Shown here: positions 1 to 64,000 of the stretch, piece by piece
How positions within the stretch are numbered: the first letter of the stretch is position 1
Layout of the letters: every line of letters begins with the position of its first letter
Source: Marinifilum sp. D714
Lineage (GTDB): Bacteria; Bacteroidota; Bacteroidia; Bacteroidales; Marinifilaceae
NCBI RefSeq assembly: GCF_030851345.1
Contig: NZ_JALPNU010000013.1
Span: forward strand, 1-64,000
Direction: 5' to 3'
DNA: 64,000 nt
Notes under the pieces: generated by a model
Database searches by the model: none
Told to the model about the DNA's origin: nothing
Seen by the model: the letters and a program-made list of their open reading frames with translations, nothing else
Translations under genes and position numbers: made by a program

Positions 1-2
1 TC

Positions 3-41
3 GATAGACTAAAGGGTGGAGATACATATAAATTCAATTAA
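3..41 (+). CDS. Possible 3' end of an upstream gene (partial)
   Basis: An open frame enters from the left edge and ends in TAA at 39-41, giving a short tail that finishes in Tyr-Lys-Phe-Asn. The hairpin at 83-116 follows about 40 bases later, which fits the end of a plus-strand gene. Only 12 codons are visible, so neither the product nor the reality of the gene can be judged. Confidence 0.3.
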   Translation, partial: DRLKGGDTYKFN

Positions 42-82
42 TCCTTTCAATCATGCAAAATGATTCTAATTGATCCCAAAGA

Positions 83-116
83 AAAATCCCGAACTTACGA
101 GTCCGGGATTTTCTCT
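83..116. terminator. Rho-independent terminator, probably bidirectional
   Basis: The stem AAATCCCG / CGGGATTT closes a loop of about 12 bases, with a T-rich tail on the plus strand (TTTTCT) and a T-run on the minus strand (TTTTTC). It would end the gene entering from the left, and could also end transcription arriving from the helicase side. Confidence 0.6.
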
Positions 117-120
117 AACC

Positions 121-200
121 ACTATTTACTAACCTAAATCTAATTCTATGAAAAAACTTCTCTGTTTTGTACATTACAAATGTAGGGTAGAAGTGTGCTA
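121..200 (+). pseudogene. Leader and first codons of a TonB-receptor-like gene (remnant)
   Basis: The segment TTACTAACCTAA followed 11 bases later by an ATG and a run of lysine codons closely resembles the leader of the real TonB receptor gene at 40195-40230 (TTACTAACCTAACAATTC then ATG). Here the frame from ATG at 147 closes after 17 codons at about 200. This looks like the 5' end of a SusC-type gene whose body has been lost. It could instead be a short leader peptide. The call rests only on leader similarity. Confidence 0.3.
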
Positions 201-244
201 AATGGTTTAAACAAAAGTTAATGAAACTTAAAAGTGGAGGTACA

Positions 245-478
245 TTAAGCAATAACTCCAATAAAATGAAGAAAGATTAATAAAGCTACCATAAATATAA
301 ATCCCAAAAACCCATTATCCATTCTTTTTGATATTTCCTTGTAGGAAGGTAATTTCTCTCTTTTATTGAATGATCGAATAATTTCAATTATATATCGTAA
401 AAAATTTCCTATTTGTTTAAAGAAAAAATAGCTCATAATAACATTAATAAAGTATCCTTGTGTTTTATTTTTTGGCAA
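245..478 (-). CDS. Small membrane protein of unknown function
   Basis: Predicted 77-residue basic protein with a hydrophobic C-terminal segment (about residues 55-77) and a weaker aromatic, hydrophobic stretch near residues 9-20. It starts 11 bases after the helicase stop on the same strand, so it may be cotranscribed with it. The start would be TTG at 476-478, since no ATG lies nearby in frame. I do not recognise a family. The weak start codon and small size leave open that it is a chance frame. Confidence 0.4.
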   Translation of the reverse strand: MPKNKTQGYFINVIMSYFFFKQIGNFLRYIIEIIRSFNKREKLPSYKEISKRMDNGFLGFIFMVALLIFLHFIGVIA

Positions 479-489
479 ATTAAATGAAT

Positions 490-2952
490 CTACTCCTTCG
501 AATTCCTCAAAAAAGATTGTACATATCTTAGTTCCGAATAGCTGTAATCATTTCCCAATGCTTCTTTTACTGGGTTTAAACTATCGGTACCATGCTTTTT
601 GAACTGCTCTTTAATTTTTTTGATTTTCTTTTTTTCCACAAAGTCTTTTAAATCGAGCATGCCCAGGCCAACATAGTGTGCCAGGTGCGATTCAATTGTG
701 GTTTGTGACAAGTTGCGCAGAGCTGCAATTTCCCGAACATTTTTGCCATCGGAATACATGTCGTAACTCACCTCTTTGGTATTGGGTTTCTTGGGTTTTT
801 CTTCTGGTTCGGGCGTAAAATTAAGCATGCCCAAACCTTTTTCTTGCCTGTATTCCATTACTAGCTTTATTACCTCGCCACCATATCGTTCAATTTTCTT
901 TTTCCCAAATCCTTTTACCGCTTTTAGCTGGTCGGCCGAGCATGGCAACATGTTGGCAATATCAACCAAGCTGCGTTGCGAGGCAATCATATAAGCAGGA
1001 GCATTTATATTCTCCGATAGCTCTTTACGCCAGCTTTTTAATTTTCGAAGCAAGGTAGGATGTTCCACATTTTCATCTACCACATCGCTTTTTCGTTTGG
1101 CTCTATAACGAACTTTTTCCAAATGTGCCTTGGCCCTGATATCCAAATAAGAATCAAGCTTAAACCCATTGAGGCATGCCTTTACACAGCTAAGTTTCAC
1201 GTGCGAAAGCTCGTGCAATTGCTTCAGGTATTCTTCAATCAGCTTTTCAATGGCCTGATTATCGGTTTCAAACGAATGATTGTTTAAGATGGAAATTAGA
1301 TGCTGATCGAGCTTATCGGTGAAATACTTGCAGCCATTTTTTATTCTTTCCTGTGCTTCCTTGTTGTCATCCAATTTTTCATCTCCAAAGCAATACCTTT
1401 TTAAACTTGGAATAAACTTATCGGCAACAGTTAAAATCTCGGTTTGGAAGGCATCGAAGCCAGCTTTGATTTTCTCAGGCAGATTGCCCTGGAATGCTTT
1501 CAGGTTATCCTGTAGTTGCTTGTTGATATTTCGATACACTCTGTAAAGATCGGAGTAGGTAAACAGTTCCTCCAACAGCTGAAACTGGAAACTTCTTTTT
1601 GCCATTTCCAATTGTTCTTCCCTTGGTGGATTTTTCTCGATGTATTGGGTGAACTGAGAAACAGAACGATCGCAAATGATACCGCTTTCGCTTAATTTGG
1701 ATTTTAATACCAAACCTTCGAGAGTTTTGCATCGGCTCAAAGCCACATAAACCTGACCATGAGCAAAGGCTGCATTGGCATCGATAATGGCCTTGTCGAA
1801 AGTCAAGCCCTGGCTTTTGTGAATGGTGATGGCCCAAGCCAATTTCAGTGGATATTGGGTAAACTGACCAACCACATCTTCCTGAATCTCTTTCGATTCC
1901 TGGTTGATGCTGTATTTAATGCTTTGCCACTCTTCAGGATGTACCTCAATTTCGGAATGATCGTCTTCACATTTTACCAGAATGGCATCTTCTTCGAATC
2001 CGGTAACGGTACCAATTTTTCCATTGAAATATAGTTTTTCGGGCGAGCTATCGTTCTTAACGAACATTACCTGAGCACCTTTCTTTAATTTCAAATCTTC
2101 ATCGGTAGGATAGGAGTATTCGGGAAACTGTCCATCAATTCTGGCACTGAAAGATTCTGTGTTGCTTTTAAGCTTTTCCAGTTGTTCTTCGTTTATTTTT
2201 TGAGCTCGCGCATTGTGCGTAGTCAATGTAATGTAGCCATCCTTATTTTCTGGATTAAAATCAGGCAAATATCTTTTTTCCAATTCTTTGAATGAGGCCT
2301 GGGAAAGATGGTTGTTCCTGATTTCGTTTAAGATTTGAATGAAATCCTGATCTTTCTGGCGATAAACATGTTTTAACTCTATGCTAATGTGTTGCGAGGA
2401 ACGAAAAGCACGACTGCTAAAGAAAAATGCAGTATCGTAATGCTGGCTGAGCAAACTCCACTCCTCATTTTTTACTACAGGAGGAAGCTGTTGCAAATCT
2501 CCAATCATGAGTACCTGCACGCCACCAAAAGGCAGGTTTCGGTTCTTGAATTTTCTCAGCACTTCATCAATTCCATCCAGTAAGTCTGCACGAACCATAC
2601 TAATCTCATCAATGATGAGAAGATCCAAAGATTTAATCAGGTTGATTTTTTCCTTTCGGTATTTGCGCACCGAAGCTTCGCTTGCATTGGGTTTTTCATT
2701 CAGGATTTGACCGGGAAGAATGGGGCCAAATGGCAACTGAAAAAAGGAATGTATGGTAACACCTCCCGCATTAATGGCTGCCACACCCGTTGGTGCAACC
2801 ACGACCATTCGCTTAGGCAATTCAGCCTTAAGTTGTTTCAGAAATGTGGTTTTACCAGTACCGGCTTTTCCTGTCAGAAAAATTGTGGTATTCGTATTTC
2901 TAACGAATTTATGCGCAAGTTCGAGTTGTGAATTGGATTCCATTTCGTGCAA
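490..2952 (-). CDS. Pif1/RecD-like superfamily 1 DNA helicase with HRDC and HTH domains
   Basis: This 820-residue ATP-dependent helicase probably acts in DNA repair or replication-fork maintenance. Walker A (GKAGTGKTT) lies at residues 28-36 and Walker B (LLIIDE) at 111-116, followed by the PPVV and YRQ motifs of Pif1-like enzymes. A UvrD_C_2-type segment (AITIHKSQG) sits near residue 375. After a long helical linker the C-terminus holds an HRDC-like domain (around 690-745, with VKGFGKKKIERYG) and a HTH_40-type helix-turn-helix domain (about 760-800). That tail is typical of Bacteroidota proteins and is also seen on RecQ. Another possible start is the Met three residues downstream (MESNSQ). 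It appears intact. The exact substrate is not known from sequence. Confidence 0.85.
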   Translation of the reverse strand: MHEMESNSQLELAHKFVRNTNTTIFLTGKAGTGKTTFLKQLKAELPKRMVVVAPTGVAAINAGGVTIHSFFQLPFGPILPGQILNEKPNASEASVRKYRKEKINLIKSLDLLIIDEISMVRADLLDGIDEVLRKFKNRNLPFGGVQVLMIGDLQQLPPVVKNEEWSLLSQHYDTAFFFSSRAFRSSQHISIELKHVYRQKDQDFIQILNEIRNNHLSQASFKELEKRYLPDFNPENKDGYITLTTHNARAQKINEEQLEKLKSNTESFSARIDGQFPEYSYPTDEDLKLKKGAQVMFVKNDSSPEKLYFNGKIGTVTGFEEDAILVKCEDDHSEIEVHPEEWQSIKYSINQESKEIQEDVVGQFTQYPLKLAWAITIHKSQGLTFDKAIIDANAAFAHGQVYVALSRCKTLEGLVLKSKLSESGIICDRSVSQFTQYIEKNPPREEQLEMAKRSFQFQLLEELFTYSDLYRVYRNINKQLQDNLKAFQGNLPEKIKAGFDAFQTEILTVADKFIPSLKRYCFGDEKLDDNKEAQERIKNGCKYFTDKLDQHLISILNNHSFETDNQAIEKLIEEYLKQLHELSHVKLSCVKACLNGFKLDSYLDIRAKAHLEKVRYRAKRKSDVVDENVEHPTLLRKLKSWRKELSENINAPAYMIASQRSLVDIANMLPCSADQLKAVKGFGKKKIERYGGEVIKLVMEYRQEKGLGMLNFTPEPEEKPKKPNTKEVSYDMYSDGKNVREIAALRNLSQTTIESHLAHYVGLGMLDLKDFVEKKKIKKIKEQFKKHGTDSLNPVKEALGNDYSYSELRYVQSFLRNSKE

Positions 2953-3210
2953 TTTTGTAAGAATTTAAAATTACAAAATGCTTATCAGACTAAACAAAAT
3001 ATCAATATGAATTTAATCAAAATTCAATAATTTTATTTGTATATGTTCCAAACAAATTTAAAATAGGTTTCACATCGTTGAGATCAAACATTTTTCCTAC
3101 AAGAATATCAATATCATAAAAAACTTTTATGAAATAGATGAATTTTTGTCACCCAAATTCAATCATTATGCATCTCAATAATATAACCTAATATTAATTT
3201 AAAAACGAGA

Positions 3211-3387
3211 ATGTTTAGAATTAGTGATAATCAAAAAAAGCAATTGGCCATGTCTTTTTACGTGAGTGTAATTTTGTTTTACGCGCAGACATCTAGTTAT
3301 CTGGAAGCAACATTTATAAGTTTATTTGTTTGTGTTGCGGTCTATATCTCAATGGTTTTAAAAAATAAGGGAAAAGAAAGCAAATAA
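3211..3387 (+). CDS. Small hydrophobic protein (58 residues), unknown
   Basis: An ATG-initiated frame of 58 codons ends in TAA at 3385-3387. The product has a short polar N-terminus (MFRISDNQKKQ), two hydrophobic segments (about residues 12-26 and 32-51) and a basic tail (KNKGKESK), as in a two-helix inner-membrane microprotein following the positive-inside rule. It stands alone between the divergent helicase and the convergent response regulator. An A-rich stretch precedes the ATG, but no clear ribosome binding site is seen, as is usual in Bacteroidota. It may be real or a chance frame. Confidence 0.45.
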   Translation: MFRISDNQKKQLAMSFYVSVILFYAQTSSYLEATFISLFVCVAVYISMVLKNKGKESK

Positions 3388-3417
3388 GTGCCAAAATATA
3401 CTGACCAAAAAGCCGAG

Positions 3418-3456
3418 TTGAAATAGAATAATTAATATATAATTATTCTATTTCAA
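3418..3456. repeat. Perfect 17-bp AT-rich inverted repeat overlapping a stop codon
   Basis: TTGAAATAGAATAATTA at 3418-3434 is exactly complementary to 3440-3456, with a 5-base loop. The last codons and stop of the response regulator gene (TAA at 3443-3445, minus strand) lie inside the stem. On the minus strand a T-rich stretch (CTTTTTGG) follows about 15 bases later, so it may act as a 3' stabilising hairpin or weak terminator for the two-component operon. Confidence 0.6.
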
Positions 3457-4087
3457 TAATTTTATTCTTAACAGCATACATTACTAAGGATGTAGAGTTT
3501 TTGCAACCTGTTTTACTAAGTAAGTTGGCACGATGACGATCAACAGTTCTGTGACTGATGAAAAGGTGTTCGGCAATTTCTGCATTGCTAAAACCATCAC
3601 AAATTAGCTTTAAAACTTCGAGTTCTCTGGTTGAGAGTTTAACCGTATCGGTTCTGAGTTTTTGCAATCTTTTTTGGTCCAATATATCCACAAGTAACTC
3701 TTGAGAGAAGTATGATTTTCCTGCGATAACAGCTTCGATGGCGGCGATTAGTTCATCGGCATCTGAGTTTTTAAGCAGGAAGCCTTTTACTCCTGCGTCC
3801 AGCATTTGGTCGTAGTATTCTTCTTCACCATGCATCGAAAGAACAATCACTTTAAGATCAGGATATTTCTCCATCGCAATTCGAGTGGCTTCAATGCCAT
3901 TCATTTCTGGCATATTAATATCCATTAAGGCAATATCGATTGTTTCATTTTCAGCCATTTTAAGAAACTCCTTTCCGTTCGAGGCTTCTCCAATAACAGT
4001 AATGTTTGGAATATTACTTAATAAGAAGCGCAATCCGCTTCTAAACATCTTGTGATCGTCAACAATTATTACCTTATTTTCTTCCAT
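3443..4087 (-). CDS. LuxR/NarL-family two-component response regulator
   Basis: This 214-residue regulator has a receiver domain (residues 1-120) with acidic pocket D10/D11, phosphoacceptor D56 (LMDINMP) and conserved Lys in FLLKN. The C-terminal LuxR-type HTH (about 145-210; LSTRELEVLKLICDGFSNAEIA) ends in the usual DNA-recognition helix. It lies 7 bases downstream of the histidine kinase gene on the same strand and is its obvious partner. Targets are unknown. It should bind DNA as a phosphorylated dimer. Confidence 0.92.
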   Translation of the reverse strand: MEENKVIIVDDHKMFRSGLRFLLSNIPNITVIGEASNGKEFLKMAENETIDIALMDINMPEMNGIEATRIAMEKYPDLKVIVLSMHGEEEYYDQMLDAGVKGFLLKNSDADELIAAIEAVIAGKSYFSQELLVDILDQKRLQKLRTDTVKLSTRELEVLKLICDGFSNAEIAEHLFISHRTVDRHRANLLSKTGCKNSTSLVMYAVKNKIIEIE

Positions 4088-4094
4088 TTTGCAA

Positions 4095-6818
4095 TTATAA
4101 TTTTATTTCAATAACAGCCATCATTCCGCCGCGTTCCGGATTACTTTTTATTTTGTGTGTTCCATTTAAAGATCGGATACGACTTAGCACATTATACAAT
4201 CCCATTCCGCTTGAAGTGCCAGCATTTATCTTTTTAGAATCAAAACCTATTCCATCATCAATATAAATTAAGGATAAAAGTTTGTCTTCAAGTGAAAGGT
4301 TGATTTCGATATTTGTGGCCTTGGCATGCTTGATGGTGTTATTGATAAGCTCTGTTACTACCCTAAAAATAACAACTTCTACCTGGTGATTCAACCGTTC
4401 CTTCATATTTTCGGCATAAAAACTGATGTTTATGGCCTGGGAAACATTAATCTTATTGGTGAATGATTGAATTGCTTTTTCTAAACCAAAATCATTTAAA
4501 ATATGAGGACTCAAGTTGTTCGATATTTCTTTAATACTTACCAATGCTTCGTTTACGGCGTCTAAAGAGGCACTTATGATATTATCCTTGTCATCTTTGG
4601 TTTTTACTTTTCCCAGTGATGAGAGGTATAGATTTATACTTGAAAGCAATGGACCAATGGAATCATGCAAATCGGTTGCAAATCGCTTTCTTTCGCTTTC
4701 TTCAGTGTTGATAACAGCATTTAAAATCTTACGTTCGGTTTCTTGTCTGATACTGATATCGGTACCAACAGAAAGAATTAGTTTGCTATCCTGAAGCTCA
4801 ATTAAACTCAGGTGAATTTCAACAGGAAAAGTGCTACCATCTTTACGACGTTGCACCGATTCAAATGAAACTGAAGGATTTGAAGTGCTTAGTTTCTTGC
4901 GATAAGTATGAAGTTTTGAACTGCTGTGAACCGTATCAATTTCACTATAATTTAATTCCAGCAATTCGCTTTGCTTGTATCCCAACCATTTGCATGCAGC
5001 AGAATTGGCATCCAAAATCTGACCATCAATATTGTAAATCAGAATTTCATCAGAAGCTTGTTCAATTAGCGAGCGCCAGCGTTGTTCCGAGACTCTAAGT
5101 TTTTTTTCTTCCTCACGAATTTGTTCTTCGGCAACCTTACGTTGGTTGATATCAATCAGCGTTCCCACCATGTTTAAGGGTTTTCCATCTTCGGAATAGT
5201 CCAGAATTTTCCCTTTTGCCTTGAACCACATCCATGTTTTATTCTTGGAACAAATTCTAAATTCGATTACAAACATTTCGCTTTTACCCGATCTGTTCTG
5301 CTTGTCTTTTTGTTTAATAATAATCAGATCCTCTGGATGAATAACCTTACATAGTAATTTCCGGGTATCTTTTTTGGTTACTGAATGGTACCCAAGTTTG
5401 TCCCAAATGGTTTTACTAATGAAAATCTCATTAGTCTTAAAATTGTGCTCCCATACACCATCCGAATTCGAATCGAGCATGTGAAGCAACCTGTTTCTAC
5501 TACTTTTTAATTCCTCATTTGCATGTTCAAGGTTTTCGGTTCGTTCCTTGACCAATTCCAAGAGGTTATGGCGGTGATGTTCGAGTTCTTTGTTTTGTTT
5601 TATAATTTGCTCAGTTTGCAATTCCAGTTTTTCATTGGCAAAAATGATTTCTTTGGTACGTTCAGCAACTCTTCTATCCAGTTCCTCATTAATTCTTTTT
5701 AATCTTCTTTCATTTCTTTCGCGCTTAATGGTAGTGTATCTAAGAATGAAAATAATTACCACAATAAAAATGGCAATCACAACCAATGAGGTTTGGTATT
5801 GTTTTATGATTGAAGGAGGTTGATGGCTGATAAAGCTACCTTTGGGCAGTTGTCGAGGTAGGATTTTAAATCGCTTCATCTGTTCAAAATCAAACTTGAA
5901 TTGATTATAGCCTTCCTTTATTATGGGAATATCCGAAGCGTTTTCACCATTTAAAATCATCAAGGCTGATTTTGCAGCCAGTTCTCCTTGTTTAAGTCCA
6001 CTGGTTATCATTCCACCAACAATACCTTCGTTAAAATAAAATTCCCAACTGCTGTATATTGGTAGGTTTGTGACTTTGCGTATGATTTCTATACTTTCCT
6101 GATAGGAAATATAGTTTCCTTCTTTATCCCGACTAAAATTGATGAGATATATAATGCTTTGCGGATCAAGTTTTTCTACATTTTGAACAAGTTCATCAAT
6201 TGATAAATTTTCAAGAAAAACCAATTTGGCATCGGTGTCAACCTCAGGCCAGATATCTTTTACATTATTTCTATTTAAAATTGCTGATCTGGTTTGGTTA
6301 TCGTTAATCACCACCAATTGTTTGGTTTTGGGATGTAGTTGAAGCGCAATTTCGATGGTTTTTTTCGAATCAATTTCTTCGGTAACACCTGTAACCTGGT
6401 CAAAGCCATTAATTAAATTGGATGAATATTCATCGACACCGCAAAATACAATTGGGATTTTATCAAAATAATTCCGATAATAGGTCCTTACAAAATCGAG
6501 GGCATTGTTATCGCAAACTATAATAACATCGAAAAGGTTTTTTTGATGTTTTAAATCGTAAAGTTTTGCAAACTCGGTCAAATATTCAGCCTCGGAATGC
6601 CTTTTTGTATCCATGTATTCAAAGATGATTTCTATGTCATCATCTTGATCAAGAACGGACAAAATTCCTTCACTGATATTATCAGTCCAATTTAATCCCT
6701 GGTGATAGGAGTGAAGTACAAGAACTTGCTTTTTTCGGGCAGCAGTTTCAAAACTGCAAAGCAATACACAAATGCATATTAGCAGAATCCCGATTGATAT
6801 ATTTTTAAAATACTTCAT
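4095..6818 (-). CDS. NarL-type sensor histidine kinase with ABC-substrate-binding-like sensor domain and two PAS domains
   Basis: This is a 907-residue membrane sensor. A signal-anchor (about 7-25) is followed by a periplasmic domain (28-340) that resembles the ABC_sub_bind family (QVLVLHSYHQ, IPIVFCGVDE and LVVINDN segments). Then come one membrane helix (343-360), a coiled coil (365-450), two PAS/PAC modules (roughly 455-560 and 575-690), a HisKA_3 dimerisation domain with phospho-acceptor H718 (LHDSIGPLL) and a HATPase_c domain (ELINNTIKHA, DDGIGFD, GMGLYNV). The adjacent regulator completes the system. The ligand is unknown: no ABC transporter genes are next to it, so the domain probably works as a stand-alone sensor. 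Confidence 0.9.
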   Translation of the reverse strand: MKYFKNISIGILLICICVLLCSFETAARKKQVLVLHSYHQGLNWTDNISEGILSVLDQDDDIEIIFEYMDTKRHSEAEYLTEFAKLYDLKHQKNLFDVIIVCDNNALDFVRTYYRNYFDKIPIVFCGVDEYSSNLINGFDQVTGVTEEIDSKKTIEIALQLHPKTKQLVVINDNQTRSAILNRNNVKDIWPEVDTDAKLVFLENLSIDELVQNVEKLDPQSIIYLINFSRDKEGNYISYQESIEIIRKVTNLPIYSSWEFYFNEGIVGGMITSGLKQGELAAKSALMILNGENASDIPIIKEGYNQFKFDFEQMKRFKILPRQLPKGSFISHQPPSIIKQYQTSLVVIAIFIVVIIFILRYTTIKRERNERRLKRINEELDRRVAERTKEIIFANEKLELQTEQIIKQNKELEHHRHNLLELVKERTENLEHANEELKSSRNRLLHMLDSNSDGVWEHNFKTNEIFISKTIWDKLGYHSVTKKDTRKLLCKVIHPEDLIIIKQKDKQNRSGKSEMFVIEFRICSKNKTWMWFKAKGKILDYSEDGKPLNMVGTLIDINQRKVAEEQIREEEKKLRVSEQRWRSLIEQASDEILIYNIDGQILDANSAACKWLGYKQSELLELNYSEIDTVHSSSKLHTYRKKLSTSNPSVSFESVQRRKDGSTFPVEIHLSLIELQDSKLILSVGTDISIRQETERKILNAVINTEESERKRFATDLHDSIGPLLSSINLYLSSLGKVKTKDDKDNIISASLDAVNEALVSIKEISNNLSPHILNDFGLEKAIQSFTNKINVSQAINISFYAENMKERLNHQVEVVIFRVVTELINNTIKHAKATNIEINLSLEDKLLSLIYIDDGIGFDSKKINAGTSSGMGLYNVLSRIRSLNGTHKIKSNPERGGMMAVIEIKL

Positions 6819-6948
6819 TCTCTTTATTCAGAACAACACATCAAATTAGTTGAATGTTTGGAAAGATACTAAGCTTAATGATGTTTTACAATGTTGTAAA
6901 ATACCCATTTTTTGATCCAGTTCAGGTAATGACTAATTCTAAAAAAAT

Positions 6949-6990
6949 AAAAGGCTGATTCTTTAATAAGAGTCAGCCTTTATATCTTTT
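6949..6990 (-). terminator. Terminator of the M49-like peptidase gene
   Basis: The stem AAAGGCTGA / TCAGCCTTT spans 6950-6981. On the minus strand it is followed by a T-rich tail (TTATTTTTTT), about 55 bases after the peptidase stop at 7036. Confidence 0.75.
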
Positions 6991-7035
6991 ATGAGTAATC
7001 AATTATTCATTACCAATTACTCATTATTAATTGAA

Positions 7036-8676
7036 TTATAGTCCAAGAACTTTAGCGCCTTGCTTAAATACAACATCTTTAGGAATTCCCGCAGAGTTTA
7101 CACGATCAAGATCTTTTTGTAAATCTTCACGGATATAACCTCTTTCAGCAATCATTTGTTTTGCCTTTTCGTAGTTACCGTCACCCTGAACAATTAGAAT
7201 TTGTTTTCCTAATTCATTCATAGCAGCTTTCATTTTTTCGAAATCTACTTTGTAAGTTCCGGTTTCAGGATTTCTTGTGAAAGCACCTTGTTCTTCGAAG
7301 AAATAGAAACGCATCATGTTTGCTTTACCATGAGCACTTGCCGCACCAAAGCGAACAGAACGGAAAATACCAGCCATGAAAGTAACATAGTTATCCATTA
7401 GCTTGCTCTTGTCCATTTCGCCCCACTCAGCCATTTGAGTAATCATGTATAATCCTAAAATATCAGCTTTACCTTCCTCGATAGAAGTGTAAGTATCTTT
7501 AAGAGCCTTACGAACGCTTACCTTATCTTTTAAAGTGTAGTTGATACCTAAACCATGAGCTACTTCGTGGAACATTACATTTTCGAAGAATGCATCAAAA
7601 GTAACGTTCTTACGTTGGCTTTCGTCAATCAATAAATCTGAAATAGGAACCAAGATCTTATCGAATTTAGCTTGCATAGCATTTTTCAACTGAAGTTTTC
7701 TACTTCCTTTTGCAGCGTGTACACGAGGATCGTTTGGTAGGTTAATTGCGATGTTTTTGCTACCTGCGTTGCAATCACCAGCGTAGTATATTACATCGTA
7801 AGCATTCATGTCAGCATTGGCATTTGCTTTTTCAGCTTTGTATTCAGCAGGAACAGGAAGACCTTCTTGTAAACGTGGCAATAAAGAAGCGAACTTCGAT
7901 AGTTTTTCACTCCAAACTTTGTCTTTCACCAAAATCTGACCAGAGTGAGAAGCTTTGTATCCGTAAAGGGCATCTTCATAAGTTTCGATAGGACCAACTA
8001 CAAAATCAATGGTATTCGATTTCATATCCATCCAAGCCAAATCAGAAGCCAAGTAATCATCAGTTAAAAGAGCTTCAGCACGAAGTTCAAGGTATTTCTT
8101 TAAACCTGCGTCTTCAGCTAATTCAGCAGCTTTCTTTAACAAGTCAGATGCTTTTTTAATTTCTTCGGGATATACTTCGTGGTAAGGAGCAACTCTTAAT
8201 TTGCCATCTTCATCACGAACGATTTTAGTATACCAATCAGTTTTCATTTCATCCTCGATAGCATCGAACTCTTCAGCAGTCATATCTTTTGGATAGAAAT
8301 TAGCTCCTTTTGGTTTAGCTCCAAATCCATCAATGAAAGCTTTATTATCATCTAATCTGTCCCAAGGGCCATAGTTAATTTTTGAGTAAGCAACAGCTGC
8401 TGGATCAGTTAATTTAGAAAGGAATTCTGATTTGTCACCAATTGCATCTTTCCAGAACAATTCTTCCATGATATCAGCTACCTCAATTAAAATAGGAAGC
8501 ATTTGTTTTTCCTTCTCAGTAAGAAGATTCAAATCAGTAGTTAGCTCGAATTCAGCATACTGATCTACCAACTTTTGAGTTGGAGAAACCACTACTTCTT
8601 TTTTTTCTTTTTGGTTACAAGCTACTAAACCAATAATTAGGCCTAACAACAAAGTAACAGATGCGAGTTTTTTCAT
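7036..8676 (-). CDS. M49-like (dipeptidyl-peptidase III-type) zinc metallopeptidase lipoprotein
   Basis: This 546-residue protein starts with a lipoprotein signal (lipobox LVAC, Cys20), so it is probably anchored in the periplasmic or outer membrane. The zinc site is FHEVAHGLG, followed about 30 residues later by EEGKAD, the position of the third ligand in DPP III relatives (EECRAD). Classical M49 enzymes have HEXXGH, whereas here the spacing is HEXXH-G, as in the plant Nudix-linked DPP III-like group. It is somewhat shorter than eukaryotic DPP III (about 730). It likely removes dipeptides from oligopeptides. It stands alone, divergent from the C1 aminopeptidase gene at 8865, with which it may share peptide catabolism. 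Confidence 0.75.
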   Translation of the reverse strand: MKKLASVTLLLGLIIGLVACNQKEKKEVVVSPTQKLVDQYAEFELTTDLNLLTEKEKQMLPILIEVADIMEELFWKDAIGDKSEFLSKLTDPAAVAYSKINYGPWDRLDDNKAFIDGFGAKPKGANFYPKDMTAEEFDAIEDEMKTDWYTKIVRDEDGKLRVAPYHEVYPEEIKKASDLLKKAAELAEDAGLKKYLELRAEALLTDDYLASDLAWMDMKSNTIDFVVGPIETYEDALYGYKASHSGQILVKDKVWSEKLSKFASLLPRLQEGLPVPAEYKAEKANANADMNAYDVIYYAGDCNAGSKNIAINLPNDPRVHAAKGSRKLQLKNAMQAKFDKILVPISDLLIDESQRKNVTFDAFFENVMFHEVAHGLGINYTLKDKVSVRKALKDTYTSIEEGKADILGLYMITQMAEWGEMDKSKLMDNYVTFMAGIFRSVRFGAASAHGKANMMRFYFFEEQGAFTRNPETGTYKVDFEKMKAAMNELGKQILIVQGDGNYEKAKQMIAERGYIREDLQKDLDRVNSAGIPKDVVFKQGAKVLGL

Positions 8677-8864
8677 TTTTGCAATGATATTAGTTAGAAA
8701 ATGTTGTTTATGATATTTGAAATCAGGGTAAAAGTTGATTGATTATTTTTACCTTGCATGATCTTTCAAAACATTCAAAATTACAAGCAAAGATTTGCAT
8801 TATCAAGATTTATGCATGGAAAGCTGGCAGTTTTGATTTTTTATAAACAACAAACAAAATTACC

Positions 8865-10058
8865 ATGAATTTAAGATTCGTTTTATCGGCTTTACTGGCA
8901 GTAGCTTTAATATTGCCTGTAAGCGCAAAAAAGAAGAAGGAAGAAAAGAAATCTTACCAATTTACCATAGAAAAACAGTTGGATGCGACCTCGGTAAAAG
9001 ATCAGCACAGATCAGGAACTTGTTGGTCCTTTGCAACCATTTCATTCATCGAATCGGAACTGCTGAGAATGGGTAAAGGGGAGTTTGACTTATCAGAAAT
9101 GTTCATTGTGAACAGAAACTATCACCTTCGAGCAAAAGATTACGTTCGTTTCCATGGAAAGAAAAGCTTTTCTGCAGGAGCCGAAGGTTGGGATGCCATG
9201 AATGTGGTAAAAAAGTTTGGAATGATTCCGCAGGAAGCTTATTCAGGCAATACATTTGATGAAACTTTGCCTGTTCATGGAGAAATGGATGCGGTTTTAA
9301 AGGCTTATGTGGATGCTGTTGTGAAAAACAGAAATAAAAAATTGACTCCGGTTTGGATGAAGGGATTCGATGGAATTCTAGATGCTTATTTGGGAGAGAT
9401 TCCTGTGACTTTCAACTATAAAGGAAAGGAATACAGTCCAAAATCGTTTGGCGAAGAATTGGGTATTAATCCAGATGATTACATTACCATTACATCCTAC
9501 AATCATCATCCTTTTTATGAATCATTCATTTTCGAAGGTCCGGATAACTGGTCGCTAGGAGAGGTTTACAACCTGCCAATAGATGAAATGATGCAATGTG
9601 TGGATCATGCCATAGAAAATGGATACAGCATTGCCTGGGGTAGTGATGTAAGTGAAAAGGGATTTGCTTTTAGAAAAGGAGTTGCAGTTGTACCTGATAC
9701 GGAAGTAAAAAACATGGCTGATTCGGAAATTTCGAAATGGCAAAACATGAGTCGTGATCAGAAAGCTGCTTATGGAACCGAGTATCCTGTAAAAGAAAAG
9801 GCAATAAGTCAGGAAATGCGCCAAATGGCTTTCGATAACTACCAGTCAACCGAAGATCATTTGATGCACATGACTGGGATTGCTAAAGATCAGAATGGAA
9901 CCAAGTATTATTTAATCAAGAACTCTTGGGGAACCGATTTGAACAATTACGAAGGGTATTTTTATGCATCGAAAGCATTTGTACAGTATAAAACTGTGGG
10001 ATTAATGATGCACAAGGATGCAATTCCGGCTGTCATTAGAAAAAAGTTGGGACTATAG
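8865..10058 (+). CDS. C1-family aminopeptidase (bleomycin hydrolase / PepC-like), secreted
   Basis: This papain-like cysteine peptidase has 397 residues. A signal peptide (1-21) is followed by a lysine-rich stretch. The catalytic motif GTCWSF has Cys53, the histidine lies in LMHMTG and the Asn in IKNSWG. Unlike cytosolic PepC it carries a signal sequence, as is common for Bacteroidota homologues, so it works outside the inner membrane on peptides. A strong hairpin terminator follows. The divergent M49-like gene shares the 188-base upstream region. Confidence 0.88.
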   Translation: MNLRFVLSALLAVALILPVSAKKKKEEKKSYQFTIEKQLDATSVKDQHRSGTCWSFATISFIESELLRMGKGEFDLSEMFIVNRNYHLRAKDYVRFHGKKSFSAGAEGWDAMNVVKKFGMIPQEAYSGNTFDETLPVHGEMDAVLKAYVDAVVKNRNKKLTPVWMKGFDGILDAYLGEIPVTFNYKGKEYSPKSFGEELGINPDDYITITSYNHHPFYESFIFEGPDNWSLGEVYNLPIDEMMQCVDHAIENGYSIAWGSDVSEKGFAFRKGVAVVPDTEVKNMADSEISKWQNMSRDQKAAYGTEYPVKEKAISQEMRQMAFDNYQSTEDHLMHMTGIAKDQNGTKYYLIKNSWGTDLNNYEGYFYASKAFVQYKTVGLMMHKDAIPAVIRKKLGL

Positions 10059-10110
10059 CAATGAAATATACATGATGTGTTGGAATAGAATTTATCATGG
10101 AATAAAAATG

Positions 10111-10140
10111 AAATGCGTTTCGAAAGAGACGCATTTTTTA
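10111..10140 (+). terminator. Terminator of the C1 aminopeptidase gene
   Basis: The stem AAATGCGTTTC / GAGACGCATTT has one G-T pair and a 4-base loop, followed by a T-run on the plus strand. It lies 50 bases past the stop at 10058. Confidence 0.8.
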
Positions 10141-10256
10141 TGAATCAAAAACACTCCATTACTGCTCGAGTCCTCAAGAGTCGTTTGGCTTTAGAAAGGG
10201 ATTGAGATAGAATTGCGAACCAACATTAAGAGCTAATCTTTTAGTTGAAATTAGCT

Positions 10257-10838
10257 TTAATCGATATCTAATTGATATTTATTCAGTAAGCCTTCAAGGT
10301 TAAATGCTGAAAATTTCGCTTTCTTTACTTTATTAGATTCAGGGTCAATCGAAAAGTTATTTGCCGTTTTAAAATTCACTTTTTCTAGATTAGTATTTAA
10401 AAATCTTGCACCTGTAAGGTCACAATCGGAAAATATTGAAGATGATAAATTCACCTCCGAAAAGTCAGTCTCTTTCAAAGAGCATTTATCGAATTTTGTT
10501 TTCATCAATTTTGTTCCAAAGAAGGTTGAATAATCCAAGAAACAATTGTGAAAAGAAAAAGAGAACATGAATCTGTTGCATTCCGAAAAATCAACTCCAA
10601 GAATTTTACACTCTTTGAACTTTGCATTTCGAAAACCTGCACCTCGAATTTTCGCCATTGAAAAATCGCAGTTTTCAAAGTAGCAATCTTCAAAACTGTT
10701 ACCAATAAGGTCACTTTTTGAAAAGCTACATCTTACAAATTTACATTTAAAAAACTCTCTATCCCTTAAAGTTTTTTCTGAATAGTCTATATTTTCAAAT
10801 AATTTTCTTTCGTGTATTTTTATTTCAATTGTCATCAA
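10257..10838 (-). CDS. Pentapeptide-repeat protein
   Basis: The 193 residues are built almost entirely of pentapeptide repeats with central Phe or Leu (for example CKFVRC, CDFSMA, ADF/TDFSEV, SIFSDC, ARFLNT), between about residues 25 and 160. They end in a short helical tail (FNLEGLLNKYQLDI). Such proteins form a right-handed quadrilateral beta-helix. The Qnr and McbG members mimic DNA and protect topoisomerases, and the size and C-terminal helix resemble that group, but function cannot be assigned. There is no signal peptide, so it is probably cytoplasmic. Two Mets open the frame (MMTIEI); either may be the start. Single gene. Confidence 0.85.
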   Translation of the reverse strand: MMTIEIKIHERKLFENIDYSEKTLRDREFFKCKFVRCSFSKSDLIGNSFEDCYFENCDFSMAKIRGAGFRNAKFKECKILGVDFSECNRFMFSFSFHNCFLDYSTFFGTKLMKTKFDKCSLKETDFSEVNLSSSIFSDCDLTGARFLNTNLEKVNFKTANNFSIDPESNKVKKAKFSAFNLEGLLNKYQLDID

Positions 10839-11070
10839 TCTTATTCTTTGCTAATTACTTTATAATTCAGACTTTTTGCATAATTTCCACTATTTGGCGG
10901 TCCCATTTTTAAAGGATAAACGTAATAAATTTATTTCGGCACTTCAAATGTTCCGCAGTCTTTCCTTACGTAAAGTGGATGGGCTGGTTCTTGTCAGAAT
11001 CGGCAGGCTTGTGCTCTATATCCCACCAAATGATGATTTGGAATGGGAAATGTCTCATAAAGGGCAGGGG
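10839..11070. other. Non-coding stretch, less AT-rich than its surroundings
   Basis: No convincing gene is seen between the pentapeptide gene and the SulP terminator. About 10880-11070 is visibly richer in G and C than neighbouring spacers and holds only short frames, including an 82-codon plus frame and a 30-codon minus frame ending in a Pro-Ile-His-Phe-Thr tail, neither with a credible domain. It may be a dispersed repeat or a decayed element. Confidence 0.4.
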
Positions 11071-11071
11071 A

Positions 11072-11110
11072 GTAAACAAAAACACCTCCTCCCAGCGTGG
11101 GAAGGAGGTG
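11072..11110 (-). terminator. Terminator of the SulP gene
   Basis: The stem CACCTCC / GGAGGTG (11083-11110, extended by CCCA/TGGG) is followed on the minus strand by TTTTTGTTT. It lies about 58 bases after the SulP stop. Confidence 0.8.
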
Positions 11111-11168
11111 AAAAAAAAGTCTGAGGAAAAAGATTCCTCAAACAGGTATTTTCTAATATTTTAAAGCC

Positions 11169-12779
11169 TTACTCAATTTTTGCTTTATCTGTTACAACAT
11201 AGTAACGAGGGTCATCGATATCTCGAATAATTACAGTTCTAAAATGATCATCAGCACGATTCAGCAAGTTAATACAGTCTTCACTCAAGTGCTTCAACTT
11301 AATGGTTTTTCCTGCATCTTCGTATTTCTTCACCAAACTGCTAATGGCTTCAATTCCCGAGTGATCAGAAACTCTTGATTCAATAAAATCAATTTCTACA
11401 GATTCAGGATCGTTTGCAATATCAAACTTGTTCATAAAGGTAGTAATTGATCCGAAAAACAGAGGTCCCCAAATCTCATAAACTTTGGTGCCGTCTTCTT
11501 TCATCGATTTACGGGCACGAATTCTTCTTGCATTCTCCCATGAGAAAACCAGTGCGCTCACAATTACACCTACAAGAACTGCAATCGCCAAATCGAAAAT
11601 AACGGTTAAACCGGATACTAAAATCAGTACGAAAGCATCAGATTTTGGGATTTTATTTAGAATACGGAAGCTCGACCATGCAAAGGTTCCGATAACTACC
11701 ATAAACATTACACCAACCAATGCTGCGATAGGAACCATTTCGATATATGGAGCAGCAAATAGGATAAATGCCAATAAGGTAACAGCAGCAATAATTCCTG
11801 ATAATCTTCCACGACCACCAGACTTTACGTTGATTAATGACTGTCCGATCATTGCACAACCACCCATTCCACCGAAAAATCCAGTAACGATATTGGCAGC
11901 ACCCTGTGCCATACACTCGCGGTTACCATTACCACGACTGTTGGTAATCTCATCCAATAGGTTCAATGTCATAAGAGATTCGATCAAACCAATAGCGGCC
12001 AAGATTGAAGCATATGGCAGTACAAATTTGATGGTTTCCCATGTGAAAGGAACCATGGTAAATAGTTGCGACTGGAATGTTGGCAAACCACCTTCCAAAC
12101 CGGAACCACCACCATCTCTAATGAATGATCCAACGGTGCTAACATCTAATCCTCCAAAAATTACAATGGCCGAAACTACCACAATACCTGTTAAGGCTGC
12201 TGGAATTTTAGAGGTTAATTTTGGTAGGAAGAACATGATTGCCATGGTTAAAATTACCAATCCAATCATGGTGTAAAGTTCTGCTCCGTGTAACCATACA
12301 GCTTCTCCTGCTATTTTTTCGGTAAACATTCCCAATTGAGAAAGGAAGATTACAATTGCCAATCCGTTTACGAATCCCATCATTACTGGATGCGGAATCA
12401 AACGAACGAACTTACCAAATTTGAACACTCCGGCTAAAAACTGAATGATACCAGTAAGAACAATTGTAGCGAACAGGTAATTTAGTCCCATATTTTCTAC
12501 AGGAGTAGCCATAGCCATTCCCATTTCGTTTCCTTCTTTTACAAGGCTAACCAATACCACAGCCATTGCTCCGGTTGCACCGGAAATCATACCCGGACGA
12601 CCACCAAATACCGAAGTAATTAATCCGATCATAAAAGCGGCGTATAAACCTACCAAAGGATCTACACCAGCTACAAATGCAAATGCAACAGCTTCTGGAA
12701 CCAAAGCAAGCGCAACGGTTAAACCGGATAAAATATCATCTTTAGAATTCTTAGCTTTCTTTTTGAAAAAATCTACCAT
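11169..12779 (-). CDS. SulP-family inorganic anion transporter with STAS domain
   Basis: This 536-residue inner-membrane transporter has the SulP hallmark N-terminus (DILSGLTVALALVPEAVAF at about 15-33), a string of hydrophobic helices to about residue 420, and a cytoplasmic C-terminal STAS domain (about 435-530, VYEIWGPLFFGS). SLC26/SulP proteins carry sulfate, bicarbonate or dicarboxylates; the substrate here is not determined. It is encoded alone. A TATTTTTG element (12811-12818, minus strand) upstream fits a Bacteroidota -7 box. Confidence 0.9.
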   Translation of the reverse strand: MVDFFKKKAKNSKDDILSGLTVALALVPEAVAFAFVAGVDPLVGLYAAFMIGLITSVFGGRPGMISGATGAMAVVLVSLVKEGNEMGMAMATPVENMGLNYLFATIVLTGIIQFLAGVFKFGKFVRLIPHPVMMGFVNGLAIVIFLSQLGMFTEKIAGEAVWLHGAELYTMIGLVILTMAIMFFLPKLTSKIPAALTGIVVVSAIVIFGGLDVSTVGSFIRDGGGSGLEGGLPTFQSQLFTMVPFTWETIKFVLPYASILAAIGLIESLMTLNLLDEITNSRGNGNRECMAQGAANIVTGFFGGMGGCAMIGQSLINVKSGGRGRLSGIIAAVTLLAFILFAAPYIEMVPIAALVGVMFMVVIGTFAWSSFRILNKIPKSDAFVLILVSGLTVIFDLAIAVLVGVIVSALVFSWENARRIRARKSMKEDGTKVYEIWGPLFFGSITTFMNKFDIANDPESVEIDFIESRVSDHSGIEAISSLVKKYEDAGKTIKLKHLSEDCINLLNRADDHFRTVIIRDIDDPRYYVVTDKAKIE

Positions 12780-13071
12780 GTTTTAAAACCTAAAATTTTG
12801 ATTAAGGGCGCAAAAATAGGCTTTTGGTTTGAACTGGCATGCACTTTATATCAATAAATTGTAAATATTTTGAGCGAAAACGATATAAAACCAATTGGCA
12901 ATTAAGAATTAACAATTATCCACTCTAAATTTGCTTAAAGCGAGGTAAAATATTTTTTTCTGCTATTTCTAATTTCCTTAAATTGATATCAGCAAAACAA
13001 TCCTGATTTATACACTCTTACCCGAAAGGGATTACATGATTTGGTTTGATAAAAATGATTATCAGTAAGAG

Positions 13072-13338
13072 ATGAAAAGAGTAATTAAGGACTATAAAAG
13101 TATTGGAATGGATTTGTTGCAATTGTTGATCAAATCTTTTCCAGATGGAATCTACGAAGATGATTTAATAAAAATCACAAAGCCTAATGGTAAGAAAATT
13201 AATGTGATTGAATTACGTACCGAAGATACTGTATACTTAATTAAAATGGATAAGGAAATGCAATCGCAAATGGATTCCTTTACTGGAGATTTTGAAGGCT
13301 TAGATCCTTATTCGGATGGATACAGAGATGGAGTTTAG
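13072..13338 (+). CDS. Hypothetical protein, 88 residues
   Basis: This is an acidic, soluble small protein with no signal peptide or membrane segment, mixed alpha/beta in character, with a C-terminal [11 protein letters not shown] tail. I do not recognise the family. Its stop overlaps the dxs stop by four bases, tail to tail, which supports it being a real compact gene. ATG start; the 292-base region upstream of it, shared with the SulP 5' side, has space for a promoter. Confidence 0.65.
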
Positions 13339-15248
13339 TTTGTGTGTTTTGCCAGTACTTTGTTTACAGTTGCTATAATTCCTTCTTTGTCGTAACCACA
13401 TTCTTTGTAGAGTTCTTGCTGGGTTCCTTGTTCAATCCATTTGTCAGGAACTCCAAGGCGGGTTATTCTGCTTTGGTATCCATTATCGCTCATAAATTCT
13501 AAAACTGCTGATCCCAATCCACCAACAATACAACCATCTTCAAGAGTAATGATATTATTGTGTTTCGATAATACTTCATGCAGCAATTCTTCATCAAGAG
13601 GTTTCAAATATCTCATGTCGTAATGAGCGATAGACATTCCCTCTTTTTCCAATTCTTCAATGGCGTCCATTGCTTCTGTTCCGATTGCTCCGATTGATAG
13701 AATGGCTAAATCGTCACCCTCTTTTAGTTTTTGACCTTTTCCAACAGGCAGAATTTCAAAATCTTTTTTCCAATCAATAATTCTACCTCTTCCGCGAGGG
13801 TAGCGAATAGAAAATGCACCCATATTTTCCTGTTGAGCGGTAAACATGAGATTACGCAATTCAATTTCGTTTAATGGAGCTGCTATGGTTAGGTTTGGAA
13901 CACAACGCATAAAAGCAAGATCGTAAACACCATGGTGAGTTGCACCATCGGCACCAACTAGTCCACCTCTATCCAAACAGAAAACAACATTTACACCTTG
14001 TAAGGCTACATCATGAATTACCTGATCGTAGGCACGTTGCATAAAGGATGAGTAGATGGCACAAAACGGAACTTTTCCCTGTGCAGCCAATCCGCCTGAG
14101 AATGTAACGGCATGTTGTTCTGCAATACCAACGTCAAAGGCTCTTTCGGGCATTGCTTCCATCAGTTTGTTCATTGAACTGCCAGTTGGCATTGCAGGAG
14201 TAATCCCTACAACCTTGTCATTCATTTTGGCAAGATCAACCAATGTTTCCCCAAATACATCCTGAAACTTTGGTGCTTGTGGTCCATTGTCCGTTGATTT
14301 TATAATTTCCCCGGTTTCCTTATCGAATTTACCAGGAGCATGCCAATAGGTTTGATCGATTTCGGCTTGTTTAAATCCTTTGCCTTTTTTGGTAATGCAG
14401 TGCAGGATTTTTGGTCCGGGAATCTTTTGCAAATCACTCAATACTTTTACCAAATGATTTACATCGTGACCATCTACCGGACCGAAATATCTAAAGTTAA
14501 GCGCTTCAAAAAGATTGCTTTGCTTTAGTAAAATGGTTTTTACACCGTTTTCAACTTTTTGAAACAACTTTTGAGTATTAGGATTGATTCTGTTGAATTT
14601 CCCAAGAAGTCTCCATACATCGTTTTTAACCTTGTTATAAGTTTGCGATGTGGTGATGTCCAGAAGGTAATCATTCAAACCACCGGTATTTGGATCGATA
14701 GCCATATTGTTATCGTTCAGGATTACCAATAAGTCGGCCTTGTTACCAGCAGCATTGTTCAAGCCTTCGAAAGCTAAACCTGCCGTCATCGAGCCATCTC
14801 CAATTACAGCAACCGTTTTTCTATCAGTTTCTCCTTTTAATTGGGCAGCTACAGCCATTCCTAATGCTGCAGAGATAGAAGTCGAAGAGTGACCTACAGT
14901 GAAAGAATCGTATTCACTTTCTTGTCTGTTGGGAAACCCACTAATTCCTTTGTATTGACGATTGGTATGGAAAATATCTTTTCTTCCGGTAAGGATTTTG
15001 TGTCCGTAAGCCTGATGACCAACATCCCAAACCAAGTTGTCATATGGAGTATTCATGACATAATGAAGGGCAACAGTAAGTTCAACTACACCCAAGCTGG
15101 CACCAAAGTGACCTGGGTTATTTGATACCTGTTCAATAATTTCCTGTCGCAATTCAGAACATACCTGAATCAAATCATCTTCAGAAATCTTTTTAAGATC
15201 TTCCGGATAATTAATCTGATCCAATAATTTTTTATCTGCTTGCGTCAT
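13335..15248 (-). CDS. dxs: 1-deoxy-D-xylulose-5-phosphate synthase
   Basis: This enzyme condenses pyruvate and glyceraldehyde 3-phosphate with thiamine diphosphate, the first step of the MEP isoprenoid pathway and a source of DXP for thiamine and pyridoxal. It has 637 residues, the normal length. Seen are [13 protein letters not shown], the ThDP motif GDGSMTAG...NDNNMAI, the GIAEQHAV loop and [15 protein letters not shown], followed by the transketolase C-terminal domain. An unusually good Shine-Dalgarno sequence (AAGGAGG, about 15258-15264 on the minus strand) precedes the ATG by about ten bases. Confidence 0.97.
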
Positions 15249-15363
15249 GTACGAAATTCCTCCTTATACCGTTAAAAATATTGCACGAAGATAATAAATA
15301 ATTAACAAGTAATGTTGGCATGTTATTCGTATATAAAACGCCGTATTCATATATTTGTTTAGG

Positions 15364-15527
15364 TAATACCAAATTAACTAAAGACTAAGCAATAAAATTA
15401 TTTCTTTTGCACTTCTGCTTCATTAAAAAAGCTGCGTCGTAACTCTGCTATGACTTACTTTTTTATCTTGCACAAGCACAAAATATTCTAATTTTAAAAA
15501 GCTTATCCTTTAATGAAATTGGTATAA
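15364..15527. repeat. 164-bp long imperfect palindrome (MITE-like element)
   Basis: The two halves of this non-coding segment are imperfect reverse complements about a centre at 15445/15446. The ends are TAATACC and GGTATAA, the inner core is GTCGTA / TATGAC around a 7-base loop, and intermediate blocks such as TTAACTAAAG.CTAAGC / GCTTATCCTTTAATGA match. The transcript could fold into one long hairpin in either direction. The symmetry and inverted ends suggest a miniature mobile or dispersed repeat. No second copy was noticed in this window. Confidence 0.65.
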
Positions 15528-15561
15528 GAGAGTTCTATTACTAATAAAAGTATTATTTAAA

Positions 15562-16572
15562 ATGATTAAAAAATTAAGCCCATCAATATTCGCTTTGTTA
15601 TTAGCGGTAAGTCTTTTTTCATGTGTTCCGACAAGGCAATATCAAGAACTTCAGAACAAACAGGCCAATTGTTTAGAAGAACTTGAAATGCAGAAAGAGA
15701 AAAATCTTGAATTGAGTGAGAGTAATAACGAGCTGAAAGGAAAATTGGATGTTTTAAAAGGAAAGTATGACAATATTCTTTCTGATACCATTGCTTTATC
15801 CAGAAGATTACAATCAGCACGAGAAAGGTTAAGCAGAGCAGAACGAAGCAATCGAGATTTGATGGATCAATTGGCAGGTATGCAGGCTGGTAATGCTAGA
15901 GAAACAAAAGCTTTACTCGAACAAATCCGTAAAGCTCAAAACGATTTGCAACTGCGAGAAGATGAGGTTTTGGCTCTTGAAAAGCAAATGGATGCTCGAA
16001 AGAGAAAGTTGGATGCATTGCAGGCAGAATTGGGAAAAAGAGATCAAAAGCTTAGAGAGTTGGAATCGGCCCTAAGAAGGAAAGAAGAGGCAGTAAAAGC
16101 TCTAAAGGATAAAGTAATGAGTGCATTGACAGGTTTTGAAGGAAATGGTTTGTCAATTAGCACCAGGAATGGAAAGGTTTATGTTTCTATGGATGAGAAA
16201 CTCTTGTTTAGATCTGGTTCTTATACTGTTGATCAACGCGGTGTTCAGGCATTGGGACAATTGTCAAAAGTATTGGCTCAAAATAAGGATATCAATGTAA
16301 TGATTGAAGGACATACCGACAATGTACCTTATAATGGAAGCGGTGTTTTAAAGGATAACTGGGATTTAAGTGTAAAAAGAGCAACTTCAATTGTAAGAAT
16401 CATTATTAAGAATAAAGGAGTGGCTCCAAAACGATTAACGGTTGCAGGTCGTAGTAAGTATGTTCCTGTTGAAACCAATGCAACTTCGGCAGGACGAAGC
16501 AAAAATCGTAGAACAGAGATTATTTTGACTCCTAAGTTGGATGAGTTGTTTCAGATTTTGGAGAGTAACTAG
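15562..16572 (+). CDS. OmpA-family lipoprotein with coiled coil
   Basis: This 336-residue protein opens with a lipoprotein signal (SLFSC, Cys21). A long charged coiled coil (about 25-195) leads into a C-terminal OmpA-like peptidoglycan-binding domain (about 215-330) with EGHTDNVPY, the DLSVKRA helix and the SAGRSKNRRTEI signature. It is probably outer-membrane anchored and reaches the cell wall, in a structural role. The long palindrome lies just upstream and may affect its expression. A REP-like hairpin without a T-run follows the stop. Confidence 0.9.
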   Translation: MIKKLSPSIFALLLAVSLFSCVPTRQYQELQNKQANCLEELEMQKEKNLELSESNNELKGKLDVLKGKYDNILSDTIALSRRLQSARERLSRAERSNRDLMDQLAGMQAGNARETKALLEQIRKAQNDLQLREDEVLALEKQMDARKRKLDALQAELGKRDQKLRELESALRRKEEAVKALKDKVMSALTGFEGNGLSISTRNGKVYVSMDEKLLFRSGSYTVDQRGVQALGQLSKVLAQNKDINVMIEGHTDNVPYNGSGVLKDNWDLSVKRATSIVRIIIKNKGVAPKRLTVAGRSKYVPVETNATSAGRSKNRRTEIILTPKLDELFQILESN

Positions 16573-16581
16573 GTTTTGAAG

Positions 16582-16601
16582 AGACGCACGGCTGTGCGTC
16601 T
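16582..16601. repeat. REP-like perfect hairpin
   Basis: AGACGCAC and GTGCGTCT form a perfect 8-bp stem around a GGCT loop, 10 bases after the OmpA-family stop. No T-run follows. It is GC-rich against an AT-rich background, more like an extragenic palindromic repeat than a terminator. Confidence 0.6.
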
Positions 16602-16645
16602 GTACGTCAATAAAATTATTTTACGTTTGAGTGAAAAATAAAGTC

Positions 16646-17434
16646 ATGAACTTAAATAAAACAATCATCGGCATGGTACATTTGCAAGCCTTGCCAGGAA
16701 CACCCAACAGTAAGCACAGTATCGAAGAAATTTGTGAAATTGCAGTTCAGGAAGCTAAAACTTATGAAGAAGCTGGCCTGGATGCCATCATGATTGAAAA
16801 CATGCATGATGTTCCTTACCTTAAAGGCGCAGTTGGACCGGAAATTACTGCAAGCATGGCGGTAGTGGCAAAAGCCATTCGCGAAGCGGTTGACTTAGCA
16901 TTGGGCATACAAATATTGGCCGGAGCTAATAAAGAAGCTTTAGCAGTGGCCAAGGCTGCAAATTTTCAGTTTATAAGAGCAGAAGGTTTTGTGTTCGGAC
17001 ATGTGGCGGATGAGGGGTATATAGATTCTTGCGCTGGTGAACTATTGAGATACCGCAAAGCAATAGGAGCCGAAGATGTGAAGATCTTTACCGATATAAA
17101 AAAGAAACACAGTTCGCATGCCCTTACTGCCGATGTTGACATTGATGAAACCGCAAAAGCTGCTGAATTTTTCCTGAGTGATGGGCTAATTGTAACAGGA
17201 TCATCAACAGGGAAAGCTGTGTATCTTCACGAGTTAAAAAGTTTGAAAGATAAGGTTCAAATTCCGGTATTGATAGGATCGGGGATTACTGCTGAGAATC
17301 TGGAAGAATATTGGAATTATGCTGCGGGCTTTATTGTTGGCTCACATTTTAAGGAGAATGGTTTTTGGAAGAATTCAATATCGAAAGAGCGTTTAAAGAT
17401 ATTTGTGGAGAAGGTGAAGCAGCTTAGAAAGTAG
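16646..17434 (+). CDS. BtpA/SgcQ-family TIM-barrel protein
   Basis: This protein of about 262 residues begins IIGMVHLQALPGTP and contains GLDAIMIENMHDVPY, IQILAGANKEAL, FIRAEGFVFGHVADEG and the C-terminal VLIGSGIT / GFIVGSHFK. These are the family hallmarks of a phosphate-binding TIM barrel. BtpA was named for photosystem I accumulation in cyanobacteria, but in heterotrophs the role is unclear, probably a sugar- or nucleoside-related enzyme. ATG at 16646 is chosen over an upstream GTG at 16631. A strong terminator follows. Monocistronic. Confidence 0.85.
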   Translation: MNLNKTIIGMVHLQALPGTPNSKHSIEEICEIAVQEAKTYEEAGLDAIMIENMHDVPYLKGAVGPEITASMAVVAKAIREAVDLALGIQILAGANKEALAVAKAANFQFIRAEGFVFGHVADEGYIDSCAGELLRYRKAIGAEDVKIFTDIKKKHSSHALTADVDIDETAKAAEFFLSDGLIVTGSSTGKAVYLHELKSLKDKVQIPVLIGSGITAENLEEYWNYAAGFIVGSHFKENGFWKNSISKERLKIFVEKVKQLRK

Positions 17435-17459
17435 AATCCGTAATTAATAATAGAATTGT

Positions 17460-17494
17460 AAAAGTCCAAGGGATAATATCTCTTGGACTTTTTT
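17460..17494 (+). terminator. Terminator after the BtpA-family gene
   Basis: The stem AAAGTCCAAG / CTTGGACTTT is followed by a T-run, 25 bases past the stop. Confidence 0.85.
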
Positions 17495-17548
17495 TGTATG
17501 TACAAGCTAATATTTAAAGCGATTTTATACAATCTAAACTATAAAATT

Positions 17549-17614
17549 CGTTCCTTAACGAGAAAGATAGTTAAGGAACGAGAAAAATAGTTGATAAAAC
17601 GAAAAAAATAGTTA
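17549..17614 (+). promoter_or_regulatory. Putative BlaI operator region: three direct repeats and a dyad
   Basis: Three copies of ACGARAAARATAGTTR start at 17558, 17578 and 17599, 20-21 bases apart, so they face the same side of the helix. The first overlaps a perfect 11-bp inverted repeat (CGTTCCTTAAC 17549-17559 / GTTAAGGAACG 17570-17580). They end about 50 bases before the BlaI start, where an autoregulating BlaI/MecI repressor would be expected to bind. Confidence 0.5.
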
Positions 17615-17662
17615 CATTTGAATTGTCAACATTATTCATGGTATATAAAAAAGGTAATTTAA

Positions 17663-18037
17663 ATGCATACAAAACGATTAACGAAACGGGAAGAAGATGT
17701 AATGAAGATATTGTGGAATGCAGGTAAAGGTTTTGTGAAAGACTTGCTAAAACAGCATTCGGAACCTAAACCACACTACAATACTTTTAGTACAATTATT
17801 CGCGGATTAGAGGAAAAAGGCTTTGTATCTCACAATTCCTATGGTAATACACATGAATATTATCCGGTAATAACAAGAGAGGAGTATCGGAAGCTATTCA
17901 TTAAAAATGTAGTATCGGATTATTTTGAATCTTCCTATAAAAGTGTGGTTTCATTTTTTGTGAAGGAAGAAAAACTAAATGTTGATGATCTTAAGGAACT
18001 CATTGATCTGATTGAAAAAAAAGAAGAAAAGGAGTAA
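17663..18037 (+). CDS. BlaI/MecI/CopY-family transcriptional repressor
   Basis: This 124-residue winged-helix repressor has LTKREEDVMKILWNAG at its N-terminus (the family signature), the recognition helix region NTFSTIIRGLEEKGFV and a helical C-terminal dimerisation domain. It lies three bases upstream of an M56 sensor peptidase gene, the usual BlaI-BlaR1 arrangement. In Bacteroidota such pairs rarely control beta-lactamase; here no beta-lactamase is near, so the pair may sense cell-envelope stress and regulate itself. Direct repeats upstream are candidate operators. Confidence 0.92.
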   Translation: MHTKRLTKREEDVMKILWNAGKGFVKDLLKQHSEPKPHYNTFSTIIRGLEEKGFVSHNSYGNTHEYYPVITREEYRKLFIKNVVSDYFESSYKSVVSFFVKEEKLNVDDLKELIDLIEKKEEKE

Positions 18038-18040
18038 GCT

Positions 18041-19324
18041 ATGATCGAAATGTTTTGGGAATATCAAATTAAAGGAGGAATTGTACTGGCAGTATCAGTT
18101 CTTTTGTATGTGCTCGTATTATCGAATGATAGCTTTTTTAAGCGTAACAGGTTATGGCTGGTTGGTAGCCTTTTATTACCATGGATAGTGCCATTGATTA
18201 CCATGCCTGTTTGGATGAAAAGGATGTTGTTTACTGATATGGGTGTCACTGTACCCTTACATACTTTTGTATCGGTAGGTCAAACGAATACGGATATAGT
18301 TCAGGCAACGAATCATTTTTCTTTTTCGATAGAGTTTTTGGGCATTGTGCTGTATGGGCTGATTAGTGTTGTATTCTTAATCAGACTTTTTTACGGCTAT
18401 GCATCTATTTTAAGTTTAAAAAAGAGTGCAGAATGTAAATCCTATAAAGGATTTTCGTTAGCAGTTCTGCCAGACTCAAAGCTTGGGCCATTTTCCTTTT
18501 TCAGAACGATTTTTATTCCTAAAGAATTGGAAAAAAGCAAAGAGAGTAGACTTATTTTGGAGCATGAAAAAGCACATTGCGCCGGATGGCATTCTATCGA
18601 TCTTACTTTAGTTGAATGTATGCTAATCTTTCAATGGTGGAATCCTTTTGCATGGTGGTTACGAAATTTAATTGCCAATAATCATGAATTTTGTGTTGAC
18701 AACATCATGCTAAAGAATTTATCGGATCCGAAAGATTATCAATACTCCTTACTCAATCTTGTACGTGGGCAAGGACAAAACCATTTGGTTAATAATTACA
18801 ATCAAAGTCTTACTAAAAAAAGGATAATCATGATGAACAAATCAAATAAAAATAGAACGATACATAGATTAAAAGGATTACTCTTATTGCCTATATTGAC
18901 TTTTAGCCTCTTGGCATTTACCAATCCTAAGCAGTCCGAAGATGTAAAGGTGGAAAAGAAAGCGGAACAGACAATCGCTAATATGTTGGATTTGCAGAAG
19001 AATATTGCCAGAAACGTAAAGTATCCTGTAAAAGCTCAAGAGAATTATACACAAGCCGATGTAATTGCCCATGTTACTATTGATAAAAATGGACAAGTAA
19101 AAGATGTTAAAATTGCTCGGAAAAGTCAGGGTAATGTGGTTAAAATTGATGAGGTTGTAATTACAGCCTATAAAAATTCTGGAGGAAATCAGGATAATAG
19201 TCAGGCAGGCATAAAGAGCCTGGAAAAAGAGACTACACGTATTTTAAAATCCTTACCAAGATTGACTAATCAGGCTTGGATAGGGCAGAAACTCGAATTC
19301 AAGCTTAAATTTAAATTACAGTAG
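18041..19324 (+). CDS. BlaR1-type M56 metallopeptidase with TonB-like C-terminal domain
   Basis: This 427-residue membrane sensor-protease has several N-terminal membrane helices, the zinc motif HEKAH (in LEHEKAHCAGWH, around residue 177), a further helix (about 285-300) and a periplasmic C-terminal domain. The latter (about 330-427; DVIAHVTIDKNGQVKDVKI) resembles the TonB C-terminal fold instead of a penicillin-binding sensor, as often seen in Bacteroidota M56 proteins. Presumably it cleaves or inactivates the adjacent BlaI repressor on a signal. An SD-like AAAGGAGTAAG precedes the start. Confidence 0.88.
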   Translation: MIEMFWEYQIKGGIVLAVSVLLYVLVLSNDSFFKRNRLWLVGSLLLPWIVPLITMPVWMKRMLFTDMGVTVPLHTFVSVGQTNTDIVQATNHFSFSIEFLGIVLYGLISVVFLIRLFYGYASILSLKKSAECKSYKGFSLAVLPDSKLGPFSFFRTIFIPKELEKSKESRLILEHEKAHCAGWHSIDLTLVECMLIFQWWNPFAWWLRNLIANNHEFCVDNIMLKNLSDPKDYQYSLLNLVRGQGQNHLVNNYNQSLTKKRIIMMNKSNKNRTIHRLKGLLLLPILTFSLLAFTNPKQSEDVKVEKKAEQTIANMLDLQKNIARNVKYPVKAQENYTQADVIAHVTIDKNGQVKDVKIARKSQGNVVKIDEVVITAYKNSGGNQDNSQAGIKSLEKETTRILKSLPRLTNQAWIGQKLEFKLKFKLQ

Positions 19325-19356
19325 TATATTATAACATCTTTATAAGATAAAATGTT

Positions 19357-19396
19357 AACCCATGAGAATTTGTTTTTCATGGGTTTTGTTTTTTTA
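19357..19396 (+). terminator. Terminator of the BlaI-M56 operon
   Basis: The stem AACCCATGA / TCATGGGTT with a 12-base loop is followed by a T-run (TTGTTTTTTT), 33 bases past the M56 stop. Confidence 0.85.
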
Positions 19397-19606
19397 ATAA
19401 GATATGATTTTTTCTTCTGCCTATTTATTAGGCATGGGAAAAGTAAGGTGAGAATGTTTGAAAAATAAGTAAAATAAAATAGAGCATTAATTATATCGGA
19501 CGATCACTTGATAGGTGTGATTAAAGTGCAAAAATACCTGATAAGAAACTTAAATAACGTGATTATTAATTGAAATTACGTATTTGTGAAATGTCGCAAT
19601 AAAAAT

Positions 19607-19637
19607 TTTGTGTTAATAAAAAAAACGACTAAGTTTG
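19607..19637 (+). promoter_or_regulatory. Bacteroidota sigma-ABfr-type promoter of the HU-like gene
   Basis: TTTG at 19607-19610 and TAAGTTTG at 19630-19637 are separated by exactly 19 bases, matching the Bacteroidota consensus TTTG-N19-TAnnTTTG. Transcription would start near 19645, leaving a leader of about 55 bases before the ATG at 19700. Confidence 0.75.
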
Positions 19638-19699
19638 ATTGTTGTTTATCAAAAACAAATTATAACTCAATTCAATATTAACCCTAAAACCCCAAAGGA

Positions 19700-20113
19700 A
19701 TGAGTATTAATTTTAAACCAGTAGGTCGTAAAAACCCAAGAGACCGACAAGCTCCAGCTAAGTATTATGCTTCAATTAATGCTAAAGGCAAAAGAAACAT
19801 TCGTTTTATTGCTGAAGAGATTGCTGATCGTTCCAGTTTAAATCAAATGGACATCATGTCTGTAATTGAAGGCTTCCTTCAGATTGTTCCCAAAACCTTG
19901 CTCGATGGTTATACAGTAGATCTGGGTGAGTTTGGTAATATGGGATTAATTGCCAAGAGCGAAGGCGTAGAAAAGGAAGAAGAACTTAATGCCAGCCATA
20001 TTGATGGTGTAAAAGTAAGATTCCGCCCAGGAATATTGTTTAAAGATGAATTGGCAAGTGCTAAATTCGAGAAAATTGCCACTATTCACGAAAGCGAAGT
20101 GGCAAGCGAATAA
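19700..20113 (+). CDS. HU-like DNA-binding protein (HU-HIG type)
   Basis: This 137-residue protein has the Bacteroidota HU-like fold: a basic N-terminus (KPVGRKNPRDRQAPAKYYA), the two-helix dimerisation part (RFIAEEIADRSSLNQMDIMSVIEGFLQIVPKTLLDGYTVDLGEFG) and a beta-arm region (VKVRFRPGILFKDELA). It should bend DNA or act as a nucleoid protein. The second gene of this type (44421) has an added Ig-like domain, absent here. It has its own strong promoter. Its stop is followed after three bases by a regular repeat array, which is unusual. Confidence 0.85.
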   Translation: MSINFKPVGRKNPRDRQAPAKYYASINAKGKRNIRFIAEEIADRSSLNQMDIMSVIEGFLQIVPKTLLDGYTVDLGEFGNMGLIAKSEGVEKEEELNASHIDGVKVRFRPGILFKDELASAKFEKIATIHESEVASE

Positions 20114-20116
20114 ATA

Positions 20117-20255
20117 AGATCAAGTATTTTTTGAAAATAGTCTAGACTTTATTTAAAAAAGTCTAGACCTAAAAAAATAAAGTCTAGACCTTTTTACAAA
20201 AAGGTCTTGATATTCTTTTACAAAGGTCAAGATGTTTTTTCATAAAAGTCTTGAG
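20117..20255. repeat. Seven-unit array of GTCTAGAC/GTCTTGA-type motifs with 21-22 bp period
   Basis: Core motifs (A/G)TCWWGA begin at 20119, 20140, 20161, 20182, 20204, 20226 and 20248, with spacings 21, 21, 21, 22, 22, 22. Three cores are the palindrome GTCTAGAC and the others are GTCTTGA, GTCAAGA or ATCAAGT. The spacers are A/T-rich. Two helical turns between sites place all cores on one DNA face, as in a cooperative protein-binding array. The region does not code for protein. Confidence 0.75.
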
Positions 20256-20265
20256 AAAGAAAAAA

Positions 20266-20351
20266 GCCGCTTTGAGTTTTTAAATAACTTATAGCCATCC
20301 TCATATCAAAGCGGCCTGGTAGCTAAGCTACGCTGCAAGTGCAAAGCTACC
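20266..20351 (+). ncRNA. Candidate structured RNA or leader between HU-like and peptide genes
   Basis: A perfect 10-bp stem GCCGCTTTGA / TCAAAGCGGC (20266-20275 and 20306-20315) encloses a 30-base loop. It is followed directly by GGTAGCT / AGCTACC (20318-20324 and 20345-20351). This GC-richer structured block lies 70 bases upstream of the small peptide gene and has no T-run, so it may be a leader RNA, a small RNA or an attenuator. Function unknown. Confidence 0.45.
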
Positions 20352-20421
20352 TAAACGGGGTGAATTATGCAATTGGCAACTGCGTAAAGAAGGTATCTTA
20401 TGCCAATAAAAATCAATTATT

Positions 20422-20619
20422 ATGAAGATTAAATCTTTATTAATCGCAATTTGTTTTGTATCTCTTATGGGTTCTACTTATTCAGCTAATGCTGAAACTC
20501 ATTGTATTACTGTGTCAATTGATTGTGGTAATGGAACAGGTACAAATACAGTAGCGTGTGGTGAAACTACAGCAGAAATTGTAAAGGAAGCAATGGAAGT
20601 AGCAGATGTAGTTTGTTAA
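20422..20619 (+). CDS. Small secreted four-cysteine acidic peptide
   Basis: The 65-residue precursor has a clear signal peptide (1-24, ending in Ala-Asn-Ala) and a predicted mature part of 41 residues with Cys28, Cys35, Cys46 and Cys65, the last being the C-terminal residue. The mature part is rich in Gly, Thr and acidic residues; four cysteines could make two disulfides. No known domain is recognised. It lies 56 bases upstream of a GLPGLI gene on the same strand, followed by an outer-membrane barrel gene, so it is probably handled or exported by these two partners. ATG start is unambiguous. Confidence 0.7.
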   Translation: MKIKSLLIAICFVSLMGSTYSANAETHCITVSIDCGNGTGTNTVACGETTAEIVKEAMEVADVVC

Positions 20620-20675
20620 TAATAGTAAAGTACTAGTGGGAGACTTTTAAGTCTCCCACATTTAAATGAAAATTC

Positions 20676-21518
20676 ATGATAAAATATTGTTTTTTATTTG
20701 CAACGATTTTGATGTCAACTTGTTGCTACTCTCAAGAATTTGTAAAAATAGATGCTGCAGTTAAGGAGTTTTACTATGATTATACATTTCAGCAGGATTC
20801 TACTGATCACACTAGTGAAAAGTACCAGGAAATGGTTTTACAAGTAGGGGAGAATAAATCTAAATTTACAGCAGTAAACAAATTATACACCGATTCCTTA
20901 CTATTTACGGTTAAGGATATGGATCCAAATGCAGGTTTCCTTAAAATATGGCCCCAATTACAAGCTTTAAGAATTCATAAATTTTGCACCTACAATATTT
21001 ATAAAAATTACCCACAAAAAAAGAATGTAAGATTTGTTGGTGATTTAGGTTCTAAGAAAACCTTAATGGTTGATGAAGAAATTAATATTAATTGGAAAAT
21101 AGAAACCCAAAAGGATACTACTATTTCGGGTTATTCGTGCCAGATGGCTACATGTAATTTTGCTGGTAGAGATTATATTGCATGGTACACAATGGAAATT
21201 CCGGTTAGTGATGGTCCATATAAGTTTCATGGTCTGCCAGGATTGATTGTTCGTATTTCCGACATGAAAAATCAACATATTTTCCAGATGTATAAAGTTA
21301 AAAATTGTGATACATCAAAGGATATGTTATTTGTTGCTGAGAATAATATTCAGGAAACAACTGCTCCTAAGTTTGCCAAGGCCATGAAAGCACATATTGC
21401 TGATATGTATCGAAAATATGGTGGTAGTGCTTCTCCAATTCAATACAAGAGCCCAGAACAAGAGTCGAAAGTGTTAAGAAATATCCGCAGCAGGAACAAT
21501 TATATTGAGAGATATTAA
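20676..21518 (+). CDS. GLPGLI-family periplasmic protein
   Basis: This 280-residue protein has a signal peptide (about 1-19, ending CYSQ) and the family-defining GLPGLI motif near residue 188 (FHGLPGLIVRI) after a WYTMEIPVSDGPYKF segment. The family is restricted to Bacteroidota and of unknown biochemical function. Members often neighbour an outer-membrane receptor-like gene, as here. It lies between the four-cysteine peptide and the barrel gene, with the next ATG one base after its stop, showing tight operon structure. Confidence 0.9.
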   Translation: MIKYCFLFATILMSTCCYSQEFVKIDAAVKEFYYDYTFQQDSTDHTSEKYQEMVLQVGENKSKFTAVNKLYTDSLLFTVKDMDPNAGFLKIWPQLQALRIHKFCTYNIYKNYPQKKNVRFVGDLGSKKTLMVDEEININWKIETQKDTTISGYSCQMATCNFAGRDYIAWYTMEIPVSDGPYKFHGLPGLIVRISDMKNQHIFQMYKVKNCDTSKDMLFVAENNIQETTAPKFAKAMKAHIADMYRKYGGSASPIQYKSPEQESKVLRNIRSRNNYIERY

Positions 21519-21519
21519 G

Positions 21520-24162
21520 ATGCAAAAAGTATTTTTAACGCTTTTTTTAAATCTTTTCACACTGTTCCTTTTTTCTCAAAGCACCATTCAAGGTTATTTA
21601 TTAACCGATAAGAAAGAGTCGGTAGAGGGCATTGTAGTTAGTTTGCATGCCGATGCAAATACCAAAAAGTTCCTGGCTTATTCAATAAGCAATGCTGAAG
21701 GGTTTTACCAATTAAACTACGATGATGATATTGAAGGGAAGGCACTTCGCTTGCGTTCTTTAATGTATCGTGATACTTGTATTATTTTAAGTGGTGTAAA
21801 GCATGAATATAATATTAGCCTAAAGGAAAGTATTAAAATGCTAAAGGAGGTGAAGGTAAAGTCGACACCAATTATTGGTAAAGGCGATACGGTAACCTAT
21901 ATTACTGCTGCTTTTGCTCAAAAAAGAGATTTTTCGATTGCTGAAGTCATTAATCGAATGCCTGGTTTTGAGTTAATGGATAATGGTAAGGTGTTGTATC
22001 ATGGACGTGAAATAGAAAAGTATTATATAGAGGGATCAGACTTGTTAGAGGAAAGGTATGCTTTGGCCAATAAAAATTTACCTCATAAGGCAGTGGCTTC
22101 GGTGGATGTAATGCACAATCATCAAAGTAAAAAAATATTCGAAAATAGAATTGCCTCTGATCAAACCTCGCTAAATATTAAACTAAAAAAATCAGTTGCT
22201 TTTACTGGGCGTGGTGAACTTGGTGCTGCCTACAAGCCTTGGGGAAGATATGTAAATCTAACCCCAATGATGTTTACCAAAAAATATCAGTTTATTGGTT
22301 CCTATCAATCTAACAATATTGGTTCCGATTTATCCGATCAGATGTCTGGTTTGAGGTATAAAAATGGCAAACTGGAAGGTGAAGAGAAAATGCATTTTAG
22401 CTTTTTAGGCTTGCCGTCGCTTCATTATCCTAATATTAAGAAAAGCCGATACTTAGACAATGATGCCAACTTGGTAACCATTAATGGGCTTCGTAAATTA
22501 AATGATAAAACGGAGTTGAAAATTAATTCGGCTTACCTATCGGATAATATCGATGAGTTAAAGAATAGTGAAACATCTTACTATTTGGATGAGGGTTTGT
22601 ATAAAACAAACGAGCTTTATGAAAATCGATTTAAGAACCGATCCTTTTTTACCGATTTAAATTTAAGAAAGAACCTTTCATCGGTTTACCTCAACAATAA
22701 AATTGGTTACATTCAGTTTTGGGACAAATCCAAAGCAATTATTCAGGAAGGTACAACTCAACAAATAAATGCGCGAACTCCTCACCGTAGCTTGTATAAT
22801 ATTTTAGATTGTACTCTGCCTTTTTTTAAGGGATTTGCTAGTTTTTATTCATCGGTAGATTTAAACGAAAGCGACGAGGATTTGACTTTTACGCCAAATG
22901 TTTTCAATAATATTTTAGAGTATGGAGAAGACATATCTGTAAACAAACAAAATTTGAAGAATAGAAGTTTTGTGAGTAAAAACCATTTTAAATTTACCAA
23001 AAAATGGCATGCATTTATTTTAGAATCTTTGGTTGGATTTAATTACGAAAGTCAGGAATTAGAGTCTTCTATGTATTCATCCGAGGAGATTTTAGACTTC
23101 GATGTCCTATCTAATGATATCACTTGGAATAAAACGGATTATGTGTTTAATCCTTGTTTAAAGTACGAAACCAGCGATTTAAAACTATCTTTTGATTTGC
23201 CTTTGAATTACTATTTTTTCAAGTATAATGATCACAAATACTCTTCTCAAATCCGACAGGATAAAGTCCTCTTTAACCCTCGATTTTATTTAAAGTATGA
23301 ATGGAACTCTGCTTTTGATGCAAGGCTTACGCTAAGTGAAGTAAAATCAATGGGAAATCCCAATTCAATGCTGCAAGGCAATATTGTATACGATCATAGA
23401 AGTATGCGCAGTAGAGTAGCTCAAATCGATGAAAGTAAAAGTAGATCGTTCAGGCTTAATATTGGATATAGAGATGCGATTAATGGCTTGTTTATGCGGT
23501 TTGGTTACAATAAGCGAATAAAAGAAAAGGACTTCATACTCGATAAATCTATTTTATCGCCAGGCGTATTTCAATATAGTCTAATAGAAAAAGAAAATGA
23601 TGTTGACATTAACCAACTCACAGGTGATTTTTCGCTGTATCTGTCCAATTTACATTTAAATTTGGCTTTGAAATCTGATTTTACCAATCAAAAATCGGAT
23701 TACCTATTAAATGGCGATCTTAAAGAATTTAAGTTGAATAGCTACAAGAATCATTTTAAGCTGAATTTTGACAAGTGGAATTTCTTGGCTCTGGATTATG
23801 GATATTCTATATTATGGGGTAGACAGGAGAGTAATGGAAATAAAACCAAATCAACAGAACAAGTGCATACTGCTCGCATTTGCTACTATTTTAATTCTAA
23901 ACAATGGCTTGAGCTTCGACCGGAGTATACCATTTTTAGTCAATCAGAAAATAAAACACAGGAATCATTATTTACAGACCTAATTTATTCTTTTACGCCC
24001 AAAGGAAGCCGTTTTTCTTACTTATTGGAGTGTAAAAACATTTTTAATAGTAAGAATGTTTATTCCAGCTTTAATTCAGATTTAAGCTCGGTTTATAGTG
24101 AATTTAATCTACGACCAAGGGCTTTTGTAGCTCGAGTAAGGTTTTCTTTTGGGAAGAATTAA
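21520..24162 (+). CDS. TonB-receptor-like outer-membrane beta-barrel with carboxypeptidase-regulatory-like domain
   Basis: This protein of about 880 residues starts with a signal peptide (about 1-20), then a CarboxypepD_reg-like beta-sandwich (about 22-100, with STIQGYLLTDKKESVEGIVV). A plug-like segment follows (about 110-215, with VINRMPGFELMDNGKVLYHGREIEK split by residues typical of the GLPGLI-associated receptors), then a large barrel ending in aromatic-rich strands (VRFSFGK). ATG at 21520 is chosen over an upstream TTG that overlaps the GLPGLI gene. No TonB box is evident, so energy coupling is uncertain. It probably moves or displays the co-encoded peptide. Confidence 0.82.
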   Translation: MQKVFLTLFLNLFTLFLFSQSTIQGYLLTDKKESVEGIVVSLHADANTKKFLAYSISNAEGFYQLNYDDDIEGKALRLRSLMYRDTCIILSGVKHEYNISLKESIKMLKEVKVKSTPIIGKGDTVTYITAAFAQKRDFSIAEVINRMPGFELMDNGKVLYHGREIEKYYIEGSDLLEERYALANKNLPHKAVASVDVMHNHQSKKIFENRIASDQTSLNIKLKKSVAFTGRGELGAAYKPWGRYVNLTPMMFTKKYQFIGSYQSNNIGSDLSDQMSGLRYKNGKLEGEEKMHFSFLGLPSLHYPNIKKSRYLDNDANLVTINGLRKLNDKTELKINSAYLSDNIDELKNSETSYYLDEGLYKTNELYENRFKNRSFFTDLNLRKNLSSVYLNNKIGYIQFWDKSKAIIQEGTTQQINARTPHRSLYNILDCTLPFFKGFASFYSSVDLNESDEDLTFTPNVFNNILEYGEDISVNKQNLKNRSFVSKNHFKFTKKWHAFILESLVGFNYESQELESSMYSSEEILDFDVLSNDITWNKTDYVFNPCLKYETSDLKLSFDLPLNYYFFKYNDHKYSSQIRQDKVLFNPRFYLKYEWNSAFDARLTLSEVKSMGNPNSMLQGNIVYDHRSMRSRVAQIDESKSRSFRLNIGYRDAINGLFMRFGYNKRIKEKDFILDKSILSPGVFQYSLIEKENDVDINQLTGDFSLYLSNLHLNLALKSDFTNQKSDYLLNGDLKEFKLNSYKNHFKLNFDKWNFLALDYGYSILWGRQESNGNKTKSTEQVHTARICYYFNSKQWLELRPEYTIFSQSENKTQESLFTDLIYSFTPKGSRFSYLLECKNIFNSKNVYSSFNSDLSSVYSEFNLRPRAFVARVRFSFGKN

Positions 24163-24166
24163 AAGC

Positions 24167-24200
24167 AAAAAAAAAGCTGCCATTTGGCAGCTTTTTTTTT
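24167..24200. terminator. Bidirectional terminator between barrel gene and frr
   Basis: A GCTGCC / GGCAGC stem is flanked by long A- and T-runs, serving both convergent transcripts. Confidence 0.9.
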
Positions 24201-24201
24201 A

Positions 24202-24765
24202 TTATATGGTCATTATATCTTTCTCTTTTTCTGCAAGCATAGCGTCAATCTTTTTACCGAAATTATCGGTCATGTTTTGCACTTCTGCTTCAGCATCTTT
24301 TTCAAGATCTTCTGATAATCCTTCTTTAATTAATTTTTTCAACTCTACGTTGGTATCACGGCGAGCGTTACGAATACTTACTTTAGCATTTTCACACTCT
24401 GCTTTCGATTGTTTTACCAAGTCACCACGACGTTCCTCGGTTAAAGCAGGAATATTAATACGGATAATTTCACCGTTGTTATCAGGGTTGAAACCTAAAT
24501 TTGCATTTAGAATTGCTTTTTCGATAGGAGAAATCATGCTTTTTTCCCAAGGTTGAACAGCAATTGTTCTAGGATCAGGAACACTCACATTAGCAACTTG
24601 AGCTAAAGGAGTCATGCTTCCATAGTAATCAACCATAACACCATTTAACATGCTAGGACTAGCTTTTCCAGCACGTATTTTAAGTAATTCTTTTTCAAGA
24701 TGGTCTACTGCAGATTCCATCTTTTCCTTTGCATCATCCAGATACATTTGAACTTCTTCGGTCAT
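24202..24765 (-). CDS. frr: Ribosome recycling factor
   Basis: Frr splits post-termination ribosomes together with EF-G. The 187 residues have the normal length and family landmarks LLKIRAGKASPSMLNG, VSVPDPRTIAVQPWEKSM and NDNNGEIIRINIPALTEERR. It is the last gene of the minus-strand translation cluster, after pyrH, as in many bacteria; a 221-base spacer with AGCT-rich repeats separates the two. Confidence 0.97.
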   Translation of the reverse strand: MTEEVQMYLDDAKEKMESAVDHLEKELLKIRAGKASPSMLNGVMVDYYGSMTPLAQVANVSVPDPRTIAVQPWEKSMISPIEKAILNANLGFNPDNNGEIIRINIPALTEERRGDLVKQSKAECENAKVSIRNARRDTNVELKKLIKEGLSEDLEKDAEAEVQNMTDNFGKKIDAMLAEKEKDIMTI

Positions 24766-24799
24766 AGGAGAAAGATTTTAATTGTAATTATTGATCAAT

Positions 24800-24985
24800 G
24801 TATGTGTTTACAAAAATAATAAAATTTAGCTTCTAGCTGTTGGCTATTGTCTTTTAGCTTCTTGTCTTTCTAGTATTAAGAATGCTTATCTAATGGAGCA
24901 ATCTTAAAAGTCCTCCTTCAAATATCACTAATAAAGATAACATTTTTTCTTAAAGCTAACAGTTAAAGGCTAATAACAAGAAACT
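24800..24985. repeat. Degenerate AGCTAAAAGC-type repeats, frr-pyrH spacer
   Basis: Several related words (TAGCTTCTAGCT, TTGGCTATTGTC, TTTTAGCTTCTTG, then TTAAAGCTAACAGTTAAAGGCTAA) follow each other in this non-coding spacer. The same motif family reappears at 25698-25760 and 25829-25855. Confidence 0.55.
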
Positions 24986-24986
24986 T

Positions 24987-25697
24987 TTAGTTGTGTACTA
25001 CAGTTCCAATGTTCTCTCCTTCAATAACTTTTTTCAAGTTTCCTTTGGTGTCCATATCGAACACTACAATGTTCAAATCGTTTTCTTTGCACATGGTTGT
25101 AGCTGTAAGGTCCATAATACGAAGATTTCGATTGTAAATTTCGTCGAAAGTAATATTTTCAAACTTAGTTGCTGATGGATCTTTTTCAGGATCTGCTGTG
25201 TAAATACCGTCAACGCGAGTACCTTTTAGCATTGCATCAGCTTCAATTTCGATACCTCTTAATGAAGATCCGGTATCGGTAGTAAAGTAAGGGTTACCTG
25301 TTCCTGCAGAGAAGATGGTAACATAGCCATTGTTTAGGTAATCAACGGCTTTTTGCTTCGAATAAAACTCTCCAATTGGCTCCATTCTAATGGCTGTAAG
25401 TACTCTTGATTTACATCCGATTGCATCCAGGGCAGAGTTTAGGGCTAAACTATTAATTACGGTTGCCATCATACCCATTTGGTCTCCTTTAACACGATCG
25501 AAACCTTTGGCCGCGCCGCTTAAACCACGGAAAATATTTCCACCGCCAATAACAATTCCTACTTGAACGCCAAGTTCGGTGATTTCCTTAATTTGTTCTG
25601 CATAATCGTTCAAACGTTGCGAATCGATACCATATTGTTGTTCACCCATTAATGATTCGCCACTTAGCTTTAAAAGTACTCGTTTGTATTTTGCCAT
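24987..25697 (-). CDS. pyrH: Uridylate kinase (UMP kinase)
   Basis: This enzyme phosphorylates UMP to UDP in pyrimidine synthesis and belongs to the amino-acid kinase fold. The 236 residues contain KRVLLKLSGESLMG, VIGGGNIFRG, GDQMGMMATVIN and the DADAM/TADPEKDP region of the bacterial enzyme. It lies between tsf and frr in the same direction. Flanking spacers on both sides carry AGCTAAAAGC-type repeats. Confidence 0.97.
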   Translation of the reverse strand: MAKYKRVLLKLSGESLMGEQQYGIDSQRLNDYAEQIKEITELGVQVGIVIGGGNIFRGLSGAAKGFDRVKGDQMGMMATVINSLALNSALDAIGCKSRVLTAIRMEPIGEFYSKQKAVDYLNNGYVTIFSAGTGNPYFTTDTGSSLRGIEIEADAMLKGTRVDGIYTADPEKDPSATKFENITFDEIYNRNLRIMDLTATTMCKENDLNIVVFDMDTKGNLKKVIEGENIGTVVHN

Positions 25698-25855
25698 AAT
25701 TTTATCAGCTGTAAGCTAAAAGCATAAAGCTAAAAGCTTGAGGTTTATTTTTTAGCTACCGTCTTTAAGTAATTTACTTCAAGCGGTTTGTTGTGATTCT
25801 AAAGATAAATAAATTAGATATTTAAAAGATGTCAGCTAAAAGCTTTTTGCTAATA
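25698..25855. repeat. Degenerate AGCTAAAAGC-type repeats, pyrH-tsf spacer
   Basis: The words AGCTGTAAGCTAAAAGC, TAAAGCTAAAAGCTTGAGG and CAGCTAAAAGCTTTTTGC recur in this spacer and match the repeats on the other side of pyrH. No gene is seen. Confidence 0.6.
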
Positions 25856-25869
25856 TCTTTTAATAGTAT

Positions 25870-25900
25870 ACAAAAAAAGAGTTCCGAAAAGGAACTCTTT
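25870..25900 (-). terminator. Terminator after tsf
   Basis: The stem AAAGAGTTCC / GGAACTCTTT is followed on the minus strand by a T-run, 22 bases past the tsf stop. It suggests that pyrH and frr have an additional promoter or rely on read-through. Confidence 0.8.
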
Positions 25901-25921
25901 TTATATGTAATAATAATTGTA

Positions 25922-26746
25922 TTAAGCATTCAAAGTAAAACGCTTCATTGCAGTAACAGTAAGGTCTTTGTCAGCTTCTGCAAGATATTGCTTAACTGAT
26001 TTCTTACCATCTTTTACGAAGTCTTGGTTCAATAAAGTAACCTCTTTGAAGAATTTACCTAAACGACCTTGAGCAATTTTATCAAGGATCTGCTCTGGCT
26101 TACCTTCAAGACGAGCTTTTTCTTTACCAATCTCCAACTCTTTAGCTACAACGTCAGCAGGAACTGCATCTTCGTTAATAGCGATAGGAGCCATAGCTGC
26201 TGCTTGCATAGCAACGTCTTTACCCATTTGTTCTTCAACTTCTTTGTTGAATCCAATCAAAGTCGCCAATTTGTTACCTGCGTGGATATATGCAACTGCT
26301 GATTCAGCTTCGATTGTTTCGTATGTACTCAAATCGATTTTTTCGCCGATTACACCAGTTTGCTCAGTAACATGCGCTTCAACTGTTCTACCATCCATTT
26401 CCAAAGCTTTCAAAGCTTCCAAATCAGCTGGCTTGTTTGCTAAAGCAAGATCAAGGATCTGAGTAGCGAAAGCTACAAAGTTTTCATTCTTTGCTACGAA
26501 GTCAGTTTCGCAGTTCAAAGTAATCAATGCACCTGTTTTCTTGTCTTCTGAAACTTTTGCTAATACAACACCTTCAGTTGCTTCTCTGTCGGCACGTTTG
26601 TTAGCAATTGCCATACCTTTTTTACGAATGATTTCTACTGCTGCGTCAAAATCTCCTTCTGCTTCAGTAAGAGCTTTTTTACAATCCATCATTCCTGCGC
26701 CAGTTGCTTTACGCAATTTGGCTACGTCTGCTGCTTTAATAGACAT
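25922..26746 (-). CDS. tsf: Elongation factor Ts
   Basis: EF-Ts is the nucleotide exchange factor for EF-Tu. The 274 residues have the UBA-like N-terminus with TGAGMMDCKKAL and the core motif TDFVAKNENF. It directly follows rpsB with a 29-base spacer, the universal bacterial arrangement. Confidence 0.98.
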   Translation of the reverse strand: MSIKAADVAKLRKATGAGMMDCKKALTEAEGDFDAAVEIIRKKGMAIANKRADREATEGVVLAKVSEDKKTGALITLNCETDFVAKNENFVAFATQILDLALANKPADLEALKALEMDGRTVEAHVTEQTGVIGEKIDLSTYETIEAESAVAYIHAGNKLATLIGFNKEVEEQMGKDVAMQAAAMAPIAINEDAVPADVVAKELEIGKEKARLEGKPEQILDKIAQGRLGKFFKEVTLLNQDFVKDGKKSVKQYLAEADKDLTVTAMKRFTLNA

Positions 26747-26775
26747 GATATATCGAATTTTTTTGTGTGAATAAA

Positions 26776-27585
26776 TTACTCCTTATCATTCTTTCCTGCT
26801 TCAGTAGCTGGGGCTTCTGGTGCAGCTGGAGCTTCTGCTTTAGTCGCTTTTTTAGCTTTAGCTGATTTCTTATCTGCAGATTCTTTTTCTTTTTCTACTT
26901 TTCTTTCAGCTAAACCGTCTTTAATAGCTCCGGTAACTTTATCAAGGATAATAGAAATTGAGTTAGAAGCATCATCATTCGCTGGAATTACGAAATCAAC
27001 ACCTTCTGGGCTTGAGTTAGTATCTACCATAGCAAATACTGGAATACCCAAACGGTTAGCTTCTTTAACTGCGATGTATTCTTTCATTACATCAACTACA
27101 AACAAAGCTGCTGGTAATCTGGTCAGATCAGCAATAGAACCTAAGTTCTTTTCAAGCTTAGCTCTCTGACGAGAGATTTGTAGTTTTTCTCTTTTAGAAA
27201 GGTGGTTAAAAGTTCCATCAGATTCCATTTTATCAATAGAAGTCATTTTCTTAACTGCCTTTCTGATGGTAGGGAAGTTAGTTAACATACCACCTGGCCA
27301 ACGCTCAGTTACATATGGCATGTTTACAGCACTTACTTTTTCTGAAACGATAGCTTTAGCTTGCTTTTTCGTTGCAACAAAAAGAATTTTTCTACCTGAT
27401 TTAGCAATTTGTCTTAATGCTGCTGCAGCATCATCAACTTTAACCGCTGTTTTGTGTAGGTCTATAATGTGGATTCCATTACGCTCCATGAAAATATAAG
27501 GAGCCATTTTAGGATTCCATTTTCTTGTTAAGTGACCGAAGTGACATCCGGCTTCTAACAATTCTTCAAATGTAGTATTTGACAT
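26776..27585 (-). CDS. rpsB: 30S ribosomal protein S2
   Basis: This 269-residue protein has the S2 signatures HFGHLTRKWNPKMAPYIF, ILFVATKKQAK and RLPAALFVVD. The C-terminus (from about 237) is a Lys/Ala/Glu-rich low-complexity extension of about 30 residues, longer than in E. coli but common in Bacteroidota. It is in the cluster rplM-rpsI-rpsB-tsf. Confidence 0.98.
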   Translation of the reverse strand: MSNTTFEELLEAGCHFGHLTRKWNPKMAPYIFMERNGIHIIDLHKTAVKVDDAAAALRQIAKSGRKILFVATKKQAKAIVSEKVSAVNMPYVTERWPGGMLTNFPTIRKAVKKMTSIDKMESDGTFNHLSKREKLQISRQRAKLEKNLGSIADLTRLPAALFVVDVMKEYIAVKEANRLGIPVFAMVDTNSSPEGVDFVIPANDDASNSISIILDKVTGAIKDGLAERKVEKEKESADKKSAKAKKATKAEAPAAPEAPATEAGKNDKE

Positions 27586-27687
27586 TTTTTTGTTTTTTTA
27601 ATCGTTTACATTCATTTTATGGCAATTGTCAAGTAGTTCTTAATAAGAAGTCTTAACAATTTAGATACTAAACCTGCCACAAAAACA

Positions 27688-28074
27688 TTAACGTTTACTA
27701 AATTGAAATCTTTTACGTGCTTTAGGTTGACCTGGTTTCTTACGTTCAACTTCACGAGGATCACGAGTCATGAAACCTGCAGTTCTAAGAGCAGATTTTG
27801 ATTCAGCATCAATTTTTACTAGAGCTCTAGCGATAGCCAAGCGAAGTGCTTCTGCTTGACCTTTTACACCACCACCATCAAGGTTTACTTTGATGTCATA
27901 CTTATCAGCAACCTCAAGAAGGTTTAATGGCTGAGTAACGATGTATTGTAGAGTTCCGGTAGTAAAGTACTCTTTAAGCTCTTTTTTGTTGATGGTAATC
28001 TGACCCTTACCTTCGCTAACGTATACACGAGCAACTGCTGCTTTTCTACGTCCGATAGCATTAATTACTTCCAT
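27688..28074 (-). CDS. rpsI: 30S ribosomal protein S9
   Basis: The 128 residues contain GRRKAAVARVYV near the start, the GGGVKGQAEALRLAIARAL core and the basic C-terminal tail ending KRFQFSKR, which reaches the ribosomal P site. It lies five bases downstream of rplM, clearly cotranscribed. Confidence 0.98.
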   Translation of the reverse strand: MEVINAIGRRKAAVARVYVSEGKGQITINKKELKEYFTTGTLQYIVTQPLNLLEVADKYDIKVNLDGGGVKGQAEALRLAIARALVKIDAESKSALRTAGFMTRDPREVERKKPGQPKARKRFQFSKR

Positions 28075-28079
28075 ACCTC

Positions 28080-28535
28080 TTATTTAATAGTGTTTAAATC
28101 TAATTTCTTTGGCTGTTGTGCTTCGTGCTTGTGCTCACCACCTACGTAAACGTGAAGGTTAGTGTAAAGCTTTCTACCTAAACGGTTTTTAGGAAGCATA
28201 CCTTTTACAGCTTTTTCAATCAATCTCTCTGGGTGCTTCTCCATAAGATCAGCTGGAGATTTAATTCTTTGTCCACCTGGGTGTCCAGTGTAAGAGAAAT
28301 ACTGACGGTCAGTCATTTTGTTTCCAGTCAAACGAACCTTTTCAGCATTAATAATAACCACGTTGTCTCCACAATCAACATGAGGAGTGTAGTTAGGCTT
28401 GTATTTACCTCTAAGTAGTTTAGCTACTTTCGAAGCAAGTCTACCTAACACTTCATTTTCTGCATCGATAACAACCCACTCTTTGTTAGCAGTTGCTTCG
28501 TTAGCAGAAACAGTTTTGTAACTTAATGTATCCAC
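28080..28535 (-). CDS. rplM: 50S ribosomal protein L13
   Basis: The 151 residues have WVVIDAENEVLGRLASKVAKLLRGK at the N-terminus and VKGMLPKNRLGRKLYTNLHVYVG near the C-terminus. It is the first gene of the ribosomal cluster and has a good promoter 55-85 bases upstream. Confidence 0.98.
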   Translation of the reverse strand: MDTLSYKTVSANEATANKEWVVIDAENEVLGRLASKVAKLLRGKYKPNYTPHVDCGDNVVIINAEKVRLTGNKMTDRQYFSYTGHPGGQRIKSPADLMEKHPERLIEKAVKGMLPKNRLGRKLYTNLHVYVGGEHKHEAQQPKKLDLNTIK

Positions 28536-28588
28536 TTCTAAAACTTTTAATAATTAATACTTTAATACAATTATTCCAATTTGGCTTG

Positions 28589-28620
28589 CAAAAGTACAAG
28601 AATCTCCCAAATACACCAAT
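28589..28620 (-). promoter_or_regulatory. Promoter of the rplM-rpsI-rpsB-tsf cluster
   Basis: Read on the minus strand, TTG (28617-28619) and TACTTTTG (28589-28596) are 20 bases apart, close to the Bacteroidota TTTG-N19-TAnnTTTG consensus. A transcript would start about 50 bases before the rplM ATG. Confidence 0.65.
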
Positions 28621-28951
28621 TTTTTTCTTGATTAATTGATGGATACTTAACCAGTTGTGGATAATCGGGATGATGTGGAGTGATTAAGCGTATCAAAAAA
28701 TCAAAATTGATATATTACCCAGTATTGAATTTGGTACTTGCTAAGGGTAGTCAAATCAACATGTTGGGGAGGGATTCGTTCTCAAGAAAGCCCATCGTCA
28801 CAATTTCACTGCAAAAGTATGAAATAATTTTTGCTTCACCTGTAAATTTATCGCTTTTTTTTACGTCAAAATGATTTCTGATTCTTTGATATGCAGTTGG
28901 TAAGATGTGAAATTGTTATTTTGTGAACGTTTAATTTCGAAATTGATTCTG
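28621..28951. other. Spacer between rplM and DNA glycosylase, no gene recognised
   Basis: This AT-rich spacer has one GTG-initiated 64-codon plus frame (28680-28874) whose product has no recognisable feature and is probably not a gene. No hairpin with a T-run was seen. It should hold the promoter for the glycosylase gene. Confidence 0.4.
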
Positions 28952-29464
28952 ATGATAGAAAAATTAGGAAAAGAATTTTTTACACGTGATATAAAATTAG
29001 TTGCAGAAGAGTTGATAGGGAAGTTGATTGTGCACAGAAAACCCGATGGAAAGATCGAAAAATTCAGAATTACCGAGATTGAAATGTATATCGGTGAAGA
29101 AGATTTAGCATGTCATGCGGCAAAGGGACGAACGGCCCGTACCGAAGTAATGTATGCTGAAGGTGGTTTGGTATATGTTTACTTGATTTATGGAATGTAT
29201 TGGTTGCTAAATATTGTAACAGGAACAATAAATAAACCTCAAGCCATTTTAATTCGGGGAGTAGAGAATATAAATGGACCTGGCAGAGTAGGGCGAACTT
29301 TAAATTTGGATAAAAGCTTTTATGGTGAGGATTTAACTTTATCTGAAAGGTTATGGATTGAAGATGACGGGTACAAGTGTGGTTTTATGTGTCATCCTCG
29401 TATTAATATCGATTATGCTGGTGAAATCTGGAAAAATAAACCTTTCAGATATAGAATGAAGTAG
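28952..29464 (+). CDS. DNA-3-methyladenine glycosylase (AAG/MPG family)
   Basis: This repair enzyme excises alkylated purines. The product has about 170 residues, within the range for bacterial members. Family landmarks are ITEIEMYIGEEDLACHAAKGRTART (the acidic catalytic residue lies in EIEMY), VYVYLIYGMYWLLNIVT and ILIRGVE, then the GPGRVGRTL segment. ATG at 28952 is preferred over a GTG 15 codons upstream because homology begins just after it. Its stop lies close to the convergent barrel gene. Confidence 0.9.
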   Translation: MIEKLGKEFFTRDIKLVAEELIGKLIVHRKPDGKIEKFRITEIEMYIGEEDLACHAAKGRTARTEVMYAEGGLVYVYLIYGMYWLLNIVTGTINKPQAILIRGVENINGPGRVGRTLNLDKSFYGEDLTLSERLWIEDDGYKCGFMCHPRINIDYAGEIWKNKPFRYRMK

Positions 29465-29468
29465 TATA

Positions 29469-30602
29469 TTATTTATTCCATTTTAGTTTCTTAAGGAAAA
29501 AGTCACCATTTATTCTTAAGTAAATGGCGGCTGCAAAGTTCTCGGCGGAATTCTTAAGGTCATAATAAACATCTAATTTGCCACCAAAGTGAATGCCACT
29601 GGCAATTTTATGCTCGTAGTAATAATTAAGAGTTGCCAATTCTCTTCTGGCTTCAAAATATTCAGGAGAATCAATTGCAACAGATTGGAACAGTTTCGAT
29701 CCACGTGAAGATGCAAAATGATAAGCGTTCCAATAACCTAAGTTTAGTTTAGATTTTTTTGTTGTAATTCCCACTTGTGGATAAAAAGCATGTCCCTTAT
29801 CAAATAGGTAGTCTTTTTCTGAAGAGTTATCTGAAAAGAAGTAGCCCATTGCTTTTACATACCATGAGGTGATTTTTGAATTTGATATGTTTTTCTCCAA
29901 CACAAGTCCCGAACCATAATTGCCTATGGTTTGAACCGATCCTTCCGAACTATCTATTTCACCACCACGATGAGCAAAAATTACTTCCAAAGGCATAGAT
30001 AATTTGGTTTTTGAAGATTGGTTTAATTGCCAGTTTCCTGATAAACCAAATGTAAATCTTTCCTGAAAAGGATCATTTTCTAAAATAAACTTTTCCCAGT
30101 TAATCCATGTTTGAAACTGTAATTTGGGAGCATTGTATAAGAATTGAAATCCATTTTCGGCAGTTTCCATAAAGTATCTTTCTGGTTCGAACATTGGTTC
30201 GGAAAGATTATGGTTGTTGTTCTGATTTAAACTACCCATAATAAACTCAATTTTATCCGAAGGTTTATAGATAGCTGAAAATATAGGTTCTGTTTCAGTA
30301 AAATCTTCTCTGCCTGAATATTTTTGGAGACGAACACCAGCTTCAATTCTAAAATTAGAACTTGGATAATAAACTAGCTTGGGTGATGCAACATATCCAA
30401 TCCAGGTAGCACCTTTCGAAAATTCACCACTGTATTCGTTGTTTTTTACAAAGTTTAGATTTTCGAAACGAAGAAATAGCTTATTGCTGTCAGCTACCTG
30501 AAACTCTTTATGGTGTATGTAAGGAGTATTGACTTGGGCAAAAGTGTTATTGATAAAAGTTGTAAGGGACAATATCAATATTAGGGCATTTAGTTTTTTC
30601 AT
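29469..30602 (-). CDS. Outer-membrane barrel protein of unknown function
   Basis: The 377 residues start with a signal peptide (about 1-22, ending FAQ) and continue with alternating aromatic/polar strands (for example FRIEAGVRLQKYSG, KLQFQTWINWEKF, SKLNLGYWNAYHF, GGKLDVYYDLK). The last strand reads AAAIYLRINGDFF. This pattern indicates a porin-like beta-barrel. No family is recognised and no operon partner is adjacent. A TATTTTTG -7-like element lies at 30627-30634 on the minus strand. Confidence 0.7.
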   Translation of the reverse strand: MKKLNALILILSLTTFINNTFAQVNTPYIHHKEFQVADSNKLFLRFENLNFVKNNEYSGEFSKGATWIGYVASPKLVYYPSSNFRIEAGVRLQKYSGREDFTETEPIFSAIYKPSDKIEFIMGSLNQNNNHNLSEPMFEPERYFMETAENGFQFLYNAPKLQFQTWINWEKFILENDPFQERFTFGLSGNWQLNQSSKTKLSMPLEVIFAHRGGEIDSSEGSVQTIGNYGSGLVLEKNISNSKITSWYVKAMGYFFSDNSSEKDYLFDKGHAFYPQVGITTKKSKLNLGYWNAYHFASSRGSKLFQSVAIDSPEYFEARRELATLNYYYEHKIASGIHFGGKLDVYYDLKNSAENFAAAIYLRINGDFFLKKLKWNK

Positions 30603-30909
30603 CTGTTTAGTTTACTTTTTACGCTGCAAAAATACGATTATCTATCTTGATTGATTGTTAATAATATATAAAAAGTTTAAATCGAATTTAAATAACGAAG
30701 GCTTTAGTTAAAAAATGTAAAAAAAGATATGTAAATATAATGTAATTTGTAAATTTAACAATCTGCGGATTATATTATAATATACTTCGAGAGTTAATAA
30801 ACTAAACCAAAACAGGTTGTGTGGATCGCACAAGGTTTGTAATCTTTTGCGAATAGAAGGGTTTGAGGATGTTGTGTGGTTGACATGATCATTTAAAACC
30901 AAACAAACA
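30603..30909. other. Spacer between barrel gene and M16 peptidase gene
   Basis: This very AT-rich divergent intergenic region must hold both promoters. A 64-codon minus frame (30708-30902) has no plausible product and is rejected as a gene. No repeats or strong hairpins noticed. Confidence 0.4.
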
Positions 30910-33846
30910 ATGAAGAAAGTTAATGTTCTTTTTGCCTTTATGCTGGGAGTAATTTTATTTGCTTGTACGCCAAAGGAAAAGTATCAAACTGTTCAAAACA
31001 CAGACAAGAATGGCTATCGTTACGAAACAGTTACCAATGATCCCATGGGAGTAAGAATTTATACTCTTGACAATGGATTAAAGGTTTACTTATCTGTTAA
31101 TCGAGATGCTCCAAGAATTCAAACCTTTATTCCAGTAAAAGCTGGTTCTACCTATGATCCTTCAGAAACTACAGGACTTGCTCACTATTTAGAGCATATG
31201 ATGTTTAAAGGTACTGATGATTTTGGTACTGTAGATTGGCAAAAAGAGGAAGCCTTAATTCATGAGATTTCTGATTTGTATGAAGAGCATAAGTTGGCTT
31301 CTACAAAAGAGGCAAAAGCAAAAGTTTATGCAAAAATCGACAGTATATCTGCTTTGGCATCAAAGTTTGCTGTAGCAAACGAGTATGATAAGTTGGTGTC
31401 ATCAATTGGTGCTAAAGGAACTAATGCTTATACTACTTACGAACGAACAGTTTATATGAATGATATTCCATCGAATGAACTTGAAAAATGGTTGAATATC
31501 GAAAAAGAAAGATTTAGTAAACTGGTTCTTCGTCTATTTCATACCGAATTGGAAACAGTTTATGAAGAGTTTAATATGTCTCAGGATAATGACTTTAGGA
31601 AGTTGCGTTATGCCTTAATGTCTGGTTTGTACAAAAAACACCCTTACGGCACACAAACTACATTGGGAAGAGCTGAGCATCTTAAAAATCCATCAATGGA
31701 AAATATTCACAAGTATTTTGATACTTATTACGTTCCTAACAATATGGCAATTGCCATGTCAGGAGATTTGGATTTTGAAGAGACCATTAAATTAATTGAT
31801 CAGACTTTCGGAAAACTAGAATCAAGAGAAGTTCCTGAGTTTGTTGCTCCAGTAGAAGATCCAATTACCAAGCCAATTGTTAAAGAAGTTTTTGGTCCTG
31901 ATGCCGAAAGATTATCAATGGCATTCAGATTTGATGGAATTGGTTCGGAAGATCAGAAATTTGTAACTCTTATTGATGGTATCTTAAATAATTCAAAAGC
32001 GGGTTTAATGGATTTGAACCTGAATCAGAAGCAAAAAGTGCTAAGAGCTGGTTGTTACGCAAGTTTTAATATTGATTATGGAATGCATTCATTTTATGGA
32101 GTTCCTCGTCAAGGTCAAAAAATGGAAGAAGTAACAGAATTGATTCTTGGTGAAATTGAAAAAATCAAGAAAGGAGAGTTTGAGGACTGGATGCTTGAGG
32201 CTGTAATCAATGATTATCGTTTAGGTAAAATTAGAGGACAAGAATCAAATGGTAGAGCTCATGAGTTTGCAGTTACTTTTGCAAACAATGTAGCTTGGGC
32301 TGACAACCTAAAAATGCTTGATGAGCTTGAATTGGTTACAAAGGAACAATTGGTTGAGTTTGCGAACAAGCATTACAATAACAACTATGTTGTAGTTTAC
32401 AAGAGAAAAGGTGAAGATAATAAGGTTGTAAAAGTTGAAAAGCCAGCAATTACTCCAGTTAAAATTGACCGTAAAAAACAATCGGAATTTTATAAGGAAC
32501 TAACAGCAAAAGAAACTCCTGCATTAAAGCCGTTATGGGTTGATTTTGAAAAAGAAATCCAATCCGAAGAATTGAAACCTGGTGTAACTTACGATTACTT
32601 GGAAAACAAATCGAACGAGTTGTTCAAGTTAATTTACATTTATGAAATGGGCAAGAATCATGATAAGATGTTGTCTATTGCTGTAAATTACTTGCCATAC
32701 ATTGGAACAGATAAGTATTCGGCTGCCGAATTGCAAAAAGAATTGTTTAAGTATGGTTTATCGTTTGGCGTTGAAGCTGGAGATGATAGGTGTTATGTGT
32801 ATATCTCTGGATTGAAAAAATCATTCAACAAAGGAGTAGAGTTGATGGAGCATGTGTTGGCCAATGCCAAAGCAGATAGTGATTCTTACTCAAAGTATGT
32901 TGATGGAATTATTAAAGACCGTGCAGACAGTAAGCTAAACAAGGGTGAAATTTTGTGGGGAGCAATGTATAGTTACGCGAAATATGGAAAAAAATCGCCT
33001 TATACAGATATCTTGTTGGAAGATGAATTAAGAAGTGTGGATCCAAATCAGTTAACTGAAATGTTGGCTCAGTTAAAAGATTATAAGCATAGAGTATTTT
33101 ATTATGGAGCAGAAGGAAAGCAGCAAATTGCAGAGAATTTAAAAGTCAATCATAAAGTTTCAGACCAGTTGAAAGAGATTCCAGAGCCAACAAAATATCC
33201 AGAATTAGATTATACTAAGAATGAAATTTTCTTTGTTAATTATGATATGGTTCAGGCAAACATCATCATGTTAGCAAAAGATGAAAAGTTGGATATGAAC
33301 TTAATGCCAGAAATCAGATTATTCAATGAATATTATGGTGGAAGTATGGCATCAATTATTTTCCAGGAAATTCGCGAGTCAAGAGCTCTTGCATATTCTG
33401 CTTTTTCATCTTACAGCACTCCTTCTAAATTGGATGATTATGGATATTCATTCTCATATGTTGCAACAAGTGCCGACAAGGTAAAGGACGCAACTGAAGC
33501 ATTGGTTGAGTTGTTGAATGAAATGCCTTATGAGGAGAAGCAATTTAACGAAGCCAAGACAAACATGCTTAAAAAGATTCAATCAGAACGAATCACTAAA
33601 GAAAGAGTATACTGGACTTATTTGAGTAACCTTAGAAAAGGTGTGAAGCATGATTACAGAAAAGATGTTTACGAGAAGGTAAAGAATCAGAATATTGATG
33701 ATTTGAACAAGTTCTTCAAGAAACATATTGCCAATAAAAGCCATTGCTATTTGGTAGTTGGTAACAAGAAAGATATCAATATGAACGTACTTAAAAAATT
33801 AGGTAATGTTCATGAGTTGAGCTTAGAAGAAGTATTTAATTATTAA
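30910..33846 (+). CDS. M16-family zinc metallopeptidase, lipoprotein
   Basis: This is a 978-residue insulinase-type peptidase with a lipoprotein signal (lipobox LFAC, Cys19). The inverted zinc motif HYLEH (His92, Glu95, His96) is in the first M16 half, with the downstream acidic ligand in TVYEEFNM. Repeated M16 half-domains extend to the C-terminus, where FFKKHIANKSHCYLVVG closes the last. The N-terminal half is active and the C-terminal half lacks the motif, as usual. It probably degrades peptides in the periplasm. Single gene with its own terminator. Confidence 0.92.
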   Translation: MKKVNVLFAFMLGVILFACTPKEKYQTVQNTDKNGYRYETVTNDPMGVRIYTLDNGLKVYLSVNRDAPRIQTFIPVKAGSTYDPSETTGLAHYLEHMMFKGTDDFGTVDWQKEEALIHEISDLYEEHKLASTKEAKAKVYAKIDSISALASKFAVANEYDKLVSSIGAKGTNAYTTYERTVYMNDIPSNELEKWLNIEKERFSKLVLRLFHTELETVYEEFNMSQDNDFRKLRYALMSGLYKKHPYGTQTTLGRAEHLKNPSMENIHKYFDTYYVPNNMAIAMSGDLDFEETIKLIDQTFGKLESREVPEFVAPVEDPITKPIVKEVFGPDAERLSMAFRFDGIGSEDQKFVTLIDGILNNSKAGLMDLNLNQKQKVLRAGCYASFNIDYGMHSFYGVPRQGQKMEEVTELILGEIEKIKKGEFEDWMLEAVINDYRLGKIRGQESNGRAHEFAVTFANNVAWADNLKMLDELELVTKEQLVEFANKHYNNNYVVVYKRKGEDNKVVKVEKPAITPVKIDRKKQSEFYKELTAKETPALKPLWVDFEKEIQSEELKPGVTYDYLENKSNELFKLIYIYEMGKNHDKMLSIAVNYLPYIGTDKYSAAELQKELFKYGLSFGVEAGDDRCYVYISGLKKSFNKGVELMEHVLANAKADSDSYSKYVDGIIKDRADSKLNKGEILWGAMYSYAKYGKKSPYTDILLEDELRSVDPNQLTEMLAQLKDYKHRVFYYGAEGKQQIAENLKVNHKVSDQLKEIPEPTKYPELDYTKNEIFFVNYDMVQANIIMLAKDEKLDMNLMPEIRLFNEYYGGSMASIIFQEIRESRALAYSAFSSYSTPSKLDDYGYSFSYVATSADKVKDATEALVELLNEMPYEEKQFNEAKTNMLKKIQSERITKERVYWTYLSNLRKGVKHDYRKDVYEKVKNQNIDDLNKFFKKHIANKSHCYLVVGNKKDINMNVLKKLGNVHELSLEEVFNY

Positions 33847-33876
33847 TTAGGATTTAGTGTTTATAATTAAATGAAA

Positions 33877-33912
33877 AGGCCTCTTCCGTTAATGGGAGAG
33901 GCCTAACTTTTT
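33877..33912 (+). terminator. Terminator of the M16 peptidase gene
   Basis: The stem AGGCCTCTTCC / GGGAGAGGCCT with a 6-base loop and a short T-rich tail (CTTTTT) lies 30 bases past the stop. Confidence 0.75.
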
Positions 33913-33985
33913 GAATACTTTTGGTAAAGCAGGTGAAAAAGACAAACCCTTCTTCACCAAATTGGGGTAAAGATCGCATTCAAAT

Positions 33986-34183
33986 TTATGCCGTTTCGCA
34001 ATTTGCGTCTGGCAGTGCCATTGCAAGAATAAAATAAACCAACAGCATTAATGGATTGAATAATGTTAGGATTAAATATCCTGCTCTAATAATTACTGGA
34101 TCGAGTTCCGGATTGATGTATTGAGAAATACCACCGCAAACACCTGCTATCTTTTTATCTCTTGATCTGAATAATCGTTTCAT
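33986..34183 (-). CDS. Small PspC-domain membrane protein
   Basis: The 65 residues form one PspC domain: LFRSRDKKIAGVCGGISQYI with the GVCGG signature, followed by a hydrophobic segment (about 35-57). It is the last gene of the PadR-PspC operon, 15 bases after the DUF4252 gene. Such short PspC proteins are presumed envelope-stress components. Confidence 0.9.
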   Translation of the reverse strand: MKRLFRSRDKKIAGVCGGISQYINPELDPVIIRAGYLILTLFNPLMLLVYFILAMALPDANCETA

Positions 34184-34198
34184 AGTATACTGTTTTAA

Positions 34199-34693
34199 TT
34201 ACTCTTCATCTTTGTCGATACTGTAATGCGACAAAGTTTCTAATTCGTCCACATGGAAGTCTCCAAAAAATGAAATCAATGATGTTCTGTGTTCATTGTA
34301 GTGAAGGATGTGGAATTCGCTAAACTTCTTTCCTTTTCCTTTGGCAAAGAAATGAACTTCGTCACTATCTTTATCTTTTTCCTCAGTCAAAACTTCTTTG
34401 TATGAGTTCCCTTTCGAAAGCTGCGATACTACAATCTTTTTAAACTTAGATTCATCACCAGTTTCGTGTTTAAAACTTAAGAGTTTAATGGATTTACAAT
34501 CGCCTGTTACGTTTTTCTCTAATTCATCCTCGTCGACATCAAAGTCCAGGTTTTTTAAGAATGATCCTGCGAAACTAAAACTGTTAAAGCCATCAAGATT
34601 TGAATATTTGGCGTGTATTTTTTCTCCTTTGGTTTGAGCCTGAGAAAGGATAGGTAAGGCTATTGCAATCAGAATTACTAATAATTTTCTCAT
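34199..34693 (-). CDS. DUF4252-domain periplasmic protein
   Basis: This protein of about 164 residues has a signal peptide (MRKLLVILIAIALPILSQAQ) and a DUF4252-like region rich in charged residues (SKFKKIVVSQLSKGNSYKEVLTEEKD; then FFAKGKGKKFSEFHILHYNE). The frame extends 28 codons further upstream, but the ATG at 34691-34693 places the signal peptide at the start and is preferred. It lies between two PspC genes. DUF4252 is a Bacteroidota family of unknown function often found next to PspC or ECF regulators. Confidence 0.75.
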   Translation of the reverse strand: MRKLLVILIAIALPILSQAQTKGEKIHAKYSNLDGFNSFSFAGSFLKNLDFDVDEDELEKNVTGDCKSIKLLSFKHETGDESKFKKIVVSQLSKGNSYKEVLTEEKDKDSDEVHFFAKGKGKKFSEFHILHYNEHRTSLISFFGDFHVDELETLSHYSIDKDEE

Positions 34694-34785
34694 AATGTTT
34701 GTTTTAAAATTAGCCATGTTTGCACCGATTGTTGTGTGTGATGAAAAAGGTATCGGTGCAAAACATGGATAGAACAACTAATTTA

Positions 34786-36363
34786 TTATTTAACTAGGCT
34801 TAAGCCTTCTTTTTTCATGATCCATTTTTCACCAAGCATGTCGAAATCCCAGGTGTTACTTACATTGTCGATGTCGTGAATGATTTTACTCATTGATTCA
34901 TCGAGGTAAACAACTTTTCCTTCCGGAACTTTAACAGTTATATGTAATCTTTGATTTCTCCATTTCGAATCATCTTCTAAGGTGAAAAATTGATTGAATA
35001 CGATTACAGAATCATTTTGCACCCATTTATAGTTAATTCCTTCTGCGTTTTCTACGGCTCTATCTAAAGTTCTTCCGCGAGCTTTTTTCTTTAGTTTGAT
35101 CTCAAAATTATCCGAATAACTTCTTTCGATATCTAAAGTAGGTTCGCCTACTATGATTTCTTCATCATCATTCATGTATACTTTAACATTGTCTAAATCA
35201 ATATGACCTTCGTACCAATGATCTCCAATGTTATTTGTGCTTTGTAAATACAATGTATCATTGGTTATTTTTTCGATTGGTTGATTTTCGGAGTATCTGG
35301 TACTGCTATGCATGTAACCTTTGATCTGTGAAAAACTCAGACTGATTAAAAGAATAATTCCTGTAAGCCAAACTGCCAAAGCTGTAAAACCTATAATCTT
35401 ATTGTTGGTTTTAAAGTTGAAAAGCAATTTAATTCCTGCAAAAATCAAAAGCATTAAAGGAATGGCAATTACTACAATAATTCCAATGGTAAATAAAGTA
35501 ATGCTTGTTCCGTCAAGAAATAATTTAGGAAACATTGCACCCGGAAAATGGAAATCTGCAAAAGGTCCAAAGAAGCTATGAGCAAAAATCATAGATCCAA
35601 TAAAGCTTATTAGAGAAACAAATCCTGCAAAGATAAATCCAATACCCAATAAAATGATAATCACTTTCAGTACCAAACGGAGAGCTGAACCAAGGAAGTC
35701 AACAGCTCTGTCGAATCCATCTTTTACATGAGGTCCATTTTTTTCTCTCATTTTATCGAAGTTTTCTTTCACTTCGTTGTATTCATCTTTTATCGATTCT
35801 TCGATGTTGGATATGTTTACCTTTTTGCCTTTCATTTCAAGTTTTTGACTTGTAGTGGTTGCTTTGGGTACAACAATCCATAGAATGATATACAGTAGGA
35901 AAGCAAAACCATATCCAAGGAAGAAGAAGAGTACAAATAGCAATCTGAATACGACTACATCAATACCAAAATATGCTGATAAACCACTTGAAACTCCTCC
36001 AAATACTCTTTTGTCCGGATCGCGATACAACCTACGTTTCTTTTTGCTGGTGGTTGTGGTTTGTGATTGATTTTGTGATTCTTCGGTAGTTTCATCATCG
36101 GTTTCGAAAATTTCTTCCGGTCTACCCATAATGGTTATTACTTCTTCAACCATATCAACATTTACGACCTGATCTTTGCTGCTTAGTTTTTCCTGGAAAA
36201 TTTCTGCAATTCTGGATTCGATATCAGAAATGATTTCTCTTCCTTCTTCGCCAGCACCATAGTGACTGTTAATCGTTCGCAGGTAATCTTGTAGTTTTTC
36301 AAAAGCATCTTCATCTATGTGAAATATACTTCCGCTTATATTAATTGTTAATGTCTTTTTCAT
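34786..36363 (-). CDS. PspC-domain membrane protein, long form
   Basis: The 525 residues begin with a cytoplasmic helical domain (about 1-90, KTLTINISGSIFHIDEDAFEKLQ), a PspC domain (about 112-175, RRLYRDPDKRVFGGVSSGL), several further membrane segments (about 225-375) and a C-terminal periplasmic part that probably folds as a beta-rich domain. The gene follows the PadR regulator by 20 bases, a pair common in Bacteroidota. It is probably an envelope-stress or anti-regulator-like factor; no biochemical role is established. Confidence 0.88.
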   Translation of the reverse strand: MKKTLTINISGSIFHIDEDAFEKLQDYLRTINSHYGAGEEGREIISDIESRIAEIFQEKLSSKDQVVNVDMVEEVITIMGRPEEIFETDDETTEESQNQSQTTTTSKKKRRLYRDPDKRVFGGVSSGLSAYFGIDVVVFRLLFVLFFFLGYGFAFLLYIILWIVVPKATTTSQKLEMKGKKVNISNIEESIKDEYNEVKENFDKMREKNGPHVKDGFDRAVDFLGSALRLVLKVIIILLGIGFIFAGFVSLISFIGSMIFAHSFFGPFADFHFPGAMFPKLFLDGTSITLFTIGIIVVIAIPLMLLIFAGIKLLFNFKTNNKIIGFTALAVWLTGIILLISLSFSQIKGYMHSSTRYSENQPIEKITNDTLYLQSTNNIGDHWYEGHIDLDNVKVYMNDDEEIIVGEPTLDIERSYSDNFEIKLKKKARGRTLDRAVENAEGINYKWVQNDSVIVFNQFFTLEDDSKWRNQRLHITVKVPEGKVVYLDESMSKIIHDIDNVSNTWDFDMLGEKWIMKKEGLSLVK

Positions 36364-36383
36364 AGTGTTAACAGTTTTTGGAC

Positions 36384-36707
36384 TTACTTTTTAATCGTAT
36401 TTACGGCATCAACCAATTCTTGCCAAGAACCATCTAGTTCTTTTAAAAATTCATTGCCTACTTCTGTACTTGTGTAATACTTTCTTGGAGGTCCTTGTGT
36501 AGACTCTTCCCATCTGTAGCTTAATAAGCCAGCATTTTTCAGCCTGGTTAGTAAGGGATAAAGTGTCCCTTCCACTACAATCATTTTGGCTTCTTTAAGT
36601 TCCTTAATGATATCTGATGCGTAAGCATCGCTTTTTGAGAGAATGGAAAGAATACAATATTCCAGCACTCCTTTTCGCATTTGGGCTTTTGTGTTTTCTA
36701 TTTTCAT
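36384..36707 (-). CDS. PadR-family transcriptional regulator
   Basis: This is a 107-residue winged-helix protein with the PadR signature (GVLEYCILSILSKSDAYASDI, GTLYPLLTRLKNAGLLSY, RKYYTSTEVG). It probably represses its own operon with the PspC genes downstream. The short C-terminal dimerisation helix is typical of the PadR-s1 type. Confidence 0.92.
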   Translation of the reverse strand: MKIENTKAQMRKGVLEYCILSILSKSDAYASDIIKELKEAKMIVVEGTLYPLLTRLKNAGLLSYRWEESTQGPPRKYYTSTEVGNEFLKELDGSWQELVDAVNTIKK

Positions 36708-36727
36708 ACTTGGAATATTTATATTGA

Positions 36728-37144
36728 TTAAATTGTAGATCTAATGTTACCAGGGAAGTTCCTGAAGTTTTTAGATCTTTTCTTTTTTGATGTTACTATA
36801 GTTGTGTTTTGTTTTAAAGTAATCGTATCCTTACAAACATTACATTTTATTGATGTATCCATGTTTAGTTTTGGATTGTTGTAATCATCTGAATCTCCTG
36901 ATACGATGTCTTTACAAACTTTAAGGTTTTCTTTAAAGATTAAGATTCCATTATCTAGATATCCTTTCTCATTAATTATTTCCTCTGCTGGAGATTCATT
37001 ACCATGATTGGATTCGATTTTAAAAAATGGCATAAGAAACTTATCGATTGTTAACAATTGAGCCTTTGACTCAATGGAGAAAGCAACTACCGTTAATGTC
37101 AGGAGTGAATATCTCAATATTTTGTCTTTTAATAAGGATTTCAT
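36728..37144 (-). CDS. Secreted hypothetical protein
   Basis: This 138-residue protein has a signal peptide (about 1-28, ending SKAQ), then a polar mature part with two CNVCKD/VCKD-like pairs of cysteines and a basic C-terminal tail (SKKKRSKNFRNF). I do not recognise a family. It lies 20 bases upstream of the PadR gene in the same direction and may be the first gene of that operon or an independent gene. Confidence 0.6.
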   Translation of the reverse strand: MKSLLKDKILRYSLLTLTVVAFSIESKAQLLTIDKFLMPFFKIESNHGNESPAEEIINEKGYLDNGILIFKENLKVCKDIVSGDSDDYNNPKLNMDTSIKCNVCKDTITLKQNTTIVTSKKKRSKNFRNFPGNIRSTI

Positions 37145-37352
37145 TTGTCTTTTTTTTTATAATACTATCTCTAACATATAAGTTGGTATTACAAATATAC
37201 GTAGAAAAAAAGGTAATATGCAATACATAGTACTAGATATTTTCGAAGTAAGTGTGTAAGTGGTTGTAAATCAGTATGAAAAATTTTAAAAATATTTTGT
37301 GCTATATTTGAGATTCTCTTAATTTTTTATTAAAACAGTTATTTTTGTGTTT

Positions 37353-37574
37353 ATGAAACGGGTGTATCAAAGAAGAAGTAAGTGCATTGGATGTGGGTAT
37401 TGTGTTGGAGTAGCACCTGGTTTTTGGCTTATGAATGAGAGCGACGGGAAATGTAATTTATTAGGAGCAAACCTTATAAAAGATGAATTTGTACTTGATA
37501 TTTTCGATGATGAGCTTGAACAAAATCAGAAAGCTGCAGAAATTTGTCCCGCCAATTGTATCAGAATAGAATAA
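37353..37574 (+). CDS. Single-cluster [4Fe-4S] ferredoxin
   Basis: This 73-residue electron carrier has the motif CxxCxxC (Cys11, Cys14, Cys17) and a fourth ligand in EICPANC (Cys65), consistent with one [4Fe-4S] cluster. The usual second cluster motif is missing. Cys34 and Cys69 may pair as a disulfide. A GTG six bases upstream is also possible, but ATG at 37353 is preferred. It is encoded alone, so its redox partner is not evident. Confidence 0.88.
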   Translation: MKRVYQRRSKCIGCGYCVGVAPGFWLMNESDGKCNLLGANLIKDEFVLDIFDDELEQNQKAAEICPANCIRIE

Positions 37575-37613
37575 GATGAGTTTCATCTGAAAGTTCAAAA
37601 TGTAAAATTATAG

Positions 37614-37648
37614 CATAAAAAAAGGAACTTTATTAATAAAGTTCCTTT
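37614..37648 (-). terminator. Terminator of typA
   Basis: A 12-bp perfect stem AAAGGAACTTTA / TAAAGTTCCTTT is followed on the minus strand by a long T-run. It lies 27 bases past the typA stop. It can also close the ferredoxin transcript. Confidence 0.85.
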
Positions 37649-37674
37649 GTGTATATCTCAATTGTTTAATTTAT

Positions 37675-39474
37675 CTATTCTTTCGAAGCTCTTTTTCTGT
37701 CGTGTTCAGAAAGTAAGATCTTACGAAGTCTGATATTATTTGGCGTTACTTCAACATATTCATCACCTTGAATATACTCTAAAGCTTCTTCCAATGAGAA
37801 AATCACTGGAGGAGCCAATCTAATCTTATCATCAGTACCTGAAGTACGCATGTTGGTTAGCTTCTTTGTTTTGGTAACATTGATATCTAAATCACCAGCA
37901 CGAGTATTTTCTCCCACAACCTGACCTTTATAAATTTCGGTTTGAGGAGCTACGAAGAATCTACCACGATCCTGTAGTTTACCCAATGCATAAGCAAATG
38001 TAGTACCTGTTTCCATAGCAATTAATGAACCATTAATACGTCCTGGAATTTCACCTTTGAATGGTTGGTATTCATGGAAACGATGCGACATTACAGCTTC
38101 ACCTGCAGTTGCAGTCAAAATTTGGTTTCTTAAGCCAATAATTCCTCGCGATGGAATGTGAAATTCAAGGTGAATACGATCAGCTTTACGTTCCATGGTT
38201 AACATTTCACCTTTGCGCTGAGTAATTAATTCGATGGCTTTTCCTGATACGTCTTCAGGAAGATCGATGTATAAAATCTCCACCGGTTCACATTTTTCAC
38301 CAGCTATATCTTTAATAATTACCTGTGGCTGTCCAACCTGAAGTTCGTAACCTTCACGTCTCATAGTCTCTATCAATACAGACAAGTGAAGTACACCACG
38401 ACCAAATACATTGTATGAATCTGCCGAATCAGTTGGAACAACGCGTAAAGCCAAATTCTTTTCTAATTCTAACTCTAAACGATCGATCAGGTGACGAGAG
38501 GTTACATATTTACCATCCTGACCGTAAAATGGAGAGTTGTTAATGGTAAACAACATACTCATTGTTGGTTCATCGATAGCAATTGGATCCAATGCTTCAG
38601 GATTTTCTACATCACAAATTGAATCTCCAATATCAAAGCCATCGATACCTACTAAAGCACAAAGTTCACCCGATTTTACACTTGATACTCTTTCTTTTCC
38701 TAAACCGGTAAATACGTGTAATTCCTTTATACGAGATTTTTTAATGCTACCATCGCGTTTGGCAAGGCTAACATTCATGCCTTCTCTTAGTTCACCTCGA
38801 TGAACTCTACCTACGGCGATACGGCCAACATAGTTCGAGAAGTCAAGAGATGTAATAAGCATTTGTGGAGTTCCTTCCAAAACTTTTGGCTCTGGAATGT
38901 ATTCAATAATCGCATCAAGAATTGCGGTAATGTCATTGGTTGGCTTTTTCCAATCTTTCGACATCCAACCTTCTTTAGCAGAGCCATAAATGGTTGGGAA
39001 ATCAAGCTGTTCTTCCGTAGCTTCAAGATTGAACATTAGTTCAAAAACTTGTTCTTGTACTTCTTCAGGACGACAGTTTGGTTTGTCAACTTTGTTTACG
39101 ACTACTACTGGTTTTAGACCTAAAGCAAGTGCTTTAGACAATACGAAACGAGTTTGAGGCATGGTTCCTTCAAAGGCATCTACCAATAAAAGTACCCCAT
39201 CAGCCATATTCAAAACACGCTCAACCTCTCCACCAAAGTCGGAGTGACCTGGGGTGTCAATAATGTTAATTTTTACATCTTTGTATTCAAGAGATACGTT
39301 TTTCGATAAAATGGTAATACCTCTCTCTCTTTCCAGGTCGTTATTGTCAAGAATAAGGTCTCCTGGATTTTCATTCTTTCTGAAAATGTTACTGTGCATT
39401 ATCATTTTATCAACCAAGGTGGTTTTACCGTGGTCAACGTGAGCGATAATCGCAATGTTTCTTAGTTTCTTCAT
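37675..39474 (-). CDS. typA: Translational GTPase TypA/BipA
   Basis: This 599-residue ribosome-associated GTPase has the G1 motif AHVDHGKTT, G2 RERGIT, G3 DTPGHSDF and G4 NKVDKP, then the EF-G-like domains and the TypA-specific C-terminal region (FHEYQPFKGEIPGRINGSL; MRTSGTDDKIRLAPP). It is involved in 50S assembly and stress adaptation. Full length; monocistronic. A TACTTTTG -7-like element lies at 39634-39641 on the minus strand. Confidence 0.97.
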   Translation of the reverse strand: MKKLRNIAIIAHVDHGKTTLVDKMIMHSNIFRKNENPGDLILDNNDLERERGITILSKNVSLEYKDVKINIIDTPGHSDFGGEVERVLNMADGVLLLVDAFEGTMPQTRFVLSKALALGLKPVVVVNKVDKPNCRPEEVQEQVFELMFNLEATEEQLDFPTIYGSAKEGWMSKDWKKPTNDITAILDAIIEYIPEPKVLEGTPQMLITSLDFSNYVGRIAVGRVHRGELREGMNVSLAKRDGSIKKSRIKELHVFTGLGKERVSSVKSGELCALVGIDGFDIGDSICDVENPEALDPIAIDEPTMSMLFTINNSPFYGQDGKYVTSRHLIDRLELELEKNLALRVVPTDSADSYNVFGRGVLHLSVLIETMRREGYELQVGQPQVIIKDIAGEKCEPVEILYIDLPEDVSGKAIELITQRKGEMLTMERKADRIHLEFHIPSRGIIGLRNQILTATAGEAVMSHRFHEYQPFKGEIPGRINGSLIAMETGTTFAYALGKLQDRGRFFVAPQTEIYKGQVVGENTRAGDLDINVTKTKKLTNMRTSGTDDKIRLAPPVIFSLEEALEYIQGDEYVEVTPNNIRLRKILLSEHDRKRASKE

Positions 39475-40217
39475 CTCGTATCTTCTTTATGACTCTGTGT
39501 CTTAAAAATCAGTCAATATCATTGAAAAAGGATGCTTTCATTGTAAAGCTTCTCCTTGTAAATGTCAAGATTCGCACACAAAAATTGTGAATTAATTGTG
39601 GCAGAATCGATTGCGCTGCTAAAAATGCGGCTGCAAAAGTACGGTTTATTTTTGTGAATAAATCTTTTTAGTGTTAAAATTTCTGCAATTAGAAAATCTG
39701 CAGTTTATTTAGTACTTATTTAAAATTCAATTAACGTTCAAATTTGCAGATCGGGCTAGATTTGCAAATGTGTTTAAAACCGAGAATGTAATTTAGAATC
39801 ATGTTAATTAAGACTGTGATAAAAATAAAAAACAGTACCTTCGCAGAATTATTGGCGGATTCGACACTTTCGTAGTTTGAGTATTTAAGTGGAATTGCTT
39901 TTAAACTAAATATTTGGGAGGTTTTTTAATTGTGGTAATTGAATAAAAAATATTATCTTCCGCATCCTAAATTTAAAAAGTGATGAACTTATAATTCGAT
40001 ATTTTTGCGGTTGAAAGAAAAATGTGCCTTGATTTTTGATGTCAAAAATAATTTTTCGACGAACCATTGAATTTATTGGATGAACCTTAAGCAACCGAAT
40101 GTTGATTGTTTGTTAATAAGTTTTAAACGAACCATTTTATAATCTTTTTCTCCAAGGAAAAGTGTGATGATTTTGTAGCACTATTGCTACACTATTACTA
40201 ACCTAACAATTCGTTTT
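39475..40217. other. 743-base spacer between typA and the TonB receptor gene
   Basis: No gene is recognised. A 62-codon minus frame (39906-40094) has no plausible product. The plus strand has TATTTTTG (39999-40006) and a TACCTTCG variant (39836-39843) that may be -7 boxes for the receptor gene. The last 25 bases before the ATG carry the TTACTAACCTAA leader word shared with the remnant at 121-200. Confidence 0.5.
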
Positions 40218-42770
40218 ATGAAAAATGCTATGAGAAGTATTTTGACAATGGCGGCTGTGTTAATGCTGTCCGTTGCAGCTATTGCTCAAACCACCGTAAA
40301 AGGTGTGGTCGTAGACGGAGATTCTGGTGAGAGTTTGCCAGGGGCTTCAATTGTTGTACCAGGAACAACTTCGGGTACAGTTTCAGGTTTTGATGGTTCT
40401 TTTGCTTTGCAAGTGCCTCAGGGAGCATCAAAAGTTATTGTAAGTTTCGTTGGTTTCCTTGATAAGGAAATCGCATTATCAGGAGCTCAGGATTTAGGTA
40501 AAATTAAGCTGGAATCTGATGCTGTTGGCTTGAATGAGGTAAGTGTTATGGCATCGGTTGTAACCGATCGTCAAACACCAGTTTCGGTATCTACTGTAAG
40601 TGCTGAACTTATTGAAAATAAGCTAGGTGCTCAGGAGTATCCGGAAATCTTAAAATCTACTCCATCTATTTATACTTCTAAAGAGGGTGGTGGATTTGGA
40701 GATGCTTCGGTTTATGTTCGTGGTTTCGACTCAAACAATGTAGGAGTATTAATTAACGGTATTCCTGTGAACGACATGGAAAATGGTAAAGTATACTGGT
40801 CGAACTGGGCTGGTCTTTCTGATGTGTCAAGAACTATGCAGGTTCAGCGTGGTTTAGGTGCTTCTAAACTTGGGCTTTCTTCAGTTGGTGGTACTATCAA
40901 TATTCTTACGAAATCTACTGATGCTAAAAAAGGTGGTGTTGTTAAAACAGGTATTGGTAACGATGGTTACAGAAAACAACTATTTACTGTATCAACAGGT
41001 TTAATGGATAATGGTTGGGCTGTTACTTTATTGGGTTCTCATACTTATGGTGATGGTTATATCAAAGGAACAAATTTTGATGCTTGGTCATATTATGCAA
41101 ATGTATCTAAGAAAATCAATGATAAACACACAGTGTCTTTCATGATTACTGGAGCTCCTCAGTGGCACAACCAGCGTGGAAACAAACATACTATTCAGCA
41201 ATACAGAGATCATAAAGATGAGTTCAAGTACAATTCTGATTATGGTATCCGTGAAGGAAAAATTTATGGTGGTGGATATGGTTACAACTACTATCACAAA
41301 CCACAGGCTCAGTTAAACCATTATTGGAATATTGATGAGAAAACTTTATTGACTACGTCTCTTTATGGATCAGTGGGTTCAGGTGGTGGACGTAGAGTAT
41401 CTGGAAACAAGTCTAACTGGTTAGGTGTTGATAATAAGACTGGTGAAGATAAAGATGGTATTATGAGAACTGCCGATGGATTATTGGATTTTGATGGTGT
41501 AGCTGCATTAAATGCAACTTATACTGTTGATGGATCTCAAGCTATCATTGGTAACTCTGTAAACAATCACTCTTGGGTAGGCTTGTTGTCATCTTTAAGT
41601 ACTACAAAGCAAGCAATTACCTATACAGGAGGTCTTGATTTAAGATATTACAAAGGTGAGCACTATAGAGAAGTTGAAGATTTATTGGGTGGTGCTTTTT
41701 TCCTAGATGATAGTAACGACAATCGTCCTGCGAATACAAAACTTAAGAAGGATGATAAGTATTCATACTACAATGATGGTAAGGTATTGTACACAGGTTT
41801 ATTCGGTCAGGCTGAATATGTAGGTGATAACTATACTGCCTTCTTATCTGTTGCAGCTTCAAGAAAATCATACAAGCGTATTGACTACTTCCAGTATGCT
41901 CCGGGTGAGCAGGAAACTGATTGGGAACATTTCTTCCCTTGGAATGTAAAAGGTGGTATTAGCTACAAAATTAACTCTATTCACACTGTGTTTGCTAATG
42001 GTGGTTACGTTCAGAGAACTCCTTACTTCACTAATGTATTCATTAACTATGGTAACACCGTAAATGATGATGTGAAGTATGAAAAGATTATTACTGCTGA
42101 GTTAGGTTACAAATATACTTCTCCTAACTTCAATGCAACTGCTACTTTATACAGAACAAACTGGAAAGATAGAGGTTTGGTAAAAACTTATGGTGATGAT
42201 GTTGCAAATATTAGTGGTTTGAGTCAGTTACACCAAGGTATTGAGATTGAAGCGGAATACCAGCCTTCAAAGAAATTATCTGTTAAAGGTATGATCTCTG
42301 TTGGTGATTGGACTTATACTGATGATGTTAATGCTAGAATTATTGACGAAGAAACTCGTGAAGTTAAGAATGAATTTAATGCATACTTAAAAGATGTTCA
42401 CGTAGGTAACTCTGCTCAATTAAGTGCTGCAGCTTCAATTAGCTACGAAGTATTGCCTAAGCTTAGAATTAATGCTGACTACTTGTATTATGGAAATCAC
42501 TATGCTGATTTTGATGCAACAAAGAGAAATGACGCTGATTTCATTGGTGACTCATGGGAGATGCCAGAAGTTGGTTTAGTTGATGTTGGATTCCATTACA
42601 AGTTCAAGATTGCTGGTCTAAATGCTTCTGTTTATGGAAATATGCACAACTTATTCGATGTTGAGTATGTTTCAAAAGCTCAAGACGGTACTACTCACTC
42701 ATCGAATGATGCATTGGTGTATTACGGCTTCGGAAGAAACTGGTCAACAGGATTGAAAGTTAAATTCTAA
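40218..42770 (+). CDS. TonB-dependent receptor with CarboxypepD-like domain
   Basis: This 850-residue outer-membrane transporter has a signal peptide (1-23), a carboxypeptidase-regulatory-like domain (about 24-105; TTVKGVVVDGDSGESLPGASI), a plug domain (about 115-225; VYVRGFDSNNVGVLINGIP, SSVGGTINILT) and a C-terminal 22-strand-type barrel. It resembles SusC-type receptors in the N-terminal domain but has no SusD gene after it. The following gene encodes a distinct repeat-containing surface lipoprotein. The substrate cannot be inferred. A 743-base upstream region suggests regulated expression. Confidence 0.93.
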   Translation: MKNAMRSILTMAAVLMLSVAAIAQTTVKGVVVDGDSGESLPGASIVVPGTTSGTVSGFDGSFALQVPQGASKVIVSFVGFLDKEIALSGAQDLGKIKLESDAVGLNEVSVMASVVTDRQTPVSVSTVSAELIENKLGAQEYPEILKSTPSIYTSKEGGGFGDASVYVRGFDSNNVGVLINGIPVNDMENGKVYWSNWAGLSDVSRTMQVQRGLGASKLGLSSVGGTINILTKSTDAKKGGVVKTGIGNDGYRKQLFTVSTGLMDNGWAVTLLGSHTYGDGYIKGTNFDAWSYYANVSKKINDKHTVSFMITGAPQWHNQRGNKHTIQQYRDHKDEFKYNSDYGIREGKIYGGGYGYNYYHKPQAQLNHYWNIDEKTLLTTSLYGSVGSGGGRRVSGNKSNWLGVDNKTGEDKDGIMRTADGLLDFDGVAALNATYTVDGSQAIIGNSVNNHSWVGLLSSLSTTKQAITYTGGLDLRYYKGEHYREVEDLLGGAFFLDDSNDNRPANTKLKKDDKYSYYNDGKVLYTGLFGQAEYVGDNYTAFLSVAASRKSYKRIDYFQYAPGEQETDWEHFFPWNVKGGISYKINSIHTVFANGGYVQRTPYFTNVFINYGNTVNDDVKYEKIITAELGYKYTSPNFNATATLYRTNWKDRGLVKTYGDDVANISGLSQLHQGIEIEAEYQPSKKLSVKGMISVGDWTYTDDVNARIIDEETREVKNEFNAYLKDVHVGNSAQLSAAASISYEVLPKLRINADYLYYGNHYADFDATKRNDADFIGDSWEMPEVGLVDVGFHYKFKIAGLNASVYGNMHNLFDVEYVSKAQDGTTHSSNDALVYYGFGRNWSTGLKVKF

Positions 42771-42804
42771 TAGAATTATTGTCAACATTTAAATTTAAAG
42801 ACAG

Positions 42805-44217
42805 ATGAAAAAATTATTATATATGGCATCGGCCCTTGCATTGATGTTCACAGCTTGTGATCCAATGGAAGATACATACGATGATTTAGATAATTTACAA
42901 GAGCCTTATACGCAGGAAGTAGAGGTTGAGTTTACTGACGCTGACTATGCTACATTAAGTGGAATTGCTGAAGCAGCTGCGAAAACTGATGATGAAAAGG
43001 ATGATGCAAAAGATATTGCTAAATACAAAAGCTTTAGTAAATATCTTCCTGCAACTAAATATGTTCCAATGTTTTTGGCATCAGAGTATTCTACTTTGGA
43101 AGAAGGGTCTGTGGCAACTGTTACCTATGACTATTATCAAGGTGGTTTAACATATCTTTATGAATATGAAGACTATGTGAATGATCTTGAAAATATGGAA
43201 TCCTATACGCTTACAAATGCAGATTATGATGCTATGGGTGATGGTCCTGGTCAGTATAACAACTTCTCTAGTTCACACCCTGCTGAAGATTATTTACCTG
43301 ATTTCTTATTAGGAAAATACCTTGATGCTGAAGCGGGTGATGAAATTGCCATAACATACAAGTATTATGATGGAAGCGTTAGTAATATTACAGAATTCTG
43401 GGCATTTGATGGTTCTGAATGGGCTAAAGCTGAGAAAGAAGCTCCAGCAATTCCTGAAGGTGTAACTCTTTATGAATTGACTACTGATGACTATGATTCA
43501 ATGGGTGAAGCTTATGGACAGCCAGGAAGATATAACAACTTTGATAATAATATCTCTCCTGATGATTACCTGTCTACTTTCTTGAAGGTTAACTTCCCAT
43601 ATGCTGTAGAAGGTGATAAGATTGCAGTTCAATACAAGTTCTATAAGGGAAAGATTGATGGTGTTAATGTAACTGTTCAAGAATTAAAAGAATTTACTTT
43701 CGACGGTGAAATGTGGCATGAGTACGAGTCTACTGTGAAGATGTCAGGTCAGTATATGATGACTAAAGATGGATGGGTATTTGATCCAACAGTTATCTTC
43801 ACAATGACTTCTGAAGACTTCCAATTAATTGTTGATTATTCAGTTGCTACACATGGTAAAACATCTAAGTATCCAGATTCTGAGTACTACTATGGTGCAA
43901 GTGCTAAGTATATCAACTTCGACTTGAGATTGAAGAATAGAAATACTACAGATTATCCAATGCCTGCATTTGATGGTTTATCTGATGAAGAGGCTATTGC
44001 TTTAACTTACACAAGAATGGCTGAAGGTGTAGAAGCATTGTTAGGTATTAAATATCCAGATGCTGTTGCTCAGGTTAGCGGTATTGATGTATTCTACTTT
44101 GTTACTTTTGCTGCTTACGAAGAAGGTTCAATTGATAGAGAATATACTTTGAAATTCCAGTGTACTAAGTCGGGTCCAAACCCTGAGTTTACTTACATTG
44201 AAGGTCTACCTGAATAA
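42805..44217 (+). CDS. Surface lipoprotein with internal repeats, partner of the TonB receptor
   Basis: This 470-residue protein has a lipoprotein signal (lipobox FTAC, Cys18) followed directly by acidic residues (CDPMEDTYDD), a pattern like the Bacteroidota surface-export signal. It contains four related segments beginning about residues 40, 131, 222 and 331 (for example YTLTNADYDAMGDG, YELTTDDYDSMGEA), each followed by a YNNF-type and a YLP.FL-type motif. It follows the receptor by 34 bases and precedes a strong terminator, so the two form an operon. It probably delivers the ligand to the receptor in the manner of SusD, but it is not a SusD fold that I can recognise. Confidence 0.75.
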   Translation: MKKLLYMASALALMFTACDPMEDTYDDLDNLQEPYTQEVEVEFTDADYATLSGIAEAAAKTDDEKDDAKDIAKYKSFSKYLPATKYVPMFLASEYSTLEEGSVATVTYDYYQGGLTYLYEYEDYVNDLENMESYTLTNADYDAMGDGPGQYNNFSSSHPAEDYLPDFLLGKYLDAEAGDEIAITYKYYDGSVSNITEFWAFDGSEWAKAEKEAPAIPEGVTLYELTTDDYDSMGEAYGQPGRYNNFDNNISPDDYLSTFLKVNFPYAVEGDKIAVQYKFYKGKIDGVNVTVQELKEFTFDGEMWHEYESTVKMSGQYMMTKDGWVFDPTVIFTMTSEDFQLIVDYSVATHGKTSKYPDSEYYYGASAKYINFDLRLKNRNTTDYPMPAFDGLSDEEAIALTYTRMAEGVEALLGIKYPDAVAQVSGIDVFYFVTFAAYEEGSIDREYTLKFQCTKSGPNPEFTYIEGLPE

Positions 44218-44237
44218 TTCAGATTACTATAAATACA

Positions 44238-44268
44238 AACCCCGAATCATAAAGATTCGGGGTTTTTT
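44238..44268 (+). terminator. Terminator of the TonB receptor operon
   Basis: The stem AACCCCGAATC / GATTCGGGGTT is followed by a T-run, 20 bases past the lipoprotein stop. Confidence 0.9.
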
Positions 44269-44420
44269 GTATCAAGTAGCAGGCAACGCTTTAGTGGATT
44301 AATTATTGTATGCAGTGCTATGTTTAATGACATAATAATAATTCTTGACATTATAATAAAACTATCCGAACTTTCTTGGTGTTAAATAAATATTGATCAA
44401 ATCCACTAAAATTTAAAGTT

Positions 44421-45134
44421 ATGAGTAAAGTAAGTTTATGGTTGCAAGATAACCTTTTAACCCCAAGACCTAATGATTTTTATGCTCGTGTAAAGCCAAT
44501 GGGGAACATAAGAATTGAGGATATTGCCAGGGAGATTATTAAAGGAGGCTCGGAACACAACAAGGCAACCATTATTGATATCCTTTCGCGTTGTAATCAG
44601 GTTATTATTGAAAAGATAGCGCAAGGATATAGTGTGAATACAGGGGTATTTTACAGCCATATAACGGTAAATGGTGTTTTTAACGGTGCTACCGACCGTT
44701 TTAATCCTGACGAGCATCGCTTAATTGCTTCGTTTACCAGTAGTAATGAATTACGTGCCGAACTTAAGAAAACACAGGTAGAAATTGTTGGAACCTTAAC
44801 TAGCGAGCCTGTAGTAGGAAAAGTAATTGATAGCTTAAGTGAAGTAGAAGACAGCAATATTACACCTAATAATGTGATTATTGTGAAAGGCAATCGCCTT
44901 AAAATTTCAGGTGAGGATGTATCGGTGGGTGTATACTTAATTAATCAGACCGATAACACTCGCCATAAGTGTGAGCAAATTATATCGAATGAACCTAAGC
45001 AGCTAATGGTAATGGTTCCTGCTCTTGAAGCAGGGAATTACGAACTGGAAATAGTTACACAGTATTCATCGGGCAGTGCAACTGTAAAACAACCAAGAAG
45101 CACTAAGTTCGAGCATGTTTTAATTGTAGAATAG
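44421..45134 (+). CDS. HU-Ig protein: HU-like DNA-binding domain plus DUF4469-type Ig-like domain
   Basis: The 237 residues have an N-terminal HU-like domain (about 10-120; RPNDFYARVKPMGNIRIEDIAREI, IEKIAQGYSVNTGVF) and a C-terminal Ig-like beta-sandwich (about 140-237; NNVIIVKGNRLKISG and LMVMVPALEAGNYELEIVTQY) of the DUF4469 type. These are common in Bacteroidota and presumed DNA-binding nucleoid proteins. Single gene. A short tandem repeat lies about 70 bases after its stop. Confidence 0.85.
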   Translation: MSKVSLWLQDNLLTPRPNDFYARVKPMGNIRIEDIAREIIKGGSEHNKATIIDILSRCNQVIIEKIAQGYSVNTGVFYSHITVNGVFNGATDRFNPDEHRLIASFTSSNELRAELKKTQVEIVGTLTSEPVVGKVIDSLSEVEDSNITPNNVIIVKGNRLKISGEDVSVGVYLINQTDNTRHKCEQIISNEPKQLMVMVPALEAGNYELEIVTQYSSGSATVKQPRSTKFEHVLIVE

Positions 45135-45203
45135 GTGTGCATCATTCTTTGAGAGGGAACAATCCGGGTAGCTTTAACTGTCCGGATTTTTTCGTGGGAC
45201 CCC

Positions 45204-45295
45204 CTCGTAGATACTTATGAGGGTCTCTCGTAGGTATTAGTGACAATCTTACATAGCTACTTGTGTTGATGTCTCGTAGGTACTAGTGAGAATCT
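45204..45295. repeat. Four-unit 23-bp tandem repeat
   Basis: Units of consensus CTCGTAGGTAYTAGTGAGAATCT begin at 45204, 45227, (45250, degenerate) and 45273. The third unit keeps about 15 of 23 bases. It lies about 70 bases downstream of the second HU-like gene and before the terminator of the convergent endonuclease gene. Non-coding. Confidence 0.65.
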
Positions 45296-45419
45296 ACCAA
45301 GTGAAAGCATGGTGAGATATTGCACTTATTTAATTTCTGATCATTGTGAATGAAGGATCTGTTTTGTTAGCATAAGATCCGTTGCACTGGCCTTGTATAA
45401 CTGTACCAATTGGTTTTAA

Positions 45420-45460
45420 GGCAAAAAAAAGACCATTCCATAAGGGGAACAGTCTTTTTG
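45420..45460 (-). terminator. Terminator of the endonuclease I gene
   Basis: The stem AAAAAGAC ... GTCTTTTT with an interrupted inner helix (TTCC/GGAA) is bordered by an A-run that becomes a T-run on the minus strand. It lies 21 bases past the stop of the minus-strand gene. Confidence 0.65.
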
Positions 45461-45480
45461 CGATTATAAACTCTTAAAAT

Positions 45481-47217
45481 TTATCTTTTCAATAGTTTTT
45501 TAGTGATTCTACTGCCATCATTAGATATGAAAGTAACAAAGTACATTCCCTTTGGCAAGTTTCCAATAGGAATACTCGTATCTGGTGACTTTACCTCCAT
45601 AATGTTTCTTCCAGTTAGGTTTGTAATGCTAATAGAAACCACCTTTTCAATATTCGTAAGCTTTATTTCTCTTGTTGCAGGATTAGGGTAGAAGGAAGGT
45701 ACTCCTTTGGCATATAAATCATCTATTCCAGTAATCACCTCTGTGGTAAAGGTCCAGTAGGTGTCATCAGAAATTCCTTCATAGGCAACGTTGTTTGTAC
45801 TGATAAATGCATTGTTATCAATTAGCACGTAGTACTCTGTAGCTCCTTCCAAATCATTTGGAAGGTCAACAGTTGCTATTTTGCCATTGAAAGTTACATC
45901 AGATGAAGATGTGCTGATACTTTCAAATACACCAGAATCATCGTACACGGTAATATTACCCTCACCAGCTTGAACATCTTTATCAAAAGTTAATTCAAGA
46001 TTAGTATCAATAGCAACTCCATTGCTATTATCAGCTGGTGAAAAATCAACCAATTTAGGTGCTGTGTATGCAGCTGTAAATGTCCAATAGTCTTTATTAG
46101 AAATACCATCGAATGTATTCGAAGAAGCATCTGTAATGGCTCCATTATCGATTAAAACATAGTATTTTACTCCTTCTTCGTAAGTTGCCTTTGAATTAAT
46201 TAGCAATTGGTTTCCTGAATATTGTAGTCTGGCACTAGGTATTGTTAAGGTTTCAAAAACAGTTTCAGTGTTGTATCGTTTAATGGTAACCGAACCAGTT
46301 CCCTCTTTAATTTCTTCGTTGAATTTGATGATAAGGTTTGCTGTTGGTGATACTCCAACTGCACCTTTTGCCGGAGACAACTCAGTTACGATTGGACTAT
46401 CGGTATCTACAACTGTTGTCCATACCTCTTCAACCCATTCAGGGTGATCTATAAATGGATTTCTGTTGCCTTGTATTTCATATACTTTTTCATTTCGAGC
46501 TAGCTCGGCTTCATCCACAGGATCTTGTTCATGCCACTGCTTTAAAACAGATAACTTTCCAAATACAGGAGTTTTATCGGTAATGGTGCTGTAACTTAGA
46601 TCATCTGTCATTTTCAGGTCAGGATGTCCATCTTCACCATCGTAACGAACGGCCATATAAAAAATCATACGGGCAATATCTCCTTTAACCGCATTGCGAG
46701 GTTCCCATGTAAAATCTTCATTGTCAAACTTACAATCGGTTGCTTCGTCGTGTACCGTTCCACCATTATCGAAAAAACGATTGCTACGATCCGAATTTAC
46801 ACTGGCATCACAAGGTCTTAAGGCATGTATATCCGTACCAGGTCCTTCATTGGTTCCAAAATCACCATGCGATTTTGCCCAAATGTGTTCTCTATTCCAG
46901 TAATCTGCTTCATTGTTTTTAGATTTCTCAGCTTTAGGAATAGATCTACCTGTATAGATAAGAATCACATTGTTCTCGTTATCCGGATCTTGATCTGCTT
47001 GATCTAATGCATCCCATACATCAAATTCGCTTGAAGTGTAAGGAAGCTCAGTATGTCCCTTGATGATATTGTGCAATGTGGTTTTTAACTCACTTCCGGT
47101 TTTTCCGGTGGCTGATTGATAATATTCTTCAACACTTACTTGTGCAAACAGAATACTGCTCCACAGAAGTAGTGCATTAAGAATGAAAAGAGTTTTTGTG
47201 CGTAAAAGTTTTGTCAT
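45481..47217 (-). CDS. Secreted endonuclease I with Ig-like domains and T9SS sorting domain
   Basis: This protein of about 578 residues has a signal peptide (about 1-24, ending LFAQ) and an endonuclease I-family domain (about 27-265) with the NREHIWAKSH catalytic motif and the HALRPCDASVNSDRSN region. Two SbsA-type Ig-like domains follow (about 285-385 and 390-490), then a type IX secretion type A sorting domain (about 505-578; FYPNPATREI, NLTGRNIMEV, LPKGMYFVTF). It is probably released by T9SS to degrade extracellular DNA. The Met at 47215-47217 fits the signal peptide better than the upstream Met at 47290-47292. Confidence 0.88.
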   Translation of the reverse strand: MTKLLRTKTLFILNALLLWSSILFAQVSVEEYYQSATGKTGSELKTTLHNIIKGHTELPYTSSEFDVWDALDQADQDPDNENNVILIYTGRSIPKAEKSKNNEADYWNREHIWAKSHGDFGTNEGPGTDIHALRPCDASVNSDRSNRFFDNGGTVHDEATDCKFDNEDFTWEPRNAVKGDIARMIFYMAVRYDGEDGHPDLKMTDDLSYSTITDKTPVFGKLSVLKQWHEQDPVDEAELARNEKVYEIQGNRNPFIDHPEWVEEVWTTVVDTDSPIVTELSPAKGAVGVSPTANLIIKFNEEIKEGTGSVTIKRYNTETVFETLTIPSARLQYSGNQLLINSKATYEEGVKYYVLIDNGAITDASSNTFDGISNKDYWTFTAAYTAPKLVDFSPADNSNGVAIDTNLELTFDKDVQAGEGNITVYDDSGVFESISTSSSDVTFNGKIATVDLPNDLEGATEYYVLIDNNAFISTNNVAYEGISDDTYWTFTTEVITGIDDLYAKGVPSFYPNPATREIKLTNIEKVVSISITNLTGRNIMEVKSPDTSIPIGNLPKGMYFVTFISNDGSRITKKLLKR

Positions 47218-47391
47218 ATAGTATGCCTTATCAAATTTGTAAATTATTGGTTGATAGCATAAAATGGTTGTGGTTGTATATACTACGAACAAATCACAGA
47301 AAAGTGACTACTGTTGCACGGAATATTGAGGCCAAATTATGAAATATCTGCTATATAGCCTTATTTTTCAATAATATTTTGATGAAAAGAC

Positions 47392-47417
47392 ATAAAAAAA
47401 TCCCGCCGAGGCGGGAT
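47392..47417 (-). terminator. Terminator of the POT transporter gene
   Basis: The GC-rich stem ATCCCGC / GCGGGAT is followed on the minus strand by a T-run, about 33 bases past the POT stop. Confidence 0.85.
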
Positions 47418-47450
47418 CAAGAATTGTTAACCATTTTGCGATGGTAATTC

Positions 47451-48890
47451 TTAAGACTTTTTATTTAATAGTAATTTATCGTAGAAATAAAGTGCAACTA
47501 CGGCAAATAAACCAATTGCTAAAATCACATACCAGATGTTACCTGGATTGTAGCTATTCCAAAGAAATTGAGTCAATTCACTTTGGTTCATACCCATTAA
47601 TTCGCCAGCTCTATTAAAATACTCTGTAGCCGAAAAATCCTTAGAGATAGCTGGGATATCCAAACCTCTTTTTTCAACTTCTTTAATCAATAGATTTACC
47701 TTATCTGACATGCTACCATATACATTACCTGAGATTACACCACCAAGAGTACTACCTGCAAATACAGGCAAGAATGAACATCCCATGTATAATCCAACTT
47801 TATCTTTTGGCGCAATTCTACCAATGTATTCCGTAATTTTTGGAGAACTGGCCATTTCACCAATCGAGAAAATAAAGATCGCTGTAATTACAAACAATAC
47901 ATTTTGTGTGTAAAGAGTTAGTGCCATACCAATGGTACAAACTAAAATTCCACCCATCATAGCCTTCAATGGTTTTAGCTTCATAACAATGGATGAAATG
48001 ATAATCTGGAAGATGATGATGAACATGGCATCGAAGTTTACGATAAACTCTGAGTCCATTTGTCCACCTTGACCATAAGTTTCAGTTACTGCTGGCATAA
48101 AACCTTCGAAGAAATGGTAAATCGATGAAGTATCAACCCATTGTGTAATAAATACCGGTAAGGTAAAGAACAATTGATAGTACATGCTCCAGAATGCTGC
48201 GACAAGAAGAAGGAAAATCACAAATTTAATATCACTAATTGCAGTTGCAATATTCTTAAATACATTGCCAATTGCTTCTCCTAATGATTCTTGTTTTACT
48301 TCTCTTTCAGGTTCCTTGTAGAACAGAATCAGGATGAAGTTGATTAAAATTACACCAGCTGAAATATAAAATACTGTAGTGTATCCACTGTCTTTATAGG
48401 CAAGTGTTACCAAGGGTCCAATAAAGGCACCAATGTTAACCATCATGTAAAAGATTCCAAAGCCAATTGATGAGGTTTCTTCATCGGTTGTTTTTGCTAC
48501 CGTAGCTGATATAATAGGCTTAAATAAAGCTGCACCTAATGCCAAATATAGATACATGGCAAAAACTCCGGCAAAAGTATTAAATAGAGGCAAGGCAATA
48601 AAGGCTGTACTATATACAACAAATGAAATCCCTAAAACACGCTTGTAGCCATATTTGTCAGCAATTGCACCGGTAATTACAGGAAGGAAATATAAAATAC
48701 CTGTACCAACTCCCATAATTATTCCTTTTTGTGCTTGCGATAATCCCAGAGCTCCAATATCTGTTGATCCTGTCAGGTAGTTGGCAAATAACATGAAAAA
48801 GCCATACCATGCCCATCGTTCGAAAAGTTCAATGGTGTTGGCTACCCAAAAGGTTCTGGGAAATTTTTTAAATACTTTAGTGATACTCAT
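47451..48890 (-). CDS. POT-family proton-dependent oligopeptide transporter
   Basis: This 479-residue MFS membrane protein imports di/tripeptides with protons. Near the N-terminus lies the ExxER proton-coupling motif (IELFERWAWYG), then GAIADKYGYKRVL in the first cytoplasmic loop and about a dozen hydrophobic segments. The PAP2 phosphatase gene lies 42 bases upstream of it on the same strand. Peptide import fits the peptidases elsewhere in the window. Confidence 0.88.
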   Translation of the reverse strand: MSITKVFKKFPRTFWVANTIELFERWAWYGFFMLFANYLTGSTDIGALGLSQAQKGIIMGVGTGILYFLPVITGAIADKYGYKRVLGISFVVYSTAFIALPLFNTFAGVFAMYLYLALGAALFKPIISATVAKTTDEETSSIGFGIFYMMVNIGAFIGPLVTLAYKDSGYTTVFYISAGVILINFILILFYKEPEREVKQESLGEAIGNVFKNIATAISDIKFVIFLLLVAAFWSMYYQLFFTLPVFITQWVDTSSIYHFFEGFMPAVTETYGQGGQMDSEFIVNFDAMFIIIFQIIISSIVMKLKPLKAMMGGILVCTIGMALTLYTQNVLFVITAIFIFSIGEMASSPKITEYIGRIAPKDKVGLYMGCSFLPVFAGSTLGGVISGNVYGSMSDKVNLLIKEVEKRGLDIPAISKDFSATEYFNRAGELMGMNQSELTQFLWNSYNPGNIWYVILAIGLFAVVALYFYDKLLLNKKS

Positions 48891-48932
48891 AACTAAGAAG
48901 TTTTTGGTTGTGTAGGTTGTTTCGGTTGTTGT

Positions 48933-49676
48933 TTAAAATTTGATTACAATTCCATTTCCACTAAACAATACTCTCTGATTTTTACGTTTGTGAAAATAAA
49001 GGCCTGCAAAATAGCCAATTCCTCCGCCTAAAACAACATCTGAGAACCAGTGTCTGTTTCTGTACATTCTGGATAAGCTCACCGATGCTGGAATTACATA
49101 GATCCATTTGCTGTATTCTTCGGCAAAAGGAGTAAACACAGACCATGCAACAAATGAATGCCCGGACGGAAAAGATTTGTTATTGTTATCGTTTCCCCCA
49201 AAAGCATCAAAATGCATACTGCCATACATCTGATCAGGACGAGAACGACCCGCAATAATTTTAATTCCTTCAGTTAATATTGCTCCGGTAACCAAAGCTT
49301 TCGCAGAGTTTAGTGCTGTATTGGAAAGTCTTTCGTCTTTTATAATTGTACCAATTGCCCATGTAGCCAATATCGAAGGTGCAATGATCTTTTTTTCACC
49401 AAATTCATTAAAGAAATTTGTGTATTTGTCGCCAAAAGAAAATTGATTGTGCCTAATTCTGTCATTGGCCCATTCGTCCATCAAGAAAGCACCACCAAGT
49501 AAACTTCCAAAAATAATTAGGTTCTTGCTACTAAAAACTTCTTTGCCTAAGCCTGGATTTAAGATGTTTCTAGAGTTTTTAAAATAGGGAATAGAATCTT
49601 GTTGAACTGTATTAAAACCTTTTGATTGGATTGATATAATCAAAAGGAATAGAAGTGTTAGTAGCTTATTTTTCAC
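48933..49676 (-). CDS. PAP2-superfamily membrane phosphatase
   Basis: This 247-residue protein has a signal peptide and the three PAP2 motifs: KIIAGRSRP, SFPSGHS and SRMYRNRHWFSDVV (catalytic histidines in the second and third). It may dephosphorylate undecaprenyl pyrophosphate, phosphatidate or lipid A; the substrate is not determined. It lies 42 bases upstream of the POT gene, same strand. Confidence 0.9.
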   Translation of the reverse strand: MKNKLLTLLFLLIISIQSKGFNTVQQDSIPYFKNSRNILNPGLGKEVFSSKNLIIFGSLLGGAFLMDEWANDRIRHNQFSFGDKYTNFFNEFGEKKIIAPSILATWAIGTIIKDERLSNTALNSAKALVTGAILTEGIKIIAGRSRPDQMYGSMHFDAFGGNDNNNKSFPSGHSFVAWSVFTPFAEEYSKWIYVIPASVSLSRMYRNRHWFSDVVLGGGIGYFAGLYFHKRKNQRVLFSGNGIVIKF

Positions 49677-49773
49677 GGGTTAAATTTTTAAACCCAACAA
49701 AAATAGAAGATTTTTTGAATAGGAGAGGTGAGATATGAAAAAAGCCACCCATGATATGAATGACTTTTAGATT

Positions 49774-50697
49774 TTAATTCTCTGCTTTCTGGATGTATTC
49801 TTTTGGACTCATTCCAGTTTTCTTTTTGAATAACTTGCTAAAATAGGGTGCATGTCCGAAGCCCAAATCAAATGCAACCTGACTAATACCACCTAATGAA
49901 TTTAAAAGATCAGTTTTTGCTTTTTCGATTACAAAATGATGAATGTGATCGAGTGCATTTCGGCCAGTCTCTTTGCGTAGCAAATCGCTCAGATAGTTTG
50001 GAGACATTTGAAGTTCTTCCCCGCAATACTTCACACTTGGAATGCCTAATTCCAGTTGCTTGTTTTGCTTGTAGTAATCTTTAAGAAGTTTTTCAAAACG
50101 ACTTACGATATCTTTGTTTAGGTTTGTGCGGGTATAAAACTGTCGATCGTAGTAACGTTTGCTATAATCCAGTAATAATTTCAGATTGGTAATGATTAGT
50201 TCATTGCTGTGTTTATCAATAATATGACAATATTCCTGTTCAATGGTTTGGACAATATTCAGGATAAACTTTTTTTCTTTATCGGATAAATACAATGCTT
50301 CATTGGCATCATAGGAGAAAAACGAGTAATCATCAATTTTGTCTCCCAATTCTGTTTTACGAATCAGATCAGGATGAAAACTTAATGACCAGCCTTTATT
50401 GTGATAACTTTTGTAGCTACCATCACTATAAAACATTTGTCCAGGTTTCAGAAAAATCAAAGATCCTTCCTGAAAATCATACGTGCTACCTCCATACCTA
50501 AGCTTACCTTCTGCACCTTCCTCCAAAACGATTTGATACAATTCCAATACATATCTTTTATCTACTGAATTGCAACACGATTTGCCTGGTTTGGTTAAAT
50601 CAAAATAATCGATGGAAATTAATGGGTGAGAGGGTTTATCGGTTCCCATTAATTCGTTAAGCTGTGTAATTGTTTTGATAAAAACGATATTTCTCAT
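49774..50697 (-). CDS. AraC-family transcriptional regulator
   Basis: The 307 residues have a cupin-like ligand domain (about 1-190) and a C-terminal double HTH (about 205-303; LGGISQVAFDLGFGHAPYFSKLFKKKTGMSPKEYI). It is divergent from the ICL/PEPM-PNPOx fusion gene at 50994, whose upstream region holds a 17-bp inverted repeat, so it probably controls that gene. The ligand is unknown. Confidence 0.9.
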   Translation of the reverse strand: MRNIVFIKTITQLNELMGTDKPSHPLISIDYFDLTKPGKSCCNSVDKRYVLELYQIVLEEGAEGKLRYGGSTYDFQEGSLIFLKPGQMFYSDGSYKSYHNKGWSLSFHPDLIRKTELGDKIDDYSFFSYDANEALYLSDKEKKFILNIVQTIEQEYCHIIDKHSNELIITNLKLLLDYSKRYYDRQFYTRTNLNKDIVSRFEKLLKDYYKQNKQLELGIPSVKYCGEELQMSPNYLSDLLRKETGRNALDHIHHFVIEKAKTDLLNSLGGISQVAFDLGFGHAPYFSKLFKKKTGMSPKEYIQKAEN

Positions 50698-50772
50698 GGT
50701 TTGTTCTTCTTTCCTGATTATACAAATGTATTGAATTCTTCCAACTTAAAATTGATTGATTTTACTGATTTT

Positions 50773-50863
50773 CAGATACAGATTACAGAATTACTAAATG
50801 CTGGTTTTTTGGAGGTTTTAACTCAATATCAGCTAATTCATGCATATCTGTAATCTGTATCTG
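50773..50863. promoter_or_regulatory. 17-bp perfect inverted repeat in the AraC / fusion-gene divergent region
   Basis: CAGATACAGATTACAGA at 50773-50789 is exactly complementary to TCTGTAATCTGTATCTG at 50847-50863, 57 bases apart. A further partial copy (ATCTGTA) follows at about 50874-50880. Each arm contains repeated CAGATA/CAGATT words. It may be an AraC-type looping operator or a stem-loop repeat element. Confidence 0.5.
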
Positions 50864-50993
50864 ACAAACTGTGATCTGTATAAGGTTTAGGGGGTTGGAC
50901 TATCTACTTTTGTCGGGGTAAGTTATTGAAACAAGGTTTGCTAGCTCTTTGTGGAATTTCAAAAATAGTAGTGTAAACAAGAAAGGAGAATAG

Positions 50994-52328
50994 ATGAATT
51001 TTAGAGAATTGCATTATCAAGACAAACCATTGCTATTATGCAATGTGTGGGATGCATCAAGTGCTAAAGTGGCTGAAAAATTGGGATTTCAGGCAATCGG
51101 AACAGCAAGTAGTGCATTTGCAGATATGTTTGGTTATGAAGATGGTAAAACAATGACTTTTGAAGAACAAAAGTTCATGATAGAACGCATCGTTAAATCT
51201 ACCAATCTGCCACTAACAGTAGATTTGGAAGCAGGCTATAGTGAAGATCCCATAGAAATAGCCAATAAGATTAAGGAATTAGCAGGATTAGGAGTCGTAG
51301 GTGTTAATTTGGAAGATAGTACAATCGTAAATGAACCTTTGTTAATTGATGCAGAAGCTCAAGCACAAAAGTTTTCTGCCATTAAGAAAGAACTGGCACA
51401 AGATCAAATTGAAATGTTTATTAATGCTAGGGTAGATACATACATCATGGGCTTTTTTGGCAGGGAACTTCAAAACACTCTTGAGGAAACTTTAAAGCGT
51501 GTAAAACTCTACGAGCAGGCTGGAGTGGATGGCATTTTTGTGCCATTTATTAGTGAGTCAGGTGATATTAAAGCTGTAACAAATGCCACAAGCTTGCCTG
51601 TAAATATGGTTCAAGATCCTAACAGTATTGATTTTGACAGATTAAATGATTTAGGCGTAAAACGTGTAAGTATGGGGAATTCATTATTGACAGCAATGAA
51701 TCAAAACTTAGAATCAACTTTATCAGATTTAGTAAACAAACAAGAGCAAAATAGTATGGAAAGTATAAATGCAAAGAAAGAGCAAATTCATAATGAAATT
51801 GATGATGTAATTAAGAAAAGAATCTACCAAAATGGTGTTAGTGGCATGACTGAAGAATTTCGTGAGAAACTGATTGGAATTCTTTCTTCAACAATGGATA
51901 TGACAATAGCCACAATTCGAGAAGATGGATGGCCACAGGCAAACACTGTTGGTTTTGTTAATATGGGAGAGAATATTTATCTCGAAACTTTTAAAACATC
52001 ATCGAAAGTAAAAAATATAACACGAGATCCTCGTGTATCTATTACAATTGCACCACCATATGAGCTGGTAACTGAAGGGTGCGGTGTTTCGTTTGCTGCT
52101 TATGCAGAAGTTGAAACTGATGTTGAAGTGATAAAGGAATTTCACAGATTGTTGCTGGAGAAGTTTCCTGATATTGTAGAGGCGACATACGGTGATGGAG
52201 ATAAGGTTTATCCGGACCCGAATACCATTCTTTACCGTTTCCGTCCTGTAGTTGCTTCATTACTTGATTTCTCAAAAGGATTCGGACATGCCGATTTCAT
52301 TGTATATGAAGATGATTCTCAAAAATAA
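50994..52328 (+). CDS. Fusion of isocitrate-lyase/PEP-mutase-family domain with a PNPOx-like flavin domain
   Basis: This 444-residue protein has two parts. Residues 1-245 are an ICL/PEPM TIM barrel (LLLCNVWDASSAKVAEKLGF, LTVDLEAGYSEDP, GVNLEDS, NARVDTY, GVDGIFVPF), a family that cleaves or forms C-C and P-C bonds on 2-oxo acids. Residues about 270-440 form a pyridoxamine-5'-phosphate-oxidase-like split barrel (MDMTIATIREDGWPQANTVGFVN; KVKNITRDPRVSITI). An internal Met (NSMESIN) lies at the junction. The frame is continuous, so it is a true fusion. The reaction is unknown; the lyase active-site Cys loop of ICL is not evident, suggesting a non-ICL activity. An AraC gene is divergent. Confidence 0.85.
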   Translation: MNFRELHYQDKPLLLCNVWDASSAKVAEKLGFQAIGTASSAFADMFGYEDGKTMTFEEQKFMIERIVKSTNLPLTVDLEAGYSEDPIEIANKIKELAGLGVVGVNLEDSTIVNEPLLIDAEAQAQKFSAIKKELAQDQIEMFINARVDTYIMGFFGRELQNTLEETLKRVKLYEQAGVDGIFVPFISESGDIKAVTNATSLPVNMVQDPNSIDFDRLNDLGVKRVSMGNSLLTAMNQNLESTLSDLVNKQEQNSMESINAKKEQIHNEIDDVIKKRIYQNGVSGMTEEFREKLIGILSSTMDMTIATIREDGWPQANTVGFVNMGENIYLETFKTSSKVKNITRDPRVSITIAPPYELVTEGCGVSFAAYAEVETDVEVIKEFHRLLLEKFPDIVEATYGDGDKVYPDPNTILYRFRPVVASLLDFSKGFGHADFIVYEDDSQK

Positions 52329-52336
52329 AACAATTA

Positions 52337-52380
52337 TTCCCTATCAATTGAAATTCTTTTGATAGGGAAATTTGTTTGTT
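52337..52380 (+). terminator. Terminator of the fusion gene
   Basis: The perfect 11-bp stem TTCCCTATCAA / TTGATAGGGAA is followed by a T-rich tail, about 10 bases past the stop. Confidence 0.8.
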
Positions 52381-52451
52381 AGACACTTTGCTACTTTCTA
52401 TAGATCTATAGTTTTGTAGAATAATTAAAAACTTATTACTCTTCCTGATAA

Positions 52452-53210
52452 ATGCCGGAATCTAATATTACAGTTCAAGAGAAAATAGCCAGAAGTATTC
52501 TGTCTACTTCAAAAGTTCATACCTATACCTTAAATGCTTATACCGGGTGCGAGCATGCTTGTTCGTATTGTTATGCACGGTTTATGAAAAAGTATACAAA
52601 GCATGATGAGGCATGGGGAAAATTTGTCGATGTAAAAACAAATGCGGCAGAATTATTAAAAAAAGAAGTTCTAAAAAAACAAAAAGGGAAGGTGTGGATG
52701 AGCGGCACTTGCGACCCATATCAGCCACTGGAGAAGGAATATGAAATTACCCGATCCTGCCTGGAAGTTTTAGCTGCAGAAGATTGGCCTGTGATTATAC
52801 AAACACGTTCACCACTTGTTTTAAGAGATCTGGATTTGTTTCAACAATTCACCGATATCGAAATTGGATTGTCAATACCAACTGGTCACGATAGGGTAAG
52901 AGAAATATTTGAACCTTCAGCACCTGCAATTATAGACCGAATTAATGTGCTGAAGGAATTAAAAGTTGCTGGTCTAAGAACTTATGCTATGATTGCTCCA
53001 CTTCTTCCAAGAACCGAAAACCTGGTAACAAGTTTGGCAGGAGTAGTTGATTATATCATTGTAGATAAATTGAACTATCATTATGCTGATCATATTTTTA
53101 AGAAACTAAATAGGGAGCAATATCTTAAGAATGAGTATTCTAGAACGGCTGCTAATCAAATGAAAAAGGAATGCGACCGATTGAATATAAAATGTCAGGT
53201 TGTATTTTAA
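52452..53210 (+). CDS. SPL-like radical SAM protein
   Basis: The 252 residues carry the radical SAM cluster motif CxxxCxxC (TGCEHACSYCYA) and an SPL-family pattern (WMSGTCDPYQPLEKEY, TRSPLVLRD, LSIPTGHDRVREIFEPSAP). The spore photoproduct lyase itself repairs UV-damaged thymine in Bacilli, but this family is widespread in non-spore-formers and its role there is not settled. It lies upstream of the tRNA-Asn region, in the opposite direction. Confidence 0.88.
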   Translation: MPESNITVQEKIARSILSTSKVHTYTLNAYTGCEHACSYCYARFMKKYTKHDEAWGKFVDVKTNAAELLKKEVLKKQKGKVWMSGTCDPYQPLEKEYEITRSCLEVLAAEDWPVIIQTRSPLVLRDLDLFQQFTDIEIGLSIPTGHDRVREIFEPSAPAIIDRINVLKELKVAGLRTYAMIAPLLPRTENLVTSLAGVVDYIIVDKLNYHYADHIFKKLNREQYLKNEYSRTAANQMKKECDRLNIKCQVVF

Positions 53211-53220
53211 GGTGTATAAA

Positions 53221-53279
53221 CGAAAAAAGCCATCCGATTGGATGGCTTCTTCTTGCTCCCCCTCTAGGACTTGAACCTA
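53221..53279. repeat. Left direct repeat: terminator hairpin plus tRNA-Asn 3' sequence
   Basis: This 59-base block (a GCCATCC / GGATGGC hairpin, then the 3' part of a tRNA-Asn gene) is almost identical to 53631-53690 at the other end of the GIY-YIG gene, with a few differences. The two copies lie 410 bases apart. Confidence 0.8.
53222..53247 (-). terminator. Terminator-like hairpin of the tRNA-Asn remnant
   Basis: The stem AGCCATCC / GGATGGCT is followed on the minus strand by a T-run. It duplicates the hairpin at 53632-53658. Confidence 0.7.
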
Positions 53280-53310
53280 TCCCGAAGCCTCGGGACTGAT
53301 TAACAGTCAG
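53256..53310 (-). pseudogene. tRNA-Asn remnant carrying an inserted palindrome
   Basis: The acceptor 3' strand, T arm and anticodon stem-loop segments (GTTAATC context) of tRNA-Asn are present, but the stretch between T arm and anticodon arm is replaced by TCCCGAAGCCTCGGGA, a perfect 6-bp inverted repeat around AGCC. The D arm and the 5' acceptor strand are missing. The gene is dead as a tRNA. Its anticodon-arm bases also encode the last residues and stop of the GIY-YIG protein. Confidence 0.75.
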
Positions 53311-53630
53311 GAGTAATCTTTAGTAAAAGATCTTTGAATATTTTTTTGCCTTCGTTTGGAATCAATAGTTTTTCAATGAATTTACGACTTTTCATATTTT
53401 TGATTTTCCGTTCCATTTTTAAGGCAATAGTCTTGTTGTTGCCTACTTCAAATGACTTTTTAAGTTCCCAAGGTAGGTGTTTAGAAGTGTATTTACTGTC
53501 TATAGGATTGTTATGCATGTACAATCTTTTGGAAGTATTTTCAGTATAGCCTATATAGTATTTGTCTGAAGAAACTGAATAGAGTATGTAAATATGAAAC
53601 ATGAATTGAATTTAGGAATAATTCATGAAA
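53280..53630. mobile_element. Putative GIY-YIG mobile insertion between tRNA-Asn-derived direct repeats
   Basis: A single-gene segment lies between two near-identical repeats of terminator plus tRNA-Asn 3' end, the layout left by integration at a tRNA gene or by tRNA-templated insertion. The only gene is a 100-residue GIY-YIG nuclease. No integrase, transposase or second gene is present. The element status is inference. Confidence 0.5.
53300..53602 (-). CDS. Small GIY-YIG nuclease
   Basis: This 100-residue single-domain nuclease of the UPF0213/UvrC N-terminal type has the catalytic motif HIYILYS...YYIGYT, Arg in KRLYMHN and the acidic Glu in ALKMERKIK. Its last three codons (Pro-Asp-Cys region) and TAA stop are read from a truncated tRNA-Asn sequence, indicating that the gene entered the tRNA cluster secondarily. 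Such proteins are abundant in Bacteroidota and are usually encoded alone; their activity and mobility are little known. It may cut at the inserted palindrome or the tRNA gene. Confidence 0.85.
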   Translation of the reverse strand: MFHIYILYSVSSDKYYIGYTENTSKRLYMHNNPIDSKYTSKHLPWELKKSFEVGNNKTIALKMERKIKNMKSRKFIEKLLIPNEGKKIFKDLLLKITPDC

Positions 53631-53690
53631 CGAAAAAAGCCACCCAAATTGGATGGCTTCTTTTTGCTCCCCCTCTAGGACTTGAACCTA
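53631..53690. repeat. Right direct repeat: terminator hairpin plus tRNA-Asn 3' sequence
   Basis: This 60-base copy of 53221-53279 forms part of the intact tRNA-Asn gene at 53667-53740, so this is the original side and the left copy is the fragment. Confidence 0.8.
53632..53658 (-). terminator. Terminator of the tRNA-Asn array
   Basis: The stem AGCCACCC / GGATGGCT (one mismatch) is followed on the minus strand by a T-run, 9 bases past the third tRNA. Confidence 0.7.
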
Positions 53691-53740
53691 GGACCCCCTG
53701 ATTAACAGTCAGGTGCTCTAACCAGCTGAGCTAAGGAGGA
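53667..53740 (-). tRNA. tRNA-Asn (GTT)
   Basis: On the minus strand the 74 bases fold into a cloverleaf: acceptor TCCTCCT / AGGGGGA with one G-T pair, D arm, anticodon arm with loop CTGTTAA (anticodon GTT) and T arm with GGTTCAAGTCC. The discriminator is G and CCA is not encoded. It is the last of three tandem copies. Confidence 0.95.
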
Positions 53741-53788
53741 GTGTATAACTCCTAATTTATTTTTAAACCCATTAAGAAAGGTTTTTTG

Positions 53789-53862
53789 CTCCCCCTCTAG
53801 GACTTGAACCTAGGACCCCCTGATTAACAGTCAGGTGCTCTAACCAGCTGAGCTAAGGAGGA
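53789..53862 (-). tRNA. tRNA-Asn (GTT), second copy
   Basis: The sequence is identical to the copy at 53667-53740 as far as can be seen. The 48-base spacer to that copy resembles the other spacer, so the tandem unit is about 120 bases. A GGAGT-ATA-ACTCC dyad lies at the 5' side of the gene, as for the others. Confidence 0.95.
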
Positions 53863-53907
53863 GTATAACTCCTAATATATTTTAAAACTCATTAAGAAAA
53901 GTTTTTG

Positions 53908-53981
53908 CTCCCCCTCTAGGACTTGAACCTAGGACCCCCTGATTAACAGTCAGGTGCTCTAACCAGCTGAGCTAAGGAGGA
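53908..53981 (-). tRNA. tRNA-Asn (GTT), first copy of the array
   Basis: The cloverleaf is identical to the other two copies. This is the promoter-proximal one (the promoter is at 54047-54077, minus strand). Confidence 0.95.
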
Positions 53982-54046
53982 GTATAACTCCTAACTTTCC
54001 TCTACACCTCACGTTTGAACTGTGTTTCTTGAGGAAAATTGCGATG

Positions 54047-54077
54047 CAAAACTAACAGGTTTTCCTCAATAATGCAA
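54047..54077 (-). promoter_or_regulatory. Promoter of the tRNA-Asn array
   Basis: Read on the minus strand, TTG (54075-54077) and TAGTTTTG (54047-54054) are 20 bases apart, matching the Bacteroidota promoter form; the first tRNA begins about 65 bases downstream. Confidence 0.65.
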
Positions 54078-54361
54078 CAGCTATTTCAATATTTTTTCAA
54101 AAAAGATTCATTTTTTTTCTCCCGGCATTCTGTGGAATAATCGGGATTAGTTTCTATCTAATTGTTTATCAATATTGATGGGGAGTGTAGGCTGGAAAAG
54201 TAAGATTGAAGTAAATTTTTAAGAAATACAGTAAAGATTACTTTGGTATGTTGAAAAAGGCAGATAAAAAACAGAATTTCCCTGCTTTTAGAGACGAATT
54301 TTATTGTAATTTTGGATTGTAATTTTCAAACGATAATTCAAATATCTAAAACAACATACAC
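54078..54361. other. Spacer upstream of kbl, no gene recognised
   Basis: This AT-rich non-coding spacer holds TAATTTTG (54307-54314), a possible -7 box for kbl. Together with the tRNA leader the gene-free stretch is 380 bases. No repeat noticed. Confidence 0.4.
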
Positions 54362-55552
54362 ATGTACGGAAAATTCAAAGACTATCTTGCTGAAGAGATA
54401 CAAGGCATTAAAGATGCTGGTTTGTACAAAAACGAGAGAATCATTACAACTCCACAGGGAGCAGAAATTAAAGTGAATACTGGTGAGACAGTATTAAATT
54501 TCTGTGCTAACAATTACCTTGGATTATCATCACACCCACGTGTAATGGAAGGAGCTAAAAAAGCTTTAGATTCTCACGGTTATGGAATGTCTTCGGTTCG
54601 TTTTATCTGTGGAACTACTGATATTCATAAAGAATTAGAGCAAAAGATAGCTAAGTTCTTCGGTATGGAAGATACCATTTTATATGCAGCAGCTTTTGAT
54701 GCTAATGGTGGTGTTTTTGAACCATTGTTCACAAAGGATGATGCAATTATCTCTGATGAGCTAAACCATGCTTCTATTATTGATGGAGTTCGTTTGTGTA
54801 AAGCTGCTCGTTACCGTTACAAGCATGCTGATATGGCCGACTTGGAAGAACAATTAAAAGTTTCTCAAGCTCAACGTTACCGTATCATTGTAACCGATGG
54901 TGTTTTCTCAATGGATGGTGATATTGCTAGATTGAACGAAATTTGCGATTTGGCTGACAAATACAATGCATTGGTAATGGTTGACGATAGCCATGCTTCA
55001 GGTTTTATTGGTGAAACTGGTCGTGGAACTCACGAATACCACAAATGTATGGATCGTGTAGATATCATTACTTCCACATTAGGAAAAGCATTGGGTGGAG
55101 CATTAGGTGGATTTACTACAGGTAAGGCTGAAATTATCGATATGTTGCGCCAGCGTTCTCGTCCTTATTTGTTCTCAAATTCATTATCTCCAGTAATTGT
55201 TGGTGCTTCTATAGCAGTATTCGATATGTTGAGCGAATCAACTGAGTTGAGAGATAAAGTAATCTGGAATGCTCAATATTTCCGAGAAGGATTATTAAAA
55301 GCAGGTTTCGATGTGAAGCCATCTGATTCTGCAATTAATGCTTTGATGTTATACGATGCAGTACTTTCTCAGCAATTTGCTGCTAAATTGTTGGATGAAG
55401 GAATTTATGTAATCGGATTCTATTATCCAGTTGTACCTAAAGGACAGGCTCGTATTCGTATTCAGCTTTCTGCTGCACACGAAAAAGAGCACTTGGATAA
55501 GGCTTTGGAAGCATTTATCAAGATTGGTAAAGAATTAAAAGTGATTGAATAG
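54362..55552 (+). CDS. kbl: Glycine C-acetyltransferase (2-amino-3-ketobutyrate CoA ligase)
   Basis: This PLP-dependent alpha-oxoamine synthase cleaves 2-amino-3-oxobutyrate with CoA to glycine and acetyl-CoA in threonine breakdown. The 396 residues show [30 protein letters not shown], the aldimine lysine in [13 protein letters not shown] and [16 protein letters not shown]. It could also act as serine palmitoyltransferase-like, but the KBL-specific pattern and length fit best. No tdh neighbour. A terminator follows. Confidence 0.93.
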
Positions 55553-55571
55553 AACTAACAATAAAATAATG

Positions 55572-55605
55572 AAACCGGAGGCTCATTTGAGTTTCCGGTT
55601 TTTTT
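55572..55605 (+). terminator. Terminator of kbl
   Basis: The stem AAACCGGA / TCCGGTTT is followed by a T-run, 20 bases past the stop. Confidence 0.8.
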
Positions 55606-55632
55606 ATAATTTAGTTCCAACAAATTAATTAA

Positions 55633-56295
55633 ATGATGATGACGAAGCGCTATTTATTCTTGTTTTTAGTTCTGATTTTTTCTTTTGAATCTTATTCGCA
55701 GTACTACAAAGATCAAAACTATTTTGTTGGTGGATCAATTGGTTATCAATTTCCTCTTGGCGATTTTGGAGATCAGGCAAATGGAGGTCCAAACTTTCGT
55801 TTGACTGTTAGAAAAATGCTGAACAAGAAGTTAAGTGTTGGAGCAGAATTGTCTTTTAGTTTGTTGGGACAAGATAAATTTTGGGATGGAAGCCATTTGG
55901 GAAGCTATGATGTAAACTACAATATTGGTTCTGCATTGTTACGTGCATCATACTATTTTGATGCTTGGGACAGGGATTTTAGGCCTTATGCCTCACTTGC
56001 TTTTGGATATTTCTATTATCGGAATGAAATAGATTATACTGCTTCTTCTTTAGGTTCGAGCAATAGCAAGCGAACAATAACTGAAAATAAAGTAGGTTTG
56101 ACTCCAAATATTGGCTTTTTATATCACATATCTGATACATGGAGCTTTGATATGAATTTAAGGTATACCTTTATTCCGAACTTTCCTGATTCAGTTACGG
56201 CAAAAGATGAATATGGGGAGGATTATTCATATTATTTAGGATTCGATAAAATCTCACTCCCCGAATTATCAATAGGTTTCTTTTACAGATTTTAA
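55633..56295 (+). CDS. Outer-membrane beta-barrel protein
   Basis: This 220-residue protein with a signal peptide (about 1-22) has the OmpA/OmpW-like barrel pattern (FVGGSIGYQFPLGDFG, KKLSVGAELSFSLLG, DFRPYASLAFGYFYYR, SIGFFYRF at the C-terminus ending in Phe). It is a porin-like or structural barrel with no specific family. The three Mets at the start (MMMTK) allow alternative starts. Its stop overlaps the stop of the convergent kinase by four bases. Confidence 0.78.
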   Translation: MMMTKRYLFLFLVLIFSFESYSQYYKDQNYFVGGSIGYQFPLGDFGDQANGGPNFRLTVRKMLNKKLSVGAELSFSLLGQDKFWDGSHLGSYDVNYNIGSALLRASYYFDAWDRDFRPYASLAFGYFYYRNEIDYTASSLGSSNSKRTITENKVGLTPNIGFLYHISDTWSFDMNLRYTFIPNFPDSVTAKDEYGEDYSYYLGFDKISLPELSIGFFYRF

Positions 56296-56906
56296 AATAG
56301 TCCGTGGATCTTCGCTTCAACTTTGTCCACAATACTATTTAAATCAGCTGGATTTTCGAGGAAATCGATGTTGTCAGCATCAACAATTAGCAAATTGCCA
56401 TTGTTGTAGTTGGAAATCCAGTTTTCATATCTGTTATTTAAATTTTTCAAATAATCCAATCGGATCGTTTCTTCATAATCACGACCTCTTTTTTGAATTT
56501 GATTAACAAGGGTAGGCACCGAAGATCGCAAGTATATTAATAAATCGGGTGCTTGTACCATCGAACTCATTAATTGAAACAGGTTACAATAGTTTTTAAA
56601 ATCGCGTTCCGACATTAAACCCATATCGTATAGGTTAGGAGCAAAAATTTTGGCATCCTCGAAAATGGTTCGATCCTGCACCACATTTTTTCCCGAGTTA
56701 CGGATATCCATTATCTGGGTAAAGCGACTTTTTAGGAAGTAAATCTGCAAATTGAATGACCAACGCTGCATGTCGTCGTAAAAATCATTCAGGTACGGAT
56801 TTTCATCCACATCCTCGTAATGAGCTTCCCATTTGTAATGTTTGGCTAATAGTTCTGTTAAAGTAGTTTTTCCTGATCCGATGTTACCAGCTACGGCTAT
56901 ATGCAT
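56292..56906 (-). CDS. Deoxynucleoside kinase (dAK/dGK-type)
   Basis: This 204-residue salvage kinase has the P-loop GNIGSGKTT at 8-16, the DRT motif (VVQDRTIFED) and the lid-type RGRDYEETIRLDYL. Homologues phosphorylate deoxyadenosine, deoxyguanosine or deoxycytidine. It is the second of two tandem paralogues, about 70 percent identical by hand count, with an 85-base spacer. The substrate split between the copies cannot be told from sequence. Confidence 0.9.
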   Translation of the reverse strand: MHIAVAGNIGSGKTTLTELLAKHYKWEAHYEDVDENPYLNDFYDDMQRWSFNLQIYFLKSRFTQIMDIRNSGKNVVQDRTIFEDAKIFAPNLYDMGLMSERDFKNYCNLFQLMSSMVQAPDLLIYLRSSVPTLVNQIQKRGRDYEETIRLDYLKNLNNRYENWISNYNNGNLLIVDADNIDFLENPADLNSIVDKVEAKIHGLF

Positions 56907-56991
56907 TGTGTTATAATTATCAGTTATGAATTAAGAATCAAAAAATTACAAGTTCATTTTCAACTCATAATGATTAATTCATCATTTATAA

Positions 56992-57606
56992 TTAAAAAAG
57001 TCCATGAAGTTGAGCATCAATCTTAGTGATAACGGAGCTCAAATCTTTGGGTTGATTTAGGAAATCAATATCATCAACATCAATGATTAAAAGCTTTCCG
57101 TTTGTATAACCATTAATCCAGGCTTCATATCTTTCGTTCAATCTTTTTAAATAATCCAGTCGAATGGTTTCTTCGTAATCACGACCTCTGGCCTGAATGT
57201 GTTCTACTAAAGTAGAAATAGAAGCTCTAAGATAGATCAACAAATCAGGAGGCTGAATTAATGAACTCATAATATCGAATAGAGACAGGTAATTGTCAAA
57301 ATCTCTTTTCGGCATTAAATTCATTGATTCAAGGTTTGGAGCAAATATGTATGCGTCCTCGTATATTGTTCTATCCTGAATGATATCTTTTCCAGATTCG
57401 CGTAAAGCCAGAACCTGATTGAATCTGCTATTTAAAAAATGGATTTGCAAAGCGAACGACCAACGATTCATATCATCGTAAAAATCATTTAAATATGGAT
57501 TATCATCCACATCTTCGAAATGAGCTTCCCAGCCGTAATGTTTTGCCAATAATCCAGCCAGTGTTGTTTTCCCGGCACCAATGTTTCCCGCTACAGCAAT
57601 ATGCAT
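56992..57606 (-). CDS. Deoxynucleoside kinase, paralogue of the adjacent gene
   Basis: This 204-residue paralogue of the gene at 56292 has the P-loop GNIGAGKTT, IIQDRTIYED and RGRDYEETIRLDYL. The two kinases probably form a heterodimer or divide the purine deoxynucleoside substrates, as the Lactobacillus dAK/dGK pair does. It is the upstream copy. Confidence 0.9.
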   Translation of the reverse strand: MHIAVAGNIGAGKTTLAGLLAKHYGWEAHFEDVDDNPYLNDFYDDMNRWSFALQIHFLNSRFNQVLALRESGKDIIQDRTIYEDAYIFAPNLESMNLMPKRDFDNYLSLFDIMSSLIQPPDLLIYLRASISTLVEHIQARGRDYEETIRLDYLKRLNERYEAWINGYTNGKLLIIDVDDIDFLNQPKDLSSVITKIDAQLHGLF

Positions 57607-57706
57607 ATTTATGTTTAGTTATTAGTGGAAAAATGCAACTAAAATTAGTAATATTTTTTTGGATATCAACCCTTTATCAGTTAGAATAAATGCACTTGGT
57701 TTTTAA

Positions 57707-58477
57707 TCAGAAACTTAGGGTTTTAATTGATATTGAATTTTTATCTTTAATAAAAATTCTGTCCTTATTGCACCTGATTGTTGACTTAGAAGGATCTTCT
57801 TTTGGATAGATTAATTTATCGGGTTGATTTAAAGTTTGATAAAGATAGATGCCAGATTTATCTTGGTAATAAATGTGGTTTCCAATTAGCTGGAAGTCTT
57901 GAAGATTTTTAATAGACAGCTTTCGAACAAATTGACCATTTTGATCCAATTGTAAAATGCCTTCATTCTTATAGAGTAAATACAGATAACTATTGTGTTC
58001 GAATATTTTAGTTACCTCTGCATCATCAAAAAAGGATACCAACAAAATAGTTTGATCTGCCAATTCGCCATTATTGGTGATGTGAGTGGCTTGTTTTTCT
58101 ATCGAGTTGTACATCCAAAATCCACCTTTCTGAGAATTGCATACAAATTCAGTTTCGTTATCCGAAAAATCGTACAAATTGATTTCACTTCCAATGTTTG
58201 ATAATTTATTGTTTAGATAAATAATCTGATTAAAATCTCGATAAAACACTAGAATTCTTAAAGGATCTGAAACATCAATAGAACAGATACTTCCCAAGGA
58301 AGAATCTGAAAAATTACAAACTTGTTTTCCCTCGGAATTGTACCTTGATAATTGAGCCCCATTTACCACATATACATTTCCCATGTGATCAATTTCGAAG
58401 AAATCGCAAGGAGTAGTAATTTTAGTGGGTTGATATAAGTTAAGGACAGATAAAAACCAGATGAGTAAAATCGGCAT
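57707..58477 (-). CDS. Secreted beta-propeller-like protein of unknown function
   Basis: The 256 residues have a hydrophobic N-terminus (about 1-14, signal-like) and repeated beta-strand patterns (FFEIDHMGNVYVVNGAQLSRYN, ILQLDQNGQFVRKLS, DKSGIYLYQ) suggesting a six-bladed propeller of the type common in Bacteroidota. No family is certain. It lies three bases after the GH3 gene on the same strand, so they are cotranscribed. The dNK gene begins 100 bases further on. Confidence 0.6.
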   Translation of the reverse strand: MPILLIWFLSVLNLYQPTKITTPCDFFEIDHMGNVYVVNGAQLSRYNSEGKQVCNFSDSSLGSICSIDVSDPLRILVFYRDFNQIIYLNNKLSNIGSEINLYDFSDNETEFVCNSQKGGFWMYNSIEKQATHITNNGELADQTILLVSFFDDAEVTKIFEHNSYLYLLYKNEGILQLDQNGQFVRKLSIKNLQDFQLIGNHIYYQDKSGIYLYQTLNQPDKLIYPKEDPSKSTIRCNKDRIFIKDKNSISIKTLSF

Positions 58478-58480
58478 ATG

Positions 58481-59992
58481 TTATTGATTGTCTTTAAGCA
58501 ATTCTTCAATTAATGTTCGATTATTGGATAAACGAGGAACTTTATTTTGACCTCCAAGTTTTCCTTTCGATTTTAGCCAGTTGTAAAATAAACCTTTCTT
58601 GGCAATGCTTACAATTGGTTTTTCGAGAGTGATGTTTTTGTAACGCTTGGCTTCATAATCCGAATTTAGACTCATTAATGCATTATCCAGAACGTAATTA
58701 AATTCATCAATATTTTGCGGAGCTTGCTCGAATTCAATCAACCACTGGTGTGTTCCTTTCTGGTTTTTATCCATGAAAACCGGAGCGGCAGTATATTCTT
58801 TAATCACCGAATTGGTTTTGGTACATGCTATTTTCATTGCTTTTTCGGCATTATCAATAATTAACTCCTCACCAAAAGCGTTGATATACAGTTTTGTCCT
58901 TCCTGAAATTTTAAATTTGAATGGCGATTTCGATGTAAAATGAATGGTATCGCCAATTTGATATCTCCATAGTCCTCCATTGGTAGTAATTAGCATTGCG
59001 TAGTTTTTATGCAACTCAACATCTTCCAGACTAATTGCTTTAGGGTGTTCTTCATTTACATTTTCCAGCGGAATAAATTCATAATAAATTCCATAATCCA
59101 GCATTAATAACATGGCTTCATCATTTGGATTATCCTGAATCCCAAAAAATCCTTCTGAAGCATTGTATGTTTCCAGGTAATTCATCCGTGATGAAGGCAA
59201 TAGCTCCTTAAATTGTTCGCGATAAGGGGTGAAACTTACACCGCCATGCACGAAAAGTTCCAAATTTGGCCAAATTTCATGGATATGACTTTTACCTGAT
59301 ACTTTTAGAATGTGTTTCAGTAAAACCAGGAACCATGACGGAACGCCAGAAAGACTGGTAACATTTTCGTTTAATGTAGCCTCAGTCATTTTGTGCAATT
59401 TCTCTTCCCATTCATCCAACAATACGATTGACGTATTAGGTGTACGAATAAAATCAGCCCAGAAAGGTAAATTTTGAATCAAAATGGCAGACAAATCTCC
59501 ATAGTAAGAATCATTGTTCATGTTGTTGATTTGATGGCTGCCTCCCAGTGTTAATCCTTTTCCATATAGAATGCCGGTATCAGGATAAAGAGATGTATAA
59601 ATGGCTAAAATATCTTTACCACCTCTAAAATGACAATCTTCAAGGGCTTCTTTACTAACCGGTATAAACTTACTTTTTGAATTGGTGGTCCCCGATGATT
59701 TTGCAAACCATTTGATTTCTGAAGGCCAAAAAACGTTTTGTTCGCCATTTCTCAGGCGTTCAATATGTTTTTCAATGTCTTCGTAGGTTAGTATAGGAAG
59801 TCTTTCTTTAAAGTCTTGCAGAGATTGCATTGACTTAAAGTCGTACTTTCGTCCCCATTCTGTGCCAGATGCCTGATACAGTAACTGGGTAAGAGTTTCT
59901 TTCTGGATTTCAATAGGATGCTCCTTGAAAAAATCTATTTGCGAAAGTCTTTTGGTATTTAACCAGCTGACAAGAGAGTTGATAAATGCCAT
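58481..59992 (-). CDS. GH3-family acyl-acid amido synthetase-like protein
   Basis: This 503-residue enzyme belongs to the adenylate-forming GH3 family, best known in plants for conjugating auxin and jasmonate to amino acids. Seen are the ATP-binding loop SSGTTNSKSKFIPVS, GGSHQINNMNNDSYYGD, SLSGVPSWFLVLL, NYLETYNASEGFFGIQ and GLWRYQIGDT. Bacteroidota members are common and of unknown substrate. It precedes the propeller gene in an operon. Confidence 0.88.
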   Translation of the reverse strand: MAFINSLVSWLNTKRLSQIDFFKEHPIEIQKETLTQLLYQASGTEWGRKYDFKSMQSLQDFKERLPILTYEDIEKHIERLRNGEQNVFWPSEIKWFAKSSGTTNSKSKFIPVSKEALEDCHFRGGKDILAIYTSLYPDTGILYGKGLTLGGSHQINNMNNDSYYGDLSAILIQNLPFWADFIRTPNTSIVLLDEWEEKLHKMTEATLNENVTSLSGVPSWFLVLLKHILKVSGKSHIHEIWPNLELFVHGGVSFTPYREQFKELLPSSRMNYLETYNASEGFFGIQDNPNDEAMLLMLDYGIYYEFIPLENVNEEHPKAISLEDVELHKNYAMLITTNGGLWRYQIGDTIHFTSKSPFKFKISGRTKLYINAFGEELIIDNAEKAMKIACTKTNSVIKEYTAAPVFMDKNQKGTHQWLIEFEQAPQNIDEFNYVLDNALMSLNSDYEAKRYKNITLEKPIVSIAKKGLFYNWLKSKGKLGGQNKVPRLSNNRTLIEELLKDNQ

Positions 59993-60085
59993 TTTTTAGT
60001 GTTTTTGCTGTCTTAAATATAAATATTTTTAACAGGTATATTGTCTTAGTTCATTCTAAATTAAGGTCATTATGTTGGTTTTTCT

Positions 60086-60093
60086 TATCTTTG
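60086..60093 (+). promoter_or_regulatory. Possible -7 box (TATCTTTG) of the cvpA-DUF3667 operon
   Basis: TATCTTTG at 60086-60093 fits the Bacteroidota -7 consensus TAnnTTTG, 32 bases before the CvpA start. No good -33 element is seen at the expected distance. Confidence 0.4.
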
Positions 60094-60124
60094 ATCGTCT
60101 ATTGATAATTATAACGAACCCATT

Positions 60125-60667
60125 ATGAACATACTTGATATCCTAATTGGCTTGCCTTTAATTTATGCCATATATAAAGGATTTACCAAAGGGCTAATTA
60201 TTGAAATTGCTACTTTACTGGCTTTAATTTTAGGAATTTACGGAGCCATACATTTTTCGGATTTTACTGCAGAATTCATTGAAAATCAATTTGATTACCA
60301 TTCAAATTACATGGGAATTATTGCTTTTATTTCCACATTTTTGATAATTGTGATTGTCTTAAATGTTTTGGGTAAAATGTTGAATTCTTTGATTGAGGCA
60401 GTTGCTTTAGGTATGGTAAATCGTTTGTTGGGAGCCGTTTTTGGATTGTTAAAAGGGATTCTGATTTTAAGCATATTGGTATACTTTGTGGATTTTTTAG
60501 ATCAGAAATTTGATTTTATTTCGAAGGAGAAAAAGAAAGAAAGCTTGTTTTATCAGCCAATGGTGCAAGTGTCAGAAACCATATTCGATATATTTAACTC
60601 AGATTTAGGAGATACTACCGACAAAATAAAGGAAGAAGTCCAAAAACAATTACCCGTTGAAGTGTGA
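60125..60667 (+). CDS. CvpA-family membrane protein
   Basis: The 180 residues have four hydrophobic segments, starting NILDILIGLPLIYAIYKGFTKGLI, the CvpA pattern with the conserved Gly-rich helix GMVNRLLGAVFGLLKGILI. CvpA is linked to colicin V production and envelope homeostasis in enterobacteria; its exact role is unsettled. The stop overlaps the start of the DUF3667 gene (ATGA), so they are cotranscribed. Confidence 0.88.
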   Translation: MNILDILIGLPLIYAIYKGFTKGLIIEIATLLALILGIYGAIHFSDFTAEFIENQFDYHSNYMGIIAFISTFLIIVIVLNVLGKMLNSLIEAVALGMVNRLLGAVFGLLKGILILSILVYFVDFLDQKFDFISKEKKKESLFYQPMVQVSETIFDIFNSDLGDTTDKIKEEVQKQLPVEV

Positions 60668-61686
60668 TGAAGCAAAGAATTAAGAAGTACCTCAGAAAAT
60701 TACCCAAAAGAAGAGTTCAGCATTTCGAAGGTTTTTGTCCCAACTGTGAGTATCCTGTAAATGGCAAATTTTGCTCGAATTGTGGTCAGTCAACTAAGAG
60801 TTTTCAACGTCCATTTTGGACTGTTGTAAGTGAATCTTTAGGCGATGCATTGTCTGTAGACAATAGATTGATACATACACTTGTTCCCCTGTTTTTAAAG
60901 CCTGGTTATTTGACCAGGGAATTTATGCGAGGGAGAAGAGCTCGGTATACACCGCCTTTTCGCTTGTACCTGTTTTTAACTTTTTTTGCTTTTTTGTTGC
61001 TAGCTTATAATCACAAACCAGAAAGTGCAGCAGCCAAAGAGTTAGCCATTGAAACTGATGATGGTAAGAAATTGGATATGGTGTCCATACTTGAAGAAAT
61101 GGTAAAGGAGGAGGACCATAATGTAGATAGTTTGAAATTAGACTCTTTGGCAAAGATCGATGAAAAGAGTGGGATCTTAACAATTAATGTTGGCAAGAAG
61201 AATGTTGCCAAAGATTCTCTAAAAGGAGCTGAGAAAGATGAGGACAGCCTTATTGATAACGGTAATGTGAGGAAACTAATTGAAATGTGGAAGTTAAATC
61301 CTTCTCTGATGATGGATAATGCTTTCAAGAAATTATCACAAACGCTATTGGTGATTTTGCCTCTTTTTGCATTGTCTTTAGCTCTTCTATATATCAGAAG
61401 GAAACACTACATGCTGGAACATTTGTTGATTTCTCTCAACTTTCATGCTTACATTTTTGTGCTTGTTATCATTAGTGAATTGCTGCTGATGGTGAACCTG
61501 GACTTTCTAAATACGCTGGCTTTGTACCTGTACCTATTGATTCCAATTCAATTGTTTCTGACCATGAAATTTTATTACAAACAATCTTGGGTAAAGACCT
61601 TTTTTAAGTTTGTGTTTGTTTCTTTTATCTATAATATTTTACTTCTTACGGGAATTATTATAAGCTTGGTTTCAATGGTAGCTTAA
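60664..61686 (+). CDS. DUF3667-family zinc-ribbon membrane protein
   Basis: The 340 residues start with a basic stretch and a zinc ribbon of four Cys (FCPNCEYPVNGKFCSNCGQ), then the DUF3667 core (ESLGDALSVDNRLIHTLVPLF, RGRRARYTPPFRLYLFLTFF), a charged loop (about 120-215) and three or four C-terminal membrane helices. The family is found in Bacteroidota; its function is not known. The start overlaps the cvpA stop by four bases. Confidence 0.85.
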   Translation: MMKQRIKKYLRKLPKRRVQHFEGFCPNCEYPVNGKFCSNCGQSTKSFQRPFWTVVSESLGDALSVDNRLIHTLVPLFLKPGYLTREFMRGRRARYTPPFRLYLFLTFFAFLLLAYNHKPESAAAKELAIETDDGKKLDMVSILEEMVKEEDHNVDSLKLDSLAKIDEKSGILTINVGKKNVAKDSLKGAEKDEDSLIDNGNVRKLIEMWKLNPSLMMDNAFKKLSQTLLVILPLFALSLALLYIRRKHYMLEHLLISLNFHAYIFVLVIISELLLMVNLDFLNTLALYLYLLIPIQLFLTMKFYYKQSWVKTFFKFVFVSFIYNILLLTGIIISLVSMVA

Positions 61687-61724
61687 GAACCAATTTAATA
61701 GGAGAAAAGAAACGGTAAAATTCT

Positions 61725-61732
61725 TATCTTTG
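61725..61732 (+). promoter_or_regulatory. Possible -7 box (TATCTTTG) of tyrS
   Basis: TATCTTTG at 61725-61732 matches the -7 consensus, 56 bases before the tyrS ATG; the -33 position is poor. Confidence 0.4.
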
Positions 61733-61787
61733 TCGTTCGATTAAAAAATAGGATAAGTATATCCAAATAAGGAAAAAAATAGAAAAC

Positions 61788-63080
61788 ATGAATTTTATTG
61801 AGGAACTACAGTGGCGTGGCATGATTCACGATATGATGCCAGGAATAGAAGAACAACTTCAAAAAGAATTGACATCAGCATATGTGGGAATTGACCCAAC
61901 TGCAGATTCTCTTCACATTGGCCACTTGGTTGGTGTTATGATGTTGAAGCACTTTCAGGTGGCAGGACACAAACCAATTGTGTTGGTTGGAGGTGCCACA
62001 GGTATGATTGGTGACCCATCGGGAAAATCTCAGGAAAGAAACTTGTTGGACGAAAAAACTCTTCGTCACAATCAGGAGTGTTTAAGAGCGCAGTTGTCTA
62101 AGTTCATGGATTTCGATTCAGATGCTGAGAATGCTGCTGAAATGGTAAACAACTACGACTGGATGAAGGACTTTTCATTCCTTGATTTTATTAGAGATAT
62201 TGGAAAGCACATCACCGTGAATTACATGATGAGTAAGGATTCTGTGAAGAAAAGATTAAGTTCTGAATCAAAAGTTGGAATGTCTTTCACTGAGTTTACT
62301 TACCAATTGGTTCAAGGTACAGACTTTTTGGAATTGTACCGCTCTAAGAACTGTAAATTGCAAATGGGAGGTTCGGATCAGTGGGGAAATATCACTACTG
62401 GAACCGAATTAATTCGTAGAAAAGAAGGTGGAACTGCTTGGGCGATTACCTGTCCGTTGATTACAAAAGCCGATGGTGGTAAGTTCGGGAAAACCGAATC
62501 AGGTAATATTTGGTTGGATCCAAAGCGCACTTCTCCATATAAATTCTACCAATTTTGGTTAAATACTTCGGATGAAGATGCAGAGAAGTATATTAAGATT
62601 TTTACTTTGATTCCAAGAGAGGAGATTGCTGCCTTGGTGGAAGAGCACAAAGAAGCACCACACTTGCGTAAACTACAACAACGTTTGGCAAAAGAGGTGA
62701 CCATCATGATTCACTCTGAAGAGGATTATAATACTGCCGTTGAAGCTTCTCAAATTTTGTTTGGTAAAGCAACAGCTGATGTCTTGAAAAAATTAGACGA
62801 AGATACTTTCTTGTCTGTTTTTGAAGGAGTTCCTCAATTTAATGTAGATAAATCGGAGTTTGAAGCGGGAGTTGATATTTTGGAACTTTTAGCGGTTAAA
62901 GCTGAAGTATTTCCATCAAAAGGAGAGTTAAGAAGATTGTTCAAAGGAAATGCAATTAGTATCAATAAGGAAAAGATTCAGAATTCTGAATTAGTAGTAA
63001 CAAAAGAATACCTTATTGCGGATAAGTATTTTCTTGTTCAGAAGGGTAAAAAGAATTATTTCTTAGTTGTGGCTTGTTAA
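61788..63080 (+). CDS. tyrS: Tyrosyl-tRNA synthetase
   Basis: This 430-residue class I synthetase has the HIGH motif ([10 protein letters not shown]), the tyrosine-recognition region [26 protein letters not shown] and the KMSKS equivalent [10 protein letters not shown]-terminal S4-like RNA-binding domain (about 360-430) completes the TyrRS of the bacterial TyrS type. Full length. Confidence 0.97.
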
Positions 63081-63154
63081 TTTGATGGTATTGCCTTAAT
63101 TTTAGAGGATAAAGTAAAATCAAAAACCAAATCATAACCAAAAAATTGAAATTT

Positions 63155-63619
63155 ATGAAACTATTAAAGTATGCCTTAATGGTATTGTTCTCTGCAGGAA
63201 TGATGAGTTGCGGCGGCGGTGGAGGTGATGATCCTGTTGATGAGAAGAAGCCTACAGGAAGCATTACGAGTGCATCAACTGTAACTGCAGGAGATAATTA
63301 TACTGTGGCATTTTCAGCAAGCGATGATATGGAACTTGAATCATACAGAGTTCAGATTGCATTTTCAAATGCAGTTGGTATGACTGTAAAAACTTATCAG
63401 GATTTTTCATTTGATTCAAATTCTGACTTAACAGATGCTGATGGAAATAACTTGCCAAGTATTGATGGGAAGAAAACAGCAAGTGTAAGTTTCCCTGTTT
63501 CTACTCGTTTCGGAGAGAATACTGTTGCTAAAAAAGGCATGTACAAATTAACAGTTACATTAACCGATGCTTCAGGAAAAGCATCTGATCCCGTGACTAA
63601 GGAATTCCAGATTCAATAA
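63155..63619 (+). CDS. DUF4625-type lipoprotein
   Basis: This protein of about 154 residues has a lipoprotein signal (lipobox MMSC, Cys19) followed by a Gly-rich and acidic stretch (GGGGGDDPVDE), a surface-export-like signal. The mature part resembles a DUF4625 beta-sandwich (SDDMELESYRVQIAFSNA; KKGMYKLTVTLTDASGKAS). ATG at 63155 is preferred over a TTG at 63146. It is an envelope protein of unknown function, often accompanying TonB-linked loci elsewhere. Confidence 0.78.
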   Translation: MKLLKYALMVLFSAGMMSCGGGGGDDPVDEKKPTGSITSASTVTAGDNYTVAFSASDDMELESYRVQIAFSNAVGMTVKTYQDFSFDSNSDLTDADGNNLPSIDGKKTASVSFPVSTRFGENTVAKKGMYKLTVTLTDASGKASDPVTKEFQIQ

Positions 63620-63635
63620 CTTGGATTAAAAATAT

Positions 63636-63670
63636 AAAAAAAAAGGATCGGCTACCGATCCTTTTTTTTT
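63636..63670. terminator. Bidirectional terminator
   Basis: The stem AAAGGATCGG / CCGATCCTTT with a 3-base loop has A- and T-runs on both sides and serves the DUF4625 gene and the convergent phosphatase gene. Confidence 0.9.
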
Positions 63671-64000
63671 ATGCTTTAAACTCTATACCAAACAAGGCAA
63701 TATCATCCACTACAGCTTTGTTCTTTTTACCAAGATCTATGTGCCTGGTTAAATCAAGAAATGTATCTTTTATGTTTTTATTATTTGAGAATAAATTACT
63801 GATTAATTGCAAGCCAACTTCCATTTTATCATCTACCTCTAATTCAATTAATCCATCTGTATAGCAAAGTAATTTTGAGTGATCTCTAATTGCAACTTCA
63901 CCTACCAATACCATGGGGATTTCATCAAGCATTCCCAAACCAATACATCCTTTTTTTAATTGTGTAGTTTCTTTTGTTTTGTAATTATACAAAATTGGAG
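63669..64000 (-). CDS. C-terminal part of a SpoIIE/PP2C-type serine phosphatase (partial)
   Basis: The frame runs out of the right edge, so the start is missing. The visible 107 or more residues hold LLCYTDGLIELE, the signature of SpoIIE-like PP2C phosphatases (metal-binding Asp in YTDG), and a later VVDDIALFGIEF with the conserved DD. In Bacteroidota these are usually C-terminal domains of signalling proteins with a sensor or TPR region in front, controlling anti-anti-sigma factors. The upstream domain is not in this window. Confidence 0.85.
   Translation of the reverse strand, partial: PILYNYKTKETTQLKKGCIGLGMLDEIPMVLVGEVAIRDHSKLLCYTDGLIELEVDDKMEVGLQLISNLFSNNKNIKDTFLDLTRHIDLGKKNKAVVDDIALFGIEFKA

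Follow-up and report, generated by a model that had tools for sequence, protein, structure and literature searches.

A very small GIY-YIG nuclease unit in tRNA genes of Bacteroidota that looks like an undescribed type of mobile DNA

Introduction

How does a gene of 100 codons come to lie in an array of tRNA genes, bracketed by pieces of the tRNA itself? The question is raised by a locus of Marinifilum sp. D714, contained in a stretch of 64,000 nucleotides that was analyzed as a whole and is hereafter called the window. A preliminary description, made from the letters alone, had noticed two near-identical blocks (53221-53279 and 53631-53690) on either side of a single 100-residue GIY-YIG gene whose stop codon lies in a tRNA remnant, and had proposed a minimal nuclease unit that targets tRNA genes without an integrase. 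Our analysis of this locus and of its relatives suggests that the unit looks like an undescribed and very small type of mobile DNA.

Results

The features first noticed at the locus were borne out. An alignment of the two blocks has 3 mismatches and 1 gap in its 60 columns, the GIY-YIG gene is the only gene between them, and its TAA stop codon falls within the anticodon loop of the remnant. Read along the minus strand (Table 1), three intact tRNA-Asn genes of 75 nt each are followed by a terminator, the nuclease gene, the 3′ part of a scarred tRNA-Asn and a second terminator, with 63 bp in all between the third tRNA-Asn and the nuclease gene, terminator included; the block on the left of the forward strand is therefore downstream of the gene in transcript order. 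The nuclease is the sole gene of the unit. No integrase, transposase or recombinase is adjacent to it in the window, where its neighbors are housekeeping genes, and an Rfam scan of the window recovered tRNAs only, the adjacent tRNA being uninterrupted. Elsewhere in the window (56292-57606), two similar deoxynucleoside kinase genes of 204 aa each are adjacent in tandem.

Table 1. Positions in the window of the tRNA-Asn array, the inserted unit and its parts
Feature	Positions	Strand	Basis
Intact tRNA-Asn (GTT), first of array	53907..53981	-	ARAGORN and Rfam
Intact tRNA-Asn (GTT), second	53788..53862	-	ARAGORN and Rfam
Intact tRNA-Asn (GTT), third	53666..53740	-	ARAGORN and Rfam
Inserted unit, 411 bp	53280..53690	-	Measured from one point in the repeated tRNA 3′ end to the corresponding point in its other copy; the repeat leaves the exact borders ambiguous
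Terminator hairpin 3′ of intact tRNA, unit-side copy	53631..53661	-	Sequence and repeat alignment
Leader, terminator to nuclease gene	53603..53630	-	Sequence
GIY-YIG nuclease gene, 100 aa, stop inside tRNA remnant	53300..53602	-	PF01541 E=1.6e-12; conserved catalytic residues; AlphaFold2 pLDDT 94
tRNA-Asn remnant, anticodon arm (gene positions 28-43)	53296..53311	-	16/16 match
Palindrome TCCCGAGGCTTCGGGA in place of variable region; unit end	53280..53295	-	Sequence
tRNA-Asn remnant, T arm and acceptor 3′ strand (gene positions 51-75)	53255..53279	-	25/25 match
Second terminator hairpin, host-side copy	53223..53252	-	Sequence and repeat alignment

The copy downstream of the gene had been taken for a broken tRNA. 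A hairpin-bearing copy is indeed present, but it is better read as the end of the unit joined to the old 3′ end of the host gene, which the remnant of T arm and acceptor strand would represent. The 3′ end of the third tRNA-Asn, to judge from filled and empty sites in relatives, would have been supplied by the unit. On the best reading, then, the unit has restored the intact tRNA, and the scarred copy is something other than a damaged tRNA.

The relatives had been singled out as the place to look for empty sites, and a comparison within the genus found them at three tRNA loci. At the Asn locus G001 is empty and G004 carries an insert of 420 bp, with a host-side flank identical at 145 of 160 positions; at the Asp locus an insert of 384 bp is present in G001 and absent from G000 (flank 156/170); and at the Phe locus one of 375 bp distinguishes the filled G002 from the empty G001 (flank 324/330). 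The sequence of the intact tRNA is unchanged in the filled allele. Presence runs in opposite directions, since G001 is empty at Asn and filled at Asp and G000 is the reverse, which rules out an old tRNA pair that was damaged without any mobility. Moreover, at a second Phe locus, in G000 and G002, the unit-side terminator is of the type found at the first locus while the host-side terminator is native. This foreign terminator indicates that units move, and the arrangement of the two terminators defines the two sides of the unit, of which one carries a tRNA 3′ end plus terminator and the other stops at the hairpin. Mobility of the unit is well supported.

Copies of the 3′ end of the adjacent tRNA follow the nuclease gene in many genomes, and 68 distinct copies were collected among 100 tRNA loci. 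The hairpins in these copies substitute for pieces of the tRNA, namely the anticodon arm, the T arm or the variable region, and a separate terminator comes after them, so that the palindromes cannot be explained as mere terminators. The copies lack the 5′ acceptor strand, their stems are often broken, and some carry two hairpins, at the anticodon arm and at the T arm. When breakpoints are written in standard tRNA numbering as the last kept and the next kept base, the most frequent are (48,57), seen 13 times in Asp and Gly, and (26,44), which removes the whole anticodon arm and is seen 10 times in Ala, Asn, Met, Pro and Val. Others are (55,61), which removes most of the T loop (six times; Phe, Pro), (26,35) (five times; Gly, Ser) and (42,49), the loss of the variable region (four times; Asn, the window included). 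A single placement common to five isotypes was never matched in 20,000 random placement sets; this null is a simple one and takes no account of shared ancestry.

All 62 of the mapped hairpins have arms of the form CC[CG]...[CG]GG, and 33 begin with TCCCGA. In the genome of the window the pattern TCCCGA-N-TCGGGA occurs 36 times, compared with 1 occurrence of a reversed control pattern; together with the recurrence of the layout in dozens of genomes, this shows that the arrangement did not arise by chance. Most of these dispersed palindromes are not beside a GIY-YIG gene. The stems also vary between units of a single genome, with TCCGCC and TGGCGC both found in G224.

In the genome of the window, two tRNA-Thr 3′ fragments carrying TCCCGA hairpins lie at C50:148998-149307 (L113, L190), where a search of that genome found no GIY-YIG gene, and a tRNA-Gly array at C37:268-664 (L109, L189), in which no nuclease gene was found, includes two 5′ fragments with TCCCGATAGCTATCGGGA in the D loop. 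The TCCCGA palindrome is also embedded in other dispersed repeats of this genome, for example as TCATTCTGA[palindrome]GAAGAATCTG, as if the center of the repeat had been replaced (L017, L018, L020, L021, L104, L111, L116 and L119). Short units that have no gene exist at L028, L035 and L150; at the last of these (G070:C14:40522-43921), units of ~68 bp composed of a tRNA-Asn 3′ half and a hairpin lie between full units, and 11 palindromes are present.

Relatives of the window nuclease were found in 113 of 392 Bacteroidota genomes (E <= 1e-8), in a survey that started from the window protein and is hence centered on its clade. An intact tRNA or tmRNA gene lies within 700 bp in 77 of the 89 nuclease gene clusters, with the two sharing a strand in every case (77 same, 0 opposite), and in 54 clusters an RNA gene lies no more than 100 bp upstream. 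Several of the 12 clusters that have no RNA gene within 700 bp begin at a contig end, and five of them (L094, L095, L123, L135 and L150) contain tRNA fragments. At least 12 tRNA types are adjoined (Asn, Asp, Gly, Met, Ala, Val, Ser, Phe, Pro, Arg, Leu and Thr), in addition to tmRNA. Two or more nuclease genes stand in tandem in 32 of the 89 clusters, and in G332 the units repeat every 315 bp. Both expectations of the preliminary description, that similar GIY-YIG genes would be found beside fragments of RNA genes and that the palindrome would recur in the broken copy, were thus realized, and the idea of a minimal unit that occupies tRNA genes without an integrase has held up in view of the three empty sites and the wide spread of the family.

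Some loci depart from the common layout. An open reading frame lies between a 5′ tRNA fragment and an intact RNA gene, in mirror fashion, at L053, L126 and L145, and likewise with tmRNA at L059, where the nuclease gene abuts the 5′ end of the tmRNA gene and a 16-nt direct repeat of that end is present. At L169 and L170 the nuclease gene directly precedes the RNase P RNA gene and abuts its 5′ end, with what by eye appears to be an inverted piece of the 5′ end of the same gene upstream. No tRNA-like or tmRNA fragment was found 3′ of the nuclease genes at the tmRNA locus L154.

By its domain match, its catalytic Tyr, Arg and Glu and its fold, the window protein belongs to the GIY-YIG superfamily (PF01541). 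Members of the family are 73-117 residues long (median 89.5), and among 31 diverse members Y5, R26, H30 and E64 are invariant, with Y16 and G18 nearly so. In many proteins of the family the residues at the C-terminus, GGRPD or GGRPE for example, appear to be encoded by the tRNA remnant (L077, L088, L090, L153, L155, L156 and others), which would mean that their reading frames extend into the scarred copy. The predicted structure of the window protein (pLDDT 94) is one compact domain with a C-terminal helix and has no separate DNA-binding domain; its nearest solved folds are HIGLE and Slx1, followed by UPF0213 and the catalytic domain of I-TevI, all at modest E-values. Slx1 acts on branched DNA as a structure-selective nuclease, works with Slx4 in repair and, to our knowledge, is not mobile.

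The nuclease of G004, a genome of the same genus as that of the window, is 84% identical to the window protein. The nuclease genes of G000 and G004 have a dN/dS of ~0.12, and their dS of 0.81, compared with 0.25 for the neighboring kbl (one gene, by a simple method), is only suggestive of separate histories for the two genes. In a protein tree built from 92 columns, many forks of which are weak, 22 changes of tRNA type are required compared with 65 after shuffling (the minimum is 11), whereas host family changes 49 times. A nuclease lineage therefore tends to stay with its tRNA type. Transfer with target specificity explains this fidelity, and old vertical inheritance at fixed loci could do so as well. 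No relatives were present in 50,697 phage records. Relatives on Legionella plasmids are distant, and no tRNA is annotated in the stretch shown, but that gene table omits RNA genes.

The association is particular to this family. A sister family of small GIY-YIG proteins had no tRNA at any of 30 loci in the stretches fetched (Fisher p = 9e-19 compared with the window family), and the proposition that every small GIY-YIG gene sits by tRNAs is thereby ruled out. Many genes of the sister family (L004, L006, L044 and L192-L220) are instead bracketed by direct or inverted copies of palindromic repeats that are dispersed through intergenic regions, among them GTCATCCTGAACTTGTTTCAGGATC, GTCATTCCCGCGAAGGCGGGAATCC and GTCATTGCGAGCG..GAAGCAATC, and the sister nucleases may be mobilizing partners of these repeats.

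Discussion

The GIY-YIG superfamily is the only known class to which the nuclease of the unit belongs, and we file the unit under no known system because each candidate fails on a defining feature. Closest in function is SegB, a free-standing GIY-YIG homing endonuclease of the tRNA region of T-even phages (PMC13096335, PMC2988022), which cuts within tRNA genes and promotes both the inheritance of tRNA plus nuclease gene and their amplification in tandem (PMC13096335). Its reported motif, RAWTSGAAC (PMC13096335), reads as the reverse complement of the tRNA T-loop sequence GTTCSAWTY. As with SegB, the genes described here adjoin tRNA genes, lie outside any intron or intein and are present or absent at homologous sites (three tRNA loci). 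However, SegB is phage-borne and is reported to act through recombination over long flanks, whereas our units are chromosomal, encode proteins of 75-115 aa that consist of a catalytic domain with no separate DNA-binding region, and are each tied to one tRNA and its displaced, hairpin-scarred copy, across at least 12 tRNA types.

Other systems share one trait or another. Islands, phages and ICEs that use a tyrosine recombinase also insert into tRNA genes, restore an intact tRNA and leave a 3′ fragment at the far end, but they require the recombinase (PMC9897764), and they differ from our ~400 bp units, which have none and which show a hairpin in the displaced copy and form tandem arrays. RAYT/REP systems, in which the gene for an HUH enzyme is flanked by inverted REPs (PMC2817692), likewise link a small nuclease gene to short palindromes of which further copies are scattered through the genome. 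In our case, however, the enzyme is GIY-YIG rather than HUH/Y1, the Y1 genes of this genome lie elsewhere, and the palindromes lie on a single side of the gene, within the scarred tRNA copy, instead of inverted on both. Mobile group I introns with a GIY-YIG nuclease differ in that they interrupt their host gene and are removed from its RNA by splicing. A search confined to open-access papers found no description of such a unit.

We lean slightly towards the explanation that these are minimal selfish mobile units of ~315-450 bp that insert in tRNA genes and a few other stable-RNA genes, with an Slx1-like nuclease driving insertion by recombination. As far as sequence comparison reaches, the architecture, the empty and filled sites, the transfer of a foreign terminator, the match of nuclease clades to tRNA types and the conservation of the catalytic residues are established, and the following course of events may be envisaged. 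The order within a unit is tRNA 3′ end and terminator, short leader, GIY-YIG gene of 75-115 residues, internal tRNA remnant and hairpin. The nuclease would open the DNA of a tRNA gene, possibly at arms folded in a single-stranded or cruciform form, a substrate suggested by breakpoints at arm/loop boundaries and by the Slx1-like fold. A copy that already bears the unit would then serve to repair the break by homologous recombination, which would proceed through the repeats of tRNA and terminator. On insertion, the tRNA 3′ end of the unit would abut the 5′ half of the host gene to give an intact tRNA upstream, and the old 3′ end of the host would stay downstream of the hairpin as a non-functional copy. 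By standing in for tRNA arms that are liable to cutting or recombination, the hairpin may stop either from happening again, and repeated events on the preserved tRNA could generate tandem arrays.

The main difficulty for this explanation is that identical intact tRNA genes persist beside the unit in the same cell; the lack of a separate DNA-binding domain and a possible origin of the isotype fidelity in old vertical inheritance count against it as well. Because the intact tRNA-Asn genes survive, plain cutting of all of them would be self-destructive unless it is weak, regulated or structure-dependent. That these genes stay uncut is accounted for if the nuclease instead recognizes the palindrome of the scarred copy as the unit end and frees a single-stranded or circular unit, which then integrates by homology in tRNA 3′ ends, in the manner of REP-associated or IS200-type enzymes. 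Such hairpin-directed transposition, which we consider credible but doubtful, would agree with a unit end whose arms are alike across tRNA types, with the dispersal of the same palindrome and its presence in other repeats, and with the arrays of hairpin units that have no open reading frame. It is less easily reconciled with the many palindromes that have no GIY-YIG gene beside them and with the differing stems in G224; furthermore, four Y1 transposase genes in this genome could move palindromes.

A selfish nuclease is also open to the objection that ordinary homologous recombination through tRNA repeats could move such units too. Indeed, tRNA arrays recombine readily, and the tRNA and terminator repeats that flank the gene would permit its gain and loss, so that tandem duplication and recombination might have made and moved the units with the nuclease as a hitchhiker or an ordinary repair enzyme. 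We think this unlikely, given a constant nuclease family, orientation and set of hairpin scars by at least 12 tRNA types, a sister family that is never there, and catalytic residues kept under purifying selection. Still less probable is a tRNA-linked regulatory or toxin-like system whose nuclease has as its substrate either the tRNA or the tRNA-like 3′ untranslated region of its own mRNA. The linkage on the same strand and an mRNA that would finish in a tRNA-like fragment and terminator are what such a system would display, but copies devoid of the 5′ acceptor strand and often broken in their stems are not, empty sites are common, and the tandem arrays and the carried terminator indicate a mobile unit. 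Least probable of all is descent from a phage or integrative island that had integrated at a tRNA gene and has since lost its integrase. Such elements usually leave an intact tRNA together with a displaced 3′ fragment (PMC9897764). Against this origin, units in dozens of genomes measure ~315-450 bp and contain no gene but the nuclease, and the right fragment has a hairpin scar that site-specific recombination would not make. With no recombinase near the unit in the window and no relatives among the phage records, we reject a phage or ICE origin.

A more far-reaching version of the selfish-unit explanation can be put forward only tentatively, and we hold it to be rather improbable as a whole. 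In that version the units represent a class of mobile element that is new and perhaps the smallest of the autonomous ones. Folded arms of tRNA genes would be recognized by a structure-selective GIY-YIG nuclease acting on its own, which would drive both insertion and restoration of the gene. The same group of nucleases would also be the hitherto unrecognized driver of the palindromic repeats dispersed between genes (GTCATTCC..., GTCATTGCGA..., GTCATCCTGA...) that flank its sister family.

If the selfish-unit explanation is true, a gene of ~90 codons has colonized tRNA genes that stay functional, as part of a widespread mobile element that has no integrase, transposase or intron, and the 315-bp spacing of units in G332 means that it may rank among the smallest self-mobilizing DNAs. 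In Bacteroidota it would account for many small GIY-YIG genes and many fragments of tRNA genes, and it would connect such nuclease genes to dispersed palindromic repeats of unclear origin. It would also offer a test case for how a nuclease that targets essential RNA genes can nevertheless be tolerated.
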